Under the pieces are notes generated by a model. It was given only the letters and a program-made list of their open reading frames with translations, searched no databases and was not told the origin of the DNA. A program made the position numbers and the translations under genes. From Oceanibaculum indicum P24 (GTDB lineage: Bacteria; Pseudomonadota; Alphaproteobacteria; Oceanibaculales; Oceanibaculaceae), in contig NZ_AMRL01000005.1 in the NCBI RefSeq assembly GCF_000299935.1, forward strand, positions 62,001-126,000: DNA of 64,000 nucleotides, read 5' to 3'. This document shows positions 1-64,000 of the stretch, piece by piece. The first letter of the stretch is position 1; every line of letters starts with the position of its first letter.

Positions 1-1
1 C

Positions 2-289
2 AAGCTGCGCGAAGAGGGCAGCCTCTCGCAGAACCATCTGGGCCGGCTGACGGCGATGGACCCGGCGACGATCCAGGGTGTCTCGCGCCGGCTGATCGCG
101 CGCAAGCTGGTCTGCCGGCAGGCCGACCCCGATGACCGCCGCCGTGCCGTGCTGCGGCTGACGGAGGCCGGCGAAAGGCTGGTGGACGGGCTCTACGGTG
201 CCGCCTTCGGTATCAGCCAGGACACGCTGGCACCGCTCTCCGAGACTGAGCGCGAAACCTTCCTGTCGATGCTGCGCCGGCTGAGCTGA
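2..289 (+). CDS. MarR-family transcriptional regulator, C-terminal part
   Basis: The gene begins before the window; the last 95 codons remain, read in frame from base 2 to a TGA at 287-289. The visible part covers the end of a winged helix-turn-helix (recognition-helix region TAMDPATIQGVSRRL, then the wing RQADPDDRRRAVLRLTEAG). The DRR...LT..G wing is typical of MarR regulators, which bind DNA as dimers and respond to small phenolic or oxidant ligands. The closing helix (LSETERETFLSMLRRL) would be the dimerisation helix. The gene it controls cannot be seen. It lies 9 bases from the end of a convergent acetyltransferase gene. Confidence 0.8.
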   Translation, partial: KLREEGSLSQNHLGRLTAMDPATIQGVSRRLIARKLVCRQADPDDRRRAVLRLTEAGERLVDGLYGAAFGISQDTLAPLSETERETFLSMLRRLS

Positions 290-297
290 GGCCCGCC

Positions 298-759
298 CTA
301 TTTCGTCAGGGGAATGGCGTAGCGCACCATGGTAGCGGGACCGGCCACGCGGTCATAGAGCAGCCGGGCGGTCTCGTTATCCTCGTCGGTGTGCCAGTAG
401 AGCCGGAACCAGCCCTCGTCACGTCCCCGGGCGGCCAGCCATTCGATGAGCGCCCGGCCGACACCCTGGCCGCGTGCCGCCTCGGTCACGAACAGATCCT
501 CCAGATAGCAGACTGTCTTCAGGCTCCAGGTGTGCGGATGCAGTACATAATGCATCAGCCCCAGCGCTTCGCCGGTTTCCGCACTCTCCGCCAGCATGCC
601 GTGGATCGCCGGATCGCCGCTGGTCAGCTTCTCCCACAGCCCGTCAATGACCGGGGCCGGCAACCTCACCTTGTAGAAGGCACAATAGCCATCCCAGAGC
701 GATTGCCAGACCGGGCGGTCCCCTTCGGTCAGCGGGCGGAGAATTGCCTGCGCCTTCAT
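298..759 (-). CDS. GNAT-family N-acetyltransferase
   Basis: A 153-residue protein of one GNAT domain. The acetyl-CoA pyrophosphate loop is visible as ARGQGVGRALIEWL, preceded by the beta-4 strand CYLEDLFVTE and followed by a motif-B-like segment with N and Y (DEDNETARLLYDRV). Members move an acetyl group from acetyl-CoA to an amine; the substrate cannot be read from sequence. An in-frame GTG lies 27 bases upstream, but the ATG at 759 follows GAGGACGG at proper spacing, so I use it. It is convergent with the MarR fragment and in the same direction as the lipoprotein gene upstream (start at 1385). Confidence 0.85.
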   Translation of the reverse strand: MKAQAILRPLTEGDRPVWQSLWDGYCAFYKVRLPAPVIDGLWEKLTSGDPAIHGMLAESAETGEALGLMHYVLHPHTWSLKTVCYLEDLFVTEAARGQGVGRALIEWLAARGRDEGWFRLYWHTDEDNETARLLYDRVAGPATMVRYAIPLTK

Positions 760-791
760 ATTTCCGTCCTCATCACCAGCGGTCACAGCCC

Positions 792-1385
792 CTAATCATC
801 CCAGCCGCCAAGCCGAAGCATCTCATCCGAGTTGCGGGGAAACAGCTCGTCGACGAGCTGCCGCGCGTAAGCGCGAAAGGCAGGATCGTCGACACCTCCA
901 AAATTCTGGGCATAGCCGCTGACCGATGCGTACATCCTGTCGCGGTGGCAGAACACGGCCAGGGTGTTCATGCTCGGCCTTTCCGTATTCTGCCGCGTCT
1001 CGCCCGCGCAGACCTCGTCCGCGCGCAGGTTCAGCGCGTTGTTGAACAGGAAGATGATGCGCCAGTTCGGCTCCTGCACCGCCGCACGGTCGGCGGTGAA
1101 CTGCGTCGTCATGCCGAAGACCGTTCCGCTGATGATGTCGGCGACGCGCGGCGCAAGCTGCTGCCCGGTCAGCCCCATGGCGCCGACGGGCACCTCGACC
1201 AGCACCGGGCCTTCACGCCCCGCATATTGCAGATGGTCGCGCACGAAGGGGCCGGGGTCACTCATCCCGCCACGCACCGTGCGGACGCTGCCGGGGCCGG
1301 TGCAGGCGGCCAGCACGAAGGCGGCAAGCAGGACGGTCAGGGCCGGCAGGGCGATGCGGCGGTGGGGGCGCCGGAAAGCAGGCAT
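792..1385 (-). CDS. Predicted lipoprotein of unknown function
   Basis: 197 residues. The N-terminus has a basic stretch (FRRPHRR), a hydrophobic core and a lipobox LAAC ending at Cys28, so it should be lipidated by Lgt/LspA and anchored in the periplasm or outer membrane. The mature part has two cysteines (EVCAGE and VFCHRD) that could form a disulfide, and an acidic C-terminus. I do not recognise the family. It lies 32 bases upstream of the GNAT gene on the same strand and may be cotranscribed with it, though the functions do not obviously connect. Confidence 0.75.
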   Translation of the reverse strand: MPAFRRPHRRIALPALTVLLAAFVLAACTGPGSVRTVRGGMSDPGPFVRDHLQYAGREGPVLVEVPVGAMGLTGQQLAPRVADIISGTVFGMTTQFTADRAAVQEPNWRIIFLFNNALNLRADEVCAGETRQNTERPSMNTLAVFCHRDRMYASVSGYAQNFGGVDDPAFRAYARQLVDELFPRNSDEMLRLGGWDD

Positions 1386-1454
1386 GGGAAAAGGCCTCTG
1401 TAATCAATAGGTCTTAAGGATATGGGCATCGATTCCGGCGAGGCCAAGCGCGTA

Positions 1455-2081
1455 TCACCGCCCGGCGGCGCTGACCGCCTTGCGGGCCAGGGTGGTGATG
1501 CCTTTCCAGTCGCCAGCCTGCACCAGCGTGTCGGGGGCCACCCACGACCCGCCGACGCAGAACACGTTCGGCAGGGCCAGATAGTCGGCCATGTTCTCCG
1601 CCGTCACGCCGCCGGTCGGGCAGAAGGCGAGGTCCGGCATGACCGGCGCGATGGCCTTCAGTGCCGCCGGTCCGCCCATCGGCCCGGCCGGGAAGAATTT
1701 CAGCGAGCGGTAGCCCAGTTCGCGCGCCAGCATCATCTCCGAGACGGTGGCCACGCCCGGCAGCAGCGGGATACCGCTATAGCGGCCGGCATCGGCCAGT
1801 GTCTTGGTCAGGCCCGGGCTGACGGCAAAGGTGGCGCCGGCATTGGCCGCGCGATCCATATCCTCCGGCTGCAGGACGGTGCCAACTCCCAGCATGATAT
1901 CCGGCATAGCCTCACGGATCAGCCGCAGCGCTTCCAGCGCCACCGGCGTGCGCAGCGTGACCTCCAGGATGGTGAGGCCGCCCTCCGCCAGCGCGCGGGC
2001 CAGCGGTACCGCCTGCGCTGTGTCGCGGATTGCCAGCACGGGGATGACCGGCACCTGGCCGAGTATCTTTTGCAGGGACAT
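1455..2081 (-). CDS. eda: 2-dehydro-3-deoxy-phosphogluconate / 4-hydroxy-2-oxoglutarate aldolase
   Basis: 208 residues, the usual length of the class I KDPG/KHG aldolase family. It cleaves 2-keto-3-deoxy-6-phosphogluconate to pyruvate and glyceraldehyde 3-phosphate, or acts on 4-hydroxy-2-oxoglutarate. The Schiff-base lysine is Lys128 in SLKFFPAGPMGG and the general base is Glu40 in ILEVTLRT, spaced as in E. coli Eda (45 and 133). The phosphate-binding segment FCPTGGVT is also present. The ATG at 2081 follows AAAGGTG. It is divergent from the 2-hydroxyacid dehydrogenase gene. No 6-phosphogluconate dehydratase is beside it, so it may serve the non-phosphorylated keto-deoxy acids of the neighbouring catabolic operon. 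Confidence 0.9.
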   Translation of the reverse strand: MSLQKILGQVPVIPVLAIRDTAQAVPLARALAEGGLTILEVTLRTPVALEALRLIREAMPDIMLGVGTVLQPEDMDRAANAGATFAVSPGLTKTLADAGRYSGIPLLPGVATVSEMMLARELGYRSLKFFPAGPMGGPAALKAIAPVMPDLAFCPTGGVTAENMADYLALPNVFCVGGSWVAPDTLVQAGDWKGITTLARKAVSAAGR

Positions 2082-2168
2082 CAGGGCACCTTTCCGCGAC
2101 GGCGATTGCGATCTCCGCTATAAATCGCAACCATATTGCCAAATTCCCGAACAAGCGGAGGAAAATTC

Positions 2169-3119
2169 GTGAGCAACAAACCCGATGTATTGCTGACCCG
2201 TGCCGTCTATCCCGGCACCGTGAAGACGCTGGAGGAGGAGTTCAACCTCCACAAGCTCTGGCTGGCCCCCGATCCCGACAAGATGGTCGTCGAGCTGGCG
2301 CCAACGCTGCGCGTGATCGCCGGCGGCTATGGCTGCAATGCGGATTTCCTGGCGAAGTTCCCGAAGCTGGAACTGGTCGCCAATTTCGGCGTCGGTTACG
2401 ACACCATCGACGTGCAGTACTGCAAGAAGCACGGCATCCGCGCCACCAACTCGCCCGACGTGCTGAATGATGAGGTGGCGGACACCGCGATGGGGCTGCT
2501 GCTGTGCACGGCGCGCCAGCTGGTCGTCGGTGACCGCTTCGTGCGCGAGGGCAAGTGGCTGAAGGGGCCGATGCCGCTGACCACCAACATCACCGGAAAG
2601 ACCATGGGCATCGTCGGTCTGGGCCGCATCGGCCAGGCCATCGCCGACCGGGCCACAGCCTTCAAGATGAACATCGTCTATCACAACCGATCGAAGAAGG
2701 ATGTGCCCTACAAGTACTATCCGAACCTGGTGGACATGGCGCGCGATGTGGATGTGCTGATGGTCATCATCCCCGGCGGTGCGGAAACCTCGAAGCTGAT
2801 CAGCCGCGAGGTGATGGAGGCGCTGGGCCCGACCGGCATCCTCATCAATGTCGCGCGCGGCACGGTGGTGGACGAGCAGGCGATGATCGATCTGCTGAAG
2901 TCGGGCAAGCTGGGTGCGGCCGGCCTCGACGTGTTCGAGAAGGAGCCGCAAGTGCCCCAGGCCCTCATCGAGATGACGGAGAATGTCGTGCTGCAGCCGC
3001 ATGTCGGCAGCGCCACTCACGCCACCCGCACGGCGATGGGCCAGCTGATGATCGACAACATCAAGGCGCATTTCGCCGGCAAGCCGCTGCTGACCGAGGT
3101 GCCTGAGACAAAGGGCTGA
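2169..3119 (+). CDS. D-isomer-specific 2-hydroxyacid dehydrogenase (glyoxylate/hydroxypyruvate reductase type)
   Basis: 316 residues. NAD(P)H-dependent reduction of a 2-oxoacid such as glyoxylate or hydroxypyruvate to the D-2-hydroxyacid. The Rossmann motif is GIVGLGRIGQAIAD (about 147-160). The catalytic triad is Arg230 (NVARGTVVDE), Glu259 (GLDVFEKEP) and His278 (LQPHVGSATHATR). I chose the GTG at 2169 because GGAGG ends 7 bases before it; an upstream ATG at 2136 has no such site and would add 11 residues. It is followed by a strong terminator. The position between an aldolase gene and the TRAP/dehydratase cluster suggests it handles a C2-C3 product of sugar-acid cleavage; that is inference. 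Confidence 0.88.
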   Translation: MSNKPDVLLTRAVYPGTVKTLEEEFNLHKLWLAPDPDKMVVELAPTLRVIAGGYGCNADFLAKFPKLELVANFGVGYDTIDVQYCKKHGIRATNSPDVLNDEVADTAMGLLLCTARQLVVGDRFVREGKWLKGPMPLTTNITGKTMGIVGLGRIGQAIADRATAFKMNIVYHNRSKKDVPYKYYPNLVDMARDVDVLMVIIPGGAETSKLISREVMEALGPTGILINVARGTVVDEQAMIDLLKSGKLGAAGLDVFEKEPQVPQALIEMTENVVLQPHVGSATHATRTAMGQLMIDNIKAHFAGKPLLTEVPETKG

Positions 3120-3139
3120 GCGGCTTATAGCTTATAGAC

Positions 3140-3170
3140 AAAACCCCCGCCGGTCTGGCGGGGGTTTTCT
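3140..3170 (+). terminator. Rho-independent terminator, probably bidirectional
   Basis: Arms AAAACCCCCGCC and GGCGGGGGTTTT flank a 5-base loop. The stem is GC-rich and ends in four T on the plus strand and four A-complement T on the minus strand. It lies between the convergent 2-hydroxyacid dehydrogenase and thioesterase genes and can end transcription from both sides. Confidence 0.9.
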
Positions 3171-3174
3171 TGTT

Positions 3175-3633
3175 CTACACCGCGACAGTCGGCTGCGGGC
3201 TGAGCGCCAGCATCGCCTGCTTCACCGGTTCCGGTACGGCGATGGTCTTGCGGGTTTCCAGATCGAAGGCGATGACAGCCGCCAGCGAGCGGGCGACACA
3301 GCGACCGTCCACGAACAGGCCCTGGCCCATCGTCACCGACTTGGTGCCCACCTTCACCGTGCGCGTGCCGATGCGCATGACGGCGGGGAAGGTGACTTCC
3401 GCCCCATAGTCGATGGTCAGGCGGCCCAGGACCCAGGCGTTCTTCACGCCACAGCGCGCCGCCACCTCGCGGATCATGTGCACGCGGCCCGATTCGCAAT
3501 AGGCGGCATAGCTGACATTGTTCACATGCCCCAGCATATCGACATCGGAGAAGCGGACATTCTCCTCGTTCCAGAAGGCATAGGCGGCCGGATCGGCGAG
3601 GTCGATGCCGAATTCGGCGAACGGGTCGGTCAT
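3175..3633 (-). CDS. Acyl-CoA thioesterase, 4HBT-type hot-dog fold
   Basis: 152 residues, single hot-dog domain. The 4HBT signature is VRFSDVDMLGHVNNVSYA, with the Asp pair near residues 30-32 and the HVNN turn; helix ESGRVHMIREVA follows. Such enzymes (YbgC/FcbC/FadM relatives) hydrolyse acyl-CoA thioesters in the cytoplasm; the acyl group is unknown. Length is normal for the family. It lies about 100 bases downstream of the TRAP permease gene on the same strand, with a hairpin between, so it is probably separately controlled. Confidence 0.85.
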   Translation of the reverse strand: MTDPFAEFGIDLADPAAYAFWNEENVRFSDVDMLGHVNNVSYAAYCESGRVHMIREVAARCGVKNAWVLGRLTIDYGAEVTFPAVMRIGTRTVKVGTKSVTMGQGLFVDGRCVARSLAAVIAFDLETRKTIAVPEPVKQAMLALSPQPTVAV

Positions 3634-3680
3634 GGCTGGGTATCCATCGTCTGTACTGAAGCGGCAATCCCTTAACGCGA

Positions 3681-3712
3681 AACCGGCCGGGCTGTCGAGC
3701 GCCGGCCGGCTT
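3681..3712 (-). terminator. Possible terminator hairpin after the TRAP permease gene
   Basis: Arms AACCGGCCGG and CCGGCCGGCTT around an 11-base loop. On the minus strand the stem is followed by only TTT, so it is a weak intrinsic terminator at best. It lies just past the stop of the TRAP permease gene. Confidence 0.4.
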
Positions 3713-3735
3713 CTTGTTTGGTCTAGTTTACGCCC

Positions 3736-5613
3736 TTAGTTCCCGTCGGAGCGCTCCGAGGCCGGAACCGGCTGCGGCTCCGAGGGACGCAGCAGGATCT
3801 GGCTGGCAATGGTCAGCGCAACCAGGCCAGCGCCGACCAGATCGGTCAGCAGGCCCGGCTTGATCAGCACGAACGCCGCGGCGATCAGCATTACCCGCTC
3901 CCAGATCCGCGCACGGCCCCAGAAGAAGTAGCTGTGCAGGCCGCCGGCCAGACAGACGACGCCGACGGTGGCGGTGACAACGGTTTGCAGGATGCGGTCC
4001 CAGTCGCCGATCAGCAACAGGGACGGGCCGAAGACGAACATGAACGGGATGATATAGCCCGTCAGGCCCAGCTTCACGGCCGCCCAGCTGCTTTCCACCA
4101 GACCCGCGCGGGAAATGCCGTTGGCGGCATAGACTGCCATCGCCACCGGCGGGGTGATGGCCGACAGCACGGCGAAGTACAGCACGAACAGATGCGCCGC
4201 CTCCACTTGCACGCCCAGCTTCACCAGCGCCGGCACCAGCAGGGCTACCTGCACGATGTAGGCCGGGGTCGTCGGCAGGCCCATGCCCAGGATGATGCCC
4301 GCGACCATGGTCAGGAACAGCGCCATGATCAGCGAGTTCTGGGAGATCGCCAGCACGATGCCGGTGAAGTCCAGGCCAAGGCCGGTCAGGGTGATGGTGC
4401 CGATGACAATGCCGGCGCAGGCACAGGCCAGCGCCACCACGAGGGTGTTGCGGGCACCCGATTCAAGCGCGTCCAGGATCACCATCGGGGTGAAGGTCCT
4501 GCGGGTGCTGGCACGCAGCCAGGTGGTCGGAATGACCGAGCCGATGCCGCACAGCGCGGCGAAGGCGGCGCTGTAGCCGGCCAGCAGCACGCCGACAATG
4601 ATGAACAGCGGCAGGAACAGGTGGCCACGCTCGCTCAGGACCTTGCCCAGGCGGGGCAGGTCAGGCTTCGGCAGGCCAACCATGCCGACGCGCTTCGCTT
4701 CGAAATGCACGGCCACGAAGACCGCGACGTAGTACAGCACGGCTGGCAGGATCGCGAAGGCGGCGACAGCCAGGTAGGAGGTGCCCAGAAACTCCGCCAT
4801 CACGAAGGCGGCCGCGCCCATGATCGGGGGCATCAGCTGGCCGCCGGTGGAGGCGACAGCTTCGACCGCGCCGGAGAAGGCCGGGCGGTAGCCGGTGCGC
4901 TTCATCAGCGGGATGGTGAAGGTGCCGGTGGTCATAACGTTGGCGACAGCGCTGCCCGACACGGTGCCGAACAGGCTGCTGGTGATGACGGCGACCTTGG
5001 CGGGGCCGCCGGCGGTGTGGCCGGCCAGGGCCAGCGCGAAATCCATGAACAGCTGTCCGGCGCCGCTCTTCTCCACGAAGGAGCCGAACAGGATGAACAG
5101 CATCACATAGGTCGCCGAGACGTAGAGCGGGATGCCGAAGATGCCCTCGGTCGTCAGATACAGCTGATCCAGCATGATCCCGACCGACTGGCCGCCGGCA
5201 GTCAGCCCGTACAGCAGGAAGGCGCTTGCGGTGATCGGCAGCGCCCAGCCGGTGGCGCGGCGCGTCGCCTCCATAACCAGCAGGATCAGGCCGATGCCGA
5301 AGATGTAGTCCAGCATGACCGGATCATCGACATAGTACATCCGGTTGACGATGTAGTTCAGGTTCGCCATCGGATAGATCGCGCAGGCTGCGGCTGCCAG
5401 CAGCAGCGCAATGTCGATCAGGCTTGGGCGGTCCGCCGTGCCTTTCCAGCCCGGTAGGATCAGGAAGGCAAGCACCAGCGCGAAGGCCAGGTGCATGCCG
5501 CGCATTACATAGGCGTCCGGCGAGCCGAAGAAAGCGATGTAAAGGTGGAACGCGGACATGCTGACGGCCACCAGAGTTATGATCCAGCGGGTCAGGGAAA
5601 CAGGAAGGAACAT
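3736..5613 (-). CDS. TRAP transporter permease, fused small and large membrane subunits (TAXI type)
   Basis: 625 residues, highly hydrophobic throughout. The length and layout match TAXI-type TRAP permeases in which the DctQ-like 4-TM part and the DctM-like 12-TM part are one chain. DctM features are visible: FILFGSFVEKSGAGQLFMD, a GGPAKVAVITSSLFGTVSGSAVANV-type loop, GGQLMPPIMGAAAFVMAE, and GMGLPTTPAYI in the second half. It uses the Na+ or H+ gradient to import substrate delivered by a periplasmic binding protein. The ATG at 5613 follows a GGGGGAG site; a GTG 27 bases upstream is less likely. The binding-protein gene is directly upstream, separated by a strong hairpin. TAXI systems carry C4 acids, glutamate and other organic acids; the substrate here is unknown. 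Confidence 0.92.
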   Translation of the reverse strand: MFLPVSLTRWIITLVAVSMSAFHLYIAFFGSPDAYVMRGMHLAFALVLAFLILPGWKGTADRPSLIDIALLLAAAACAIYPMANLNYIVNRMYYVDDPVMLDYIFGIGLILLVMEATRRATGWALPITASAFLLYGLTAGGQSVGIMLDQLYLTTEGIFGIPLYVSATYVMLFILFGSFVEKSGAGQLFMDFALALAGHTAGGPAKVAVITSSLFGTVSGSAVANVMTTGTFTIPLMKRTGYRPAFSGAVEAVASTGGQLMPPIMGAAAFVMAEFLGTSYLAVAAFAILPAVLYYVAVFVAVHFEAKRVGMVGLPKPDLPRLGKVLSERGHLFLPLFIIVGVLLAGYSAAFAALCGIGSVIPTTWLRASTRRTFTPMVILDALESGARNTLVVALACACAGIVIGTITLTGLGLDFTGIVLAISQNSLIMALFLTMVAGIILGMGLPTTPAYIVQVALLVPALVKLGVQVEAAHLFVLYFAVLSAITPPVAMAVYAANGISRAGLVESSWAAVKLGLTGYIIPFMFVFGPSLLLIGDWDRILQTVVTATVGVVCLAGGLHSYFFWGRARIWERVMLIAAAFVLIKPGLLTDLVGAGLVALTIASQILLRPSEPQPVPASERSDGN

Positions 5614-5724
5614 TGTTTGGGCTCTCCCCCAGGACGCCACGATTTTACGTCGTCAAGGGCTTTGATGACCGCCCGGTCGGGGCGTCGCGATCCGCGTCTT
5701 TGCCGCGCGGTTGAGGTTATAGGG

Positions 5725-5763
5725 AAAAGCCCGCCACTTCCGTGGAAGGAAATGGCGGGCTTT
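5725..5763 (-). terminator. Intercistronic hairpin/terminator between TAXI binding-protein and permease genes
   Basis: AAAGCCCGCCA pairs with TGGCGGGCTTT, and CTTCC/GGAAG extend the stem inward. On the minus strand the stem ends in TTTT. It sits 22 bases past the binding-protein stop and about 110 bases before the permease start, so it would act as a partial terminator or RNA stabiliser giving more binding protein than permease. Confidence 0.75.
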
Positions 5764-5784
5764 ACGCGGTAAACGGGCGATGGA

Positions 5785-6729
5785 TTACATCACGCCCTTT
5801 TCCTTGTAGAACTTCTCGGCGCCCTTGTGCATCGGAACGCCGGTATCGGTCGACATGACCTTGATATCGGTGTCCTTCATCACGCGGACGATGGAGGTCA
5901 GGTCTTCGTTGTTCTCCGCCAGGCCCTTGGTCATCTTGTAGACGACGTCCTCATCCAGGTCGCAGCGCGCGATCACATGGGTGGCATAGCCGACGGCCTG
6001 AACGTCCTTGTCCTGCTTCGGATAGGAACCGGCCTTGATGTTCAGCTTGGTGTAGCCGGGGTTAAGGGCGCGCATCTCGGCGAACTTGTCGTCGCCGACG
6101 CTGACCAGCTTGATGTCGCGGGCCGAGGCCAGGTCCATGATGGCCGAGGCGGGGACCGTGGTGCCCAGCGTGAAGGCCTGGGCGTTGTTGTCCTTCATCA
6201 GTGACACGGCGTCGGTGTAGGACACGTAGCTGACCTTGCTCATATCCTCGTACTTCAGGCCATAGACGCCGAGGATCTGCTGGCTGATGAACTCGGCGGT
6301 GTTGCCCTTCGGCTGCACGGCGATCGCTTTGCCCTTGAAGTCAGCAACCGAGTTGATGCCGGAATCGGCGTTCACGACGATCTGGAAATACTGCGGATAC
6401 AGCGTCGCGACGTTACAGACGTTCGTCGCCTTCTCCTCGAACGGCGCGCGGCCGGCGACACCGTCCACGGTCGAGATAGAGTTGGCGAAGCCCATGTCGG
6501 CCTTGCCGGCCTGCACGGCCTTCACATTGGCGATACCCGCACCCGGCAGGACCATCACCTTCATGCCGTCCTTGCCGGCGAAGTTCGCGATGGCGCCGCC
6601 CAGCGGATACCAGGAACCGCCCTGCGGGCCGGTCATCAGCTTAACGGTCTGGGCCTGCGCACCGGCGGACGCCAGCAGGGCGACACCCATGCCCGCAGCC
6701 AGAAGAGACGTCTTCACTTTAAAGCTCAT
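5785..6729 (-). CDS. TAXI-family TRAP transporter solute-binding protein
   Basis: 314 residues. A Sec signal peptide (basic MSFKVK, hydrophobic core, cleavage expected after AGAQA near residue 26) sends it to the periplasm. The mature protein opens with VKLMTGPQGGSWYPLGGAIA, the TAXI-family phosphate/sugar-loop-like segment, followed by VKAVQAGKADMGFAN and KGKAIAVQPKGNT. It captures the ligand and docks on the fused permease encoded downstream. Two cysteines (NVCNV and ARCDL) may form a disulfide. The ATG at 6729 has a strong GGGAGGATAACA site. It lies 81 bases after the Ldh-type dehydrogenase gene and may also have its own promoter in that AT-richer gap. Confidence 0.93.
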   Translation of the reverse strand: MSFKVKTSLLAAGMGVALLASAGAQAQTVKLMTGPQGGSWYPLGGAIANFAGKDGMKVMVLPGAGIANVKAVQAGKADMGFANSISTVDGVAGRAPFEEKATNVCNVATLYPQYFQIVVNADSGINSVADFKGKAIAVQPKGNTAEFISQQILGVYGLKYEDMSKVSYVSYTDAVSLMKDNNAQAFTLGTTVPASAIMDLASARDIKLVSVGDDKFAEMRALNPGYTKLNIKAGSYPKQDKDVQAVGYATHVIARCDLDEDVVYKMTKGLAENNEDLTSIVRVMKDTDIKVMSTDTGVPMHKGAEKFYKEKGVM

Positions 6730-6810
6730 TGTTATCCTCCCGATTGAAGTAGTGTTCTAAAAATACCATGCGTGCACATGATATCCCTAATCAATTGTCG
6801 CACAAACCTA

Positions 6811-7890
6811 TCAGGCCGCCAACCGTGCCAGCGTGAAGGGTGCGCCGGCCCGCTCCGCGATGCCGGCCAGCATCTCCACCATCGGTCCGGCGATGGGGAT
6901 GCCGTCGCGTTCGCGCTTGGCCCGGCGGTCGAATTCCGGATCGCCGGGAACCAGCACGGGTTCCGCCGGATCCACCGGGCGCGCATTGTGCAGCCGGTCG
7001 ATCATGGCGTCGAGTTCGTCCTCGAAATCCGTCTCGTCGCGGAAGGCGTGCGGATCGAGGGCGAAGAAGAAATGGCCAATATCGTAATGCCCTTCCGGCC
7101 GGTTGCGCAGCGGCGCATAGGTGGCGCCGGCCAGCATGGTGGACAGGATCTCCACCATGGCCGCCATGCCATAGCCCTTGTGGCTGCTCATCGTGCCGGA
7201 ACCGCCCAGCGGGGTCATCAGGCGCGTGGCCATCGCCTGTTCGGGGTTCAGCTCAGGCTTGCCTTCCGGCGTCAGGGCCCAGCCCTCGGGCAGGGTCTTG
7301 CCGGCAAGCCAGGCCAGCTTCAGCTTGCCGATGGCGACCGTGCTGGTCGCCATGTCCAGAAGGAAGGGCCGGTTCTTGCGCGTCGGCGCGGCGAAGGCGA
7401 AGGGGTTGGTGCCGAACATCGGCTCCGCCGCGCGGGTCGGCACGATGGCCGGATTCCACACCGACGAGGTGGAGATGCCGATCAGCCCGTGCCGTGCTGC
7501 GCGCAACGCGTAGACGCCGGCCGCCCCGTAATGGTTGGAGTGACGCACCGTGACGGCCGCCATGCCGACCTTCTTGGCCTTCTCGATGGCAAGGTCCATG
7601 GCAATGCTGGACGGGTAGTGGCCAAGGCTGCCGCCGCCATCGATCATCGCCATGACCGGCGTTTCCTTTACCACCTTAACCTCTGGATTCATCTCCAGCC
7701 GGCCATCCTTGAACAGCTGCTCATAGGTCGGCAGCATGGTCACGCCGTGCGAATCGATGCCCATCAGGTCGGCTTCCAGCATGATCTCGACGCACTTGCC
7801 GATAGCGTCCTCCGCCATGCCCCAGGCCCGGAAGATCGCCGTCATCTGCTCGGCCAGGACATCTGCCTTGACCGTGATTTCCCCACTCAT
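6811..7890 (-). CDS. Ldh2-family NAD(P)-dependent oxidoreductase (malate/L-lactate/ureidoglycolate dehydrogenase type)
   Basis: 359 residues, the normal length of the Ldh2 (non-Rossmann malate/lactate dehydrogenase) family. Diagnostic segments are MGIDSHGVTMLPTYEQ with the catalytic His, VRHSNHYGAAGVYALRA, PMFGTNPFAFAAPT and LLDMATSTVAIGK, and SSHKGYGMAAMVEIL near the C-terminus. Members reduce or oxidise 2-oxo/2-hydroxyacids (malate, lactate, ureidoglycolate, diketogulonate) or cyclic imino acids; the substrate is not readable. The ATG at 7890 follows AAGGGGAAG and lies 2 bases after the aldolase stop, so translation is coupled within the operon. A 2-keto-acid role fits the aldolase and dehydratase upstream. 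Confidence 0.9.
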   Translation of the reverse strand: MSGEITVKADVLAEQMTAIFRAWGMAEDAIGKCVEIMLEADLMGIDSHGVTMLPTYEQLFKDGRLEMNPEVKVVKETPVMAMIDGGGSLGHYPSSIAMDLAIEKAKKVGMAAVTVRHSNHYGAAGVYALRAARHGLIGISTSSVWNPAIVPTRAAEPMFGTNPFAFAAPTRKNRPFLLDMATSTVAIGKLKLAWLAGKTLPEGWALTPEGKPELNPEQAMATRLMTPLGGSGTMSSHKGYGMAAMVEILSTMLAGATYAPLRNRPEGHYDIGHFFFALDPHAFRDETDFEDELDAMIDRLHNARPVDPAEPVLVPGDPEFDRRAKRERDGIPIAGPMVEMLAGIAERAGAPFTLARLAA

Positions 7891-7892
7891 GC

Positions 7893-8663
7893 TCACTTCC
7901 CCTTGAAACGGGCGCACAGCGCCTCTGCCTGGCGCGCCAGTAGCGCCGCGTCATTGCCGAGCGCGACGAAGCCGAAGCCCTGGTCGATCCAGAACTTCGC
8001 ATCTTCCTCGACCGGCGCCAGGATGCCGGCCGGCTTGCCGGCCTTTTTCAGCCGGGACAGCGCGCCGAGGATCGCCTCGCGCACCGCCGGGTTGCGGTTG
8101 TCGCCGAGATAGCCCAGCGCCGCCGACAGGTCGGCCGGGCCGATGAACACGCCATCCACGCCCTCGACCGCCGCGATTTCCTCCAGCGCGTCGAGGCCGG
8201 GCTTGGTCTCGACCTGCAGCAGCAGGCAAATCTCGGCATTGGCCTTTTTGTGATAGTCCTTGATCCGGCCATAGCGGCTGGCGCGCACGGATCCGGCGAC
8301 GCCGCGCATGCCCTCGGGCGGATAGCGGCAGGCGGCGACCGCGGCGCGGGCCTGCTCGGCAGTCTCGATCATTGGCACCAGCAGGGTGCGCGCGCCGACA
8401 TCCAGCACACGCTTGATAAACACCTGATCGTTCCAGGGCACGCGGATCACCGGCATGGTGGTCTGCTGATGTTCCATCGCCATCAGCTGGTGCATCAGAT
8501 CGACGGGATCGTTCGGCGAATGCTCGGCATCCAGCACCAGCCAGTCATAGCCGGCCTCGGACAGGATATCGGCGACGATCGGGCTGCACAGCGCCGACCA
8601 GAAACCCAGCTGCAGCTTGCCCTCGGCAAGGTTCTTCTTGAATGCGTTGCGGGGCAGTTCCAT
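7893..8663 (-). CDS. HpcH/HpaI-family class II aldolase (2-keto-3-deoxy sugar acid / HHED aldolase type)
   Basis: 256 residues, metal-dependent pyruvate aldolase. The active-site residues match HpaI in order and spacing: His48 (LDAEHSPND), Arg74 (VIRVPWND), metal ligands Glu152 (LLLQVETKPG) and Asp178 (FIGPADLSAAL); HpaI has 45, 70, 149 and 175. It would split a 4-hydroxy-2-oxo acid into pyruvate and an aldehyde. The ATG overlaps the dehydratase stop by one base (TGATG), so the aldolase is translationally coupled to the enzyme that would make its 2-keto-3-deoxy substrate. The open frame continues far upstream inside the dehydratase gene, but that part is not this protein. Confidence 0.93.
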   Translation of the reverse strand: MELPRNAFKKNLAEGKLQLGFWSALCSPIVADILSEAGYDWLVLDAEHSPNDPVDLMHQLMAMEHQQTTMPVIRVPWNDQVFIKRVLDVGARTLLVPMIETAEQARAAVAACRYPPEGMRGVAGSVRASRYGRIKDYHKKANAEICLLLQVETKPGLDALEEIAAVEGVDGVFIGPADLSAALGYLGDNRNPAVREAILGALSRLKKAGKPAGILAPVEEDAKFWIDQGFGFVALGNDAALLARQAEALCARFKGK

Positions 8664-10396
8664 CAGTGGATCTCCGGTTCCGGCGTCGGTTCGCCGGCTT
8701 CGAGAATGTCGAAGTCGCAGCCCTTGTCCGCCTGGGTGATGTGATTCTGGAAGATCGCGCCATAGCCGCGCTGGTAATGCGGCTTCGGCGGCGTCCAGGC
8801 CGCCTTGCGCTTCGCCAGCTCGTCCTCGGAGACCAGCAGGTTCAGCTTGCGCCCGGCCACGTCCAGCTCGATCAGGTCGCCATCCTGCACCAGCGCCAGC
8901 GGTCCGCCGACATGGCTCTCGGGCGCCACATGCAGCACGCAGGTGCCGTAGCTGGTACCGCTCATGCGCGCGTCGGAGATGCGCACCATGTCGCGCACGC
9001 CCTGCTTCAGCAGCTTCTGCGGGATCGGCAGCATGCCCCATTCCGGCATGCCCGGCCCGCCCTTCGGCCCGGCGCTCTGCAGCACCAGAACGGAATTCTC
9101 CGTGACATCGAGATTCACATCGTCGATGCGCCGCGCCATGTCGTTGTAATCCTTGAACACGACGGCAGGGCCGGTGTGTTTCCAGAATTTCGGGTCGGCG
9201 GCGGAATGCTTGATGACCGCCCCGTCCGGCGCCAGGCTGCCGCGCAAGACCGCGAGGCCGCCTTCCTTGCTCAGCGCATTGGCCCGCGGGCGGATTACAT
9301 CGTCCTGGATGATGCGCGCGCCGGCCACATTGTCGCCCAGCGTGCGGCCGTTCACTGTCATGCAGTCGCGGTGCAGCCCGTCGCCCAGTTCCTCCAGCAG
9401 CGCGCGGATGCCACCGGCATAGTAGAAATCCTCCATGATGTACTTGCCGGAGGGCCGGATGTTCGCAAGGAACGGCGTGCGCCGGGAGATCGCGTCGAAC
9501 CGGTCGAGGTCCAGCGGGATGCCGGCGCGCCGGGCCATCGCCACCAGATGCACGACGGAATTGGTCGAGCCGCCCATCGACACCACGGTGGCGATGGCGT
9601 TCTCAATGGCCTTCTCGGTCACGATCTCGGACGGCTTCAAATCTTCCCACACCATCTCCACGATGCGCCGGCCGGTGGCGGTGGCCATGCGGGCATGGTT
9701 GGAATCGGCCGCCGGGATCGAGGCGGAGCCGGGCAGGGTCAGCCCCATGGCCTCGGCCGCGCACATCATCGTCGCCGCCGTGCCCATGGTCATGCAGGTG
9801 CCGGGCGTGCGGGCGATGCCATCCTCGACACCTTCCCAGTCCTCCTGCGTGATGTTGCCGGCGCGCAGCTCCGCCCAGTATTTCCAGCTGTCCGAGCCGC
9901 TGCCCAGCACCGTGCCGTTCCAGTAGCCGCGCAGCATCGGCCCGGCCGGCATGAAGATCGCCGGCAGGTTCATCGACAGCGCGCCCATGATCAGCGCCGG
10001 TGTGGTCTTGTCGCAGCCGCCCATCAGCACCACGCCATCGGCGGGGTAGCCGCGCAGCAGCTCTTCCGTCTCCATCGCCAGCAGGTTGCGATAGAGCATG
10101 GTGGTCGGCTTCTGGAACGGTTCCGACAGCGAGATGGCGGGCAGCTCCATCGGGAAGCCGCCGGCCTGCCAGATGCCGCGCTTCACCTCCTCCACGCGCA
10201 CCTTGAAGTGGCTGTGGCAGGGGTTGATGTCGTTCCAGGTGTTGACGATGGCGATGACCGGCTTGCCGGCCCAATCCTCCTTCGCGTAGCCCATCTGCTT
10301 GGCACGCGACCGGTGCCCGAAGGACCGCAGGTCATCGACGCCGAACCAGCGGTGGCTGCGAAGCTCTTCCGGCTTCTTTCTGGCTTTGCTGCTCAT
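8663..10396 (-). CDS. IlvD/Edd-family dehydratase, pentonate (sugar-acid) dehydratase branch
   Basis: 577 residues, close to the L-arabinonate/D-xylonate dehydratases (about 580). Three cysteines spaced as the [2Fe-2S] ligands of that branch are visible: Cys60 (NDINPCHSHF), Cys128 (LMGGCDKTTPAL) and Cys201 (TPGTCMTMGTA). The active-site segment MVRISDARMSGTSYGT with the catalytic Ser is also present. It removes water from a polyhydroxy acid to give a 2-keto-3-deoxy acid, the substrate type for the coupled aldolase. I prefer sugar-acid dehydratase over IlvD because of length, the N-terminal LRSHRWFGVDD segment and operon context. A related IlvD role is less likely but not excluded. Confidence 0.9.
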   Translation of the reverse strand: MSSKARKKPEELRSHRWFGVDDLRSFGHRSRAKQMGYAKEDWAGKPVIAIVNTWNDINPCHSHFKVRVEEVKRGIWQAGGFPMELPAISLSEPFQKPTTMLYRNLLAMETEELLRGYPADGVVLMGGCDKTTPALIMGALSMNLPAIFMPAGPMLRGYWNGTVLGSGSDSWKYWAELRAGNITQEDWEGVEDGIARTPGTCMTMGTAATMMCAAEAMGLTLPGSASIPAADSNHARMATATGRRIVEMVWEDLKPSEIVTEKAIENAIATVVSMGGSTNSVVHLVAMARRAGIPLDLDRFDAISRRTPFLANIRPSGKYIMEDFYYAGGIRALLEELGDGLHRDCMTVNGRTLGDNVAGARIIQDDVIRPRANALSKEGGLAVLRGSLAPDGAVIKHSAADPKFWKHTGPAVVFKDYNDMARRIDDVNLDVTENSVLVLQSAGPKGGPGMPEWGMLPIPQKLLKQGVRDMVRISDARMSGTSYGTCVLHVAPESHVGGPLALVQDGDLIELDVAGRKLNLLVSEDELAKRKAAWTPPKPHYQRGYGAIFQNHITQADKGCDFDILEAGEPTPEPEIH

Positions 10397-10405
10397 GGTG
10401 TCCCG

Positions 10406-12085
10406 TCAGCCTTTCTTCGCCGACGCCTTCAGCGCCGTGATGGTGGTGCGGGTGCTGATCTGTTCCGGATCGGTCCGCAGCTCGATAATCGCCGCCGTGC
10501 CGGATTTCACCGCCCGCTCGAAGGCCGGCATGAATTCCTCGGTCTTCGTGACGGTCTCGCCATGCGCGCCATGCGCCTTGGCCAGCATTGCATAGTCCGG
10601 GTTGGTCAGGTCGGTGGCGCTGCGCCGGTCGGGGTAGCGCTTCTCCTGATGCATGCGGATGGTGCCGTACATGTTGTTGTTGAACACCAGGATGATCGGC
10701 TTGGCGCCGTGATGCATCGCCGTCGCCAGCTCCTGGCCGGTCATGCCGAAACCGCCATCGCCGACGCAGGAGACCACGATGCGGTCCGGATGCGTGATCG
10801 AGGCGGCGACGCCCGCCGGCACGCTGTAGCCCATGGCACCGCTGGTCGGGCCGAGCAGGTGGCCGGGACGGCCGAAATGCAGGAAGCGCTGCGGCCAGCC
10901 GCTGAAATTGCCGGCATCGACGGTGACGATGGCGTTCTCCGGCAGCCGGTCGCGCAAGGCGAGCATGCACTTGCCAGCATCCAGCTTGTCACCCTTGTAG
11001 GGCTCGGGCTGGAACCACTCCAGGAATTCAGCGCGAGCACCCTTGGTCCAGTCGGCCCAGGCCGAACCGTCAACCGGCTTCATCGCCTTCAGGGCAGCGG
11101 CCAGTTCCGGCATGCCGGAGACGATGCCCAGCTCCGGCCGGAAGGTGCGGCCGATCTCGATGGGATCGACATGGGCATGCACCATGGTCTTTGCCGGTTC
11201 CGGCAGGCCCATCAGCGTATAGCCCTGGGTCGTCATCTCGCCGAGCCGCGCGCCGGCGACGATCAGCAGGTCGGCCTCCTTCACGCGCGCCAGCAGCTTC
11301 GGCCCGGTACCGGTGCCGAGATCGCCGACGAAGCCCGGATGCTTGGTGCTGACGACGTCCTGGCGGCGGAAGGAGCAGCAGACCGGGATGTTGTTAGCCT
11401 CGGCGAAGGCGCTGATGTCCGTCGCCGCCGCATCGCTCCAGCCGCTGCCGCCGACCAGAAGCATCGGCTTCTTCGCCTTGGCCAGCATGCCGCGCAGCGC
11501 CTCGATTTCGCCCGCACCCGGATGCGGGCGGGATGTCTGGTAGGGCCGGGCAGTGGGGGCCGAGACATGGTCGCGCAGCATGTCCTCCGGCAGCGCCACG
11601 ATCACCGGGCCGGGACGGCCGGAGCTGGCGATGTGGAAGGCGCGGTGCATGATCTCCGGGATGCGCTCGGCATCGTCGATCTGCTCCACCCATTTCGCGA
11701 TGGGGGCGAAGAAGCGGCGATAATCGATCTCCTGGAACGCTTCGCGGCCGAACTGGTCGCGGGCGACCTGGCCGATCAGCACCACCATCGGCGTGGAATC
11801 CTGCTGGGCGGTGTGAATGCCGATGGAGGCGTTGGTGGCGCCGGGGCCGCGCGTGACCATGCACACGCCGGGCTTGCCGGTCAGCTTGCCATAGGCCTCC
11901 GCCATGTTGGCCGCGCCGCCTTCCTGGCGGCAGGTGATGTATTTGATGGAAGGCACGTCCACAAGCGCGTCGAGCACTTCGAGATAGCTCTCGCCGGCAA
12001 CGCCAAAGGCGTATTCGACGCCATGCAGCTTCAGGGCGTCGACAATAAGCTGCCCGCCCGTGCGGGTATTCTGCTGGCCGGTCAC
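10406..12085 (-). CDS. Thiamine-diphosphate-dependent enzyme, acetolactate-synthase-like
   Basis: 559 residues with the three-domain ThDP fold: PYR domain (about 8-175), central domain (about 195-325) and PP domain (about 370-540). The activating glutamate is Glu55 in CRQEGGAANMAEAYG. The ThDP/Mg motif runs from GDGGFGMTGQEL to FNNNMYG. Because the glutamate is kept, it is not glyoxylate carboligase, which lacks it. The quinone-linked pyruvate oxidase tail is absent. No small regulatory subunit lies nearby, so a catabolic 2-ketoacid decarboxylase/carboligase is likelier than biosynthetic IlvB. The GTG start at 12085 has GGGAGGAA upstream; an earlier in-frame start would add 44 residues without support. 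First gene of the four-gene operon; stop is 9 bases before the dehydratase start. Confidence 0.85.
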   Translation of the reverse strand: MTGQQNTRTGGQLIVDALKLHGVEYAFGVAGESYLEVLDALVDVPSIKYITCRQEGGAANMAEAYGKLTGKPGVCMVTRGPGATNASIGIHTAQQDSTPMVVLIGQVARDQFGREAFQEIDYRRFFAPIAKWVEQIDDAERIPEIMHRAFHIASSGRPGPVIVALPEDMLRDHVSAPTARPYQTSRPHPGAGEIEALRGMLAKAKKPMLLVGGSGWSDAAATDISAFAEANNIPVCCSFRRQDVVSTKHPGFVGDLGTGTGPKLLARVKEADLLIVAGARLGEMTTQGYTLMGLPEPAKTMVHAHVDPIEIGRTFRPELGIVSGMPELAAALKAMKPVDGSAWADWTKGARAEFLEWFQPEPYKGDKLDAGKCMLALRDRLPENAIVTVDAGNFSGWPQRFLHFGRPGHLLGPTSGAMGYSVPAGVAASITHPDRIVVSCVGDGGFGMTGQELATAMHHGAKPIILVFNNNMYGTIRMHQEKRYPDRRSATDLTNPDYAMLAKAHGAHGETVTKTEEFMPAFERAVKSGTAAIIELRTDPEQISTRTTITALKASAKKG

Positions 12086-12129
12086 GGACCGTTCCTCCCT
12101 AGTTTGCGGCTGTACGCGGTTAGATCCGC

Positions 12130-12213
12130 CGTCTTTTATAGACGCGGGGAAACCGCGCGCGAAGATACTCCAAGTTTTCGAGGAACCCTCTCTGGTTGTC
12201 AACAAAACTGACA
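12130..12213 (-). promoter_or_regulatory. Upstream region of the catabolic operon with two short dyads
   Basis: Two inverted repeats lie upstream of the ThDP-enzyme start: CGTCT-5-AGACG at 12130-12144 and TGTCA-7-TGACA at 12197-12213. The minus strand of the second contains TTGACA, a perfect -35 hexamer, but I find no convincing -10 at 16-18 bases. They are candidate operator sites; no regulator gene is adjacent. Confidence 0.3.
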
Positions 12214-12286
12214 GCAAGCGGGTGCGGCTTTTCGCCTTTCGATGTGCCCTGCAGTTTGCGCCAAATGCCCATGATTCACCTTGGGG

Positions 12287-12314
12287 CCGTCACTTTTGCG
12301 TCAAGAAGTGACGG
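12287..12314. repeat. 9-bp perfect inverted repeat before the hydrolase gene
   Basis: CCGTCACTT and AAGTGACGG are separated by 10 bases. The 3' arm ends 17 bases before the proposed ATG at 12332. It could be an operator or a hairpin in the 5' leader. There is no T-run, so it is not an intrinsic terminator. Confidence 0.55.
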
Positions 12315-12331
12315 CAAGAATCGACGCTGTA

Positions 12332-13417
12332 ATGGTGGATTTTGTCAGATATAGCACCCTCCTGCCGCGGCCCCTGGCGCGCCGTCTGGCAACCGGACTG
12401 CGGCTGGTCGCTGCCTTTGTCACGGCGGTGGCGCTGCTTGCCGGCGGCTGGCTGTTGTGGCTGTCGCAGCAGGATGAACTCGACTCCCTGCCGCGGGCCG
12501 ACGGGCGTTTGATCTTCGAGCAGGAACACCAGTCCGTCTCCGGTGCCCGCATTGACCGGCACATCCTGTTCCGGGACGCCCGGCTGGGCCGGATCGGCGT
12601 GACCATCAGCATGCCCCAGGCCATCACCGGGGAGGCGATGCCGGTGGTTGTCGTGCTGGGCTCCTCATGGGAAGGGCGGGACAATATCGCGCCGTTCGGC
12701 GATATGGGCCGTACGGTGATGATCGGCTATGACTGGCCGTTCTCCCGGCAGGCATTCGATGGCGATGCGCTGGCGGCATTGACGCCGGACATGCGCCGCC
12801 GCGCACTTGGCGTGCCGGGGCAGGTACGTGCCGTGCTCGACTGGCTGGATGGTCAGAGTTGGGCCGACACCAGCCGGGTCAGCCTGGTCGGCTATTCTCA
12901 GGGAGCGGTCATTGCGCCCAGCGTGCAGCGTATGTTGCAGGAGGGCGGCCATAGTGTCGGCTGGACCGTGCTCATCAATGGCGGTGCCGGCCTTGGCACC
13001 ATGATCGCGGACACGACCGCCCTGCATCCGGCCTGGGCGCGGCCTTTCCTCGGCCTGACGGCGGACAGGCTGCTGGAGCCGATTGAGCCGGCAGCGCATC
13101 TGCCGCATCTCGACGGACAGTTCCTGATGCTGTCCTGGGACGGCTCCGGCCTGCCGGCGCAGGCGGTTGCGGATTTCCAGGCGCTTGCGCCCAAGGACAA
13201 GAGCCTCGTGACGGTCCCTGAGACCGGTCGGGCGGAACGGCTTGCCCGCTCGCTTTCGATGGCGCGCGACTGGCTGACGGCGCAGCAGGCAATCGTTCCT
13301 GAAGGCGCCGGCATCGAAAACAACCTGTCCAGCGATCGGACCGCGCCAGCCCGGCCGGAAATCGCCTCCTCAGGGGTCAAGCCCATCAAGGTTGTTCCGG
13401 TCGCGGTGCAGGAGTAG
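12332..13417 (+). CDS. Membrane-anchored alpha/beta hydrolase-like protein
   Basis: 361 residues from the ATG at 12332 (open frame extends to 12281; no strong ribosome site decides the start). One transmembrane segment lies near residues 21-47 (LRLVAAFVTAVALLAGGWLL), so most of the protein should face the periplasm. The hydrolase core shows PVVVVLGSSWEGRDN, then the nucleophile elbow VGYSQGAVIAPS (GxSxG with Ser). A late acid is less clear. The layout resembles bacterial virulence-factor-like (AcvB/VirJ) or dienelactone-hydrolase-type proteins, but I cannot assign a substrate. It is followed after 29 bases by three glycosyltransferase genes and may belong to their envelope-polymer operon. Confidence 0.7.
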   Translation: MVDFVRYSTLLPRPLARRLATGLRLVAAFVTAVALLAGGWLLWLSQQDELDSLPRADGRLIFEQEHQSVSGARIDRHILFRDARLGRIGVTISMPQAITGEAMPVVVVLGSSWEGRDNIAPFGDMGRTVMIGYDWPFSRQAFDGDALAALTPDMRRRALGVPGQVRAVLDWLDGQSWADTSRVSLVGYSQGAVIAPSVQRMLQEGGHSVGWTVLINGGAGLGTMIADTTALHPAWARPFLGLTADRLLEPIEPAAHLPHLDGQFLMLSWDGSGLPAQAVADFQALAPKDKSLVTVPETGRAERLARSLSMARDWLTAQQAIVPEGAGIENNLSSDRTAPARPEIASSGVKPIKVVPVAVQE

Positions 13418-13446
13418 AAAGGCGCGCATAGCGCTTGAGGACGATC

Positions 13447-14406
13447 TTGAATCTGCTGTTCATTACCTCCAATCGGGTTGGCGATGCGATCCTGTCGATG
13501 GGGCTGCTGTCGGCGCTGTCGGCGCGTTACCCGAAGGCAAGGATCACCGTCGCCTGCGGCTCGCTGCCGGCCCCGCTGTTTGCACATCATCCGGGCGTTG
13601 TCCGCGTGCTGCCGGTGGTCAAGCGACGCCACGGGCTGCACTGGCTGAAACTGTGGCGCCAGGTCGCCGGCACTTTCTGGTACATGGCGGTCGATCTGCG
13701 CAATTCGGTGATCGGCTATCTGCTGCCGCGCCTCTGGCTCATCCGGCTGGGCCGCCACCGCCCCGACCGCCATGTGGTGGAGGAAGAGGCCGCGCTGATC
13801 GGCGAAGCGGTGCCAACGCCGCCTCGGCTTTATCTCTCCACCGCGCATCAGGAGGCGGCTGCCGCCATCCTGCCGGCTGACCAGCCTGTGCTGGCGCTGG
13901 GGCCGGCGGCCAACTGGGCCGGCAAGCAATGGCCGGTGGACCGTTTCATCGACCTTGCAAAGCGGCTGACCGCGCCGGGCGCGCCGCTGCAGGGGGCCGC
14001 CATTCTGGTGACCGCCGCCGCGCATGAACGGGATGTCGCCCAGCCGGTGCTGGATGCCTTTGCCGACCAGCAGACTATCGATTTCATTGGTGCCGATCTG
14101 CCCTCCACTGCCGCCGCGCTGGCGCGCTGCCGGCTCTATATCGGCAATGATTCCGGCCTGATGCACATGTCGGCTGCCGTCGGCACGCCGACGCTGGGGC
14201 TGTTCGGTCCGACCGACGACCGCCGCTACCGCCCGTGGGGCGAGCAGTGCGATTTCGTGCGCGCGCCGCAGGGCTGGCGCGAGCTTATTGCCGCCGTGGA
14301 CAGTGGCGCCGTGCCCGGCGACCGTCTGATGGACGGCGTGACGGTGGAGATGGCCCAGGACGCCGCCGAGCGTTTGTTGGCGCGGACGGGACAAGCTGAT
14401 GGCTGA
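13447..14406 (+). CDS. Glycosyltransferase family 9 (ADP-heptose:LPS heptosyltransferase-like)
   Basis: 319 residues. GT9 enzymes transfer heptose from ADP-heptose to LPS core on the cytoplasmic face of the inner membrane. Typical elements are the N-terminal LLFITSNRVGDAILSMGLL, the nucleotide-site segment LALGPAANWAGKQWPVDRF and the C-terminal IGNDSGLMHMSAAVGTPTLGLFG followed by P-TD. I chose the TTG at 13447 because GAGGA lies 6 bases before it and the protein then opens as GT9 proteins do; another TTG at 13435 adds four residues. It overlaps the next GT9 gene by 8 bases (ATGGCTGA). Actual donor and acceptor are unknown. Confidence 0.88.
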   Translation: MNLLFITSNRVGDAILSMGLLSALSARYPKARITVACGSLPAPLFAHHPGVVRVLPVVKRRHGLHWLKLWRQVAGTFWYMAVDLRNSVIGYLLPRLWLIRLGRHRPDRHVVEEEAALIGEAVPTPPRLYLSTAHQEAAAAILPADQPVLALGPAANWAGKQWPVDRFIDLAKRLTAPGAPLQGAAILVTAAAHERDVAQPVLDAFADQQTIDFIGADLPSTAAALARCRLYIGNDSGLMHMSAAVGTPTLGLFGPTDDRRYRPWGEQCDFVRAPQGWRELIAAVDSGAVPGDRLMDGVTVEMAQDAAERLLARTGQADG

Positions 14407-15430
14407 CGTGGTGGCAGCCGACGGGAAGGTCGCCATCATCCAGCCGCTGCCCGGCGTCGGCGACATGGTATGGCACCTGCCGCACATCCACGCGCTGGCC
14501 GAGGCACAGCCGGAAGGCGCTGTCGCCGTGATCACCAAGCCGCGCTCCCGCGCCGACCAGCTGTTCGCCGCAGACCCCGCCGTATCCGAGGTTATCTGGC
14601 TCGACCGGGCGCAGGATGGTAATGGCGGCGCGCATGACGGCGTGCTGGGCGTCCTGCGCCTCGCGCGCCTGCTGCGGTCCCAACATTTTCGCCGGGTGTA
14701 TGTGCTGCACCATAGCTGGCGCTATGCCTGCGCCGCCTGGCTGGCCGGCATTCCCGAACGGTTCGGCTATGGCATGGGGCGGCAGCGCCGTTTCCTCAAT
14801 CGGGTACCGTTCCTGCCGGAGGCGATGCGCCGCGATCATCCGCTCGACCTCGCCACCGCATGGCTGAAGGCGGCGGGCATCGCGCAGCCGGAACAGGAGC
14901 CGCTTCTGCGCCTCGATCCGGCGGCGGTGGCGCAGGCGCAGGCCGCCTATGCCGACCGTCCCCGGCCGTGGATCGCCCTCGGCCTTGGCAGTTCGGAGCC
15001 CTACAAGCAATGGGGCGCGGAGCGCTATGCGGCGCTGGCCGCCGCCCTTTCCGAAGCGGGCTGGGGGACTTTCTTCCTGCTGGGCGGGCCAGACGAAAAG
15101 CCGTTCCTGCCGGCGATCCGCGCGGCGCTGGGCGATGACCCTGGCCGGCTGGTCCAGAGTTTCGACATGAAGATGGGCGAGATTCTCGCCTTCCTGGGCG
15201 CGATGGACCTCTATGTCGGCAATGACACCAGCTTCCTGAATCTCGCCGCTGCGTCCGGCGTGCCGGCCATCGGCCTGTTCGGCGCGACGCCGCCGCTGAC
15301 TCACAGCACCGCCATCACCGCCCTCCTGCCGCCCGATGGTGTGCCCGACAAGGCAGACGGCATGATGCGGATCACGGTCGAGGCGGTCATGGAAGCCGTC
15401 GCCGCGCACAAGGCCAAGAGTAATGGCTGA
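14399..15430 (+). CDS. Glycosyltransferase family 9 protein
   Basis: 343 residues, second of three GT9 genes. Signatures: KVAIIQPLPGVGDMVWHLPHIHAL at the N-terminus, RFGYGMGRQRRFLN, WIALGLGSSEPYKQWGAERY in the nucleotide site and YVGNDTSFLNLAAASGVPAIGLFG in the C-terminal Rossmann half. The ND(S/T) acid region is intact. It is coupled at both ends by 8-base overlaps. It diverges strongly from the first copy, so the three are not recent duplicates and probably add successive sugars to one glycan. Heptose as donor is a family-based guess. Confidence 0.87.
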   Translation: MADVVAADGKVAIIQPLPGVGDMVWHLPHIHALAEAQPEGAVAVITKPRSRADQLFAADPAVSEVIWLDRAQDGNGGAHDGVLGVLRLARLLRSQHFRRVYVLHHSWRYACAAWLAGIPERFGYGMGRQRRFLNRVPFLPEAMRRDHPLDLATAWLKAAGIAQPEQEPLLRLDPAAVAQAQAAYADRPRPWIALGLGSSEPYKQWGAERYAALAAALSEAGWGTFFLLGGPDEKPFLPAIRAALGDDPGRLVQSFDMKMGEILAFLGAMDLYVGNDTSFLNLAAASGVPAIGLFGATPPLTHSTAITALLPPDGVPDKADGMMRITVEAVMEAVAAHKAKSNG

Positions 15431-16421
15431 ATCGAGCCGCTATCGCTGCATCGCCGTCTATAGCGGCGGGGAGATCATCGGCGATGGCGTTTACAAGCTG
15501 TCCTTCCTGCGCGCGCTGCGCAGCGCCTTCCCCGATGCGGTGATCGACTGGGTGTGTCCCGGCCCCACTGTCTATGCCGACCGCATCGCGCCGCTGACCG
15601 TGGGTCTGCTGGACCATGTCCATGCCAATATCCCGCTCGGCCAGAACAAGGCTGACCTGTTCCGCCCGTTGCCGATTGACGGCGGCTATGACCTTGTCTT
15701 TGACACGCAGCAGGTGGTGTGGCGTAGCCTGTGCGCCCGCCGGCTGAAGGCGCGCGACGGTATCTTCCTGTCGGGGGCGGCCCGGTTCTGGCTGTCCGGC
15801 ATCCGGCCGCCGAAGGGGTATCAGCGACCGCGTCATATCCTGACGCGGTTCTTCGACATGATCGAGATGGCGGCCGGCCGTCGCCCGGCGCTGGACCGGG
15901 CGCTGCCGCTGCCAGCCGACCTGCTGGACAAGGCGCGGCAACAGCTGCCCGATGGTCCTGCCTATGTCGGATTCGCGCCGGGGGCGGGCGAGGCGCGCAA
16001 GCGCTGGCCGCTGGAACGCTTCATCGAGATCGCGCGGCTTCAGGCGAAGCGTGGCCGGGTGCCGGTCTTCATCCTGGGGCCGGCGGAAGCGGCGGAGTTG
16101 CTGGATATCCGTGCGGCGGTACCGACCGCCCTGTTCCCGGAGCAGGATACGGAATTGTGGGGCGACGGGTTCAACCCGATGCGCAGCATGGCGATCGGCA
16201 CGCGGCTGGCCGGTGCGCTGAGCAATGACAGCGGCGTCAGTCACATGCTGGCCGCTGCGGACACGCCGCTGGTGGTACTGTACGGCCATACCAGCGCGGA
16301 GAAATTCGGCCCGGTGACGCGGCGCTCGATCTTCCTGCAGGCCAGCGCCTATGGCGAACCGGTCATCGGCTCGATTCCGGTCGAGGCGGTGGACGACGCG
16401 CTGGAGACGCTGCTGGCCTAA
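15423..16421 (+). CDS. Glycosyltransferase family 9 protein
   Basis: 332 residues, third GT9 gene of the set. Visible are YSGGEIIGDGVYKLSFLRAL at the N-terminus (a less typical opening), YVGFAPGAGEARKRWPLERF in the nucleotide site and ALSNDSGVSHMLAAADTPLVVLYG in the C-terminal half. It starts in the same ATGGCTGA overlap as the previous pair. Its stop overlaps by 4 bases the stop of the convergent DUF423 gene. No lipid A, O-antigen ligase or ADP-heptose genes are in the window, so pathway placement rests on the family alone. Confidence 0.85.
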   Translation: MAESSRYRCIAVYSGGEIIGDGVYKLSFLRALRSAFPDAVIDWVCPGPTVYADRIAPLTVGLLDHVHANIPLGQNKADLFRPLPIDGGYDLVFDTQQVVWRSLCARRLKARDGIFLSGAARFWLSGIRPPKGYQRPRHILTRFFDMIEMAAGRRPALDRALPLPADLLDKARQQLPDGPAYVGFAPGAGEARKRWPLERFIEIARLQAKRGRVPVFILGPAEAAELLDIRAAVPTALFPEQDTELWGDGFNPMRSMAIGTRLAGALSNDSGVSHMLAAADTPLVVLYGHTSAEKFGPVTRRSIFLQASAYGEPVIGSIPVEAVDDALETLLA

Positions 16422-16804
16422 GCAGCCTGCCGCAGATACAGCGCGCCAGCGACGGCGACCGCCAGCCAGCCGAGGATCAGGCTGCCGCCGCCCAGCGGCG
16501 CCGACATCGGAAACAGCCCGCTGCCGGTCCAGGCCAGCTTGTACAGGCTGCCGCAGAACAGCACCGTGCCCAGCACGAACAGCGCCATGCCGGCGCTCAG
16601 CGCGGTTCGCGGCAGGCCCGGCTCCAGCTTCAGCAGGGCGAGCGACAGCGCCAGCAGCGCCACCGCGTGCAGCCCCTGATAACGCCAGGCCGTATCGAAC
16701 CAGGCTTTTGCCTGCCCCTCCCCGGCGAAGGCATGGGCGCCGATGGCCCCCAGCGCCACCAGCACGGCGCCGTTCAGTCCGGTAAAGATCAGCCAGCCCG
16801 CCAT
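16418..16804 (-). CDS. DUF423 family small inner-membrane protein (YgdD-like)
   Basis: 128 residues with four predicted membrane segments (about 4-22, 41-58, 68-86 and 101-121). The DUF423/TMEM256 signature is clear: ALGAIGAHAF near the N-terminus, WRYQGLHAVALLAL, and PLGGGSLILGWLAVA near the end. The family is widespread, about this length, and has no established function. It is divergent from the M20 peptidase gene. Confidence 0.9.
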   Translation of the reverse strand: MAGWLIFTGLNGAVLVALGAIGAHAFAGEGQAKAWFDTAWRYQGLHAVALLALSLALLKLEPGLPRTALSAGMALFVLGTVLFCGSLYKLAWTGSGLFPMSAPLGGGSLILGWLAVAVAGALYLRQAA

Positions 16805-16889
16805 TTTCCCGCTCCCTTTTCCGTCCGCAACTATCGCCGCCTGTCAAATGCCACGGTACAGTAGGGCAAAACCGGATGGAGACGGCAAG

Positions 16890-18167
16890 GTGACACACCC
16901 CGGCGACGATATGTACGACACGCTGCGTGGCTTTCTGGATACTGAGCGGCGGGCGCAGCGGGATTTCCTGGCGGCGCTGGTGCGCGTGCCGTCCGACAAT
17001 CCGACGGGCGATTGCGCGCCGCATGCGGAAGCGGCGGCAAAGCTGCTGGAAGAGATGGGCTTTACGGTGGAACGCCATCCGGTGCCCGCCGAACTGTGCG
17101 CTGCGAACGGCATGATCTCCGCCACCAATCTGGTGATCCGCAAACGCTTCGGCAGCGGGCAGGGGCCGGTGATCGCGCTGAACGCGCATGGCGATGTGGT
17201 CGCGCCCGGTGAGGGGTGGAGCACCGATCCCTATGGTGCCGCGATCATCGACGGCGTGATGTACGGGCGCGGCGTGGCGGTCTCGAAATCCGACTTCGCC
17301 ACCTACGCCTATGCGCTGAAGGCGCTAGAAGGTCTTGAGTCGGAAGGCGCTGCGCTGGACGGTACCGTCGAACTGCACCTGACCTATGATGAGGAGGTCG
17401 GCGGCGCCATCGGCCCGCAATGGCTGCTGGACACCGGCATCAGCAAGCCGGACCTCGCGATTTCCGCCGGTTTCGCCTATCAGGTCGTGACAGCGCATAA
17501 TGGCTGCCTGCATCTGGAGGTGACGGTCAACGGCCGGTCGGCGCATGCCGCGAAGCCGGAGACAGGGCATGACGCGCTGGAGGCGGCGACGGCGATCTTA
17601 ACCATGCTCTACGGCCTGCGCGACGGGCTGAAGGCAACGCGCTCTGCCGTACCCGGCATCGATCACCCGACGCTGGTGGTCGGGCTGATCGCCGGTGGCA
17701 TCAACACCAATGTGGTGCCGGACAAGGTGGTCCTGCGGCTCGACCGACGGCTGATCCCGGAGGAGGATGCCGCCGTCGTGGAGGCCGCCTTGCGCCTCGC
17801 CATCGAGGATGCCGTCGAGGCGCTGCCGGGCATTTCCGTCGCGATCCACCGGCTGCTGCTGGCGACGCCACTGGGACCGCTGCCCGGCGTGGAACGGCTG
17901 ACCGGCCCGCTCTCCCGTCATGCCAGCGCCGTATTGGGTGAGGAGATCGGCACCGGCGGCCTGCAGATATACACCGATGCCCGCCACTATATGGCGGCGG
18001 GCGTGCCGACCGTGCTGTATGGCGCCGGGCCGCGCAGCATCCTGGAAGCCAACGGCCACCGCGCCGACGAAAGGCTGGTGCTGGCCGACCTCGACAAGGC
18101 GACGCTGGTTGTCGCCGCCACGCTGGCGGAACTGCTGAGGGGTGGCGGGGAGGGTGGTGATAATTGA
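16890..18167 (+). CDS. M20-family metallopeptidase/deacylase (ArgE/DapE/CPG2 type)
   Basis: 425 residues. Two-zinc amidohydrolase of the ArgE/DapE/carboxypeptidase G2 group. Metal and catalytic residues appear in order: LNAHGDVVAPGEGW (His ligand and Asp), GRGVAVSKSD (bridging Asp), LTYDEEVGGAIG (catalytic Glu-Glu), TDARHYMAAGVPTVLYG and a late His in ANGHRADE. The dimerisation/lid domain occupies about 200-320 (GRSAHAAKPETGHDA). I chose GTG at 16890, with GGAG 8 bases before it; ATG at 16911 is the alternative. Substrate (N-acyl amino acid, dipeptide or carbamoyl compound) is unknown. The gene is single; downstream is a hairpin repeat. Confidence 0.88.
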   Translation: MTHPGDDMYDTLRGFLDTERRAQRDFLAALVRVPSDNPTGDCAPHAEAAAKLLEEMGFTVERHPVPAELCAANGMISATNLVIRKRFGSGQGPVIALNAHGDVVAPGEGWSTDPYGAAIIDGVMYGRGVAVSKSDFATYAYALKALEGLESEGAALDGTVELHLTYDEEVGGAIGPQWLLDTGISKPDLAISAGFAYQVVTAHNGCLHLEVTVNGRSAHAAKPETGHDALEAATAILTMLYGLRDGLKATRSAVPGIDHPTLVVGLIAGGINTNVVPDKVVLRLDRRLIPEEDAAVVEAALRLAIEDAVEALPGISVAIHRLLLATPLGPLPGVERLTGPLSRHASAVLGEEIGTGGLQIYTDARHYMAAGVPTVLYGAGPRSILEANGHRADERLVLADLDKATLVVAATLAELLRGGGEGGDN

Positions 18168-18172
18168 AATGT

Positions 18173-18319
18173 CCCCCTCACCCAGCTCCGCCGAATTCGC
18201 TTCGCTCATAAGGCTCCGCAACCCTCTCCCGCGTTGGGGAGAGGGAAGGAAAGGGCGCCCAGAAAACCCTCTCCCCTTGCGGGAGAGGGTGGTGAGCGAT
18301 AGCGAGCCGGGTGAGGGGG
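18173..18319. repeat. Intergenic mosaic hairpin repeat, copy A
   Basis: Outer arms CCCCCTCACCC (18173-18183) and GGGTGAGGGGG (18309-18319) are perfect inverted repeats. Inside are two smaller GC-rich hairpins, CCCTCTCCC...GGGGAGAGGG near 18222-18245 and ACCCTCTCCCC...GGGAGAGGGT near 18266-18290. It fills the gap between the convergent M20 and acyl-CoA dehydrogenase stops. The layout matches dispersed palindromic repeats of many proteobacterial genomes and may act as a bidirectional terminator. Confidence 0.8.
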
Positions 18320-18328
18320 AAACTCCCC

Positions 18329-20119
18329 CTAAAACTGCCCCTCGTCGAGCGCCAGCGTGCTGCGGCCACCCTCGACCATGGCGGCCAGCAGGCCGGTCGC
18401 CTGCGGCAGATAATGTTCGGCATAGAAGCGTGCGGTGACCAGCTTGGCCTCGAGGAAGGACGCATCCTCGCCGCCGGACGACAGCCCGTCGAGCGCCGCC
18501 AGCGCGCCGCGCGCCACCATCCAGCCGCCGATGACGATGCCGCTGAGCTTCAGGTAATAGGCGGCCCCTGCCAGCGCCAGCGAACGGTCCTCCGGGAAGG
18601 TCGCCATCAGCCAGCCGGTGGCGAGTTCCAGCGCGTCGATGCCATCCTCCAGCGCGCGGGCAACCACCTCCATGTCATCGCCCGGCTGTTGCCGCAGCAC
18701 ATCGAGCGTGCCGGCCATCTCGGCGATCAGCTCATGCATCGAGGCGGCCTCGTCGCGCACGATCTTGCGGCCGACAAGGTCGTTCGCCTGGATGCCGTTG
18801 GTGCCCTCATAGATCGGCAGGATGCGCGCATCGCGGTAATGCTGCGCCGCCCCGGTCTCCTCGATGAAGCCCATACCGCCATGCACCTGCACGCCGGTCG
18901 AGGCGATCTCGATGCCAAGGTCGGTGCACCAGCCCTTCACGATGGGCGTCAGCAGGTCGATCAGCCGCTGCGCGCGGGCGCGCTGTGCGTTTTCGGGGTT
19001 CCGCTTGGAATGATCCAGCGCCCAGGCGGCGAGGTAGGACAGGCCGCGCATTGCCTCGATGCCTGATTTCATGCCCATCAGCATGCGCCGCACATCGGGA
19101 TGCCGGATGATGGCCACAGGGCCAGCGGAGCCATTGGCATCGCGCGACTGGATGCGGGTCTTCGCGTAATCGAGCGCCTGCTGGTAGGCGCGCTCGGCGA
19201 TGGACAGGCCCTGCGTGCCGACCGCGAGGCGGGCATTGTTCATCATGGTGAACATGCATTCCATGCCACGATTCTCGCCGCCGACCAGATAGCCGATGGC
19301 CCCGCCATTATCGCCATAGGCCATCACGCAGGTCGGGCTGGCATTGATGCCCAGCTTGTGTTCCAGCGAGACGGGACGGAGGTCGTTGCGCTCCCCCAGG
19401 CTGCCATCCGGGTTCACCAGGAATTTCGGCACCAGGAACAGGCTGATGCCCTTGGTGCCCTCCGGCGCATCGGGCAGGCGGGCCAGCACCATGTGGATGA
19501 CATTTTCCGTCCAGTCATGGTCGCCATAGGTGATGTAGATCTTCTGGCCGGTGATCCGGTAATGGCTCCCTTCCGGCACCGCACGGGTCTTCACCGCCCC
19601 GACATCGGAGCCGGCCTGCGGCTCGGTCAGATTCATCGTGCCGGTCCAGTCGCCCGCGATCATGCGTGGCAGGTAGAGCGATTTCTGCTCCGCCGTGCCG
19701 TGGGCGTGCAGCAGTTCGATAGCGCCCTGTGTCAGCAGCGGGCACAGGCCGAAGGACATGTTGGCCGACTGCCACATCTCCGCCAGCGCCTGCTGCACCA
19801 GCCAGGGCAGGCCTTGCCCGCCATAATCGGGATCGAAGGGCACGCCGTTCCAGCCGCCTTGCGTGAACTGGCCATAGGCCGCCTTGAAGCCGTCGGGCGT
19901 GCGCACCACGCCATTCTCGATCCGGCTGCCCGCCCGGTCGCCCGGCGCGTTCAGCGGCGCAAGCACATCGCGCGCCAGCTTGTTGGCCTCCTCCAGCACC
20001 TGTTCGACCAGCGCCGGCTCCGCCGCCTCATAGCCCGGCAGGGAGGATACCCCCTTCAGGTCGAGCACGCGGTTCAGGACGAACGCCATGTCCTTCAAGG
20101 GCGCTGAATAGGCGGTCAT
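18329..20119 (-). CDS. Acyl-CoA dehydrogenase, long DmdC-like form
   Basis: 596 residues, about 200 longer than ordinary acyl-CoA dehydrogenases, as in the DmdC (3-methylmercaptopropionyl-CoA dehydrogenase) subfamily with an extra N-terminal and C-terminal segment. FAD-site segments are MNLTEPQAGSDVGAVKTRA and ITGQKIYITYGDHD. The catalytic-base region is ARILPIYEGTNGIQANDLVGRK with the Glu in YEGT. It would introduce the 2,3 double bond of an acyl-CoA and pass electrons to ETF. The ATG at 20119 has AGGGAGT before it. No dmdB or dmdD lies near, so the acyl substrate is uncertain; general fatty acyl-CoA oxidation is equally possible. Confidence 0.9.
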   Translation of the reverse strand: MTAYSAPLKDMAFVLNRVLDLKGVSSLPGYEAAEPALVEQVLEEANKLARDVLAPLNAPGDRAGSRIENGVVRTPDGFKAAYGQFTQGGWNGVPFDPDYGGQGLPWLVQQALAEMWQSANMSFGLCPLLTQGAIELLHAHGTAEQKSLYLPRMIAGDWTGTMNLTEPQAGSDVGAVKTRAVPEGSHYRITGQKIYITYGDHDWTENVIHMVLARLPDAPEGTKGISLFLVPKFLVNPDGSLGERNDLRPVSLEHKLGINASPTCVMAYGDNGGAIGYLVGGENRGMECMFTMMNNARLAVGTQGLSIAERAYQQALDYAKTRIQSRDANGSAGPVAIIRHPDVRRMLMGMKSGIEAMRGLSYLAAWALDHSKRNPENAQRARAQRLIDLLTPIVKGWCTDLGIEIASTGVQVHGGMGFIEETGAAQHYRDARILPIYEGTNGIQANDLVGRKIVRDEAASMHELIAEMAGTLDVLRQQPGDDMEVVARALEDGIDALELATGWLMATFPEDRSLALAGAAYYLKLSGIVIGGWMVARGALAALDGLSSGGEDASFLEAKLVTARFYAEHYLPQATGLLAAMVEGGRSTLALDEGQF

Positions 20120-20199
20120 GCGGCGGGACTCCCTGACGGCTGTTTTGCGTCATCTGACGGGCAAGCCGGCGGGATTGTCAATGCAGCACCGCACCTGTC

Positions 20200-20302
20200 A
20201 TTCCCGGCCCCAAGCCCACTGGGTGCCGGGAATCCAGGGTTCAGCTCACTCGACCAATGATCCAGCAGGTTGACGCCTGGACCCCCGCAACAAGTGCGGG
20301 GG
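20200..20302. repeat. Intergenic mosaic hairpin repeat, copy B
   Basis: Two hairpins in tandem: ATTCCCGGC...GCCGGGAAT (20200-20233, perfect 9-base arms) and CCCCCGCA-5-TGCGGGGG (20282-20302). Between them CCAGG and CCTGG can pair, making a larger cruciform. It lies between the acyl-CoA dehydrogenase promoter side and the stop of the FAD-oxidase gene. It is a different sequence family from copy A but the same architecture. Confidence 0.75.
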
Positions 20303-20325
20303 TGACGGTCGGAGTGGGTGGTGGC

Positions 20326-21759
20326 CTACAGCACCTTGCCGGGGTTCATGATGCCCTTGGGGTCGATCAGGCCCTTGATCTTGCGCATCAGCTCCATCTC
20401 GGTCTGGCTCTTGTAGCGGGTGATCTCCTCGCGCTTCAGCCGGCCGAGGCCGTGCTCGGCGGAGATGCTGCCGCCCATATCGTGCACGATGTCGTGGACG
20501 ATCTCGTTGATCTCCTCCCAGCGCGCCAGGAAGGCCTGATTGTCGCCGCCCTTCGGCACCGACAAATTGTAGTGGATGTTGCCGTCGCCGACATGGCCGA
20601 AGCCGACCACGCGGATGCCGGGCACCGCCTTCGCAACCGCCTCGTCGGCGCGGCGCAGGAATTCCGGCACGCGGCTGACCGGCACCGAGACATCGTGCTT
20701 GATCGACGCCCCCTCCGGCTTCTGCGCCTCGGAGACGGTCTCGCGCAGCTTCCACATGGCGTTCGCCTGCGCCTGGTTCTGCGCGATGGCGGCGTCCAAC
20801 ACGAGGCCATCCTCCGCCGCCTTTTCCAGCAGGTTCTGCAGCTTTTCGGCGAGGCCGTCATCCTCCGGCGAAGTCGAGCTGAGTTCCAGCAGCACATGCC
20901 AGTCGTAACGCTGCGGCAGCGGATCGACCGTATCGGCGATGTGCGCCAGCACGAAGTCGAAGCAGATGCGCGGCATCAGCTCGAAGCTGGTCACACCGTC
21001 GGCGCTGGCGGCGCGGGCGCGGGCCAGCAGCTCGATGGCGGCGTCCGGGCCGGAAATCGCGACCATCGCCGTCTCGCGCCGTGTCGGCTTCGGGAACAGT
21101 TTCAGCACCGCCGCGGTGACGATGCCCAGCGTGCCCTCGGCGCCGACGAACAGATGCTTCAGATCGTAGCCGGTATTGTCCTTGCGCAACCCGCGCAGCC
21201 CTTCCCATACCGTGCCGTCGGGTAGCGCAACCTCCAGCCCCAGCACCAGCTCTCGCGTGTTGCCGTAGCGCAGCACATTCACCCCGCCGGCATTGGTGGA
21301 GAGGTTGCCGCCGATCATGCAGCTGCCCTCGGCGGCGAGGCTGAGCGGAAAGAAGCGGTCATTCTCTTCCGCGATGCGCTGCAAATCGGCCAGCACGCAG
21401 CCGGCCTCCACGGTCATGGTGTAGTTCATGCGGTCGATGGCGCGCACGCGGTTCATGCGGGCGAGCGACAGGATGATGCCGTCGAAATCCTCATAGGGGA
21501 CGGAGCCGCCGACCAGCGAGGTGTTGCCGCCCTGCGGCACGATGGGGATGCCGGCCTCGGCGCACAGCTTCACCACCTCGGCCACTTCCGCCGTGTCCGC
21601 CGGCTTCACCACGGCGCGCGCCTGGCCGCGCCACAGCCCGCGCCATTCCACCAGATGCGGCTCCATCGCGTCGGCGGCGGTGATGTAGCCCTTGTCGCCG
21701 ACCAGCGCGCGGATGCGTTGCAGCGTGTCGTCGATGACGGTTTCGGCCAGCGCCTTCAT
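20326..21759 (-). CDS. FAD-linked D-2-hydroxyacid dehydrogenase (GlcD / D-2-hydroxyglutarate dehydrogenase type)
   Basis: 477 residues. An N-terminal PCMH-type FAD domain (about 40-220) contains IVPQGGNTSLVGGSVP and GGNLSTNAGGVNVLRYGN. A C-terminal cap domain carries the metal-site segments GFGHVGDGNIHYNLS and SAEHGLGRLKREE. Members oxidise glycolate, D-lactate or D-2-hydroxyglutarate and donate electrons to a quinone, cytochrome or ETF. The ATG at 21759 follows AAGGGAG; the open frame starts earlier, at 21864. No glcE or glcF subunit is adjacent, so a single-chain D-lactate/D-2-hydroxyglutarate enzyme is likelier than the three-subunit glycolate oxidase. It is upstream of, and parallel to, the acyl-CoA dehydrogenase. 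Confidence 0.88.
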   Translation of the reverse strand: MKALAETVIDDTLQRIRALVGDKGYITAADAMEPHLVEWRGLWRGQARAVVKPADTAEVAEVVKLCAEAGIPIVPQGGNTSLVGGSVPYEDFDGIILSLARMNRVRAIDRMNYTMTVEAGCVLADLQRIAEENDRFFPLSLAAEGSCMIGGNLSTNAGGVNVLRYGNTRELVLGLEVALPDGTVWEGLRGLRKDNTGYDLKHLFVGAEGTLGIVTAAVLKLFPKPTRRETAMVAISGPDAAIELLARARAASADGVTSFELMPRICFDFVLAHIADTVDPLPQRYDWHVLLELSSTSPEDDGLAEKLQNLLEKAAEDGLVLDAAIAQNQAQANAMWKLRETVSEAQKPEGASIKHDVSVPVSRVPEFLRRADEAVAKAVPGIRVVGFGHVGDGNIHYNLSVPKGGDNQAFLARWEEINEIVHDIVHDMGGSISAEHGLGRLKREEITRYKSQTEMELMRKIKGLIDPKGIMNPGKVL

Positions 21760-21920
21760 GGCGGTCAACTCCCTTGGGGTCGCGTTTTCCTCTGGTCCCA
21801 TGTTACCCGCCAGTTTGGCAGGAACAAGGCCGCTCAGCGCGGGGAGGGGCCGTTGGGGCGGCATAGGTCATTCGCGCCCCCCGACCGGCTGCCGTTGCTG
21901 CATATTCTCACTCCGTTGGT

Positions 21921-22019
21921 CACCCCCACCCCAACCCTCCCCCGTCGAGGGGGAGGGAGAAGAGAGGCAGCATCCTTAGTTCCCTCCCCTCTTGCGGGGG
22001 AGGGTCAGGGAGGGGGGGT
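21921..22019. repeat. Intergenic mosaic hairpin repeat, copy C
   Basis: Perfect hairpin CCCTCCCCC-5-GGGGGAGGG at 21935-21957, then a second GC-rich hairpin from CCCTCCCC near 21982 to GGGGGAGGG near 22004. The flanks (CACCCCCACCCC and AGGGAGGGGGG) can pair imperfectly around both. The plan matches copy A: a long outer stem enclosing two CCTCCC/GGGAGG stems. It lies between the FAD-oxidase start and the Sua5 stop. Confidence 0.75.
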
Positions 22020-22045
22020 ATCTTGAGGGGGGAGAAAAAAGGGGG

Positions 22046-23005
22046 CTATCGCGGGGCTGCCGCGCGGCGCAGGCGGTCGTTGATGGCAAGGCCGAGGCCG
22101 GCCTCATGTACCGGCATGACGGCGATGCCGGCCAGCCCCGGTCGGTCCAGTGCCCGCAGCAGGGCGAACAAATTGGCGGCGGCCTCTTCGAGGTTGCCAG
22201 TCTCGCTCAGATTCAGCGTGATGGCAGCCCCTGGCAGCGCCGGGCCGAAGGCCAGCAGCGCCTCGCCGGGCCGCACATCGGCCGCGTTCAGCCGTACCGG
22301 CAGGGCAGGGGCGTAATGGCTGGCAAGCTGGCCGGGAGAGGTCGGCGCGTCAGGATCGCTTTCGGGGGTAATGACGGGACCGGCCACCTGCTCCAGCGCT
22401 TCCAGCGTCACCCCGCCGGGGCGCAGCAGCACGGGCCGGTCACCGGTTGCATCGACCACGGTGGATTCGAGGCCGATGGCGCAGGGTCCGCCATCCAGCA
22501 CCAGCGCCAGCCGGCCCGCCAGCCCCTCGGCGACATGCTCGGCACTGGTCGGGCTGACCCGGCCCGACGGGTTGGCGCTGGGCGCGACCACCGGGCGGCC
22601 AGTGGCTTCCAGCAGCCGCTTTGCCACCGGATGGGCCGGCACGCGCAAGGCGATGGTATCAAGACCGGCGCAGGCCAGATGCGAGACCGGGCAGTCCGGC
22701 CGGCGCTTCAGCACCATGGTCAGCGGCCCCGGCCAGAAGGCGGCGGCCAGCTTTTCCGCGAGCGGTGTGAACAGCGCCAGTTCCCGCGCGTGGGCCACAT
22801 CGGGCAGGTGCGAGATCAGCGGGTTGAAGCTGGGCCGGCCCTTGGCGGCGAAGATGGCGGCCACCGCGCGGTCGTCGGTCGCATCGCCGCCCAGCCCATA
22901 GACCGTCTCGGTCGGGAAGGCGACCAGCTGGCCCGCGCGCAGCAGTGCAGCCGCCTCGTCGATGGCGGCGTCGGTCGCGGGCAGGATGCGCACAGCTTCT
23001 GTCAT
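22046..23005 (-). CDS. tsaC: L-threonylcarbamoyladenylate synthase (Sua5/YrdC/YwlC long form)
   Basis: 319 residues. Makes threonylcarbamoyl-AMP from threonine, bicarbonate and ATP, the first step of t6A37 in ANN-decoding tRNAs. The YrdC domain (about 10-190) shows LVAFPTETVYGLGGDA, AKGRPSFNPLISHL with the Lys/Arg pair, FWPGPLTMVLKR and VAPSANPSGRVSPTSAEH. A C-terminal Sua5 domain follows, with SPGQLASHYAPALPVRL as the linker motif that closes the active site. The ATG at 23005 is used; the open frame extends upstream into the promoter of the divergent ParA gene. The essential t6A partners (tsaB, tsaD, tsaE) are not in the window. Confidence 0.93.
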   Translation of the reverse strand: MTEAVRILPATDAAIDEAAALLRAGQLVAFPTETVYGLGGDATDDRAVAAIFAAKGRPSFNPLISHLPDVAHARELALFTPLAEKLAAAFWPGPLTMVLKRRPDCPVSHLACAGLDTIALRVPAHPVAKRLLEATGRPVVAPSANPSGRVSPTSAEHVAEGLAGRLALVLDGGPCAIGLESTVVDATGDRPVLLRPGGVTLEALEQVAGPVITPESDPDAPTSPGQLASHYAPALPVRLNAADVRPGEALLAFGPALPGAAITLNLSETGNLEEAAANLFALLRALDRPGLAGIAVMPVHEAGLGLAINDRLRRAAAPR

Positions 23006-23112
23006 GGCCGCGAAGCCATGGCGCAGGGCGGCGGCGGCGTCAAGAGCGCGCCTTGTTATCCGCTGCTTTGCAGTGCAACATGAGCACACTCGACAGCCAG
23101 CGGGAGAAGGCC

Positions 23113-23751
23113 ATGAGCGCACGCATCATCACCATCGCGCAGCAGAAGGGCGGGGCCGGCAAGACCACGCTCGCCGCCCATCTGGCGGTGGCCTGGGCGA
23201 AGGCCGGGCGCAGCGTGGCGCTGCTCGATATCGACCCGCAGGCCAGCATCACCGCCTGGGCGGATATCCGCCGTGCGCTGCCCGATGCGCCGGAGCAGCC
23301 GGATATCCGCGCGCTGACCGGCTGGCGCGTCGCCGGCGAGGTGGACAAGCTGAAGAAGCAGTTCGACGTGCTGGTGATCGACAGCCCGCCGCACGCCGAG
23401 ACAGAGGCACGCGTCGCGGTGCGAGTCGCCGACCTGGTGGTGGTGCCGGTACAGCCCAGCCCGATGGATCTGTGGGCGACGCAGGCCACGCTCGACCTCG
23501 CCAGGCAGGAAAAGACCGATGTGCTGCTGGTGCTGAACCGGGTGCCGCCGCGCGCCAACCTGGCCGATGTCATGGAACAGGCGGCGGCGAAGCTGGGCGT
23601 GAAGCTGGCAAAGACGCGGCTGGGCAACCGGGTGGCGCTGGCGGCGGCCCTGCTGGACGGCAAGGGCATTGCGGAGACGGCACCGTCCAGCGTTGCCGGT
23701 CGGGAAATCGCCGCGCTGGCCAAGGAAATCTACAAGGCCGCCAAGAACTAG
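23113..23751 (+). CDS. ParA-family ATPase, orphan (no ParB beside it)
   Basis: 212 residues, the short ParA form without an N-terminal helix-turn-helix. Deviant Walker A is QQKGGAGKTTLAAHLA (both signature lysines), Walker A' is LLDIDPQASITAWAD and Walker B is VLVIDSPPH. These ATPases bind DNA nonspecifically as ATP dimers and position cargo such as plasmids, chemoreceptor arrays or cell-division factors. ATG at 23113 follows GGGAGAAGG; an ATG at 23080 is possible. The C-terminal KLGVKLAKTRLGNRVALAAALLDGKGI is typical of VirC1/ParA-like orphans. No parB, parS-like cluster or plasmid gene is nearby. It is divergent from tsaC and convergent with msrP. Confidence 0.9.
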   Translation: MSARIITIAQQKGGAGKTTLAAHLAVAWAKAGRSVALLDIDPQASITAWADIRRALPDAPEQPDIRALTGWRVAGEVDKLKKQFDVLVIDSPPHAETEARVAVRVADLVVVPVQPSPMDLWATQATLDLARQEKTDVLLVLNRVPPRANLADVMEQAAAKLGVKLAKTRLGNRVALAAALLDGKGIAETAPSSVAGREIAALAKEIYKAAKN

Positions 23752-23767
23752 GGTCTTCAGGCGGGGG

Positions 23768-24739
23768 CTACATGAACAGCCGCTCGCCCTCCATCCCCTT
23801 GTACATATCGGCCACGAAATCGGCATAGCCGTTATAGAGCAGGGTCGGCACGCGGGTGTCCGGGCCCAGCAGCCGCTCGGTGGCCTGGCTCCAGCGCGGA
23901 TGCGGCACTTCCGGGTTCACATTCGCCCAGAAGCCATATTCGCGGCCCTGGATTTCCTCCCAGAAACCCTTGGGACGCTCATCCGTGAAGGTGAAGCGGA
24001 CGATGGATTTCAGCTGCTTGAAGCCGTATTTCCACGGTGTGATCAGGCGGATCGGCGCGCCATTCTGCGCCGGAATCGGCTGGCCATAGATGCCGGTCGC
24101 CATCAGCGTCAGCTCGTTGGTGGCCTCGGCCATGGTCAGCCCCTCGACATAGGGCCAGGGGTACCAGCTCTGCTTCTGGCCGGGCGCGATGGACGGGTCC
24201 TTGAAGGTCTCCATCCGCACATATTTCGCACCCGACAGCGGCCTGGCGATCTCCACCAGCCGACGCATCGGAAAGCCGGTCCAGGGCACGGTCATCGCCC
24301 AGGCCTCGACGCAGCGGAAGCGATAGACGCGTTCCTCCAGCTTCACCATCGCCAGCAGATCGTCGATGGCGATCTGCTGTTCCTTTTCCACCATGCCGTC
24401 CAGCGTCACGGTCCAGGGGCGGATCGGCAGGCTCTGCGCCGCGCGCCAGATATTCTTGTGCGAGCCGAACTCGTAATAATTGTTGTAGGTGGTGGCCAGC
24501 TCCTCCGCCGTCATCTCGCGGTCCACGCGGTAGCGCAGATTGCGCATGGCAGGATAGAGCGAGGCGGACGGGTCCTTCATCGGCGCAGCCTCGCTGCCGC
24601 AGGCGGTCAGCCCCGGCATGGCGGCGAGGATGGAGCCGGCGGCGAGACCCTTCATCAGCCGGCGGCGGTCGCGGAACAGGGCTTCCGGCGTTGCCGCCGA
24701 TTCCGGCAGCTCCCAGCCCTTCTTGCGTTTGATCAGCAT
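23768..24739 (-). CDS. msrP: Protein-methionine-sulfoxide reductase, molybdopterin catalytic subunit MsrP (YedY)
   Basis: 323 residues. Periplasmic Mo-molybdopterin enzyme that repairs oxidised methionines in envelope proteins. It follows E. coli YedY closely: YNNYYEFGSHK, YRFRCVEAWAMTVPW with the Mo-ligand Cys143, WYPWPYVEGLTMAEA, NGAPIRLITPWKYGFK and HPRWSQATER. A twin-arginine signal RDRRRLMKG (about 23-31) precedes a hydrophobic stretch, so it is exported folded. The ATG at 24739 has AGGAGAC before it. A lipobox-like LTAC at 44-47 is odd for this family. The heme membrane partner msrQ, usually adjacent, is not in the window. Confidence 0.95.
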   Translation of the reverse strand: MLIKRKKGWELPESAATPEALFRDRRRLMKGLAAGSILAAMPGLTACGSEAAPMKDPSASLYPAMRNLRYRVDREMTAEELATTYNNYYEFGSHKNIWRAAQSLPIRPWTVTLDGMVEKEQQIAIDDLLAMVKLEERVYRFRCVEAWAMTVPWTGFPMRRLVEIARPLSGAKYVRMETFKDPSIAPGQKQSWYPWPYVEGLTMAEATNELTLMATGIYGQPIPAQNGAPIRLITPWKYGFKQLKSIVRFTFTDERPKGFWEEIQGREYGFWANVNPEVPHPRWSQATERLLGPDTRVPTLLYNGYADFVADMYKGMEGERLFM

Positions 24740-24873
24740 GGTTCCGTCTCCTGCTTTCGCGGCACTGTCGGAAACCAAGATAGCCCGTGCTGCCGGGAGG
24801 GCAAATCACCAGACGGTGAGCGCTGCGTGACCTGCGAAGCCCACGGAAGGCCCCCGAAAGGCTCACGAAAGGT

Positions 24874-26223
24874 TCAGGCCGCCATCCGGTCAGCTTCCGG
24901 CAGCCGCGCGCAGGCCAGCGCAGAGATGACGCCGAGGACGCCCAGCAGCAGGATCGCCTTGTCCACGCCCAGCGCCAGCACTGAGGCGCCGACCGCCCCG
25001 GCGATCACCGTCAGCGCGCCGGTCGCCGTATTGCTGAAGGCGGCATAGAGGCCCTTCTGGTCGGCGGGCGCGCCATCCACCAGATAGGTCTTGCGGCCCA
25101 GCCGCACCCCGGCCTCGGCGATACCGATGATGACGAACACCAGCGCATAGGCCGCCGGCGTCTGATAGGCATCGCCCAGATGCGGCAAGGCCAGCGCCAG
25201 AAAGGCAGCCAGCGTGGCCACCAGGCCGCTCAGGGCCATGACCAGGCGGCTCGACCGGTCGGCGAACAGGCCCCAGAACGGGCTGGAGATGATGGCGGCA
25301 ATACCGACCGCGATGACGAACAGGCCAAGCCCGCCCAGCCCCTCGCCGACGGTGCGCTGGGCGTGCAGCGCATAGACCGGCATCGCCAGCTCGACTGACA
25401 GCAGCAGGTTGCGGGCCAGCAGGAATTTGCGGAAACCGGGCTTGTCGCGCATCAGATGCAACCCCTCGCGGAAGGAATCGAGCGGCGTTTGCCCGCCTTC
25501 CTTCGCCCCTTCCTCTTCCGCGATGGCGGCGAAGCACAGCGCGCCCAGCGCCCACAGGATCGCCGCCGCGCCGATCAGCATCAGATAGGGGAACAGGCTC
25601 TCAGCCTCGCCCTCCAGCCCCCAGCGCAGGCCGATGCCGGCAGCCAGCGTCAGCGCCCCGCCAATGGCGGCGCGGTTGGCCAGCATGCGGCCCCGGCGGC
25701 CCTTCGGCACGGTCTTGCCGGTCACGTCCTGAAAGGCGACGGAGCCGACACCGCTGGCGGCGGAGAACAGCGCCAGCAAGGCGACGATGGTGATACCGGC
25801 GGCCATCGGTGGCAGCAGGAGGGCGGCGGGGATCATCAGCAGCAGGCAGAATGCCTGCGTGATGCCGGCAGTGACCCAGGCCCATTTTCGGCGGGCCAGT
25901 CGGCGGATGGCACCGGCGGCGGCCAGTTGCGGCAGCAGAGAGCCGGCCTGCTTTACCGGCTGCAGCAGCCCGACCAGGAAGGCCGGCGCGCCCAGCGCAC
26001 CAATCACCCAGGGCAGCACGAGACCGGGGCTGGCGAGCTGTTCGGCCAGTTTGGTACAGGCGCCGTTCGCGACATTCAGCAGGTAATTGCGCGGCAGCGC
26101 CGTGCAGGCGCTGTCGGGAATCGCGGCGCAGCTGCGGTCCGCCGCATCGTCGCCACTCAGAAATTCATAGGCGCGGTCGAGTGTGCTGGGTGAGCCGGCC
26201 GGGCCGGCAACTGCCTCGCTCAT
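24874..26223 (-). CDS. Major facilitator superfamily transporter
   Basis: 449 residues with about 12 predicted membrane segments after an unusually long (about 45-residue) hydrophilic N-terminus that includes three cysteines (RSCAAIPDSACTAL). MFS hallmarks include the loop-2-like region GAIRRLARRKWAW and, in the second half, FWGLFADRSSRLVMALSG, a clear GxxxDRxxR-type motif. Substrate not readable; the nearest feel is the UMF/permease-type MFS with a disrupted first helix. It lies 15 bases upstream of nothing obvious: cysQ ends at 26239, so the two genes may be cotranscribed from the CoxL side. Confidence 0.85.
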   Translation of the reverse strand: MSEAVAGPAGSPSTLDRAYEFLSGDDAADRSCAAIPDSACTALPRNYLLNVANGACTKLAEQLASPGLVLPWVIGALGAPAFLVGLLQPVKQAGSLLPQLAAAGAIRRLARRKWAWVTAGITQAFCLLLMIPAALLLPPMAAGITIVALLALFSAASGVGSVAFQDVTGKTVPKGRRGRMLANRAAIGGALTLAAGIGLRWGLEGEAESLFPYLMLIGAAAILWALGALCFAAIAEEEGAKEGGQTPLDSFREGLHLMRDKPGFRKFLLARNLLLSVELAMPVYALHAQRTVGEGLGGLGLFVIAVGIAAIISSPFWGLFADRSSRLVMALSGLVATLAAFLALALPHLGDAYQTPAAYALVFVIIGIAEAGVRLGRKTYLVDGAPADQKGLYAAFSNTATGALTVIAGAVGASVLALGVDKAILLLGVLGVISALACARLPEADRMAA

Positions 26224-26238
26224 CGGAATGCCGTGTTC

Positions 26239-27005
26239 CTAGTTCTTCCCCCTGACGACGAACTCGGGATTGAGGAAGCCAGGCTTGCCATAGGCCAGCG
26301 GCGCGCCGTCCATGGTCTCCACATGCCCCCCGGCAGCCAGCACGATGGCGTGGCCAGCCGCCGTATCCCATTCCGATGTCGGCCCGGTGCGGGGGTACAG
26401 ATCGGCCTCGCCCTCGGCCACCAGGCAGAATTTCAGCGAACTGCCGGCAACCTTCTGGTCCTTCATCGGAACGGTAGCAAGATAGGTTTCCAGCGCCGGA
26501 TTTCTATGGGACCGGCTGGCGGCGACCGTAAGCCCATCTTGGGGAGCCTTGCGCGCCGTGATCGCATGGCTGCCCGCCTCCGTCTCCAGCCCGGCGCCAA
26601 GACCGATGGCACCCCAGTAGAGCCTGCCGGTGACCGGCACCAGGATCACGCCCAGCACCGGCACGCCCTTGTCGATCAGGCCGATATTGACGGTGAACTC
26701 GCCATTGCGGTTCACGAACTCCTTGGTGCCGTCCAGCGGATCGACCAGCCAGAAGCGCCCGCCGGAGACATCCGGCCGCGCGCCATCAGCGTGCGATTCC
26801 TCGGAGACGATGGGGATGTCCGGGGCGATCTCGCGCAGGCAGGCGACGATCAGGTCGTCGGCTGCGCGGTCGGCGGCAGTGACGGGGGAGCCGTCCGCCT
26901 TGCCCTCGACGCTGAATCCGTCGCGGTAGAAGCCGAGGATGACCTCCCCGGCTTCCCGTGCGATCTGCTTCACCGGCCCCAGCAGGGCGGCGAGGTCCGG
27001 CGCGC

Positions 27006-27009
<4 letters not shown>
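26239..27009 (-). CDS. cysQ: 3'(2'),5'-bisphosphate nucleotidase CysQ
   Basis: 256 residues. Removes the 3' phosphate of 3'-phosphoadenosine 5'-phosphate, the by-product of sulfate activation and of acyl-carrier transfer, relieving its toxicity. Inositol-monophosphatase-type metal sites are clear: ADRAADDLI, IVSEES, LVDPLDGTKEFVNRNGEFTVNIGLI (DPLDGTKEF is the CysQ form) and SEWDTAAGHAIV at the C-terminus. It starts at GTG 27009 in a GTGA overlap with the stop of the CoxL-like gene, so translation is coupled. Sulfate-assimilation genes are absent from the window. Confidence 0.95.
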
Positions 27010-29345
<2,336 letters not shown>

Positions 29346-29467
29346 CTGGATACTCCCTGGCTTTCTACGCGGTAACTGGCTGGAGGAACACGGCGCTGAC
29401 GCCGGCCCGACTGGGTGGAACTGAAGCGATAATAGGCAAGCGGACGGGACCGTCAAACCCCGCCATG

Positions 29468-29492
29468 AAAAAGGCCGCACGAAGCGGCCTTT
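29468..29492 (-). terminator. Rho-independent terminator after greA
   Basis: AAAGGCCGC and GCGGCCTTT around a 5-base loop; on the minus strand the stem is followed by TTTTT. It lies 25 bases past the greA stop. Confidence 0.88.
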
Positions 29493-29516
29493 CCCGAAAC
29501 AGTCAGAGCATGCGGT

Positions 29517-29990
29517 TTACCGCACCTCGATCTTCACGACCTCGTAGGATTTTGAGCCGCGCGGCGTCGTCACCTCGATGGTGTCGCCGACCGACTTGCC
29601 GATGATGGCGCGGGCCAGCGGGGCCTGGATCGACAGGCGGCCAGCGGAAACGTCGCTCTCCTCGGCACCGACGAGCGTATAGGTGGTCTCCTCGTCGGTA
29701 TCCTCGTCCGCCAGCGTGACGGTGGTGCCGAAGGTCACCTTGTCGTCGGACAGCTTCGAGGGATCGATGATCTCGGCCCGCGAGATCTTGTCCTCCAGCT
29801 CCAGCACGCGGCCTTCGATGAAGCTCTGGCGTTCGCGCGCGGCGGCGTACTCGGCATTCTCGGAAAGATCGCCATGTTCGCGCGCCTCGGCGATGGCGCG
29901 GATCACCGCCGGCCGTTCCACCGATTTCAGCGTCTTCAGTTCCGCCACGAGACGTTCATAGCCTTCCGCGGTCGTCGGGATCTTTTCCAT
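29517..29990 (-). CDS. greA: Transcription elongation factor GreA
   Basis: 157 residues, the normal length. Binds the secondary channel of RNA polymerase and stimulates cleavage of backtracked transcripts. N-terminal coiled coil (about 12-76) carries the acidic tip in [18 protein letters not shown], with the DLSENAEY signature. The C-terminal FKBP-like domain shows [20 protein letters not shown], typical of GreA over GreB. ATG at 29990 has GAGGGGAC before it. It lies downstream of carB with a terminator-like hairpin between them, an order often seen in alphaproteobacteria. Confidence 0.97.
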
Positions 29991-30009
29991 GTCCCCTCAT
30001 CCCGTAAGC

Positions 30010-30048
30010 AAAAAAGTAAAGCGCGGGGCAAAACCGAAATGCCCGCGC
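30010..30048 (-). terminator. Probable terminator after carB
   Basis: GCGCGGG (30021-30027) pairs with CCCGCGC (30042-30048). On the minus strand the stem is followed by CTTTACTTTTTT. It lies in the 96-base gap between carB and greA, so greA may be transcribed partly by read-through and partly from its own promoter. Confidence 0.55.
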
Positions 30049-30086
30049 GGTCAATATTTACCGCCCGGTCCCGACAGGGTCAGAAC

Positions 30087-33341
<3,255 letters not shown>

Positions 33342-33346
33342 TCTCT

Positions 33347-34534
33347 TTACTTCCGATCCATCATGTCAACGAAGCGGGTGAACAAATAGTGGCTGTCGTG
33401 CGGGCCGGGACTGGCTTCCGGGTGATGCTGGACGGAGAAGACCGGCTTGCCCCTGACCTTCAGCCCCTCGACCGTGCCGTCGAACAGCGAGACATGGGTG
33501 ACCTCGACATTGTCGGGCAGCGTGTCGGGCAGCACCACGAAGCCGTGATTCTGGCTGGTGATCTCCACCTTGCCAGTCTCGTTGTCGCGCACCGGATGGT
33601 TGGCGCCGCGATGGCCGCGTTCCATCTTGCCGGTCTTGCCGCCCATCGCCAGCGCCAGCATCTGGTGGCCGAGGCAGATGCCGAAGACCGGCATGTCGCG
33701 CTCGACCAGTTCGCGGATCACCGGCACGGCATAGTCGCCGGTCGCTGCCGGGTCGCCCGGGCCATTGGCCAGGAACACGCCGTCCGGCTCGTGGCGCAAT
33801 ATATCTTCAAGGGTGGAGGTTGCGGGCACCACCGTGACCTCGCAGCCGGCGCTCGCCAGGCAGCGCAGGATGTTGCGCTTGGCGCCGTAATCGATGGCGA
33901 CGACGCGCTTCTTCGGGCTGTTGAGCGTGCCATAGCCTTCCGGGCGCTCTCCGTCGGCAAAGGCCCAGCGGGTCTCCTCCCATTTGTAGGTCTGCCGGCA
34001 GGAGACTTCCTTGGCCAGGTCCATGCCCTCCAGCCCCGGCCATTCGGCGGCCAGCCGGTGCAGCTCGGCAATATCCAGATTGCCGTCGGGCGCGTGGCAC
34101 AGGGCGCCGTTCGGCGCGCCCTGGTCGCGGATGCGGCGGGTCAGCTTGCGGGTGTCGATGCCGCTGATGCCCGGTAGGTCGTGGCTCTTCAGCCAGTCGT
34201 CCAGATGCCGCGTGGCGCGGTAGTTCGACGGGTCGGTCACCGGCGCGCGCAGTACCAGCCCGCGTGCCGGCGGGGTGATCGTCTCGATATCGGCATCGTT
34301 GGCGCCGACATTGCCGATATGCGGGAAGGTGAAGGTGATGATCTGGCCGGCATAGGACGGGTCGGTCAGGATCTCCTGATAGCCCGTCATCGAGGTGTTG
34401 AAGCAGACCTCGCCCACCTTCGTCGTGGCGGCCCCCAGTCCATATCCCCAGAATACCGTCCCGTCGGCGAGCACCAGCGCCGCCGTCGCCCCCTCTGGCC
34501 GGGGCGGGACGTTGAAACCATATTGATTTGGCAT
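33347..34534 (-). CDS. carA: Carbamoyl-phosphate synthase, small (glutaminase) subunit
   Basis: 395 residues. Hydrolyses glutamine and channels ammonia to CarB. The N-terminal CPSase domain has VFWGYGLGA and [20 protein letters not shown]. The class I glutaminase domain holds the nucleophile Cys in [14 protein letters not shown], and the His-x-Glu pair in [26 protein letters not shown] is also present. The ATG at 34534 gives the usual N-terminus; an earlier in-frame start would add 36 unsupported residues. First gene of the carAB operon. The palindromic AT-rich segment upstream may hold its control sites. Confidence 0.97.
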
Positions 34535-34643
34535 CGGGCCTATCCTATATCGAGCGCCCGCGCACCGCAGGAGTTGCGGGCGCACGAATGGCAGCGGCGG
34601 GCAAATTGCCGGAGTGATAAGCAAATCGCGTGCCGCCGTCAAG

Positions 34644-34685
34644 TGTTGAGAAATAAAATTTTCTCAACAAAACCAATGAGTTGGT
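34644..34685. promoter_or_regulatory. Palindromic AT-rich control region between carA and yqeY
   Basis: A 26-base element, TGTTGAGAAA-6-TTTCTCAACA with perfect 10-base arms, lies at 34644-34669. A shorter dyad ACCAA-4-TTGGT follows at 34672-34685. The surrounding 70 bases are far richer in A+T than the rest. It sits between divergent genes, 110 bases upstream of carA and 76 upstream of yqeY, so it is a candidate operator for either. It does not match the ArgR or LexA patterns I know. Confidence 0.6.
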
Positions 34686-34760
34686 AATTTTTATCAATTT
34701 GCGCGGGACGCAGTTTTGCATTACCGTCGCATGACTTCGCCCCTGAATGCGAGGAACTTA

Positions 34761-35219
34761 ATGCTTCGCCAACGACTTAACGAATCGCTTAAAGAAGCGA
34801 TGAAGGCGCGTGACGTGCGCGCCGTGTCCACCCTGCGGCTCATCCTGGCGGCCCTCAAGGACCGCGACATTTGCGCGCGGGGCCGTGGCAACGCGGATGG
34901 CATCGACGAGGCCGAGATTCAGCAGATGCTGCAGAGCATGGTGAAGCAGCGCCATGACTCGATCGAGATGTATGAGCGCGGCGGCCGCTGCGAGCTGGCC
35001 GAGCAGGAGCGCGGCGAAATCGAGATCATCCAGAAGTTCCTGCCGCGTCAGCTCGACGAGTCGGAGCTGACCAAGGTGGTCGAGAAGGCGATCAGCGATG
35101 TCCAGCCTGCCGGCGTGAAGGACATGGGCAAGGTCATGGCCTTCCTGAAGCAGAACTATCCGGGCCAGATGGATTTCGGCAAGGCGTCCGGCATGGTGCG
35201 TGGCCATCTGACGGCCTGA
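34761..35219 (+). CDS. yqeY: GatB/YqeY-domain protein
   Basis: 152 residues, a single YqeY domain. The helical domain resembles the tRNA-binding tail of the GatB amidotransferase subunit. Segments MLRQRLNESLKEAMKARD, VSTLRLILAALKDRDI, IQQMLQSMVKQRHDSIEMY, KFLPRQLDESEL, VKDMGKVMAFLKQNYPGQMDFGKAS are diagnostic. A standalone role in tRNA handling is presumed, not proven. The ATG at 34761 has GAGGAAC before it. It precedes dnaG-rpoD, the usual alphaproteobacterial form of the macromolecular-synthesis cluster, but a terminator lies between it and dnaG. Confidence 0.93.
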   Translation: MLRQRLNESLKEAMKARDVRAVSTLRLILAALKDRDICARGRGNADGIDEAEIQQMLQSMVKQRHDSIEMYERGGRCELAEQERGEIEIIQKFLPRQLDESELTKVVEKAISDVQPAGVKDMGKVMAFLKQNYPGQMDFGKASGMVRGHLTA

Positions 35220-35242
35220 CCGCACATATCTGTTCTTGCGCT

Positions 35243-35276
35243 GAAGCCCCCGGCCGGTCCGGGGGCTTCGTCTTTT
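35243..35276 (+). terminator. Rho-independent terminator after yqeY
   Basis: GAAGCCCCCGG pairs with CCGGGGGCTTC around a 5-base loop, followed by GTCTTTT. It lies 24 bases after the yqeY stop and about 110 bases before dnaG, so dnaG-rpoD probably has its own promoter. Confidence 0.88.
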
Positions 35277-35387
35277 CGTGGCTTATAGTGACTCGCACAT
35301 CGGCCGAATCGGCGTATGATGGCGCCCGCATCTTGGCACGGTGTCGCTGAACGACGACGAACCGCTTTGACGAACCGCTGGGATTAG

Positions 35388-37466
35388 ATGTCTTTTCCGC
35401 CCGAATTCCTGAACGAACTGCGCGACCGGCTGGCCGTGTCGGAGATCGTTGGCCGGCGCGTGCGCCTGCAGCGCAAGGGCCGGGAATTCCAGGGTCTGTG
35501 TCCGTTCCATAACGAAAAGACGCCGTCCTTCACCGTCAATGACGACAAGGGATTCTACCATTGCTTCGGCTGCGGGGCGCATGGCGATGTCATCACCTTC
35601 GCCATGAACACCGAGGCGCTGAGCTTCCCGGAAGCCATCGAGAAGCTGGCCCAGATGGCCGGCCTGCAGGTGCCGGTCCAGCACCCGGAGGAGCGCGCGC
35701 GCGACCAGAAGCGCCGCACGCTGGAAGAGATGATGGAGGCGGCCTGCCGCTGGTACGAGCGCAATCTGCGCCTGCCGGTCGGCAAGCAGGCGATGGAATA
35801 TCTGAAGGGGCGCGGCCTCGACGAGGCGACGCTGAAACGCTTCCGCCTGGGCTATGCGCCGAACGAGCGCAGCGCGCTGAAGGCGCATCTGGTCGCCGAG
35901 GGCTTCGAGGAAGCGCTGATTATCGAGGGCGGGCTGCACAAGCCGGCGGAGGAAGCTTCTGATCGGCCGGGCGAGCGGGCGCGCGGCGCCATCGATTATT
36001 TCCGCGATCGCGTCATCTTCCCGATCACCGACCGGCGCGGCCGAGTCATCGGCTTCGGCGGCCGCGTCATGGGCGACGGACAGCCGAAATATCTGAACTC
36101 GCCGGAAACCCCGCTGTTCCACAAGGGGCGGGTGCTCTATGGCCTGGCCCAGGCACGCGAGGCGGCGGGCAAGGCCGGCAGCGTGCTGGTCACCGAAGGC
36201 TATATGGATGTGATCGGCCTCGCCATGGGCGGTTTCGATTACGCCGTGGCGCCGCTGGGTACCGCCCTGACCGAGGAGCAGATTCTCCAGCTCTGGAAGC
36301 TGGCGCCGGAGCCGGTGCTGTGCTTCGACGGCGATTCCGCCGGCCAGCGCGCGGCCGCGCGCGCGGCCGAACGCGCCCTGCCGCTGCTGAAGCCGGGCTA
36401 TTCCCTGCGTTTCGTCACCCTGCCGGCCAAGGAAGACCCTGACAGCCTGATCCGCAAGCAGGGCTCCGCCGCGATGCGCCGGCTGATCGACGAGGCCGCG
36501 CCGATGGTCACGGCGCTGTGGCGGATCGAGCAGGCGAAGCTGCAGAACGAGACGCCGGAACAACTGGCCCTGCTGCGCCAGACGCTGGAGGAGCATGCGG
36601 CGAAGATCGCCGACCGCACGGTGCAGGGCTTCTACCGCGCAGCCCTGCTGCGGCAGATGGACGAGGCCTATCCGGCGCTGGCCGGGCTGATGGGGGAGGC
36701 GGCGCCGACTCCGGCCGCTGGGGCGCGGCCCGCTGGCGATGCCGATCTTGGCGGCTACCGCCAGGGCTATGGCGATGGCTATGAGGATGGCCATCTACAG
36801 GGCTACCGGCGCGGCTGGCGCGACCGGCCGGGCGGCAAGTACAATCCGCGCGCCCGCCGGCGGGAGCCGGAAACCCAGGCCGATCTGGCGGCGAAGCATA
36901 TCGAGCGCACCGGCAGCCGGCGCTTCGCCTTCGCCCTGCGCTCGCGCCGGTCCGAGCAGATTTTGCTCGCCGCGCTGATCAATCATCCGGCGCTGATCGA
37001 CGAGTTTTCGGAGGCCGTCTCGCTGCTGCCCTTCGCGGATGCCGAGCTTGACAGGTTGCGGGAGGAGATTCTACACGTCCCCGCTAGCGTTTCCGACCTT
37101 GACGTTCCGCATGTCGAGAGCCACCTAATTGCGCAGGGTTATTCCACGGCCCTGGAGCGGCTGCGGTCGCCCGAGGTCGAGGAGACGGCCCGTTTCATTG
37201 GCGCCTCGGCTTCTGCCGACAGGGCGCGAAGCGTGCTTCAGGAACTGCTGTCGCGGGCATCCGCGCAAGCCGAACTTGAAGCACAGTTGGCGGAGGCCCA
37301 GGCGGCCCTCGCCGGCGAGATGACCGAGGAAAACTGGACGCGCATGGAGTCGCTGAGGCAAGCCTTGCAGGAACTCGTCACCGGCCCGGATTTCGGTGAT
37401 CAGGCTTTTGCCGACGTGAGTGCGGGATCGCGAAACGGCGGACGCGGGTCCGGTCAGCAGTCTTAG
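35388..37466 (+). CDS. dnaG: DNA primase
   Basis: 692 residues, longer than E. coli DnaG (581). Lays RNA primers for replication. Zinc-binding domain: Cys38, His41, Cys59 and Cys62 (CPFH...HCFGC). The catalytic core has the TOPRIM elements LVTEGYMDVIGLAMGG (about 265) and LCFDGDSAGQRAA (about 310), plus ITDRRGRVIGFGGR. The C-terminal part (about 510-692) is the DnaB-binding domain type. The linker at about 440-500 contains a Gly/Tyr-rich run (453-484) with repeated GY/DGY/QGY units, unlike E. coli. Start ATG at 35388 follows GGGA. It is followed after 70 bases by rpoD. Confidence 0.97.
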   Translation: MSFPPEFLNELRDRLAVSEIVGRRVRLQRKGREFQGLCPFHNEKTPSFTVNDDKGFYHCFGCGAHGDVITFAMNTEALSFPEAIEKLAQMAGLQVPVQHPEERARDQKRRTLEEMMEAACRWYERNLRLPVGKQAMEYLKGRGLDEATLKRFRLGYAPNERSALKAHLVAEGFEEALIIEGGLHKPAEEASDRPGERARGAIDYFRDRVIFPITDRRGRVIGFGGRVMGDGQPKYLNSPETPLFHKGRVLYGLAQAREAAGKAGSVLVTEGYMDVIGLAMGGFDYAVAPLGTALTEEQILQLWKLAPEPVLCFDGDSAGQRAAARAAERALPLLKPGYSLRFVTLPAKEDPDSLIRKQGSAAMRRLIDEAAPMVTALWRIEQAKLQNETPEQLALLRQTLEEHAAKIADRTVQGFYRAALLRQMDEAYPALAGLMGEAAPTPAAGARPAGDADLGGYRQGYGDGYEDGHLQGYRRGWRDRPGGKYNPRARRREPETQADLAAKHIERTGSRRFAFALRSRRSEQILLAALINHPALIDEFSEAVSLLPFADAELDRLREEILHVPASVSDLDVPHVESHLIAQGYSTALERLRSPEVEETARFIGASASADRARSVLQELLSRASAQAELEAQLAEAQAALAGEMTEENWTRMESLRQALQELVTGPDFGDQAFADVSAGSRNGGRGSGQQS

Positions 37467-37536
37467 TTGTGGGAATGATGCGGCGGATGCTGGGGGGTGT
37501 CCGTTCCGCATATGTTTATCGAGAGGGCAGTAGCGA

Positions 37537-39495
<1,959 letters not shown>

Positions 39496-39516
39496 GACGC
39501 TGCTTCCGTCATGGAT

Positions 39517-39556
39517 AAAGAGACCCGCCGTACTTTCCGCCGGCGGGTTTCTCTTT
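39517..39556 (+). terminator. Rho-independent terminator after rpoD
   Basis: AAAGAGACCCGCCG pairs with CGGCGGGTTTCTCTTT with one bulge around a 9-11-base loop, ending in a T-rich tract. It lies 22 bases after the rpoD stop. Confidence 0.8.
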
Positions 39557-39636
39557 GGCGCGGGCGGAATGCGCGCCTCGGTTGACGGCGCCTGTCCCAT
39601 GCGGGATAAAGCCGGACACGGCGTCTGCCACCTAAC

Positions 39637-39712
39637 GGGCCTGTAGTTCAGCGGTTAGAACCCGCCGCTCATAACGGCGTTGTCGCAGGTTCGAATCCTG
39701 CCGGGCCCACCA
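39637..39712 (+). tRNA. tRNA-Ile2 (anticodon CAT, expected lysidine at C34)
   Basis: 76 bases with encoded CCA. Acceptor GGGCCTG/CGGGCCC, D-arm GTTC...GAAC, anticodon stem CGCCG/CGGCG with loop CTCATAA, T-arm GCAGG-TTCGAAT-CCTGC. Anticodon CAT could mean Met or Ile2. It is not initiator Met: base pair 1-72 is G-C and the anticodon stem lacks the three G-C pairs. It carries C4-G69 and C5-G68, the pairs that TilS uses to recognise Ile2 rather than elongator Met. I therefore call Ile2, which reads AUA after lysidine modification. Confidence 0.85.
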
Positions 39713-39741
39713 TCTTTCCCCGGACTGTCCGAAGGAACCGT

Positions 39742-41688
39742 ATGCACGGCTGTCTCGACGCGGTGGAACTGGGGCTGGTGTATGGCTGGGCCTGGAATCC
39801 GCAGGCGCCGGACCAGCCGGTCAGCGTCGATATCCAGCTCGACGGCGTCAGCATCGGCAACTGTATCGCCGATATCTTCCGGCCGGATCTGCGCGATGCC
39901 GGCATCGGCGATGGCCGGCACGCCTTCCAGTTCCGTCTGCCGGCATCCCTGCTGGACAACAAGGTTCATACTGTTTCGGCCCTTATTCCATCGCTGGGCG
40001 TGCCCATTGGCCCCGCTCAGCAGGCGTTTCTGGCGGACGAGGCCCGGTCCGTGGTTCCGGGCATGGCGGTGCGGGAACGCCCGAAGCCGCATTATCTGAC
40101 AATCTGCGCCATCGTCCGAAACGAAGGGCCGTACCTGCTGGAATGGATCGCCTATCACCGGGCGGTCGGGGTGGATCATTTCCTGATCTTCGACAATGAA
40201 AGCACGGATGGCAGCCTTAGGATGCTCTCGTCGCTGAGGGCAGCCGGCATCATCGACCTGCTGCCCTGGCCCTCCGCCGCTTTCCCGGAAAACCGTCAGG
40301 CCGCCGCCTATATGGGCGCCATGTTCCGCCTGCGCGACGTGACGGAATGGATCGCCTTCATCGATCTCGACGAATTCCTGGTGCCGAGGGAGGCCGCCTC
40401 CCTGCCGGAGTTCCTGCGGCTCTATCCCGATGTACCGGCCCTCGGGGTCGGCTGGCGGCTGTTCGGCTCCTCCGGCGCGGAAAGCCGGGAGCCCGGCCTG
40501 GTGATGGACAGGTTCCGGCGGTGCGCCCCGCCAGCGCATCCGATCAACCGGCATGTGAAGAGCATCGTGCGGGCCGATTATCTGAAGCGGCCGATCATCC
40601 ATCTGCACCATCTGGTGGATGGGGTGACGGTGGACGAGCATCGCCGCGCGATCCCGCTGGGACGGGGCGGACAGCATCCGGAGGCCAGCACGGACCTGAT
40701 CCAGGTCAACCATTACATGACCAAGTCGCGGGCGGAATGGGACGCGAAGCGCCGGCGCGGCCGGGCCGATCTCGCGCTCGACATGCCGGCGCGGGTGCGC
40801 TCTGACCGCGAGTTCGAGCTGCATGACCGCAACGAGGTGGAGGATGCGGCGATCCTCCGGTTCCGGCCTGCCGTGCTGGAAGAGATGGGCCGGCTGGAAA
40901 AGCTGATCGCGGTGCATGCCGGCGCCGCCATCGAGGCGTGGCGGGAGAAGCCGTCACTGCCCTTGCCGCCCGAGGAACTGGTACAGCTTGTCGGCGGCAG
41001 CGACAATTACCAGGCGGTCGGCCGGTCGATCCGCGATGTGCTGGTGCAGCAGGGCGGTCTCCTGCCGACGGACAGGGTGCTGGAGGTCGGCTGCGGCGTC
41101 GGCCGCATCGCCCATGCGCTGAGCGAGTATATGGACGCCGCCGGCCGCTATGACGGGGTGGAGATTCACAAGCCGCATGTGGACTGGTGCGCCACCCACA
41201 TCACCCCGGCCTACCCGAACTTCCGCTTCCACCATGCCGATATCCGGAACGACGCCTATAACCCCAGCGGGGCGGTATCGGCAGCCGACTACCGGCTCCC
41301 CTTCGCGGATGGGGCGTTCGATTTCGTCTTCCTGGCCTCGGTCTTCACCCATATGCGGGAGGCGGATATCCGGGCCTATCTGGCTGAAATCCGACGTGTG
41401 CTGACCCCGGGCGGCCGCCTGATGGCGACCTTCTTCCTGCTGGATTCGGAAAGCCGTGCCGCACTGGAGGCCGGTACGCCCCGGCTGGAACTGCCCTATC
41501 GGACGGACCGGTTCTGGGCGCATTCCGAGGACTGTCCCGAAGTGGCCATCGCCTTCCGGGAGGATATCGTCATGGCGATGCTGGAAGAGGCCGGCCTGAC
41601 GCTGGACCGGGTGGCGCCTGGCGACTGGGTGCCGCGCGTCGATGAAAGCCTTAGCTATCAGGACATTATTTTCGCGCGTCGTCTCTGA
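39742..41688 (+). CDS. Three-module protein: N-terminal GWAW-type module, glycosyltransferase (GT2/GT92-like), SAM methyltransferase
   Basis: 648 residues. Residues about 1-95 form a beta-rich module (GLVYGWAWNPQAPDQPVSVDI, then DAGIGDGRHAFQFRLP) seen by me as a recurrent accessory unit in alphaproteobacterial glycosyltransferases. About 115-395 is a glycosyltransferase: TICAIVRNEGPYLLEWIAYH, FLIFDNESTDGS and the DxD-type FIDLDEFLVP. About 440-600 is a class I methyltransferase: VLEVGCGVGRIAHAL, then FDFVFLASVFTHM and VLTPGGRLMATF. It may add and methylate a sugar on a surface glycan. ATG at 39742 has GAAGGA before it and starts 29 bases after the tRNA. The fusion order is unusual. Confidence 0.85.
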   Translation: MHGCLDAVELGLVYGWAWNPQAPDQPVSVDIQLDGVSIGNCIADIFRPDLRDAGIGDGRHAFQFRLPASLLDNKVHTVSALIPSLGVPIGPAQQAFLADEARSVVPGMAVRERPKPHYLTICAIVRNEGPYLLEWIAYHRAVGVDHFLIFDNESTDGSLRMLSSLRAAGIIDLLPWPSAAFPENRQAAAYMGAMFRLRDVTEWIAFIDLDEFLVPREAASLPEFLRLYPDVPALGVGWRLFGSSGAESREPGLVMDRFRRCAPPAHPINRHVKSIVRADYLKRPIIHLHHLVDGVTVDEHRRAIPLGRGGQHPEASTDLIQVNHYMTKSRAEWDAKRRRGRADLALDMPARVRSDREFELHDRNEVEDAAILRFRPAVLEEMGRLEKLIAVHAGAAIEAWREKPSLPLPPEELVQLVGGSDNYQAVGRSIRDVLVQQGGLLPTDRVLEVGCGVGRIAHALSEYMDAAGRYDGVEIHKPHVDWCATHITPAYPNFRFHHADIRNDAYNPSGAVSAADYRLPFADGAFDFVFLASVFTHMREADIRAYLAEIRRVLTPGGRLMATFFLLDSESRAALEAGTPRLELPYRTDRFWAHSEDCPEVAIAFREDIVMAMLEEAGLTLDRVAPGDWVPRVDESLSYQDIIFARRL

Positions 41689-41711
41689 TCTTTTCGGCGT
41701 TCGGTCAGCGC

Positions 41712-41750
41712 AAAAGAAAACCGGCCGCCAAGGGTATGGCGGCCGGCTTC
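41712..41750 (-). terminator. Rho-independent terminator, katG side
   Basis: Perfect 10-base arms CCGGCCGCCA and TGGCGGCCGG with a 6-base loop; on the minus strand the stem runs into TTTTCTTTT. It lies 24 bases beyond the katG stop and also 24 bases after the stop of the convergent glycosyltransferase gene. Confidence 0.92.
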
Positions 41751-41773
41751 CCGGATGAGAGGGATGGCGTCGC

Positions 41774-44103
<2,330 letters not shown>

Positions 44104-45006
44104 ATGACTGATATCTCCATGAAACAGCTGCGCTATTTCGAGGCACTGGCCCAGCACGGCCATTTCGGTCGCGCCGCCGAGGCCTGCGCGATCTCTCAGC
44201 CGGCCCTGTCCCTGCAGGTGAAGGAACTGGAGGAGATCATCGGCGCGCCGCTGGTCGAACGGGGCGCGCGGCAGGTCCGCCTGACCAGCCTGGGCGAGAC
44301 CCTTGCGGTGCGTGCGCGGGTCATCCTGCGCGCGGTGGAGGAGCTGGGGGATCTCGCCCGCGCCTCGCACCGGCCCTTCACCGGGCGCCTGCGCCTTGGC
44401 GTGATCCCGACGATCGCACCCTATCTGCTGCCTTCAGTCATCAACAGCCTGTCGCAGACCTATCCGGGGCTGGATTTGCAGCCGCGAGAATCGACGACGC
44501 AAAGGCTGATCGGCGAGCTGATGAATGGAAGGCTGGACGCCGCGATCCTGGCGCTGCCGGTGGCGGAGCCGGCGCTGGCCGCCGTCTCGCTGTTCGAGGA
44601 GGAATTCTTCCTGGTCCGCCCGCAGGCCGATGCGGACCAGCCGGTGCCGAGCGCCGAGACACTGCATGACATGCGGCTGCTGCTGCTGGAGGAGGGGCAC
44701 TGCTTCCGCGACCAGGCGATTTCCTTCTGCAAGATATCGGTCTCGCCGTCGCGTGACATGATCGAGGGCAACTCGCTGTCCACCCTGGTGCAGATGGTCG
44801 GTGCGGGGATCGGTGTCACCCTGATCCCGGAAATGGCGGTGCCGGTCGAGACGCGCTCGGCACCGGTCTCCGTCGTCCGCCTGCCGGCACCCCGGCCGAC
44901 CCGGACCATCGGCATGGTCTGGCGCCGCACCAACCCGCTTGCCGATGAACTCACCCAGATCGCCGATATCGTCCGCGCGGCGGAAACCGGCCGCCTGGCA
45001 GCCTGA
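44104..45006 (+). CDS. oxyR: Hydrogen-peroxide-sensing LysR-type regulator OxyR
   Basis: 300 residues. N-terminal helix-turn-helix MKQLRYFEALAQHGHFGRAAE and ISQPALSLQVKELE (about 6-45) then an effector domain. The peroxide-sensing cysteines are Cys200 and Cys209 in LLEEGHCFRDQAISFC; E. coli OxyR has 199 and 208 in the same spacing, so this is OxyR and not a general LysR protein. C-terminal GAGIGVTLIPEMAV is typical. Start ATG at 44104 has no strong ribosome site; an ATG at 44119 is possible. It is divergent from katG. Confidence 0.95.
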   Translation: MTDISMKQLRYFEALAQHGHFGRAAEACAISQPALSLQVKELEEIIGAPLVERGARQVRLTSLGETLAVRARVILRAVEELGDLARASHRPFTGRLRLGVIPTIAPYLLPSVINSLSQTYPGLDLQPRESTTQRLIGELMNGRLDAAILALPVAEPALAAVSLFEEEFFLVRPQADADQPVPSAETLHDMRLLLLEEGHCFRDQAISFCKISVSPSRDMIEGNSLSTLVQMVGAGIGVTLIPEMAVPVETRSAPVSVVRLPAPRPTRTIGMVWRRTNPLADELTQIADIVRAAETGRLAA

Positions 45007-45016
45007 TCGCCCTTCC

Positions 45017-46813
45017 TCAGGCTGATTTCCGCATCGTCCAGCTGCGCCAGCCGCCGCTGGCGGTGATGTCGCGGGCGGTGGCCACGGCACAGGCCTCGCA
45101 CAGGAAGCCCGGCACCCAGCGCCCGTCCGCCAGCTCCACCTTGCCGATACCCAGCGGCGCGCCGATGCCGGCCAGGAATCCGCCCAGTTCGCTGGCAGGC
45201 AGGCTCCACAGCTCCCCGGCGATGGGGGCGCCGACGGACTCCTGCCGCACCAGGCCGGGGCGCGGCGGCACCAGATTATCCAGCGCATAGAGCCGGTAGT
45301 GGGGGGCTGTCTCGATCTCGCAGATCGGCGTGCCGCCACGGGCCAGCAATTCCCCGCTCAGCGGCAGGCCGCTCATATGGGCGCCGAACACCGCCAGTTC
45401 GATGCGGTCGCCCGCCGGCATGGCCAGGCTGGATTTCGGCAGCGTCTTGCCGGTGGCGCCCATGGTCACGCCAGCAGCTTCGTGCAGCGACGCGCCCAGC
45501 GCCAGCAGTGAGGCATCCGTAAAGGCCGGCGCGAACAGGGTGACGCCGAAGGGCAGCCCGTCCGGCTGGAAACCTGCCGGGACCGCGACGGCGGCGAGGT
45601 CGAACAGGTTCATGAAATTGGTGTAGTAGCCAAGCTGGCTGTTGAGGCGCACCGGATCGGCCTCCACATCGGCGATGCGGTGGATGGTGCCGGCGGTCGG
45701 TGTCAGCATGGCATCGACCTGTTCCCACGCCTTGCGCGCTTCCTGCGCCAGTTCCCGCAGCCTGTATTGCGCGCGGAAGGAATCGACCGCATCGAATTTC
45801 CAGCCGCCCTCGACAATGCCACGCACCACCGGATGGCCGGCATCGGGATTGGCCTTCAGGAAATCGCCGACGGCGGCGGTGCGCTCTGCCACCCACGGCC
45901 CTTCATAGAGCAGCCTTGCGGCTTCCAGGAAGGGTGTCAGGTCGATCTCCACCAGCGTCGCACCCAGATCGGTGCAGCGCCGCTTCGCCGCCTCGAACAG
46001 GGCCGGCGTGTGCGGGTTGCCGAAGAAGGCGAAGTCCGCCGCGCGCGGCACGCCAAGGCGCAGGCCCGCCCAGCCGGGCAGGGCAGGCGGGACCGCCGGC
46101 ATGGCGCGGGAGAAGGGCTCGCCCGCATCATACTGGCCGGCGACCGCCGCCACGGCGGCGGCGTCGCTACAGGTCAGCGCGAACACGGTCACGCAGTCCA
46201 GCGACCGGCAGGCCGGCACCACGCCGCGCGTGCTGACCAGCCCTAGGCTGCCCTTCCAGCCGACGAGATTGCAGAAGGCGGCGGGCACCCGGCCGGAGCC
46301 CGCCGTGTCGGTGCCCAGCGCGAAGCTGACCGCGCCGCCAGACACCGCGATGGCGGAGCCGGAGCTGGAGCCGCCCGACACATAGTCCGGGTCGAACGGG
46401 TTGCGGCCCGGCCCGTAGGGCGAGCGCGCGCCGACCAGCCCGGTGGCGAACTGGTCCAGATTGGTCTTGCCGATGAGGATGGCTCCAGCTTCGCGCAGCA
46501 GCGCGATGGCAGGCGCATCCGCCGCCGGCACATAGGCGAATTCCGGGCAGGCGGCGGTCGTCGGCAGGCCGCCCGCATCGATATTGTCCTTCACCGCGAA
46601 GGGCACGCCATAAAGCGGCAGCTCCGCGCGGTCACGGGACTTCAGCGCCTCCGCCTCCGCGAGGATGTCCTGTTCCTCACGGATCAGGATCCAGCCATTC
46701 AGCTCCGCTTGTGCCCGCGCACGGCGCAGGGCTTCCAGCGCTACATCGGCGGGGCTGCCGCCCTCCTCATAGAAGGCAGACAGCGCGGACAGGTCGAAGG
46801 AGAGATCACGCAT
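45017..46813 (-). CDS. atzF: Allophanate hydrolase-type amidase (AtzF-like)
   Basis: 598 residues, the length of AtzF. An amidase-signature domain (about 1-440) carries the Ser-cisSer-Lys triad: Lys75 (FAVKDNIDAGG), Ser149 (VSGGSSSGSA), Ser173 (TDTAGSGRVPAA), with spacing equal to AtzF (91, 165 and 189). A C-terminal domain (about 460-598: GDRIELAVFGAHMSGLPLSGEL, APHYRLYALDN) is the AtzF accessory domain. Allophanate hydrolases convert allophanate to ammonia and CO2. I chose ATG 46813, with AGGA 8 bases before, in an ATGCGTGA overlap with the regulator; ATG 46822 is the alternative. No urea carboxylase, biuret or cyanurate hydrolase gene is adjacent, so the source of allophanate, or the true substrate, is unknown. 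Confidence 0.9.
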   Translation of the reverse strand: MRDLSFDLSALSAFYEEGGSPADVALEALRRARAQAELNGWILIREEQDILAEAEALKSRDRAELPLYGVPFAVKDNIDAGGLPTTAACPEFAYVPAADAPAIALLREAGAILIGKTNLDQFATGLVGARSPYGPGRNPFDPDYVSGGSSSGSAIAVSGGAVSFALGTDTAGSGRVPAAFCNLVGWKGSLGLVSTRGVVPACRSLDCVTVFALTCSDAAAVAAVAGQYDAGEPFSRAMPAVPPALPGWAGLRLGVPRAADFAFFGNPHTPALFEAAKRRCTDLGATLVEIDLTPFLEAARLLYEGPWVAERTAAVGDFLKANPDAGHPVVRGIVEGGWKFDAVDSFRAQYRLRELAQEARKAWEQVDAMLTPTAGTIHRIADVEADPVRLNSQLGYYTNFMNLFDLAAVAVPAGFQPDGLPFGVTLFAPAFTDASLLALGASLHEAAGVTMGATGKTLPKSSLAMPAGDRIELAVFGAHMSGLPLSGELLARGGTPICEIETAPHYRLYALDNLVPPRPGLVRQESVGAPIAGELWSLPASELGGFLAGIGAPLGIGKVELADGRWVPGFLCEACAVATARDITASGGWRSWTMRKSA

Positions 46814-47507
46814 CGGAGGCATCCTGCGTCTGGGAGAGGTTCCGGTCGTTCACGAAGCCGGCGCTGGCGGCACTGACCACGATGACGTGGGAGCGCGCGG
46901 CCAGGGCGGCGGTTTCCGCATCGCCGCGCAGGATCGCGGTGACGATGGCCTCATGCTCGTCCCAGCTCTTGCGCAGGCGGCCCAGCACATGGAACTGGGC
47001 GCGGCGGAACGGGGCCAGCCGGCTGCGGGTGGAACTCACCAGATCGGCCAGATAGCCGGAATGGCAGCCCTCATAGATCAGCCCGTGGAACTGCATGTTG
47101 AAGGCGGAATAGTCCTCCAGCGCGCCGTCGCGCACCAGCTCCGCCGAGTGCTGGTGCATGTCGGATAGCGCCCTTCGCTCGCCGGCGGTCATGCGCTGGG
47201 CAGCAAGCCGGGCGCAGGCCGATTCCAGCTCTGCCATCGCCTCGAACATTTCGGTCAGGCGCTGGTCGGTGATGGTGGCGACGACACAGCCGCGGTTCGG
47301 CCTACGCTTCGCCAGCCCCATGGCGCAGAGCTGGCCCAGCGCCTCGCGTACCGGCGTGCGGGAGACGCCGAAGCGCTCCGCCATCTTCGGCTCGTCCAGC
47401 TTCTCGCCGGGCGGCAGCAATCCCTTCACGATGTCGTCGGCCAGCGCGCGCACCATCTCGTCCACCGTGGTGCCGGTGCGCAGCAGCCTTCTTTTTTGCT
47501 GCATCAT
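46806..47507 (-). CDS. GntR-family transcriptional regulator, FCD subfamily
   Basis: 233 residues. N-terminal winged helix (about 10-75): ADDIVKGLLPPGEKLDEPKMA, then FGVSRTPVREALGQLCAMGL, the SRTPVREAL signature. The C-terminal FCD domain (about 85-225) binds a metal and an organic-acid or amide ligand; MFEAMAELESACARLAA opens it and HEAIVTAILRGDAETA ends it, with the His residues for metal. It starts in an ATGATG overlap with the transporter ATPase stop and is probably the operon's own repressor. The perfect palindrome upstream of the operon is its likely site. Confidence 0.9.
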   Translation of the reverse strand: MMQQKRRLLRTGTTVDEMVRALADDIVKGLLPPGEKLDEPKMAERFGVSRTPVREALGQLCAMGLAKRRPNRGCVVATITDQRLTEMFEAMAELESACARLAAQRMTAGERRALSDMHQHSAELVRDGALEDYSAFNMQFHGLIYEGCHSGYLADLVSSTRSRLAPFRRAQFHVLGRLRKSWDEHEAIVTAILRGDAETAALAARSHVIVVSAASAGFVNDRNLSQTQDASDA

Positions 47508-49177
47508 GCGGGCATCTCTCCTGCCAGGCTGATCCCCTGATGAATTTCCGGCGGGTGCGGAATCGCGTCAAGCAGCGTGCGGGTATAGTCGCTGGCGGGC
47601 GCCTTCAGCACGGTCTCGGTCTCGCCTTCCTCGACGATCACCCCCTGACGCATGACCATGACACGGTCGCAGATCAGCCGCACCACGTTCAGATCGTGGC
47701 TGATGAACAGGTAGCTCATGCCCAGCTCGACCTTCAGGTCGGCCAGCAAATTCAGCACCACCGCCTGCACCGAGACGTCCAGCGCCGCCGTCGGCTCGTC
47801 CAGGATCACCAGCTTCGGGTCCAGCGCGATGGCCCGCGCGATGCCGACGCGTGCCTTTTGCCCGCCGGACAGCTGGTGCGGAAAACGGTCCAGCAACTCC
47901 ACCGGCAATCCCACCAGCCGAGCCAGCTCCTCGACGCGGGGACGGGCAGCATCCGTGCCCTTCAGCCCGCCCATCAGCAGCAGCGGGTCGGCGATGGATC
48001 GGAAGGCGCTCCAGCGCGGGTTCAGGCTGTCGGTCGGGTCCTGGAACACCATCTGCAGCTTGCTGCGCTTCGGCGCACGGGCAAAACGCGCGGCCGGCAT
48101 GGCGCCGATATCCTCGCCATCGAACAGGATGCTGCCGGATGTCGGGTCGGTCAGCCGCATCACCATGGCGGAGGTGGTGGATTTGCCGCAGCCGCTCTCG
48201 CCGACCAGCCCCAGGCTCTCGCCCTCATGCACGGTGAAGGAGATGCCATCGACTGCGCGGAAGGCGGGGCTGTCGCCACGCGGCGGGAATTCCTTCACCA
48301 GCTCGCGCACTTCCAGCAGCGGCTTGCCGCGTGGCACGGCGGCGGGGGCCGGGCGTGGTTCCGGCAGCAGGTCGCGGATGCGCGAATCCAGCCGCGGCGT
48401 GGCACGCAGCAGACGCTGCGTATAGGGGTGGGATGGCCGGTCGAACAGGCTGGCAGTGCGCGCCTGCTCCACCACCTTGCCCTTCTCCATGACGACGATG
48501 CGGTCGCAATAGGCCGCCGCGAGGCCAAGGTCATGGGTGATCAGGATGGCGGACATGCCGCGCTCGCGCGTCAGTTCGCGCATCAGATCCATCACCGTCT
48601 TCTGCGTGGTAACGTCCAGGCCGGTGGTCGGCTCGTCGGCGATCAGCAGCTGCGGCCGGCAGGCCAGCGCGATGGCGATCACGATGCGCTGGCACATGCC
48701 GCCCGACAGCTCGAACGGATAGGCGTGGTAGCGCTCCTCCGGGTTGGCGATCTTCACCGCGCGCAGCATCTCGATGGCGGCCTTCTTCGCCGTCGCGCGC
48801 ACGGCCAGCGCATGTTCGATCAGCACATCCTCGATCTGCCGCCCGACGCTGCGGATCGGGTTCAGCGCGGCGCGCGGATTCTGGAACACCATGGACATTT
48901 CGCGGCCGCGCAGCTCCGTCATCACCTTCTCGGGCGCGCTGTGCACCGGCACGCCGCCGAACACGATACTGCCCTCGGCGATGCGGCCGGCGCGGTCTAG
49001 GATGCGCATGACGGCGAAGGAGGTGACGGACTTGCCGGAGCCGGATTCGCCGACGATGCCGACCGTCTCGCCCTTGCCGACGGCGACGCTGACGCGTTCG
49101 ATGGCGCGCACCGTGCCGCGCCGCGTGGCGAACTCGACCGTAAGGTCCTTAACGTCGAGCAGCGGGATGGCGTTCAT
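47504..49177 (-). CDS. ABC transporter ATP-binding protein with two nucleotide-binding domains (DppD-DppF fused type)
   Basis: 557 residues in two ABC modules. NBD1: Walker A GIVGESGSGKSV, signature LSGGMCQRIVIA, Walker B LLIADEPTTGLD. NBD2 (from about 285): Walker A GLVGESGCGKST, signature LSGGQKARVGIA, Walker B LVILDEPTAALD. Each NBD is followed by the oligopeptide-type tail (TQRLLRATPRL and YTRTLLDAIPHPPEI). It powers the two permeases encoded upstream. ATG at 49177 has GAGGGAGG. One chain replaces the usual two. The operon order is binding protein, permease B, permease C, ATPase, regulator, amidase. Confidence 0.93.
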   Translation of the reverse strand: MNAIPLLDVKDLTVEFATRRGTVRAIERVSVAVGKGETVGIVGESGSGKSVTSFAVMRILDRAGRIAEGSIVFGGVPVHSAPEKVMTELRGREMSMVFQNPRAALNPIRSVGRQIEDVLIEHALAVRATAKKAAIEMLRAVKIANPEERYHAYPFELSGGMCQRIVIAIALACRPQLLIADEPTTGLDVTTQKTVMDLMRELTRERGMSAILITHDLGLAAAYCDRIVVMEKGKVVEQARTASLFDRPSHPYTQRLLRATPRLDSRIRDLLPEPRPAPAAVPRGKPLLEVRELVKEFPPRGDSPAFRAVDGISFTVHEGESLGLVGESGCGKSTTSAMVMRLTDPTSGSILFDGEDIGAMPAARFARAPKRSKLQMVFQDPTDSLNPRWSAFRSIADPLLLMGGLKGTDAARPRVEELARLVGLPVELLDRFPHQLSGGQKARVGIARAIALDPKLVILDEPTAALDVSVQAVVLNLLADLKVELGMSYLFISHDLNVVRLICDRVMVMRQGVIVEEGETETVLKAPASDYTRTLLDAIPHPPEIHQGISLAGEMPA

Positions 49178-49191
49178 GGTTCCGTCCTCCC

Positions 49192-50079
49192 TCAGGTGCG
49201 GCGCTGCGGATCGACGAGGTCGCGCAGACCGTCGCCCATCAGGTTGAAGGTGAAGACCGCCAGCATCAGCGCGGCACCGGGGAACAGCGCCAGCCACCAT
49301 TCGCCGGACATGATGAAGTTGGCCCCCTCGGCGACCATGATGCCCCATTCCGGTGTCGGCGGACGCACGCCCAGACCGATGAAGGACAGGCCGGCGGCAT
49401 TCAGGATCGCCCAGCCGAGATTGAGCGATATCTGCACCATCATTGGCGGCAGGGCATTCGGGAAAATATGTACTGCCAGCACGCGCAGATCGCTGTTGCC
49501 CGACAGCTTGGCGGCCTGCACGAAGCCGGCCTCGCGGCGGATGTTCACCTCGGCGCGGGCCATGCGGGCATAGAAGGGCAGGTTGATGATGGCGGTGGCG
49601 TAGATCACGTTCTCGATGGTGTTGCCCGCCGCCGCGACGATACCCATGGCCAGCACGAACAGCGGGAAGGCCATGATAGTATCGAGGCAGCGCCCGACGA
49701 TACGGTCGGTCCAGCCGCCATAATAGCCGGCGAGCGAGCCCAGCACCGATCCGGCGAGGAAGGACAGCGCCACGGCGGCGACGGAGATCGACAGGTCCAG
49801 CCTTGTGGCGATGACGACACGGGAGAACACGTCGCGGCCCAGATGGTCGGTGCCGAACCAGTGGCTCCAGGAGGGGGGCTGCAACGCGCGGTCGCCGCTC
49901 GTCGCCAGCGGATCATAGGGCACCAGCCAAGGGCCGAACAGCGCGGCCAGGACGAACATGCCGAACAGGGCGAAAGACAGGGCGGTCACCGGGTTGCTGG
50001 CCAGCACATAGCGGAAGTGCCGCCAGAAGCTGTTGCGCTTCGTTGCCGGGACTGCGGCCGGATCGGTCAGCGTGGTCAT
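49192..50079 (-). CDS. ABC transporter permease, DppC/OppC type
   Basis: 295 residues, about six membrane segments. N-terminal TM near 33-53, then the long periplasmic loop HWFGTDHLGRDVFSRVVIATR, diagnostic of DppC/OppC. The EAA loop that contacts the ATPase is VNIRREAGFVQAAKLSGNSD. C-terminal GLGVRPPTPEWGIMVAEG is typical. It ends 14 bases before the ATPase start and begins 3 bases after the stop of the DppB-type permease gene. Confidence 0.95.
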   Translation of the reverse strand: MTTLTDPAAVPATKRNSFWRHFRYVLASNPVTALSFALFGMFVLAALFGPWLVPYDPLATSGDRALQPPSWSHWFGTDHLGRDVFSRVVIATRLDLSISVAAVALSFLAGSVLGSLAGYYGGWTDRIVGRCLDTIMAFPLFVLAMGIVAAAGNTIENVIYATAIINLPFYARMARAEVNIRREAGFVQAAKLSGNSDLRVLAVHIFPNALPPMMVQISLNLGWAILNAAGLSFIGLGVRPPTPEWGIMVAEGANFIMSGEWWLALFPGAALMLAVFTFNLMGDGLRDLVDPQRRT

Positions 50080-50082
50080 GGC

Positions 50083-51129
50083 TCAGTCCTCCAGCCGCAG
50101 GCGCGGATCGACCAGCGTATAGACGATGTCGATGGTCAGGTTCAGGGCGACAAACAACAGCGCCATCGCCAGCACGAAGCCCTGCACGGCGGCATAGTCG
50201 GAGACCACCAGCGCCTCGATGGCGTAGGAGCCGATGCCCGGCCAGGCGAATACCTTCTCGACCAGCACATTGGCGCCCAGCGCGAAGGAGAACACCATGC
50301 CCAGCGTTGTGATGACCGGCAGCAGCGCGTTGCGGAAGCCATAGGCGAACAGCACCTTGCGCTTCGACAGGCCGGCGGCGCGGGCGGTGCGGATGAAGTC
50401 GCTGCCCAGCACCTGCAGCATGGAGGCGCGCGTCATGCGGGCGATGGGGGCGAGCGTGAACAGCGCCAGCGTCAGCGCCGGCAGGGCAATATGGGCCAGC
50501 GCGCTGCCGAAGGCGCCGATATCGCCGGCCAGCAGGGAATCGATGGTGTAGAAGCCGGTCACATGGGCGGGCGGCAGGTAGAGGATATCCAGCCGGCCCA
50601 TTGGCGGCGGCGCCCAGCCCAGCAGGTAATAGAACAGATAGACCAGCGCCAGGCCGGTGAAGAAGGTCGGCAGCGACACGCCGGCGGTCACCACGAAGCG
50701 ACACAGATGGTCTATCCAGCTGTCCGGCCGGGTGGCGGCCAGCACGCCCAGCGGTACGGCGATGGCGATGGACATCATCAGGGCGATCAGCGTCAGCTCG
50801 ACCGAGGCGGGCAGGCGCGTGAGGATTTCGTGCAGCACCGGCTGGCCGGTCGAGATCGACATGCCGAGATTGCCGGTCACGAGGTCGCCGAGATAGGCCA
50901 GGAACTGGATCGGCAGCGGCTGATCGAGGCCCAGACTCTTGCGGATTTCCGCGATCGAGGCGGCGTCGGCGGCGGGGCCGGCGAAATAGACCGCCGGGTC
51001 GCCGGGCAGCGCGCGGGTCAGCAGGAAGGTAACGATCACGATGCCCGCGAGGGCGGGCACCGCCTGCAACAGGCGGCGCCCGACAAGCCGGACCTTGGGC
51101 GGCATGGCCACCAGGATGGAGATGCCCAT
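50083..51129 (-). CDS. ABC transporter permease, DppB/OppB type
   Basis: 348 residues with six predicted membrane segments. RRLLQAVPALAGIVIVTFLLTRALPGDPA is the DppB N-terminus (TM1 with the ALPGDP turn). The EAA-like loop is MTRASMLQVLGSDFIRTARAAGLS, and the C-terminal TM pair ends in LTIDIVYTLVDPRLRL, the usual close of the family. It lies 15 bases after the binding-protein stop. Together with the DppC-type partner it forms the channel of a nickel/peptide-type importer; actual cargo is unknown. Confidence 0.95.
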   Translation of the reverse strand: MGISILVAMPPKVRLVGRRLLQAVPALAGIVIVTFLLTRALPGDPAVYFAGPAADAASIAEIRKSLGLDQPLPIQFLAYLGDLVTGNLGMSISTGQPVLHEILTRLPASVELTLIALMMSIAIAVPLGVLAATRPDSWIDHLCRFVVTAGVSLPTFFTGLALVYLFYYLLGWAPPPMGRLDILYLPPAHVTGFYTIDSLLAGDIGAFGSALAHIALPALTLALFTLAPIARMTRASMLQVLGSDFIRTARAAGLSKRKVLFAYGFRNALLPVITTLGMVFSFALGANVLVEKVFAWPGIGSYAIEALVVSDYAAVQGFVLAMALLFVALNLTIDIVYTLVDPRLRLED

Positions 51130-51144
51130 GGGTCCGGCCCTCCC

Positions 51145-52764
51145 TTACGCGGTCTTGAAGGTGAGCGTCCGCACGTCCGGCATGCGGTGGAACCAGAACT
51201 CGTAACCCTCCACGCCCGGGCGCATGGCGGTGTCGAGATAGGGCTGGTAGAGCGGGATGCGCGGCACGTCGTCGAACGCCTTGGCGATCATCCGCTTGAT
51301 CTTCGGGGCGTAGTCCGGGTTGTCCATCGGCATGTGCAGCGTCTCGTTGATGAGCTGCATCATCTCCGCATCGTCATAGTTCGACGCATTGAACAGGTTG
51401 CCCTTCACATAGGCCCAGAAGAAGTAATAGTCCGGCGTGTTCAGCCAGCCGCCGAAATTGTCCAGCAGCAGCGGCAGCTTCTTCTCGACCAGCGCCACGG
51501 TGCGCCAGTTGGCGCCCGGGATCTTGTCGATGGTCGCCTTGATGCCGATCTTCGCCAGCCCTTCCTGGATCAGCAGGGCCGTCGGCTCGCCCCAGGAGGC
51601 GGTACCGAGGTCAAAGGACAGCGGCACCTCGAAGCCATCCTTGTAGGGCGTCTGGGCCAGCAGTTCCTTCGCCTTGTCGTAGTCGGTGGTGTAGGGGAAG
51701 GGCTGCGGCCAGGCGATATCCGTCGGCTCCATGCTGGCGCCGCCCCACATCTTGGCGCCGCGCTCATAGGCGGCGTTCTTGTGGATTTCCTCATAGGGCA
51801 CCGCATAGGCGATGGCCTGGCGTACCAGCTTGTTCTTGAACGGCTCGAAGATCAGGTTCGGGCACAGCACATGCAGGCAGTTCTCGATCGGCGTGCCGAC
51901 CACCTTCACGCTCTTCAGTGCCGCCAGCTCCTTCGCGTCCTTCGCCGGAATGTCGTGCGACAGATGCACGTCGCCGCGCTCGATCAGCGCCCGGCGGGTC
52001 GCCTGCGAGGGAATCTCGCGCACGATGATGCGCTTGGCGGCGGGCAGCGGGCCGCCCTTCCAGGCGTCGTTGCGGCTATAGACCAGCTGCTGGCCCGGGT
52101 CCCAGCGTTCCACCTTGTAGGCGCCGGAACCGGCCGGGTTGCGGTGCAGATACTCCATCGCCCACGGGTCCTTCTCCGTGGCGTTCGCCTTGGCGACCTT
52201 GGAATTGATGATGAAGGGTACCGGCACGGCAAGGTCGGGCAGCGTCAGCTTCGACTGGCGCAGGAAGTTGATCTTGAAGGTCTTGGCATCGACCACCTCG
52301 AACTGCTCCGGCTTTTCCAGCGAGCCGGCCTTCATCTGCACGGTCGGGAAGCCACCGACGGAGACGGCGCGGTCGAGCGACCATTTCACGTCTTCCGCCG
52401 TCACCGGGCTGCCATCCCAGAAGGTGGCATCCTTCAGCTTGAAGGTGACGGAGTTGCCGTCCGGCGCGATCTCCCAGCTTTCCGCCAGCTCGCCTTCCAG
52501 CTTGGAATAATCGTAGCTGAGCGAGCCGTCCGGCATGGTCTTGGTGCCGAAGGTCAGCAGCCGGTCATAGCAGTTCACCGAGACCTGATAGCTTGGCCGG
52601 TTGGTGCCGGTGCGATGCAGGTCCAGGCTGTTGATCGTGCTGCCGATCACCACGACCAGCGTGTCGGCGGCGGCAGCGGAGGCGGGCAGGACCTTGAGGA
52701 AGGGCAGCATGCCGGCGCCGAGAGCGACGCTGGTGCCGGCCTTGAGGAAGTCTCTCCGGTTCAT
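51145..52764 (-). CDS. ABC transporter substrate-binding protein, family 5 (dipeptide/oligopeptide type)
   Basis: 539 residues. N-terminal signal with NRRDFLKAG (twin-arginine type) and hydrophobic ALGAGMLPFLKVLP, cleavage expected near ASAAA, so a periplasmic protein. Family-5 landmarks: LDLHRTGTNRPSYQVSVNCYDRL, GELAESWEIAPDGNSVTFKLKDATFWDGSPVTAEDVKWSLDRAV, and VRQAIAYAVPYEEI. C-terminal PDVRTLTFKTA. First gene of the operon; ATG at 52764 has AAGGATAA. Cargo could be a peptide, but because the last gene is an allophanate-type amidase, a urea-like or amide ligand is possible. That is inference. Confidence 0.93.
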   Translation of the reverse strand: MNRRDFLKAGTSVALGAGMLPFLKVLPASAAAADTLVVVIGSTINSLDLHRTGTNRPSYQVSVNCYDRLLTFGTKTMPDGSLSYDYSKLEGELAESWEIAPDGNSVTFKLKDATFWDGSPVTAEDVKWSLDRAVSVGGFPTVQMKAGSLEKPEQFEVVDAKTFKINFLRQSKLTLPDLAVPVPFIINSKVAKANATEKDPWAMEYLHRNPAGSGAYKVERWDPGQQLVYSRNDAWKGGPLPAAKRIIVREIPSQATRRALIERGDVHLSHDIPAKDAKELAALKSVKVVGTPIENCLHVLCPNLIFEPFKNKLVRQAIAYAVPYEEIHKNAAYERGAKMWGGASMEPTDIAWPQPFPYTTDYDKAKELLAQTPYKDGFEVPLSFDLGTASWGEPTALLIQEGLAKIGIKATIDKIPGANWRTVALVEKKLPLLLDNFGGWLNTPDYYFFWAYVKGNLFNASNYDDAEMMQLINETLHMPMDNPDYAPKIKRMIAKAFDDVPRIPLYQPYLDTAMRPGVEGYEFWFHRMPDVRTLTFKTA

Positions 52765-52794
52765 GGCGGGTTATCCTTCGACAGTGGAACTGCC

Positions 52795-52810
52795 AAAGTG
52801 CATGCACTTT
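52795..52810. promoter_or_regulatory. Perfect 16-bp palindrome, candidate operator of the ABC/amidase operon
   Basis: AAAGTGCATGCACTTT, its own reverse complement, lies 30 bases upstream of the binding-protein ATG. GntR/FCD proteins bind short palindromes like this near start codons. The regulator gene is in the same operon, so autoregulation would follow. No second copy was noticed elsewhere in the window. Confidence 0.65.
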
Positions 52811-52885
52811 CCGGGCCAGTCGGTTACTTCAAATTTATGTCATTTAATTCAATGTATTATCTGTCTTGATCAGAAGCCTTTGGAT

Positions 52886-52935
52886 TCTCCAAAAACTGGA
52901 GAGATCAAAAAATAGGCGATGCAATTTTATTGCAT
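52886..52935. promoter_or_regulatory. AT-rich segment with two hairpins upstream of the operon
   Basis: TCTCCA-5-TGGAGA at 52886-52902 and ATGCAAT-3-ATTGCAT at 52919-52935. Both lie in an unusually AT-rich stretch (about 52825-52945) between the ABC operon start and the DUF983 stop. They may be extra operator sites, or the end of an undetected transcript. No gene is seen in this 287-base gap. Confidence 0.4.
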
Positions 52936-53051
52936 AAAAATTGGACACAGATATGGCCGCGAATATCGGGCATCAAAAACGCATCGGCCCGGGATGTGCC
53001 CCAGGCCGATGGAAAACGGTTCAGCGATGGTCGGGATCGGCGGGTGCCGCG

Positions 53052-53438
53052 TCAGCTCCGCTCGGAGCCTTCCGCCTTCAGCGCCCACATCAGCGACAGG
53101 ACAGCGCCCTTGCAGCGCGGCAGCAACAGCAGGGTCAGCGCCAGCGTGATCACCGACCAGCCGATGCCCTGCAGCCAGATATCGGGCTGGTAGGCACGCT
53201 CCAGCCACAGCATCGGCGGCATGACGAGATGGGCGACGATGAAGACCGTCAGCCACGGCGGCATGTCGTCGGCACGGAAATGGCCATAGGCCTCGCCGCA
53301 ATGGCTGCAGGCGGGCGTCACCTTCAGGTAGGCATGCAGCAGGCCAGGCGTGCCGCATTTCGGACATCGGCGCTGCAGGCCGCGCCACAGCACGGTCGGC
53401 AGGGACGGAGGAAGGCGCAGGGCGTTCACGGCTTTCAT
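53052..53438 (-). CDS. DUF983 family protein
   Basis: 128 residues. Near the N-terminus LQRRCPKCGTPGLLHAYLKV and then ACSHCGEAYG give a four-cysteine zinc-finger-like unit; two membrane segments follow (about 62-79 and 91-108). This matches DUF983, common in alphaproteobacteria, often near cytochrome-oxidase assembly genes; function unproven. ATG at 53438. It has no close partner here; the fused ABC exporter starts far upstream on the same strand, with 103 bases between the exporter stop and this start region. Confidence 0.88.
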   Translation of the reverse strand: MKAVNALRLPPSLPTVLWRGLQRRCPKCGTPGLLHAYLKVTPACSHCGEAYGHFRADDMPPWLTVFIVAHLVMPPMLWLERAYQPDIWLQGIGWSVITLALTLLLLPRCKGAVLSLMWALKAEGSERS

Positions 53439-53541
53439 GTCGCTGTTGTCCGGTGTTCCGTAAGGCTAGCCGCTAACATGGCAGCAGGCGAGGCTTTTGC
53501 CATCCTCCCGCAGGCATGGTGCGGCGCTATGCCTCAAGCCG

Positions 53542-56500
53542 TCACTCCGCCGCACTCCTGTCCGCCGCCGAGGCGAGCTGCCGCCCGACCAGCCGGGCAT
53601 AGAGCCCACCCTGTGCCAGCAGCTCCGCATGGTGGCCGGTTTCGACGACACGGCCCTGGTCCAGCACGACGATGCGGTCGGCGCCGCGCACGGTGGACAG
53701 CCGGTGCGCGATGACGATGGTGGTTCGGCCCTGCTGCAGCCGGTCCAGCGCCGCGCGCACCGCCTGCTCGTTCACCGCGTCCAGATGCGAGGTGGCCTCG
53801 TCCAGCACCAGCACCGGCGCGTCTTTCAGGAAGGCGCGGGCGATGGCGACACGCTGGCGCTGTCCGCCGGACAGGCTGGTGCCGCGTTCGCCGACCCTGG
53901 TCGCCAGCCCATCGGGCAGGGCCTCCACCAGATCGGTGAGGGAGGCGTTGCGCACTGCCGCCTCGATATCCGTAGCACTGGCATCGGGCCGGGCGAGGCG
54001 GATATTGGCCTCCAGCGTGTCGTTGAACAGGTAGGTGTCCTGCGCCACCAGCGCGATGCGGGTGCGCAGATCGTCCAGCTTCCAGCGCCGCAGATCCTGG
54101 CCGTCCAGTACGATGCGGCCGGATTCCGGGTCCCAGAAGCGCATCAGCAGTTGCGCCAGCGTGGTCTTGCCGGCACCTGACGGGCCGACCAGCGCCACCG
54201 TCTCGCCCGGCTGTGCGTGGAAGCTGACGCCGGTCAGTGCCGGACGGCTGGTTCCGGGGTAGCGGAAGCCGACTTCCTCCAGCACCAGATCGGCGCCCTG
54301 CGCGCCTTCTGCCCGCGCGACCTCCACACCGGGGCCGTCTTCCACCACAGGCTTTTCCTGCTCCACCGCATGGATACGCCGTGTGGCGCCCAACGTGTCG
54401 GCAAGCTGCCGGCCGATCTGCGCGATCTCGGATACCGGAAGGAAGGCGGCCAGCGCCAGCAGGGTCAGCAGCGGCAGATGGCCGGCATCGATGGCGCCAA
54501 TGGAAGCCAGATAGGCCCCGGTGACGACGATGGCGAGGCCGCCAAGTCCGGTCAGCACCTCCAGCAGGCTGTGCTGCGCCGTCAGCTCGCGGAAGAACGG
54601 CATGCGCAGATGCATGTGATGCTCGGTCAGCCGGTCGAGCGCATCGCCGCGCGTCCGTTCCTGCCGGTTGGCGACGATCTCGCCCAGCCCCTGCACGGTA
54701 TCGACGGCATGCGCGGCCAGCTCGCCGGCGGCTTCCCGCGCGCGCGATCCCAGCCGGTCCACGCGGCGGCGCATCAGCCAGGGGCTCAACCCCACCGCCA
54801 GCAGGAAGGGCAGCAGCACGAGCGCCAGTAGCGGGTCCTGGCCGGCCAGCACCGCCAGCACGACGGCGGGCACCAGCACGGCGACGACGGCGGGGGTGAT
54901 GGTGTGGGCGAAGAAGTACTCCACCAGTTCGATATCATGGGTGGCGATGCCCATCAGGTCGCCGGTGCGGCGGCGCACCAGATAGGCCGGCGCCAGCTTG
55001 TCCAGCTTGTTGAACATGGCGATGCGCATCTCCGCCAGCAGCCGGAAGGCGACATCGTGCGCCAGCCAGGATTCCGCCCAGTGCAGGATGCCGGCCAGCG
55101 GTGCCGTCACGAACAGCCAGGGCAGCAGGTGCCCGAAAGGCTGGCCGTTCTTCAGTGCCAGCACGATCAGCGCGCTGACCACGCCGACGCCGATGAAGGC
55201 GGCGACCCGGGTGACGCCGAAGATGAAGGTCAGCGCCATCTTGCCGCGCCATGGGGTGATCAGCCGCATCAGGATGACGATCAGCTGGCCCCAGCCCAGC
55301 CCCTCGGCGGCGACGATGCCCTCGGTCGGCCCGACGGCCTGTCCGGTGGGAAGATCGGCAGCAGCCTGCGCCGGCGCATCGGTCTTCGCCGCACCGTCCA
55401 GCAGCGGCGCATCCTGCCGGCGTTCGGCATCCTTCGCCTGCTCGGCCATGAGGGCCGCATAGACGCCGCCCTTTTCCATCAGCGCGGCGTGGTTGCCTTC
55501 CTCCGCCACTCTGCCCTCATCCAGCACCAGAATGCGGTCGCAGCCGATGATGCTGGACAGGCGGTGCGCCAGCACCAGCGTGGTGCGGCCCTGCATCAGC
55601 CGGTCCAGCGCCTGCTGGATGACCGCCTCATTCTCGGCATCGATGGCCGACAGCGCCTCATCCAGGATCAGGATCGGGGCGTCGCGCAGGATGGCGCGGG
55701 CAATGGCCACGCGCTGGCGCTGGCCGCCGGACAGCTTGATGCCCTTCTCGCCGATCAGCGTGTCATAGCCCTGCGGCAGCCCCATGATGAAATCGTGGAT
55801 GTTGGCCGCTTTCGCCGCCTCGATCATGGCGTCCCGGTCGGCGTCGGGGCGGCCCAGCAGGATATTCTCGCCAATCGTGCCGTGGAACAGATAGGCGTCC
55901 TGATGCACGACGGCGATGCGGCTGCGGATATCGGCGAAGGGAATCTGCCGCAGGTCGGTGCCGCCGATGCGGATATGGCCCCGGTCGGGATCGAAGAAGC
56001 GCAGCAGCAGCCGCACGATGGAGGATTTGCCGACGCCGGACGGGCCGACGATGCCGACCCGCTCGCCCGGCTTTACGGAGAAGCTGAGGCCATCATGGGT
56101 CAGCCGCCGGCTGCCCGGATAGGCGAAGGCGACATCCTCGAAGCTGATGGAAGGCTCCAGCGCGGCAGGCGCAGGACCGGTCGCGTCAGGCACCGGCGGC
56201 TGGGCGTCGAAGATGCGATAGACACCCTGCGCCGCCGACAGCCCGACCATGCCCTCATGCAGCACGGTGCGCAGATCGCGCATCGGGCGGAACATCTCAA
56301 TGCCGGTCATCAGGATCATCAGCAGCGCGGTCAGCTCCATGGCGCCGGCCTCCACGCGGAAGGCGCCCAGCGCCAGCGCCGCCGCCGCGCCCAGCGCGAT
56401 GGAGGTATCGGTGATGCCACGTGCCAGCGTGTTGGTCGCCAGCACCCACATGGTGGAGCGGAACAGATCGCGCGCCTTCACCGCCAGCAACTCGGCGCGC

Positions 56501-57147
56501 GGGCGGCTCTGCCCGAAGGCCTTCAGCGTGGCGAGGCCCTGGATCGAATCCAGCAGTTCGGAGGCGAAGGCCGAATAGGCACGCTGCCGGTCGCGTGCCT
56601 TGCGGGTGTCAAGCTTGTGCCAGGCCGCCGGGGCGAACAGCGCCAGCAGGGCAAAGCCCAGCATGATCAGCGCCACCGGTAGGTCCAGCCAGGCGACGAA
56701 GCCGAAGATCAGGAAAGGGGTGAGGGCGGAGACCAGCAGCTGCGGGATGTACTTGCCGAAATAGGTCTCCAGCTGCTCCACACTGTCGATCAGGGTCAGC
56801 GCCAGGTCGCCGGAGCGCTGCTGGCCGACATAGGCCGGCCCCAGTGCCGCGATCTTGTCGTAGATGGCGCGTCGCAGCTTCGCCTGCACACGGGCGGCGG
56901 TTTCGTGTGCGACCATGATGCGCCATTGCTCGAAGAAGCCGCGCAGGATCATGGCCAATCCGACCAGCACCGCCGGCAGCAGGATTTCCTGCAGCGTCGC
57001 GCCCTGGAACACCCTGGCGATCAGCCAGCCCAGCAAGGCAAGGCGCGCGATGCCGAGGGCGACTGCCATGAGGCCGATGGCAACGGCACCGGCGATGCGC
57101 CAGCGCACACCCTCGGTATAGGCCCACAGGCGCATCTCAAAATGCAT
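53542..57147 (-). CDS. Fused two-unit ABC exporter, CydD-CydC-like
   Basis: 1201 residues containing two complete half-transporters. Unit 1: TM domain about 1-320, NBD about 340-580 (Walker A GPSGVGKSS, signature LSGGQRQRVAIA, Walker B LILDEALSAID). Unit 2: TM domain about 635-930, NBD about 960-1190 (Walker A GPSGAGKTT, signature LSGGQRQRVAIA, Walker B LVLDEATSHLD). Both catalytic Glu residues are present. Features such as YFGKYIPQLLVSALTPFLI and the MRDL helix recall CydD; unit 2 recalls CydC. CydDC exports cysteine/glutathione for cytochrome bd assembly; no cydAB is in the window. Multidrug export is the main alternative. CGGAG 6 bases before the ATG supports this start. Confidence 0.85.
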   Translation of the reverse strand: MHFEMRLWAYTEGVRWRIAGAVAIGLMAVALGIARLALLGWLIARVFQGATLQEILLPAVLVGLAMILRGFFEQWRIMVAHETAARVQAKLRRAIYDKIAALGPAYVGQQRSGDLALTLIDSVEQLETYFGKYIPQLLVSALTPFLIFGFVAWLDLPVALIMLGFALLALFAPAAWHKLDTRKARDRQRAYSAFASELLDSIQGLATLKAFGQSRPRAELLAVKARDLFRSTMWVLATNTLARGITDTSIALGAAAALALGAFRVEAGAMELTALLMILMTGIEMFRPMRDLRTVLHEGMVGLSAAQGVYRIFDAQPPVPDATGPAPAALEPSISFEDVAFAYPGSRRLTHDGLSFSVKPGERVGIVGPSGVGKSSIVRLLLRFFDPDRGHIRIGGTDLRQIPFADIRSRIAVVHQDAYLFHGTIGENILLGRPDADRDAMIEAAKAANIHDFIMGLPQGYDTLIGEKGIKLSGGQRQRVAIARAILRDAPILILDEALSAIDAENEAVIQQALDRLMQGRTTLVLAHRLSSIIGCDRILVLDEGRVAEEGNHAALMEKGGVYAALMAEQAKDAERRQDAPLLDGAAKTDAPAQAAADLPTGQAVGPTEGIVAAEGLGWGQLIVILMRLITPWRGKMALTFIFGVTRVAAFIGVGVVSALIVLALKNGQPFGHLLPWLFVTAPLAGILHWAESWLAHDVAFRLLAEMRIAMFNKLDKLAPAYLVRRRTGDLMGIATHDIELVEYFFAHTITPAVVAVLVPAVVLAVLAGQDPLLALVLLPFLLAVGLSPWLMRRRVDRLGSRAREAAGELAAHAVDTVQGLGEIVANRQERTRGDALDRLTEHHMHLRMPFFRELTAQHSLLEVLTGLGGLAIVVTGAYLASIGAIDAGHLPLLTLLALAAFLPVSEIAQIGRQLADTLGATRRIHAVEQEKPVVEDGPGVEVARAEGAQGADLVLEEVGFRYPGTSRPALTGVSFHAQPGETVALVGPSGAGKTTLAQLLMRFWDPESGRIVLDGQDLRRWKLDDLRTRIALVAQDTYLFNDTLEANIRLARPDASATDIEAAVRNASLTDLVEALPDGLATRVGERGTSLSGGQRQRVAIARAFLKDAPVLVLDEATSHLDAVNEQAVRAALDRLQQGRTTIVIAHRLSTVRGADRIVVLDQGRVVETGHHAELLAQGGLYARLVGRQLASAADRSAAE

Positions 57148-57272
57148 GTCGAACTCCGCTTTCGCTGCAACTGGATCGCAACAGCTTATCGCATGCGCAC
57201 AGTCAGAACAGCCTGCATGACGGGATAGGGGCGATACGCCCCTGTAACAGCCGGAGATCGGTAACGGCTAGC

Positions 57273-57653
57273 TTAGCGGATCAGCGGGATCACCAGGCTG
57301 GCCAGCCACAGCGAGACGGCGCCGCCGGCGCTGTAGCGCGCATAGCGCTGGTAGATGTCACGCAAGGTGCTGCCGATCACCTTCTGGCGGCGGCTTTCCG
57401 GCAGCGGATGGGTCTTGCCCAGCAGCAGCCACGTCTCGGTGCGGCGGTAGTCGGTGCTGGCCGCCGCCATGGCGCGATAGGCGAGGATGGCGGCCATGAT
57501 GATCATGGTCGCCGCCCCGACCTTGAGGGACAGGGTGACATCGAAGCTGAAGGCGATCATGAGGGTGCCAACCGCCAGCAGGGCGAAGGCCGTGCCCCGG
57601 CGCACCGAAATTTCCGCGCAATCCTTTATACGGTCCATGAACAGCCACCCCAT
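57273..57653 (-). CDS. Small two-TM membrane protein of unknown function
   Basis: 126 residues. Two hydrophobic segments (about 20-38 and 42-62) after the motif DRIKDCAEISVRRGTAF, then a hydrophilic middle (STDYRRTETWLLLG) and a terminal hydrophobic stretch (GAVSLWLASLVIPL). I do not recognise the family; it has the look of an alphaproteobacterial conserved hypothetical. ATG at 57638 follows GGGGTGG and may be the true start. It lies between the ABC exporter and the YggT gene, all on the minus strand. Confidence 0.65.
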   Translation of the reverse strand: MGWLFMDRIKDCAEISVRRGTAFALLAVGTLMIAFSFDVTLSLKVGAATMIIMAAILAYRAMAAASTDYRRTETWLLLGKTHPLPESRRQKVIGSTLRDIYQRYARYSAGGAVSLWLASLVIPLIR

Positions 57654-57720
57654 CTTCAGGTGACGGTCAATATCAGAACTTCATAATCTGAATGTGCGCA
57701 AACCGTTGCGCAAGAGGGAT

Positions 57721-58044
57721 TCAGCTGGCTGACTGCAGGCCCAGGCTGGGGGCAAGGCCGTAATAGCCCAGCACCGCCCAATAGACGAAGCGGATGACCA
57801 GCAGCCAGAAGATGGCTACCAGCGGCAGCAGCCCGCGTGTGACGAAATCGGGGGTGATCGCGCCCGCAGCGTTCAGGACGGGATCGGTCAGCCGGCAGAA
57901 GGCCCGCCAGATATAGTTGTGCCAGTCGGGGGACACGAACAGCCCCAGCAGCATGCGGCCCAGCAGCGTATAGATCAGGGCGGCGATGATGTAGTTGGGG
58001 ATATGGAAGTACCAATAGTCCCAGAACGGATTGCCGGAGATCAT
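57721..58044 (-). CDS. YggT-family membrane protein
   Basis: 107 residues with two to three membrane segments. YggT landmarks: FHIPNYIIAALIYTLLGRMLLGLF, then WRAFCRLTDPVLNAAGAI, and a second helix LLPLVAIFWLLVIRFVYWAVL. The family affects osmotic or potassium handling and, in plants, haem/thylakoid assembly; the role here is unknown. ATG at 58044 has AGGAC before it. Spacing of 68 bases separates it from the small membrane protein. Confidence 0.87.
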   Translation of the reverse strand: MISGNPFWDYWYFHIPNYIIAALIYTLLGRMLLGLFVSPDWHNYIWRAFCRLTDPVLNAAGAITPDFVTRGLLPLVAIFWLLVIRFVYWAVLGYYGLAPSLGLQSAS

Positions 58045-58098
58045 GCTGTTTTTTTGTCCTGAATGACGTTTCCTGCCGGGACAAAGCCTAGCAAAGCG

Positions 58099-58135
58099 GA
58101 AAAGAAAAGGGCAGGGCCATGCGGCCCTGCCCAGT
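58099..58135 (-). terminator. Rho-independent terminator after the symporter gene
   Basis: Perfect 10-base arms GGGCAGGGCC and GGCCCTGCCC with loop ATGC. On the minus strand it runs into TTTTCTTTT. It lies about 24 bases after the symporter stop. Confidence 0.93.
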
Positions 58136-58155
58136 TTCGTTCCGGAAGAGGCCTT

Positions 58156-59910
58156 TTAGGCCTTTTCCTCCATCAGGGTCTGACCCCTCGGGATGCGGAT
58201 CGAGTCGATGAAATCCTGCATCTCCCTGGATGGCGGCGGCGTCATCATGCTGACGATGATGGTCGCCAGGAAGCCCGTCGGGATACCGAACAGGCCCGCC
58301 GAGATGTTGGAGACACCGAACCACAGCGGCATGCCGAAATACTTCGTCCCCACCAGGTAGAACAGGGTGAAGCCGAAGCCGACAAGCATACCGGCGATGG
58401 CGCCTTCCTTCGTGCAGCGTTTCCACCACACACCCAGCACCAGCACGGGGAACAACCCGGCCGCCGCCAGCGAGAAGGCCCAGGCGACAAGTGCCAGGAT
58501 GCCACCCGGTCTTGTCGAAGCGACCGCCGCTGCCAGGATCGCGACCACAACCAGCAGGATGCGGGCGACGACCAGACGCTTGGCCGTGGAGGCCTGCGGA
58601 TCGATCATGCGGTAGTAGATATCGTGGCTGAGCGCGTTGGCGATGGCCAGCAGCAGGCCGTCCGCAGTGGACAGCGCGGCTGCCAGACCGCCGGCGGCGA
58701 CCAGACCCGCGATCACGTAGGGCAGGCCGGCGATTTCCGGGGTCGCGATCACGATCACGTCCGGATTGATCTTCAGTTCGGCGAACTGAAGGATGCCGTC
58801 CTTGTTGGCGTCGGCGATGGTGACAAGGCCGATGTCGGAGTAGATCTTCACCCAGTTCGGCAGTTCGGCGATGGTCGCACCGATGACGTTGGTGAAGATT
58901 TCGTACTTCGCGAAGGCGGCATAGGCCGGCGCCGTGAAATACAGCAGGAAGATGAACAGCAGGCTCCAGCCGACCGACTTGCGGGCATCACGGACGCTGG
59001 GCGTCGTGAAGAACCGCATCAGCACGTGCGGCAGGGAGGCCGTACCGACCATCAGACACAGGATCAGCGCGAAGAAGTTCAGCGGATCGAAGGTCGTAAA
59101 TGGCATCACGTGTGCCTGGGCACCCGCGAGGGCCGGCTTCGTCTGCTCCAGCTCGGTGATGCGCTGCAGGATTTCGCCATACATCAGCTGCGGGATCGGA
59201 ATGCCCGTGGTCTGGGCCGACAGGATAACGACCGGCACCAGGTAGGCGATGATCAGCACGATGTACTGTGCGACCTGCGTCCAGGTAACCGCCCGCATGC
59301 CGCCCATCATCGAGCAGACCAGAATGCCGATCAGACCCACGAACACGGCGATCTCGAAGGAGATGCCGAGGAAGCGCGAGGCGATCGTGCCGACACCCAC
59401 CACCTGACCGACAATGTAGGTGAAGGAGCAGGCAAACAGCACCAGAATGCCGATCGACCGGGCGAAGTTGCCGCCGAAACGCGCACCCAGGAAGTCGGGC
59501 ACGGTATAGGCGCCGAACTTGCGCAGGTATGGTGCGATCAGCACCGCCACCAGCACATAGCCGCCGGTCCAGCCCAGCACGAAGGCAAGGCCGTCATAGC
59601 CGCGGGCATACAGGCCGCCCGCCATGGCGATGAAGGATGCGGCGCTCATCCAGTCCGCGGCGGTCGCCATGCCGTTGTAGAGCGGCGGCACGCGGCGTCC
59701 GGCGACGTAGTATTCGGACACCTGCATGGTCCGCGACAGGATGCCGATGCCGGCATAGACCGCGATCGTGAAGAACACGAACAGATAGCCGATGATCTTG
59801 TTCGGGACGCCCAGCTGCTCAAGGATCGCGAGCAGGATGACGAAGCCCAGGAAGCCGCCGGTATAGACACCGTAGATGCGGCCAAGGTTGGAAATGAAAT
59901 CCCCTTTCAT
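58156..59910 (-). CDS. Sodium:solute symporter, VC_2705/ActP-like
   Basis: 584 residues, about 13-14 membrane segments. SSF core segments include GRRVPPLYNGMATAADWMSAASFIAMAGGLYARG, the VGQVVGVGTIASRF region, FFALILCLMVGTASLPHVLMRF, and LAAALSTADGLLLAIANALSHD, the SSF signature. It resembles acetate permease ActP, but the paired DUF4212 gene marks the VC_2705 subfamily. Transports a small monocarboxylate with sodium; the substrate is not certain. ATG at 59910 follows GGGGGAC. A strong terminator follows. Confidence 0.93.
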   Translation of the reverse strand: MKGDFISNLGRIYGVYTGGFLGFVILLAILEQLGVPNKIIGYLFVFFTIAVYAGIGILSRTMQVSEYYVAGRRVPPLYNGMATAADWMSAASFIAMAGGLYARGYDGLAFVLGWTGGYVLVAVLIAPYLRKFGAYTVPDFLGARFGGNFARSIGILVLFACSFTYIVGQVVGVGTIASRFLGISFEIAVFVGLIGILVCSMMGGMRAVTWTQVAQYIVLIIAYLVPVVILSAQTTGIPIPQLMYGEILQRITELEQTKPALAGAQAHVMPFTTFDPLNFFALILCLMVGTASLPHVLMRFFTTPSVRDARKSVGWSLLFIFLLYFTAPAYAAFAKYEIFTNVIGATIAELPNWVKIYSDIGLVTIADANKDGILQFAELKINPDVIVIATPEIAGLPYVIAGLVAAGGLAAALSTADGLLLAIANALSHDIYYRMIDPQASTAKRLVVARILLVVVAILAAAVASTRPGGILALVAWAFSLAAAGLFPVLVLGVWWKRCTKEGAIAGMLVGFGFTLFYLVGTKYFGMPLWFGVSNISAGLFGIPTGFLATIIVSMMTPPPSREMQDFIDSIRIPRGQTLMEEKA

Positions 59911-59924
59911 GGCATGTCCCCCGC

Positions 59925-60197
59925 TCAGTCTTCAGCGACGCCGCATTCCTCATCGATCTGGTTCTGCTTGGCCGAATACCAGAAGATGAGGACGACGAAG
60001 GCAATGAGCGAACCCTGCGCGGCCATGTAGAAGCCGAGCGGGAAGCCGATGAAGTTGATTTCGTTCAGCGCACTGACGAAGAAGTGCACGACGAAGCTGA
60101 AAAAGAACCAGATGGCCAATGTGACCCACATCAGCGACTTGGTCCGTTGCCAGTGCTCCACCGCCTTTTCGGGTGAAGTCGAGGAATCGCTAGACAT
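59925..60197 (-). CDS. DUF4212 small membrane protein, symporter partner
   Basis: 90 residues, two membrane segments (about 22-42 and 54-74). Hallmarks are EKAVEHWQRTKSLMWVTLAIWFFFSFVVHF and LNEINFIGFPLGFYMAAQGS, the DUF4212/putative solute:sodium symporter small-subunit pattern. It is the companion of the VC_2705-type permease, 14 bases downstream. GGAGGGAG precedes the ATG at 60197. C-terminal EECGVAED is cytoplasmic or periplasmic. Confidence 0.93.
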   Translation of the reverse strand: MSSDSSTSPEKAVEHWQRTKSLMWVTLAIWFFFSFVVHFFVSALNEINFIGFPLGFYMAAQGSLIAFVVLIFWYSAKQNQIDEECGVAED

Positions 60198-60269
60198 TTC
60201 GAATACGTCTCCCTCCTGTTTGCCGGGCGGCTGATTTTTTGTTTATTTCCGCCCCAAATGACCCTTTTA

Positions 60270-60312
60270 CGCACAATTGTCTTTGCCCGATTTTTTCAGG
60301 CAAAGCTGTGCG
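60270..60312. repeat. Extended hairpin in the divergent region before DUF4212
   Basis: CGCACA (60270-60275) pairs with TGTGCG (60307-60312) and CTTTGCC (60281-60287) with GGCAAAG (60299-60305); a 5-base bulge and an 11-base T-rich loop lie between. It sits about 70-115 bases from the DUF4212 start. It could be a leader-RNA structure or paired operator sites. Confidence 0.55.
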
Positions 60313-60410
60313 CGCAATCGAAACGGCTCTACCTAAACCTTCTCTTGCGCTTACCCGAAAATAGCATAGCCTATTATTTGTCAAAACAATAATTCTGGGC
60401 GGGGGAGGAT

Positions 60411-61061
60411 TTGTTAGCTTCGATTACACGTCTTTGGCGGCCCGAATCTTCAGTAGAGGACGCTGCGGCCTTTCGTCGTTTCATGGCCGAGCAGTCGGCT
60501 TTTGTGGCGCAGAAATGCACATTCGAGTATGCACGCGCCCGCGCCGGGCTGAACTGGGACAAGCTGTTCCGGGAAATGGCCTTCCGCCAGGCGGTGGAAA
60601 AATCGCGCTGGGAAGCCTTCTGCTATGTGCTGTCCGACATCGGGATCATCCTGGAGGGCGCCTTGCGACCGCACGCGGCGGAGCGAGAGCTCGAACTGGC
60701 GGAGCGCATGGGGCGGCTGTTCGAGTTGTGCCTGCTGGAACATGCCATCCCCGACCACCGGCCGGAGGGCTGGGGCGATGAGATCGAGGCCTTCAAACTG
60801 CGCCTTGCCCAGGCACAGCTGGCGGCGCCCAGGGCGCCCTACGATATCGGCCTGACCTCAGGCGGGCGCATCTACAAGGTGCTGCCGATCCACAGCAACC
60901 TCACCCGCTTCGACCGCGAACTGGTGACCAATAACATCCGCTTCGCGCTGTGCCGTTTCCATGAGGATATGCAGCGGCGGCTGGTGCCCGCTGCCGTCGT
61001 GGCGGACCTGCTGACCAGCGCCCCGGCTGCCCATCCGGCCGCCCCCTCTGGCGAGAGCTGA
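60411..61061 (+). CDS. Protein of unknown function, symporter-module associated
   Basis: 216 residues, helical throughout and soluble; rich in Arg, Ala and Leu with no metal or nucleotide motif that I recognise. Notable runs: QKCTFEYARARAGLNWDKLF, WEAFCYVLSDIGIILEGAL, and a conserved-looking ending YKVLPIHSNLTRFDRELVTNNIRFALC. It starts at TTG 60411 just after GGGGGAGG (spacing is short; no better start is seen). It is divergent from DUF4212 and followed 11 bases later by the exonuclease fusion, so the three rightward genes probably form one operon. Confidence 0.7.
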   Translation: MLASITRLWRPESSVEDAAAFRRFMAEQSAFVAQKCTFEYARARAGLNWDKLFREMAFRQAVEKSRWEAFCYVLSDIGIILEGALRPHAAERELELAERMGRLFELCLLEHAIPDHRPEGWGDEIEAFKLRLAQAQLAAPRAPYDIGLTSGGRIYKVLPIHSNLTRFDRELVTNNIRFALCRFHEDMQRRLVPAAVVADLLTSAPAAHPAAPSGES

Positions 61062-61072
61062 GCGGGGGCCTC

Positions 61073-62467
61073 TTGCGCGGCGGCTTGCGGAAGGCGCTGT
61101 TCGTCACCCTGCTGGTGACGGCTGGCGGCTTCCTGACTGCGCTGTTCCCCGCCTTGTTCGGGCTGGCCGACCTTACTGAGGGCATCGGCGTCTGGGCGCT
61201 GGCCAGCCTTGTAGGCCTTGCCGCCGGCCTCGCCGGGCTGTGGGTCATGATGACCCTGCTGGACGGGCATTTCGACCAGCTGGTGCGCCTGCATGGCGCG
61301 GTGCTGGGCGCCGGGGTGCGCGGTGGCACGCTGCCGGACAGCTGGAATGCGCGCGGCGGAAAGCCGGACGAGCTGCAGCGGCTGGCCGGCGCCATCGCCG
61401 CCATGCTGGCGCGCGACCGCGCCGATGACCGCCGTGTCGATGCGCGGCTCAGCGCGATCCTCGGCGCCATCGGCGAGCCGATCCTGGTGGTGACGCAGAC
61501 CGGCCTCATCAGCCTGATGAACGCCAAGGCCGCTGCCCTGCTCGGCGCGGACCGGCTGCATCTGGGCGGCAGCCTCTACGCCATCCTCGACCGGACGCCG
61601 CTGATCGACGCCTCCGGCGAATCGCGGGCGGCGGGCGCGCCGGTCGAGCGGACCCTCACCGGGGTCGCGGGCGATACCTACCCCGCGCGGGTCGTGCCGC
61701 TGGACGAACCCGACGGCCTGCTGATCGTGTTCCTGTCCGATGTGCCGGGCCATGCCGCCGGCATTGTGGAGCATGACATGGCTCTGCACGACACGCCGCC
61801 GGATATCGCGCCGCACCCGGACCTGCCGCTGACCGAGCTGCCGGCCCTGTCTCTGGATTGCGAGACGACCGGGCTGAATGTTGCCACTGACCGCGTCGTC
61901 TCCGCCGCCGGTATCGTCATGCACGGGCCGCGGCTCTACCGCCATCTCGCCTATGACCGGCTGGTCAATCCGGGCGTGCCGATCCCGCCTGCCTCCACAG
62001 CGATCCACGGCATCACCGATGACATGGTCGCATCGGCGCCGCCGGTCGCCGAGGTGCTGGCGGAACTGGCCGAGCTGCTGCGCGGGCGTGTCGTGATCGG
62101 CCACAACATCGCCTTCGACCTGGCGGTGCTGCGTGCCGAGGCGGCCCGGCACGGCGTCGCCTGGAGCGATCCGCCGGCGCTGTGTACGGCGCTGCTGTTC
62201 AGCTTCCTGTATCCGCGCCACCGCGACCTGAACATGGAGGCGGTGGCCGCCATGTGCGGCGCGGAGATCGAGGGCCGCCACACCGCTTTCGGCGACTGCC
62301 TGGTGACCGCCGAGATCTTCGCCGGCATGCTGCCGCTGCTGGCCGAACAGGGCGTCACCACGCTGGCGGATGCCCAGCGCGTCCTGGCGCAGCCTTCCGT
62401 CATGCGGGCTCGCCAGCATGAGGCCGGGTGGCATGCGCCAGCGGATGGAAAGGCAGGCGAGCGATGA
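61073..62467 (+). CDS. Membrane-anchored PAS-DEDDh exonuclease fusion (DnaQ-like)
   Basis: 464 residues. Two membrane helices (about 8-30 and 38-62) precede a HAMP-like coil and a PAS-type sensor (about 125-225: RLSAILGAIGEPILVVTQTG). The C-terminal DnaQ-type exonuclease (about 255-440) has ExoI LDCETTGLN, ExoII GHNIAFDLAVL and ExoIII HTAFGDCLVTAEIF (HxxxxD), making it DEDDh. It should remove 3' nucleotides or hydrolyse a small nucleotide under sensor control. Start at TTG 61073. It ends in an ATGA overlap with the DUF294 gene. The join of sensor and exonuclease is the notable feature. Confidence 0.88.
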   Translation: MRGGLRKALFVTLLVTAGGFLTALFPALFGLADLTEGIGVWALASLVGLAAGLAGLWVMMTLLDGHFDQLVRLHGAVLGAGVRGGTLPDSWNARGGKPDELQRLAGAIAAMLARDRADDRRVDARLSAILGAIGEPILVVTQTGLISLMNAKAAALLGADRLHLGGSLYAILDRTPLIDASGESRAAGAPVERTLTGVAGDTYPARVVPLDEPDGLLIVFLSDVPGHAAGIVEHDMALHDTPPDIAPHPDLPLTELPALSLDCETTGLNVATDRVVSAAGIVMHGPRLYRHLAYDRLVNPGVPIPPASTAIHGITDDMVASAPPVAEVLAELAELLRGRVVIGHNIAFDLAVLRAEAARHGVAWSDPPALCTALLFSFLYPRHRDLNMEAVAAMCGAEIEGRHTAFGDCLVTAEIFAGMLPLLAEQGVTTLADAQRVLAQPSVMRARQHEAGWHAPADGKAGER

Positions 62468-63924
62468 ATGCCGAAGCGCTGCAGCGGCTGGACAGTTTCC
62501 CCTACCGCCACCGCGTGGCGGAGGTGATGAGCAGCCCGGTCGTCACCATGCCGGCGGCGGCCACGGTAAAGCAGGCCTGCGACTTGATGATCGAGAAGGG
62601 CATTAGTTCCGTCCTGGTCACGGGGGATAGCGGGCTGGCGCCCACTCTCGCCCCCCCGCTGGGAATCGTGACCGAGCGCGATGCGTTGCGGTTGATTGCC
62701 GAGGAAGGAGAGGCCGCTCTCGGGGCGCCGCTGTCGCGGCTGATGAGCAGCCCGGTCGAAGGCGTGCCGCAGGATGCCTTCGTCTATCTGGCGCTGGGCC
62801 GGATGGACCGGCTGGGTGTACGCCACCTGGCGGTGTTCGATACCGACGGGTCGGTGGTCGGCATCCTGTCGGCGCGGCAGCTGTTGCGCCAGCGCGCTGG
62901 CTCCGCGCTGGCCATCGGCGACCGTATCGGGGTTGCCCGCAGCGCGGAGGAAATGCTGGAGATCGTGCGCGGCCTGCCGGCCCTCGCCAGTTCGCTGCTG
63001 GCCGAGCAGGTGGCACCGCTGGACGTGGCCGCCGTCATCTCCGGCGTGATGCGCGATGTGACCGGCCGCGCTGCGCACCTGTCGGCAGAGGCGATGGCGG
63101 AGGCCGGCTGGGGTCCCGCGCCGGCGCCCTGGTGCGCGCTGATCCTGGGGTCCGGCGGGCGCGGCGAGAGCCTGCTGGCCCCGGATCAGGACAATGGCAT
63201 CCTGCATGCCGGCACGCCGAAGGACGATGCCTGGTACGCCGAGCTGGGCCGCCGCATGGCCGACATGCTGAACGAGGCCGGTATCCCCTACTGCAAGGGC
63301 GGGGTGATGGCGAAGAACCCGGAATGGCGCCATGACGAGACTGGCTGGCGCCGCGCCATCGATATCTGGGCGGAACGGCCAATCGGGGAAAACCTGCTGA
63401 ATGTCGATATCTTCTTCGATTTTCAGGCGGTCGCGGGCCGGGGCGATCTGGCGGAGCTGCTGCGCGCCTACGCGCTGGACCGCGCCCGCAAGACCATCGG
63501 CTTCCTGCGCAATTTGTCGCTGAACCAGCGCGAGATGCGCCCGCCGCTGGGCTTCTTCGGCGGCATCCAGACCATCGACGGGCGCGTCGATCTGAAGATC
63601 GGCGGGTTGCTGCCGGTGGTCAGCGCCGCACGTATCCTGGCGCTGCGGGGCGGGGTCGCGGCGACGGCGACGGCGGAGCGGCTGCGCGAGGCCGCCAGCC
63701 TGGGGCTGATCGCGGAGAATGACGCCGCCGACCTTGCCGGCGCCCATCGCATTCTGGTGCGGCTGGTGCTGGAACAGCAGATCGAGGATATCGCCGAGGG
63801 CCGCCAACCCGGCACAAGGGTGGAGCTGGCCCGCCTGACCAAGCCGCAACGCCATCTGCTGCGCGAGGTACTGCGCCGCATCGGCCAGGTACCCGACATG
63901 GTGCAGGACGCCCTTTCCGCGTAA
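62464..63924 (+). CDS. CBS-pair DUF294 nucleotidyltransferase-like protein
   Basis: 486 residues. Two CBS motifs (about 18-145: VAEVMSSPVVTMPAAATVKQACDLMIEKG and LMSSPVEGVPQDAFVYLALGRMD) that bind adenosyl nucleotides. A DUF294 nucleotidyltransferase domain follows (about 155-330) with the metal-site motif LGSGGRGESLLAPDQDN. The C-terminal DUF294_C helical domain (about 340-486) ends LTKPQRHLLREVLRRIG. The family is predicted to modify a protein or small molecule by nucleotidyl transfer (GlnD-like). ATG 62464 overlaps the exonuclease stop (ATGA). Confidence 0.93.
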   Translation: MNAEALQRLDSFPYRHRVAEVMSSPVVTMPAAATVKQACDLMIEKGISSVLVTGDSGLAPTLAPPLGIVTERDALRLIAEEGEAALGAPLSRLMSSPVEGVPQDAFVYLALGRMDRLGVRHLAVFDTDGSVVGILSARQLLRQRAGSALAIGDRIGVARSAEEMLEIVRGLPALASSLLAEQVAPLDVAAVISGVMRDVTGRAAHLSAEAMAEAGWGPAPAPWCALILGSGGRGESLLAPDQDNGILHAGTPKDDAWYAELGRRMADMLNEAGIPYCKGGVMAKNPEWRHDETGWRRAIDIWAERPIGENLLNVDIFFDFQAVAGRGDLAELLRAYALDRARKTIGFLRNLSLNQREMRPPLGFFGGIQTIDGRVDLKIGGLLPVVSAARILALRGGVAATATAERLREAASLGLIAENDAADLAGAHRILVRLVLEQQIEDIAEGRQPGTRVELARLTKPQRHLLREVLRRIGQVPDMVQDALSA

Positions 63925-63959
63925 GGTCGGCGCAATACGAAGCGAAACAGGGACATGCC

Positions 63960-64000
63960 ATGAAGATGCGGACGATGACACCGGTCGACCTCGATCTCGT
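63960..64000 (+). CDS. Start of a further gene (possible GNAT acetyltransferase), cut by the window
   Basis: Only 13 codons are seen: MKMRTMTPVDLDL. AGGGA lies 6 bases before the ATG at 63960. The opening pattern (basic, then TPVDLDL) is common at the start of GNAT acetyltransferases, but too little remains for a firm call. It lies 35 bases after the DUF294 stop and may extend that operon. Confidence 0.5.
   Translation, partial: MKMRTMTPVDLDL

Follow-up and report, generated by a model that had tools for sequence, protein, structure and literature searches.

The operon and its upstream palindrome

The window, by which we mean the whole stretch of 64,000 nucleotides that was analysed, contains a minus-strand operon of six genes for a binding protein, two permeases, a double ATPase, a GntR/FCD regulator and an allophanate hydrolase (Table 1). 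The genes overlap or are separated by gaps of at most 15 bp, the regulator gene overlapping both the ATPase and the hydrolase genes, and one promoter is therefore likely for the operon; the start codon of the ATPase gene was picked by eye, and its open frame extends to 49348. A preliminary description of the locus had spoken of an ABC/amidase operon: the ABC transporter genes are indeed present, while the "amidase" is more precisely an allophanate hydrolase (AtzF), which joins an amidase domain to the allophanate hydrolase C-terminal domain (over the family cut-off) and passes the cut-offs of NF006043 and TIGR02713. The regulator consists of a GntR winged-helix domain and an FCD domain, PF00392 and PF07729 both scoring over their cut-offs, and belongs to no named NCBIfam family; as the best of these, TIGR03338, reaches 119 bits against a cut-off of 271.5, we give the protein no named function. 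A search of the focal genome returned no urea carboxylase over cut-off and, for biuret hydrolase, weak partial relatives only (27-36%). A DUF983 gene on the minus strand (53052-53438) is followed by a terminator-like stem-loop with a T tail at window positions 52982-53011, which would shield the operon against read-through.

The palindrome AAAGTGCATGCACTTT lies 30 bp upstream of the minus-strand ATG of the binding protein gene, which begins at 52764, and is perfectly symmetric over 16 bp and not over 18; on both the symmetry and the distance, the preliminary description was correct. No second match exists in the window, even with up to three mismatches allowed, and the recurrence before other operons that the same description had thought worth looking for did not appear, the focal site being the one perfect copy in the draft genome (3.95 Mb, 98% complete). 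Two more places match with two mismatches and, judged by eye, neither has sigma-54 spacing. Elsewhere in the genome, AAATTGCATGCACTAT (L002:1501-1516, or C3:96009-96024) stands about 70 bp before an ATG that looks like the start of an aminotransferase gene, and is perhaps the operator of a different FCD regulator. As a bare 16-mer palindrome, AAAGTGCATGCACTTT is not above chance: the window holds four perfect ones, and about 2.2 are expected from its base composition. The features that do exceed chance, both described below, are the conservation of place and sequence within the genus (four of four genomes) and the density of the motif family, which is raised roughly 100-fold upstream of the regulator and its partner genes.

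Table 1. Positions of the operon genes and of the features upstream of them within the window.
Feature	Position	Strand	Remarks
Allophanate hydrolase, last operon gene	45017..46822	-	NF006043, TIGR02713, PF01425 + PF21986
GntR/FCD regulator, operon gene 5	46806..47507	-	PF00392 60.7 bits, PF07729 99.7 bits
Double ATPase	47504..49177	-	PF00005 twice, PF08352
Dpp/Opp-type permease C	49192..50079	-	PF00528, PF12911
Dpp/Opp-type permease B	50083..51129	-	PF00528, PF19300
Family 5 solute-binding protein (SBP), operon gene 1	51145..52764	-	PF00496
Predicted transcription start	52792	-	12 bases after the -12 C; placed by sigma-54 geometry
Palindrome AAAGTGCATGCACTTT	52795..52810	.	Predicted FCD-regulator operator; spans about -18 to -3 relative to the predicted start
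GTGCA, predicted sigma-54 -12 element inside the palindrome	52803..52807	-	Exact N5 from TGGCCC
TGGCCC, predicted sigma-54 -24 element	52813..52818	-	Invariant in 4/4 congeners
TAATACATTGAAT, IHF-like sequence, tentative	52847..52859	-	Same offset and orientation in 4/4 congeners

Conservation within the genus and a predicted sigma-54 promoter

Four genomes represent the order; they belong to a single genus and count the focal one among them, and each has one regulator match at E <= 1e-30, with 79-90% identity. A lack of conservation, named in the preliminary description as speaking against the site, was not observed: in all four, AAGTGCATGCACTT is invariant, as are 14 of the 16 palindrome bases, and the distance from the palindrome to the start codon is 30, 30, 32 and 32 bp. 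Invariant runs of at least four bases in the aligned upstream regions are AAGTGCATGCACTT, the CATG at the start codon and TGGCCC, the last being the sole one upstream of the palindrome; invariant columns make up 8% of the alignment upstream of this block and 26% between the palindrome and the ATG.

The sigma-54 consensus is TGGCAC-N5-TTGCW. TGGCCC, one base off that consensus, stands at exactly the -24/-12 spacing from a GTGCA, itself one base off TTGCA, and because of this spacing, we read half of the palindrome as the predicted -12 element. The resulting TGGCCC-N5-GTGCA keeps the GG and the GC intact and differs from the consensus at two bases. The pairwise identity within the genus, which was not selected for the motif in this comparison, is 100% in the -24 box and 95% in the palindrome core, dropping to 60% in the N5 spacer and 36-44% in the flanks. 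The geometry predicts that the leader measures 28 nt and carries GAAGGA ahead of the ATG, and rpoN is present in the focal genome (PF04552, E 1.4e-66), where TGGC-N7-KTGCATGCA occurs once without mismatch and three times with one (L158 among them). The preliminary description had placed the palindrome between a promoter and the ribosome site. That position is not supported, the palindrome overlapping the predicted sigma-54 promoter; a sigma-70-type promoter was rejected, no candidate having been found in 52700-53060. Farther upstream, the best IHF-like match has the same offset and orientation in all four congeners, with 1, 2, 1 and 0 mismatches, and, taken singly, the match beats shuffles in one of the four.

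In the focal genus, the outer base of both predicted operator halves is G in place of T. The recognition helix SRTPVREA is nearly identical in the groups with T-type and G-type operators, and its comparison pointed to no residue as the determinant of the change.

The motif family in loci with related regulators

A class-wide search of 385 genomes gave a regulator match at E <= 1e-40 in 48, and a search of named genomes gave at least 595 confirmed stretches, of which the best 80 were kept. With 40 class-wide regions, 80 named-genome loci and the window itself, we compared 121 loci, many of them related and some possibly representing the same species twice. The upstream regions, 450 bp before the starts of the regulator, SBP and hydrolase genes, total 86 kb; matches were left out if they began beyond residue 60, as were hydrolase matches of less than 250 bits. 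The motif [TG]TGYATRCA[AC] has 81 sites in these 86 kb versus 20 in the other 2.19 Mb of the loci, a density about 100-fold higher than elsewhere, and stands upstream of the regulator, SBP or hydrolase gene in 63 of the 121 loci, the strict site being absent upstream in the remaining 58. Among 120 half-site permutations, its enrichment ranks second, ranks 1, 3 and 4 being taken by versions of a GT-TA-AC theme that are able to overlap the motif.

Palindromes of the types TTGCATGCAA, TTGTATACAA and GTGCATGCAC lie upstream of the regulator or the operon in related loci. Outside the genus, the nearest regulators (L037-L040, with 57-62% identity) are accompanied by TTGCATGCAA without sigma-54 spacing and many more distant ones by TTGTATACAA, and GTGCATGCAC was found also in Mesorhizobium (L078). 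With GT/AC read loosely as G[TC]/[GA]C, the palindromes upstream in the 63 loci are of the TKGT/ACMA type. The idea of an operator is supported by the invariance of AAGTGCATGCACTT in the congeners together with the upstream enrichment of the family, and the preliminary description's suggestion of a GntR/FCD repressor site can be given more substance: a regulator of this type is encoded in the same operon, and the loci of its relatives carry similar palindromes upstream. The cluster of transporter, regulator and allophanate hydrolase is itself conserved in L042-L044, L092-L101 and other loci of Alphaproteobacteria such as Bradyrhizobium, and often contains an extra amidase with 30-35% identity to the hydrolase.

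We counted TGGC at each offset on both strands of the 81 motif sites. In 17 loci it precedes the 10-mer by seven bases, and no other offset between 0 and 24 collects more than five loci; with the cores restricted to those containing GC, the count is 16 loci versus at most five over spacings 2 to 15. The 17 loci represent about four lineages, offset 3 gathers three lineages too (L037-L039, L040 and L100), and since the loci are related, the count is not decisive alone; as the 17 are not independent, we give more weight to the footprint of conservation. Three of the offset-7 matches (L060, L062 and L097) mostly lack the GC of the -12 element. At offset 3, the sites L037:8973, L038:9365 and L039:9771, from one genus, have TTGGCA three bases before TTGCATGCAA, and L040 and L100 have TGGC likewise on one strand, the spacing in none of these being that of sigma-54. 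Before the allophanate hydrolase gene of L042 (7319), L043 (7389) and L044 (11984), the operators are TTGCATACCA/AA/AC, and the sigma-54 -24 position is occupied by GG, as TGGCAG, CGGTAT and CGGTAT, respectively; these loci, of one family, are a possible further lineage of the composite of operator and promoter.

The composite can be judged with less selection in L075-L086, the 12 best named-genome regulator matches among those listed, which are all Rhizobiales by title and were chosen by the regulator alone. TGGCAY-N5-TTGCW is found divergent from the regulator in 12 of the 12, and in ten of them the promoter is fused with a strict operator (TTGCATRCAC); L079 has the sigma-54 elements with a degraded operator, TTGCACGCAG, and L080 has them without an operator (TGGCACAAGGTTTGCT). 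Since these two lack an intact operator and L037-L040 lack the spacing, the fusion is not obligatory. The ten composites share ancestry, and their identity is 92% in the -24 box, 95% in the core, 56% in N5 and 35-37% in the flanks, part of the 92% arising by construction, as the ten were picked for TGGC at that place. Nine of the ten are followed, at a distance of 57-74 bases, by the beginning of an open frame that has a twin-arginine-like start. In all ten, the half towards the sigma-54 -24 box reads TTGCA and the opposite half GTGYA, whereas the focal genus has GTGCA on both sides; we read this pattern as two constraints that would meet on one base. Among 14 composites searched with the NtrC consensus, at most one, L082 (P 0.04), had a site that beat shuffled sequence; the other 13, the focal promoter among them, had none. 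A second regulator-type site lies between the composite and the regulator gene in L077, L083, L084 and L086 (79 bp) and in L078 (91 bp), and may act on the promoter of the regulator gene or in looping.

On a plasmid of R. leguminosarum TA1 (L168), the composite TGGCACATACATTGCATGCAC stands 59 bases before the first gene of an operon that, by its annotation, starts with a BMP-family binding protein, two permeases, a formamidase, a cysteine hydrolase and atzD, and ends with an ATPase, a cysteine hydrolase and a short allophanate hydrolase entry, the GntR regulator being divergent. L085 encodes a cysteine hydrolase that matches biuret hydrolases of solved structure, 6azo (presumably BiuH) at E 5.6e-157 and 6xjm at E 2.5e-100. 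A full-length-type hydrolase relative is encoded downstream on the same strand in five of the ten composite loci (L075-L078 and L082) and on the other side in L086; in L081 and L083-L085, none was seen within the DNA examined. Bauldia (L087) has a composite at the head of a similar operon, which lies about 10 kb from the regulator and encodes an allophanate hydrolase and a cysteine hydrolase; the best match of the latter is 6xix, followed by the biuret hydrolase 6xjm.

A predicted operator over a predicted sigma-54 promoter

Judged from the sequence comparisons, the palindrome is very probably the binding site of the operon's own GntR-type repressor. The fuller reading, in which the operator of the FCD-type regulator overlies the predicted sigma-54 -12 element, we consider likely on the basis of sequence, conservation, spacing, gene content and the presence of rpoN. 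As the palindrome holds part of the predicted promoter, the repressor would be in competition with RNA polymerase for this DNA: we infer that a regulator dimer binding at about -18 to -3 would repress rather than activate, either excluding the sigma-54 RNA polymerase or stopping promoter opening, and, with the regulator gene sitting in the operon, would also hold down its own expression. To turn the operon on, two steps would be needed: release of the regulator by an inducer, for which the imported substrate or allophanate is a plausible candidate, and opening of the promoter by a nitrogen-responsive enhancer-binding protein that acts from upstream, perhaps with the help of IHF. Nitrogen-type activation would in this way be gated by a specific repressor before genes for scavenging the nitrogen of allophanate. 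For a wider alphaproteobacterial switch for nitrogen sources of allophanate/biuret type, in which the FCD half-site supplies the -12 bases, two proteins thereby constrain one sequence, and the focal genus gained a fully symmetric operator at the cost of a weaker -12 element, we see the chances as evenly balanced.

The palindrome could be an operator only, with a promoter of another type and TGGCCC belonging elsewhere, for example to an activator site. The focal -24 and -12 elements each deviate from the consensus, sigma-54 spacing is missing beside the operator in many relatives, and alphaproteobacterial sigma-70-type promoters can be hard to recognise. The exact spacing in all four congeners and the contrast between an invariant box and a diverged N5, on the other hand, speak against this, as does the (near-)consensus sigma-54 promoter in every one of the 12 Rhizobiales loci, even where the operator is degraded; together with the failure to find a sigma-70-type promoter, they make this operator-only reading unlikely. 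Quite unlikely, in our estimate, is that another FCD paralogue binds the palindrome, or that the operon's regulator acts as an activator. FCD operators do resemble each other (PMC4494728), and the genome has 27 first-look regulator candidates, though one match at E <= 1e-30; the type of site, nevertheless, goes with the relatives of this regulator in lineages with differing partner genes, and a protein bound at -18 to -3 would block the polymerase. That the palindrome arose by chance, some two perfect 16-mers being expected per window, or was conserved for another reason such as RNA structure or a different protein is highly improbable given its invariance amid diverged surroundings, the upstream enrichment of its family and a leader RNA that folds no better than shuffled sequence (z -0.04), for which reason an RNA hairpin was rejected and the palindrome is read as a DNA site.

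The proposed arrangement combines elements of known kinds. Operators of the FadR (FCD) subfamily of GntR proteins have a consensus of TKGT/ACMA boxes (PMC4494728), and, as far as the part of that source considered goes, the focal site resembles them in being a short A/T-flanked palindrome with two bases between the boxes, beside the regulated operon of a regulator with GntR and FCD domains; it differs in the GTGC-AT-GCAC of the focal genus, with an outer G and an inner C, and in overlapping the predicted -12 element. At the Pseudomonas hutU promoter region used by NtrC and CbrB, the GntR-family protein HutC is a local repressor on a nitrogen/carbon catabolic operon, much as proposed here, and HutC, CbrB and NtrC share binding sequences, the portion of the paper considered stating no -12 element inside the HutC operator (PMC8871633). 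HutC belongs to the HutC subfamily, the focal regulator to the FCD subfamily. A further parallel is AtzR of Pseudomonas sp. ADP, the regulator of the pathway from cyanuric acid to allophanate, which represses its own sigma-54 promoter PatzR by site overlap; unlike the FCD regulator, AtzR is a LysR-type protein. The cyanuric acid/biuret pathway of R. leguminosarum passes through allophanate, according to the parts considered of three sources (PMC5806882, PMC7948467, PMC6219798), and its operon shares the composite promoter with the focal one and has an FCD regulator related to the focal regulator. It differs in that its transporter is of the BMP type and unrelated, its regulator is divergent, and it contains atzD and cysteine hydrolases. 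One figure legend, on ammonia oxidisers, in the portion considered of PMC12625717, names a gene of the gntR type next to biuret genes. In the literature searched, largely without subscription papers, we found no description of an operator for these allophanate/biuret operons, nor of an FCD half-site doubling as a sigma-54 -12 element.

Overall, FCD operator and sigma-54 promoter are both of known kinds, and the predicted arrangement is known control in an unusually tight form. It offers a concrete prediction of both for a regulator that goes with the breakdown of allophanate and, among Rhizobiales, of biuret and cyanuric acid. If true, it would be a clean case of a repressor and a sigma-54 polymerase reading identical base pairs, and would be useful for studying the evolution of a sequence under two recognition codes.

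Follow-up and report, generated by a model that had tools for sequence, protein, structure and literature searches.

A DEDDh exonuclease and a CBS-DUF294 protein linked to acetate-family symporters in Pseudomonadota: a candidate protein nucleotidylation switch

Gene content of the locus

The window, that is, the whole 64,000-nucleotide stretch of Oceanibaculum indicum P24 DNA analyzed here, contains two gene groups that diverge from a short intergenic region read directly from the sequence (60198 to 60410). On the forward strand lie, in order, an unnamed gene that we call ORF216 (60411 to 61061), the gene for a membrane-anchored PAS-DEDDh exonuclease of 464 amino acids (61073 to 62467), and the gene for a CBS-DUF294-DUF294_C protein of 486 amino acids (62464 to 63924). 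The reverse strand, divergent from this operon, encodes a DUF4212 symporter small subunit of 90 amino acids (59925 to 60197) and the 584-amino-acid large subunit of a VC_2705-family sodium/solute symporter (58156 to 59910). Direct reading places the exonuclease stop and the CBS-DUF294 start in a shared ATGA at 62464 to 62467. The preliminary description of this DNA had named the exonuclease, the DUF294 protein, the symporter, and the DUF4212 protein and had pointed to the ATGA coupling; open reading frame, Pfam, and NCBIfam matches place every one of these parts where it had put them, and the overlap is as it was described. Its gene set has to be extended, as the operon begins one gene sooner, with ORF216, which had been omitted. 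Promoter and terminator scans of the divergent region returned no consensus element, and the CrbR (ACTU) inverted repeat was absent from it when sought with an approximated pattern of a motif defined in gammaproteobacteria. The DUF294 gene is followed, about 36 bases on, by a gene for a double-GNAT acetyltransferase (63960 to the window end; L002:9961-10791), which may belong to the exonuclease-DUF294 operon. Also on the reverse strand (53542 to 57147) is the gene for a 1,201-residue protein that combines both halves of an ABC exporter, each of them complete, in a single chain and resembles the fused CydD-CydC type of exporter.

The large subunit of the symporter scores 756.8 bits against TIGR03648 (1e-227; curated cut-off, 320.75 bits) and matches the SSF family at 2.6e-60, while the adjoining small subunit scores 100.2 bits against TIGR03647 (cut-off, 26.05 bits) and matches PF13937 at 1e-28. 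The pair is thus of the VC_2705 type, as the preliminary description had it. The genome holds a single gene over the TIGR03648 cut-off and, likewise, a single DUF294 gene. The symporter carries a canonical EF-hand-like calcium loop, DxNxDGxLQxxE, at DANKDGILQFAE; the loop is present in 24 of the 69 symporter ORFs examined, and its sequence suggests that part of the symporter family may bind calcium.

ORF216 had no match in Pfam, NCBIfam, or PDB sequence searches. Its AlphaFold model is confident (pLDDT 93) and all-helical; Foldseek found nothing under an E value of 0.4, and the best Z score of a second look, 6.9, lies within the noise for helical bundles, so that the model supports no known-fold assignment. 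By alignment search, the gene was found in 38 of 240 alphaproteobacterial genomes. DUF4212 and symporter genes lie within 10 kb of it in 30 of the 32 alphaproteobacterial neighborhoods fetched, and in the remaining two the contig breaks off on the side where the symporter would lie, which makes 30 of 30 testable loci. ORF216 usually comes first among the divergent genes and keeps its symporter neighbor even where DUF294 and the exonuclease are not nearby. Among the genomes of this latter kind, seven carry DUF294 elsewhere, and five, of which four are incomplete or small, yielded no DUF294 gene anywhere. An unannotated family that stays with one symporter pair is a study target in its own right.

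A membrane-anchored PAS-DEDDh exonuclease

The exonuclease gene starts with TTG, the first start in frame and the sole start ahead of the transmembrane helices. A hydropathy scan predicts two such helices (residues ~7 to 25 and ~37 to 55; 61091 to 61237) joined by a loop of about 10 residues, with no extracytoplasmic sensor domain between them. The "sensor on the membrane" of the preliminary description therefore stands as a membrane-anchored protein and falls as an outside receptor, since so short a loop is all that separates the helices. A cytosolic PAS-like domain follows (61445 to 61762). Its match to PF00989 in the window is weak (3.9e-4) and covers residues 125 to 168 at 20.9 bits, under the Pfam gathering cut-off of 22.6; the domain occurs in relatives too, and that of the relative in locus L003 passes the cut-off with 22.9 bits.

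The C-terminal part is an RNase_T/DEDDh domain (61853 to 62320; PF00929, 9.7e-28; residues 261 to 416). The exonuclease motifs had been called complete, and all five residues, D262, E264, D349, H403, and D408, are indeed present; from the domain match and this full set the protein is predicted to be a DEDDh exonuclease. D262, E264, H403, and D408 are kept in 59 of 59 module exonucleases and D349 in 85%; among the stand-alone exonucleases, one gammaproteobacterial group has E aligned at the third acid where D is expected. An anti-phage role was considered and set aside; the PADLOC matches span the DEDDh domain alone.

Such an enzyme might simply trim transcripts, for example symporter or acs mRNA, or DNA at the membrane, with DUF294 nucleotidylating the exonuclease itself or an RNA 3' end. 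The sequence neighbors of the DEDDh domain are polymerase-associated exonucleases, and the ATGA overlap, together with the gene fusion described below, would suit direct control of one protein by the other. However, a membrane tether, a PAS input, and a constant link to one transporter family would be odd for general RNA decay, and Pfam searches found no RNA-binding domain in the protein. We regard this explanation as rather unlikely.

A CBS-DUF294 protein with a GlnE/DrrA-like predicted fold

The product of the second coupled gene, modeled with a pLDDT of 92, begins with a CBS pair (62509 to 62907; PF00571, 1.9e-19). The modeled fold of this pair matches AMP-bound 2rif (Z 17.8), and it is likely to be an adenine-nucleotide sensor. 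The DUF294 nucleotidyltransferase domain (62974 to 63381; PF03445, 3.2e-34) and the substrate-binding helical domain DUF294_C (63502 to 63906; PF10335, 6.5e-35) follow, both over their cut-offs at 118.2 and 120.5 bits. The metal motif, said earlier to be kept, reads G229-x11-D241-Q-D243 plus D319, an instance of G-x11-D-x-D, and all 63 DUF294 sequences compared share 13 invariant residues, among them G229, S230, D241, D243, and D319.

Residues 138 to 486 of the model align with the N-terminal (deadenylylation) half of GlnE (1v4a) at Z 25.9 (rmsd 3.7, 321 residues aligned), with DrrA in complex with Rab8a (6yx5) at Z 25.0, and with the C-terminal (adenylylation) half of GlnE (3k7d) at Z 24.9. 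These matches extend over 292 to 321 residues, and the next ones, well below, cover only the CBS pair. The DUF294 Pfam profile also matches inside the adenylylation domain of a GlnE (2.4e-11) and inside a GlnD (6.7e-8), and G-x11-D-x-D occurs twice in a GlnE; DrrA presumably has the same spacing. A PDB sequence-profile search with the transferase domain returned nothing real, so the link to GlnE and DrrA rests on the predicted fold and the Pfam cross-match. DUF294_C has been grouped with the C-terminal domains of GlnD and GlnE (PMC3710099).

The three nearest solved structures all belong to enzymes that attach AMP to proteins or take it off again, which makes nucleotide transfer onto a protein the most economical reading of DUF294. 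Pol-β-type transferases can also have RNA or small molecules as substrates, and the shared fold alone does not establish the DUF294 reaction; on the modeled fold we consider DUF294 to be probably a protein nucleotidyltransferase.

The preliminary description had proposed instead that a nucleotide signal is made and destroyed. In such a scheme, DUF294 would make a small or oligomeric nucleotide, the DEDDh enzyme would destroy it, and the signal would gate the symporter. DEDDh enzymes naturally cut short oligonucleotides, and oligoribonuclease clears pGpG. Pairing and fusion would suit a maker plus a destroyer, and a cyclic-nucleotide-binding (cNMP) domain is present in 30 of 65 relatives of the DUF294 protein. 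Yet that domain is absent in the window, the writer's own CBS/cNMP parts are the only messenger receptor that we found, and the closest DUF294 folds are protein AMP-transferases rather than cyclases or oligonucleotide synthases. The paired enzymes of the earlier proposal are retained; its free messenger has less support, as the DUF294 fold and motif point to a protein substrate, as in GlnE and DrrA. We consider a free signal nucleotide unlikely, and less likely than protein nucleotidylation.

Linkage to acetate-family symporters

Four genomes of the genus, and members of two further families, share this set of five genes with its arrangement unchanged. For a broader view, 150 Pseudomonadota genomes were sampled, 36 of which have a symporter over the TIGR03648 cut-off; the neighborhoods of the other 35 were fetched. 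DUF294 lies within 12 kb of the symporter gene in 25 of the 36 loci, and a DEDDh gene is near the symporter in most of these same loci. When true DUF294 genes were taken as those over 110 bits (900- to 1,000-residue GlnD- or GlnE-like hits stay below 45), 28 of 78 across the 150 genomes had a TIGR03648 gene no more than 12 kb away, where 0.3 would be expected. A further 22 are beside an ActP-like symporter, which brings those within 12 kb of an acetate-family symporter to 50 of 78. Since DUF294 is found near both VC_2705-type and ActP-like symporters, the link appears to be to acetate-family symporters in general. At the genome level, 55 genomes carry a true DUF294 gene, and 54 of these also carry a symporter of the VC_2705 type or an ActP-like one. 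All of these counts, local and genome-level, are uncorrected for phylogeny; the local distances are stronger evidence than the genome-level co-occurrence table.

The preliminary description had staked the coupling of these genes to the symporter on their co-occurrence across genomes. That comparison has now been made, and the neighborhood counts uphold a real conserved unit; we consider it highly probable that these genes form a unit of function.

The linkage also bears on a relay like that of nitrogen PII, in which DUF294 would modify a soluble regulator, not the symporter, and the genes would be neighbors through shared acetate regulation only. The DUF294 profile does match GlnD, the seven ORF216-symporter genomes mentioned above hold DUF294 away from the locus, and in Pseudomonas fluorescens the related gene pflu5625 is regulated together with acs and actP by CrbS/R (PMC5715377). 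Local linkage of 50 of 78 nevertheless exceeds what co-regulation needs, and we think such a relay quite improbable.

In three loci (L143, L144, and L145), two different DUF294 genes stand back to back near one symporter, and in L143 and L144 each has its own DEDDh gene, which suggests two parallel writer-eraser sets.

Domain shuffling and gene fusion

The domain composition of the two enzymes varies among loci. Loci of inferred gammaproteobacterial type usually combine a cNMP-CBS-DUF294 protein with a stand-alone exonuclease of about 230 residues, and alphaproteobacterial loci like that in the window combine TM-PAS-DEDDh with CBS-DUF294 lacking the cNMP domain. Relatives in Betaproteobacteria and Paracoccaceae have an extra region between PAS and DEDDh, the first helices of which resemble a histidine-kinase dimerization domain (hhalign E 4e-4, at a probability of only 35%) with the phospho-accepting His replaced by Glu. 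Two transmembrane helices, PAS, and this degenerate kinase-like region precede DEDDh in L013:4348-6645, L016:4297-6588, L036:4099-6645, L020:4444-6594, and L043:4624-6633; visual inspection of L036 suggests that the sequence upstream of the exonuclease is the tail of a response regulator gene read in a different frame.

In six loci, DEDDh and CBS-DUF294 are encoded in a single ORF, and Pfam confirms three of these. The six fused proteins form one clade in the exonuclease tree (support 100/90), which indicates one fusion event rather than independent fusions. In the same tree, the alpha- and betaproteobacterial module exonucleases fall together with modest support (85/74), and two further stand-alone groups lie apart, so that the module exonucleases are not one clade. 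That exonuclease and DUF294 belong together, as stated earlier, thus finds support in a functional pair that is fused in one clade. Input domains on the writer, on the eraser, or on both would fit two opposed enzymes of one switch, and lineage effects may contribute.

A possible cycle of protein nucleotidylation

We propose reversible protein nucleotidylation by a DUF294 writer and a DEDDh eraser dedicated to the acetate or short-carboxylate symporter, and put the probability of this reading at roughly 0.4. The CBS-DUF294 protein, as a nucleotidyltransferase of the GlnE/DrrA type whose CBS pair would read adenine nucleotides, would attach an NMP, with AMP the likeliest candidate, to a partner protein, which could be the symporter, DUF4212, ORF216, or an acetate enzyme. 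The site of the membrane-anchored PAS-DEDDh protein would bind the attached nucleotide via its free 3'-OH and cut its 5'-phosphodiester bond, releasing NMP, and the TM-PAS part might tune this activity at the membrane in response to redox, ligand, or transport state. It is from the genes, their intact catalytic residues, the conserved linkage, the exonuclease-DUF294 fusion, and the GlnE/DrrA-like predicted fold that we infer a modified protein as the product, the eraser role of DEDDh, a target, and the PAS and CBS inputs.

Enzymes of the DEDDh family bind the nucleotide at a 3' end and cleave the phosphodiester bond on its 5' side. A nucleotide attached to tyrosine fits this description, the protein serving as the leaving group. 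The DEDDh enzyme DnaQ epsilon of Escherichia coli hydrolyzes the p-nitrophenyl ester of TMP (PMC7694242, PMC4822814), which may be viewed as a phenol-linked nucleotide analogous to Tyr-AMP, and in the work that uncovered AMPylation, snake venom phosphodiesterase took AMP off glutamine synthetase (PMC12409994). These precedents make an eraser role for DEDDh chemically sound, and that the enzyme erases the DUF294 mark has, in our estimate, a little less than an even chance. We know of no DEDDh deAMPylase. A 2025 review of AMPylation makes no mention of exonucleases (PMC12409994). Also weighing against the proposal, the present analysis found no protein that is nucleotidylated by the module, and none is known; further points against it are the E at the third acid position in one exonuclease group, the scatter of the module exonucleases over more than one clade, and the lack of a match to the approximated CrbR pattern in the divergent region. 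More doubtful is the fuller scheme, in which a DEDDh fold acting as a deAMPylase or de-nucleotidylase would oppose a GlnE-like DUF294 writer under membrane PAS input, with ORF216 as a third component or target, and would control short-carboxylate uptake across Pseudomonadota.

Among known systems, GlnE (1v4a, 3k7d) shares with DUF294 the nucleotidyltransferase fold, the C-terminal helical domain, and the G-x11-D-x-D motif, and joins writer and eraser in one chain (PMC12409994), as proposed for the fused relatives. It differs in that its eraser is a second, phosphorolytic transferase domain and its control is by PII, whereas the module would have a hydrolytic DEDDh eraser and CBS/PAS inputs. 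GlnD likewise has a related transferase domain and a separate hydrolytic eraser domain, but its eraser is of the HD type and its sensor is ACT, in place of DEDDh and CBS/PAS. If correct, the proposed cycle would add to those of glutamine synthetase and PII a further bacterial covalent cycle, for carbon acids and with a new eraser fold.

A search of the open-licence literature for DUF294 with symporter and exonuclease, DUF4212, and related terms turned up no description of the module. Public genomes already show the parts and their linkage, and published work does so in part; we found no earlier account of the TM-PAS-DEDDh form, the fusion, ORF216, or the reading as protein nucleotidylation. 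Although DUF294 and exonuclease genes lie beside acetate-type symporters in many proteobacteria, we came across no assignment of a reaction to them.

Acetate context

In Pseudomonas aeruginosa, we take PA3232 to be a nuclease and PA3233 a DUF294 protein, the exonuclease of the PA3232-PA3235 cluster being presumably of the stand-alone form. This cluster, like the module, includes an acetate-family symporter, which differs in being of the ActP type; it is induced on propionate, and its symporter gene is under MxtR/ErdR (PMC9765439). Pflu5625 of P. fluorescens resembles the window protein in combining CBS and nucleotidyltransferase domains tied to acetate use and differs in having a cyclic-nucleotide-binding domain and in being reported as a separate regulon member, under CrbS/R with acs and actP; its deletion had a negligible effect on growth on acetate, which counts against the switch (PMC5715377). 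The putative substrate of the window symporter is acetate or another short carboxylate.

Elsewhere in the O. indicum genome, about 6 kb separate acsA (1,052 bits) from the gene for an SSS-histidine kinase, which adjoins that of a RamB-like regulator. Of the carboxylate-sensing system suggested in the preliminary description, the acetate or short-acid context is supported by this cluster and by the Pseudomonas reports; the PAS part is at most a putative carboxylate sensor. The cluster (L084/L207; G000:C17:32044-45300) holds acsA, the SSF-HisKA-HATPase kinase of 899 amino acids, and the RamB/ScfR-like acetate regulator within about 13 kb, and it stands beside an ABC transporter of the urea/branched-chain type.
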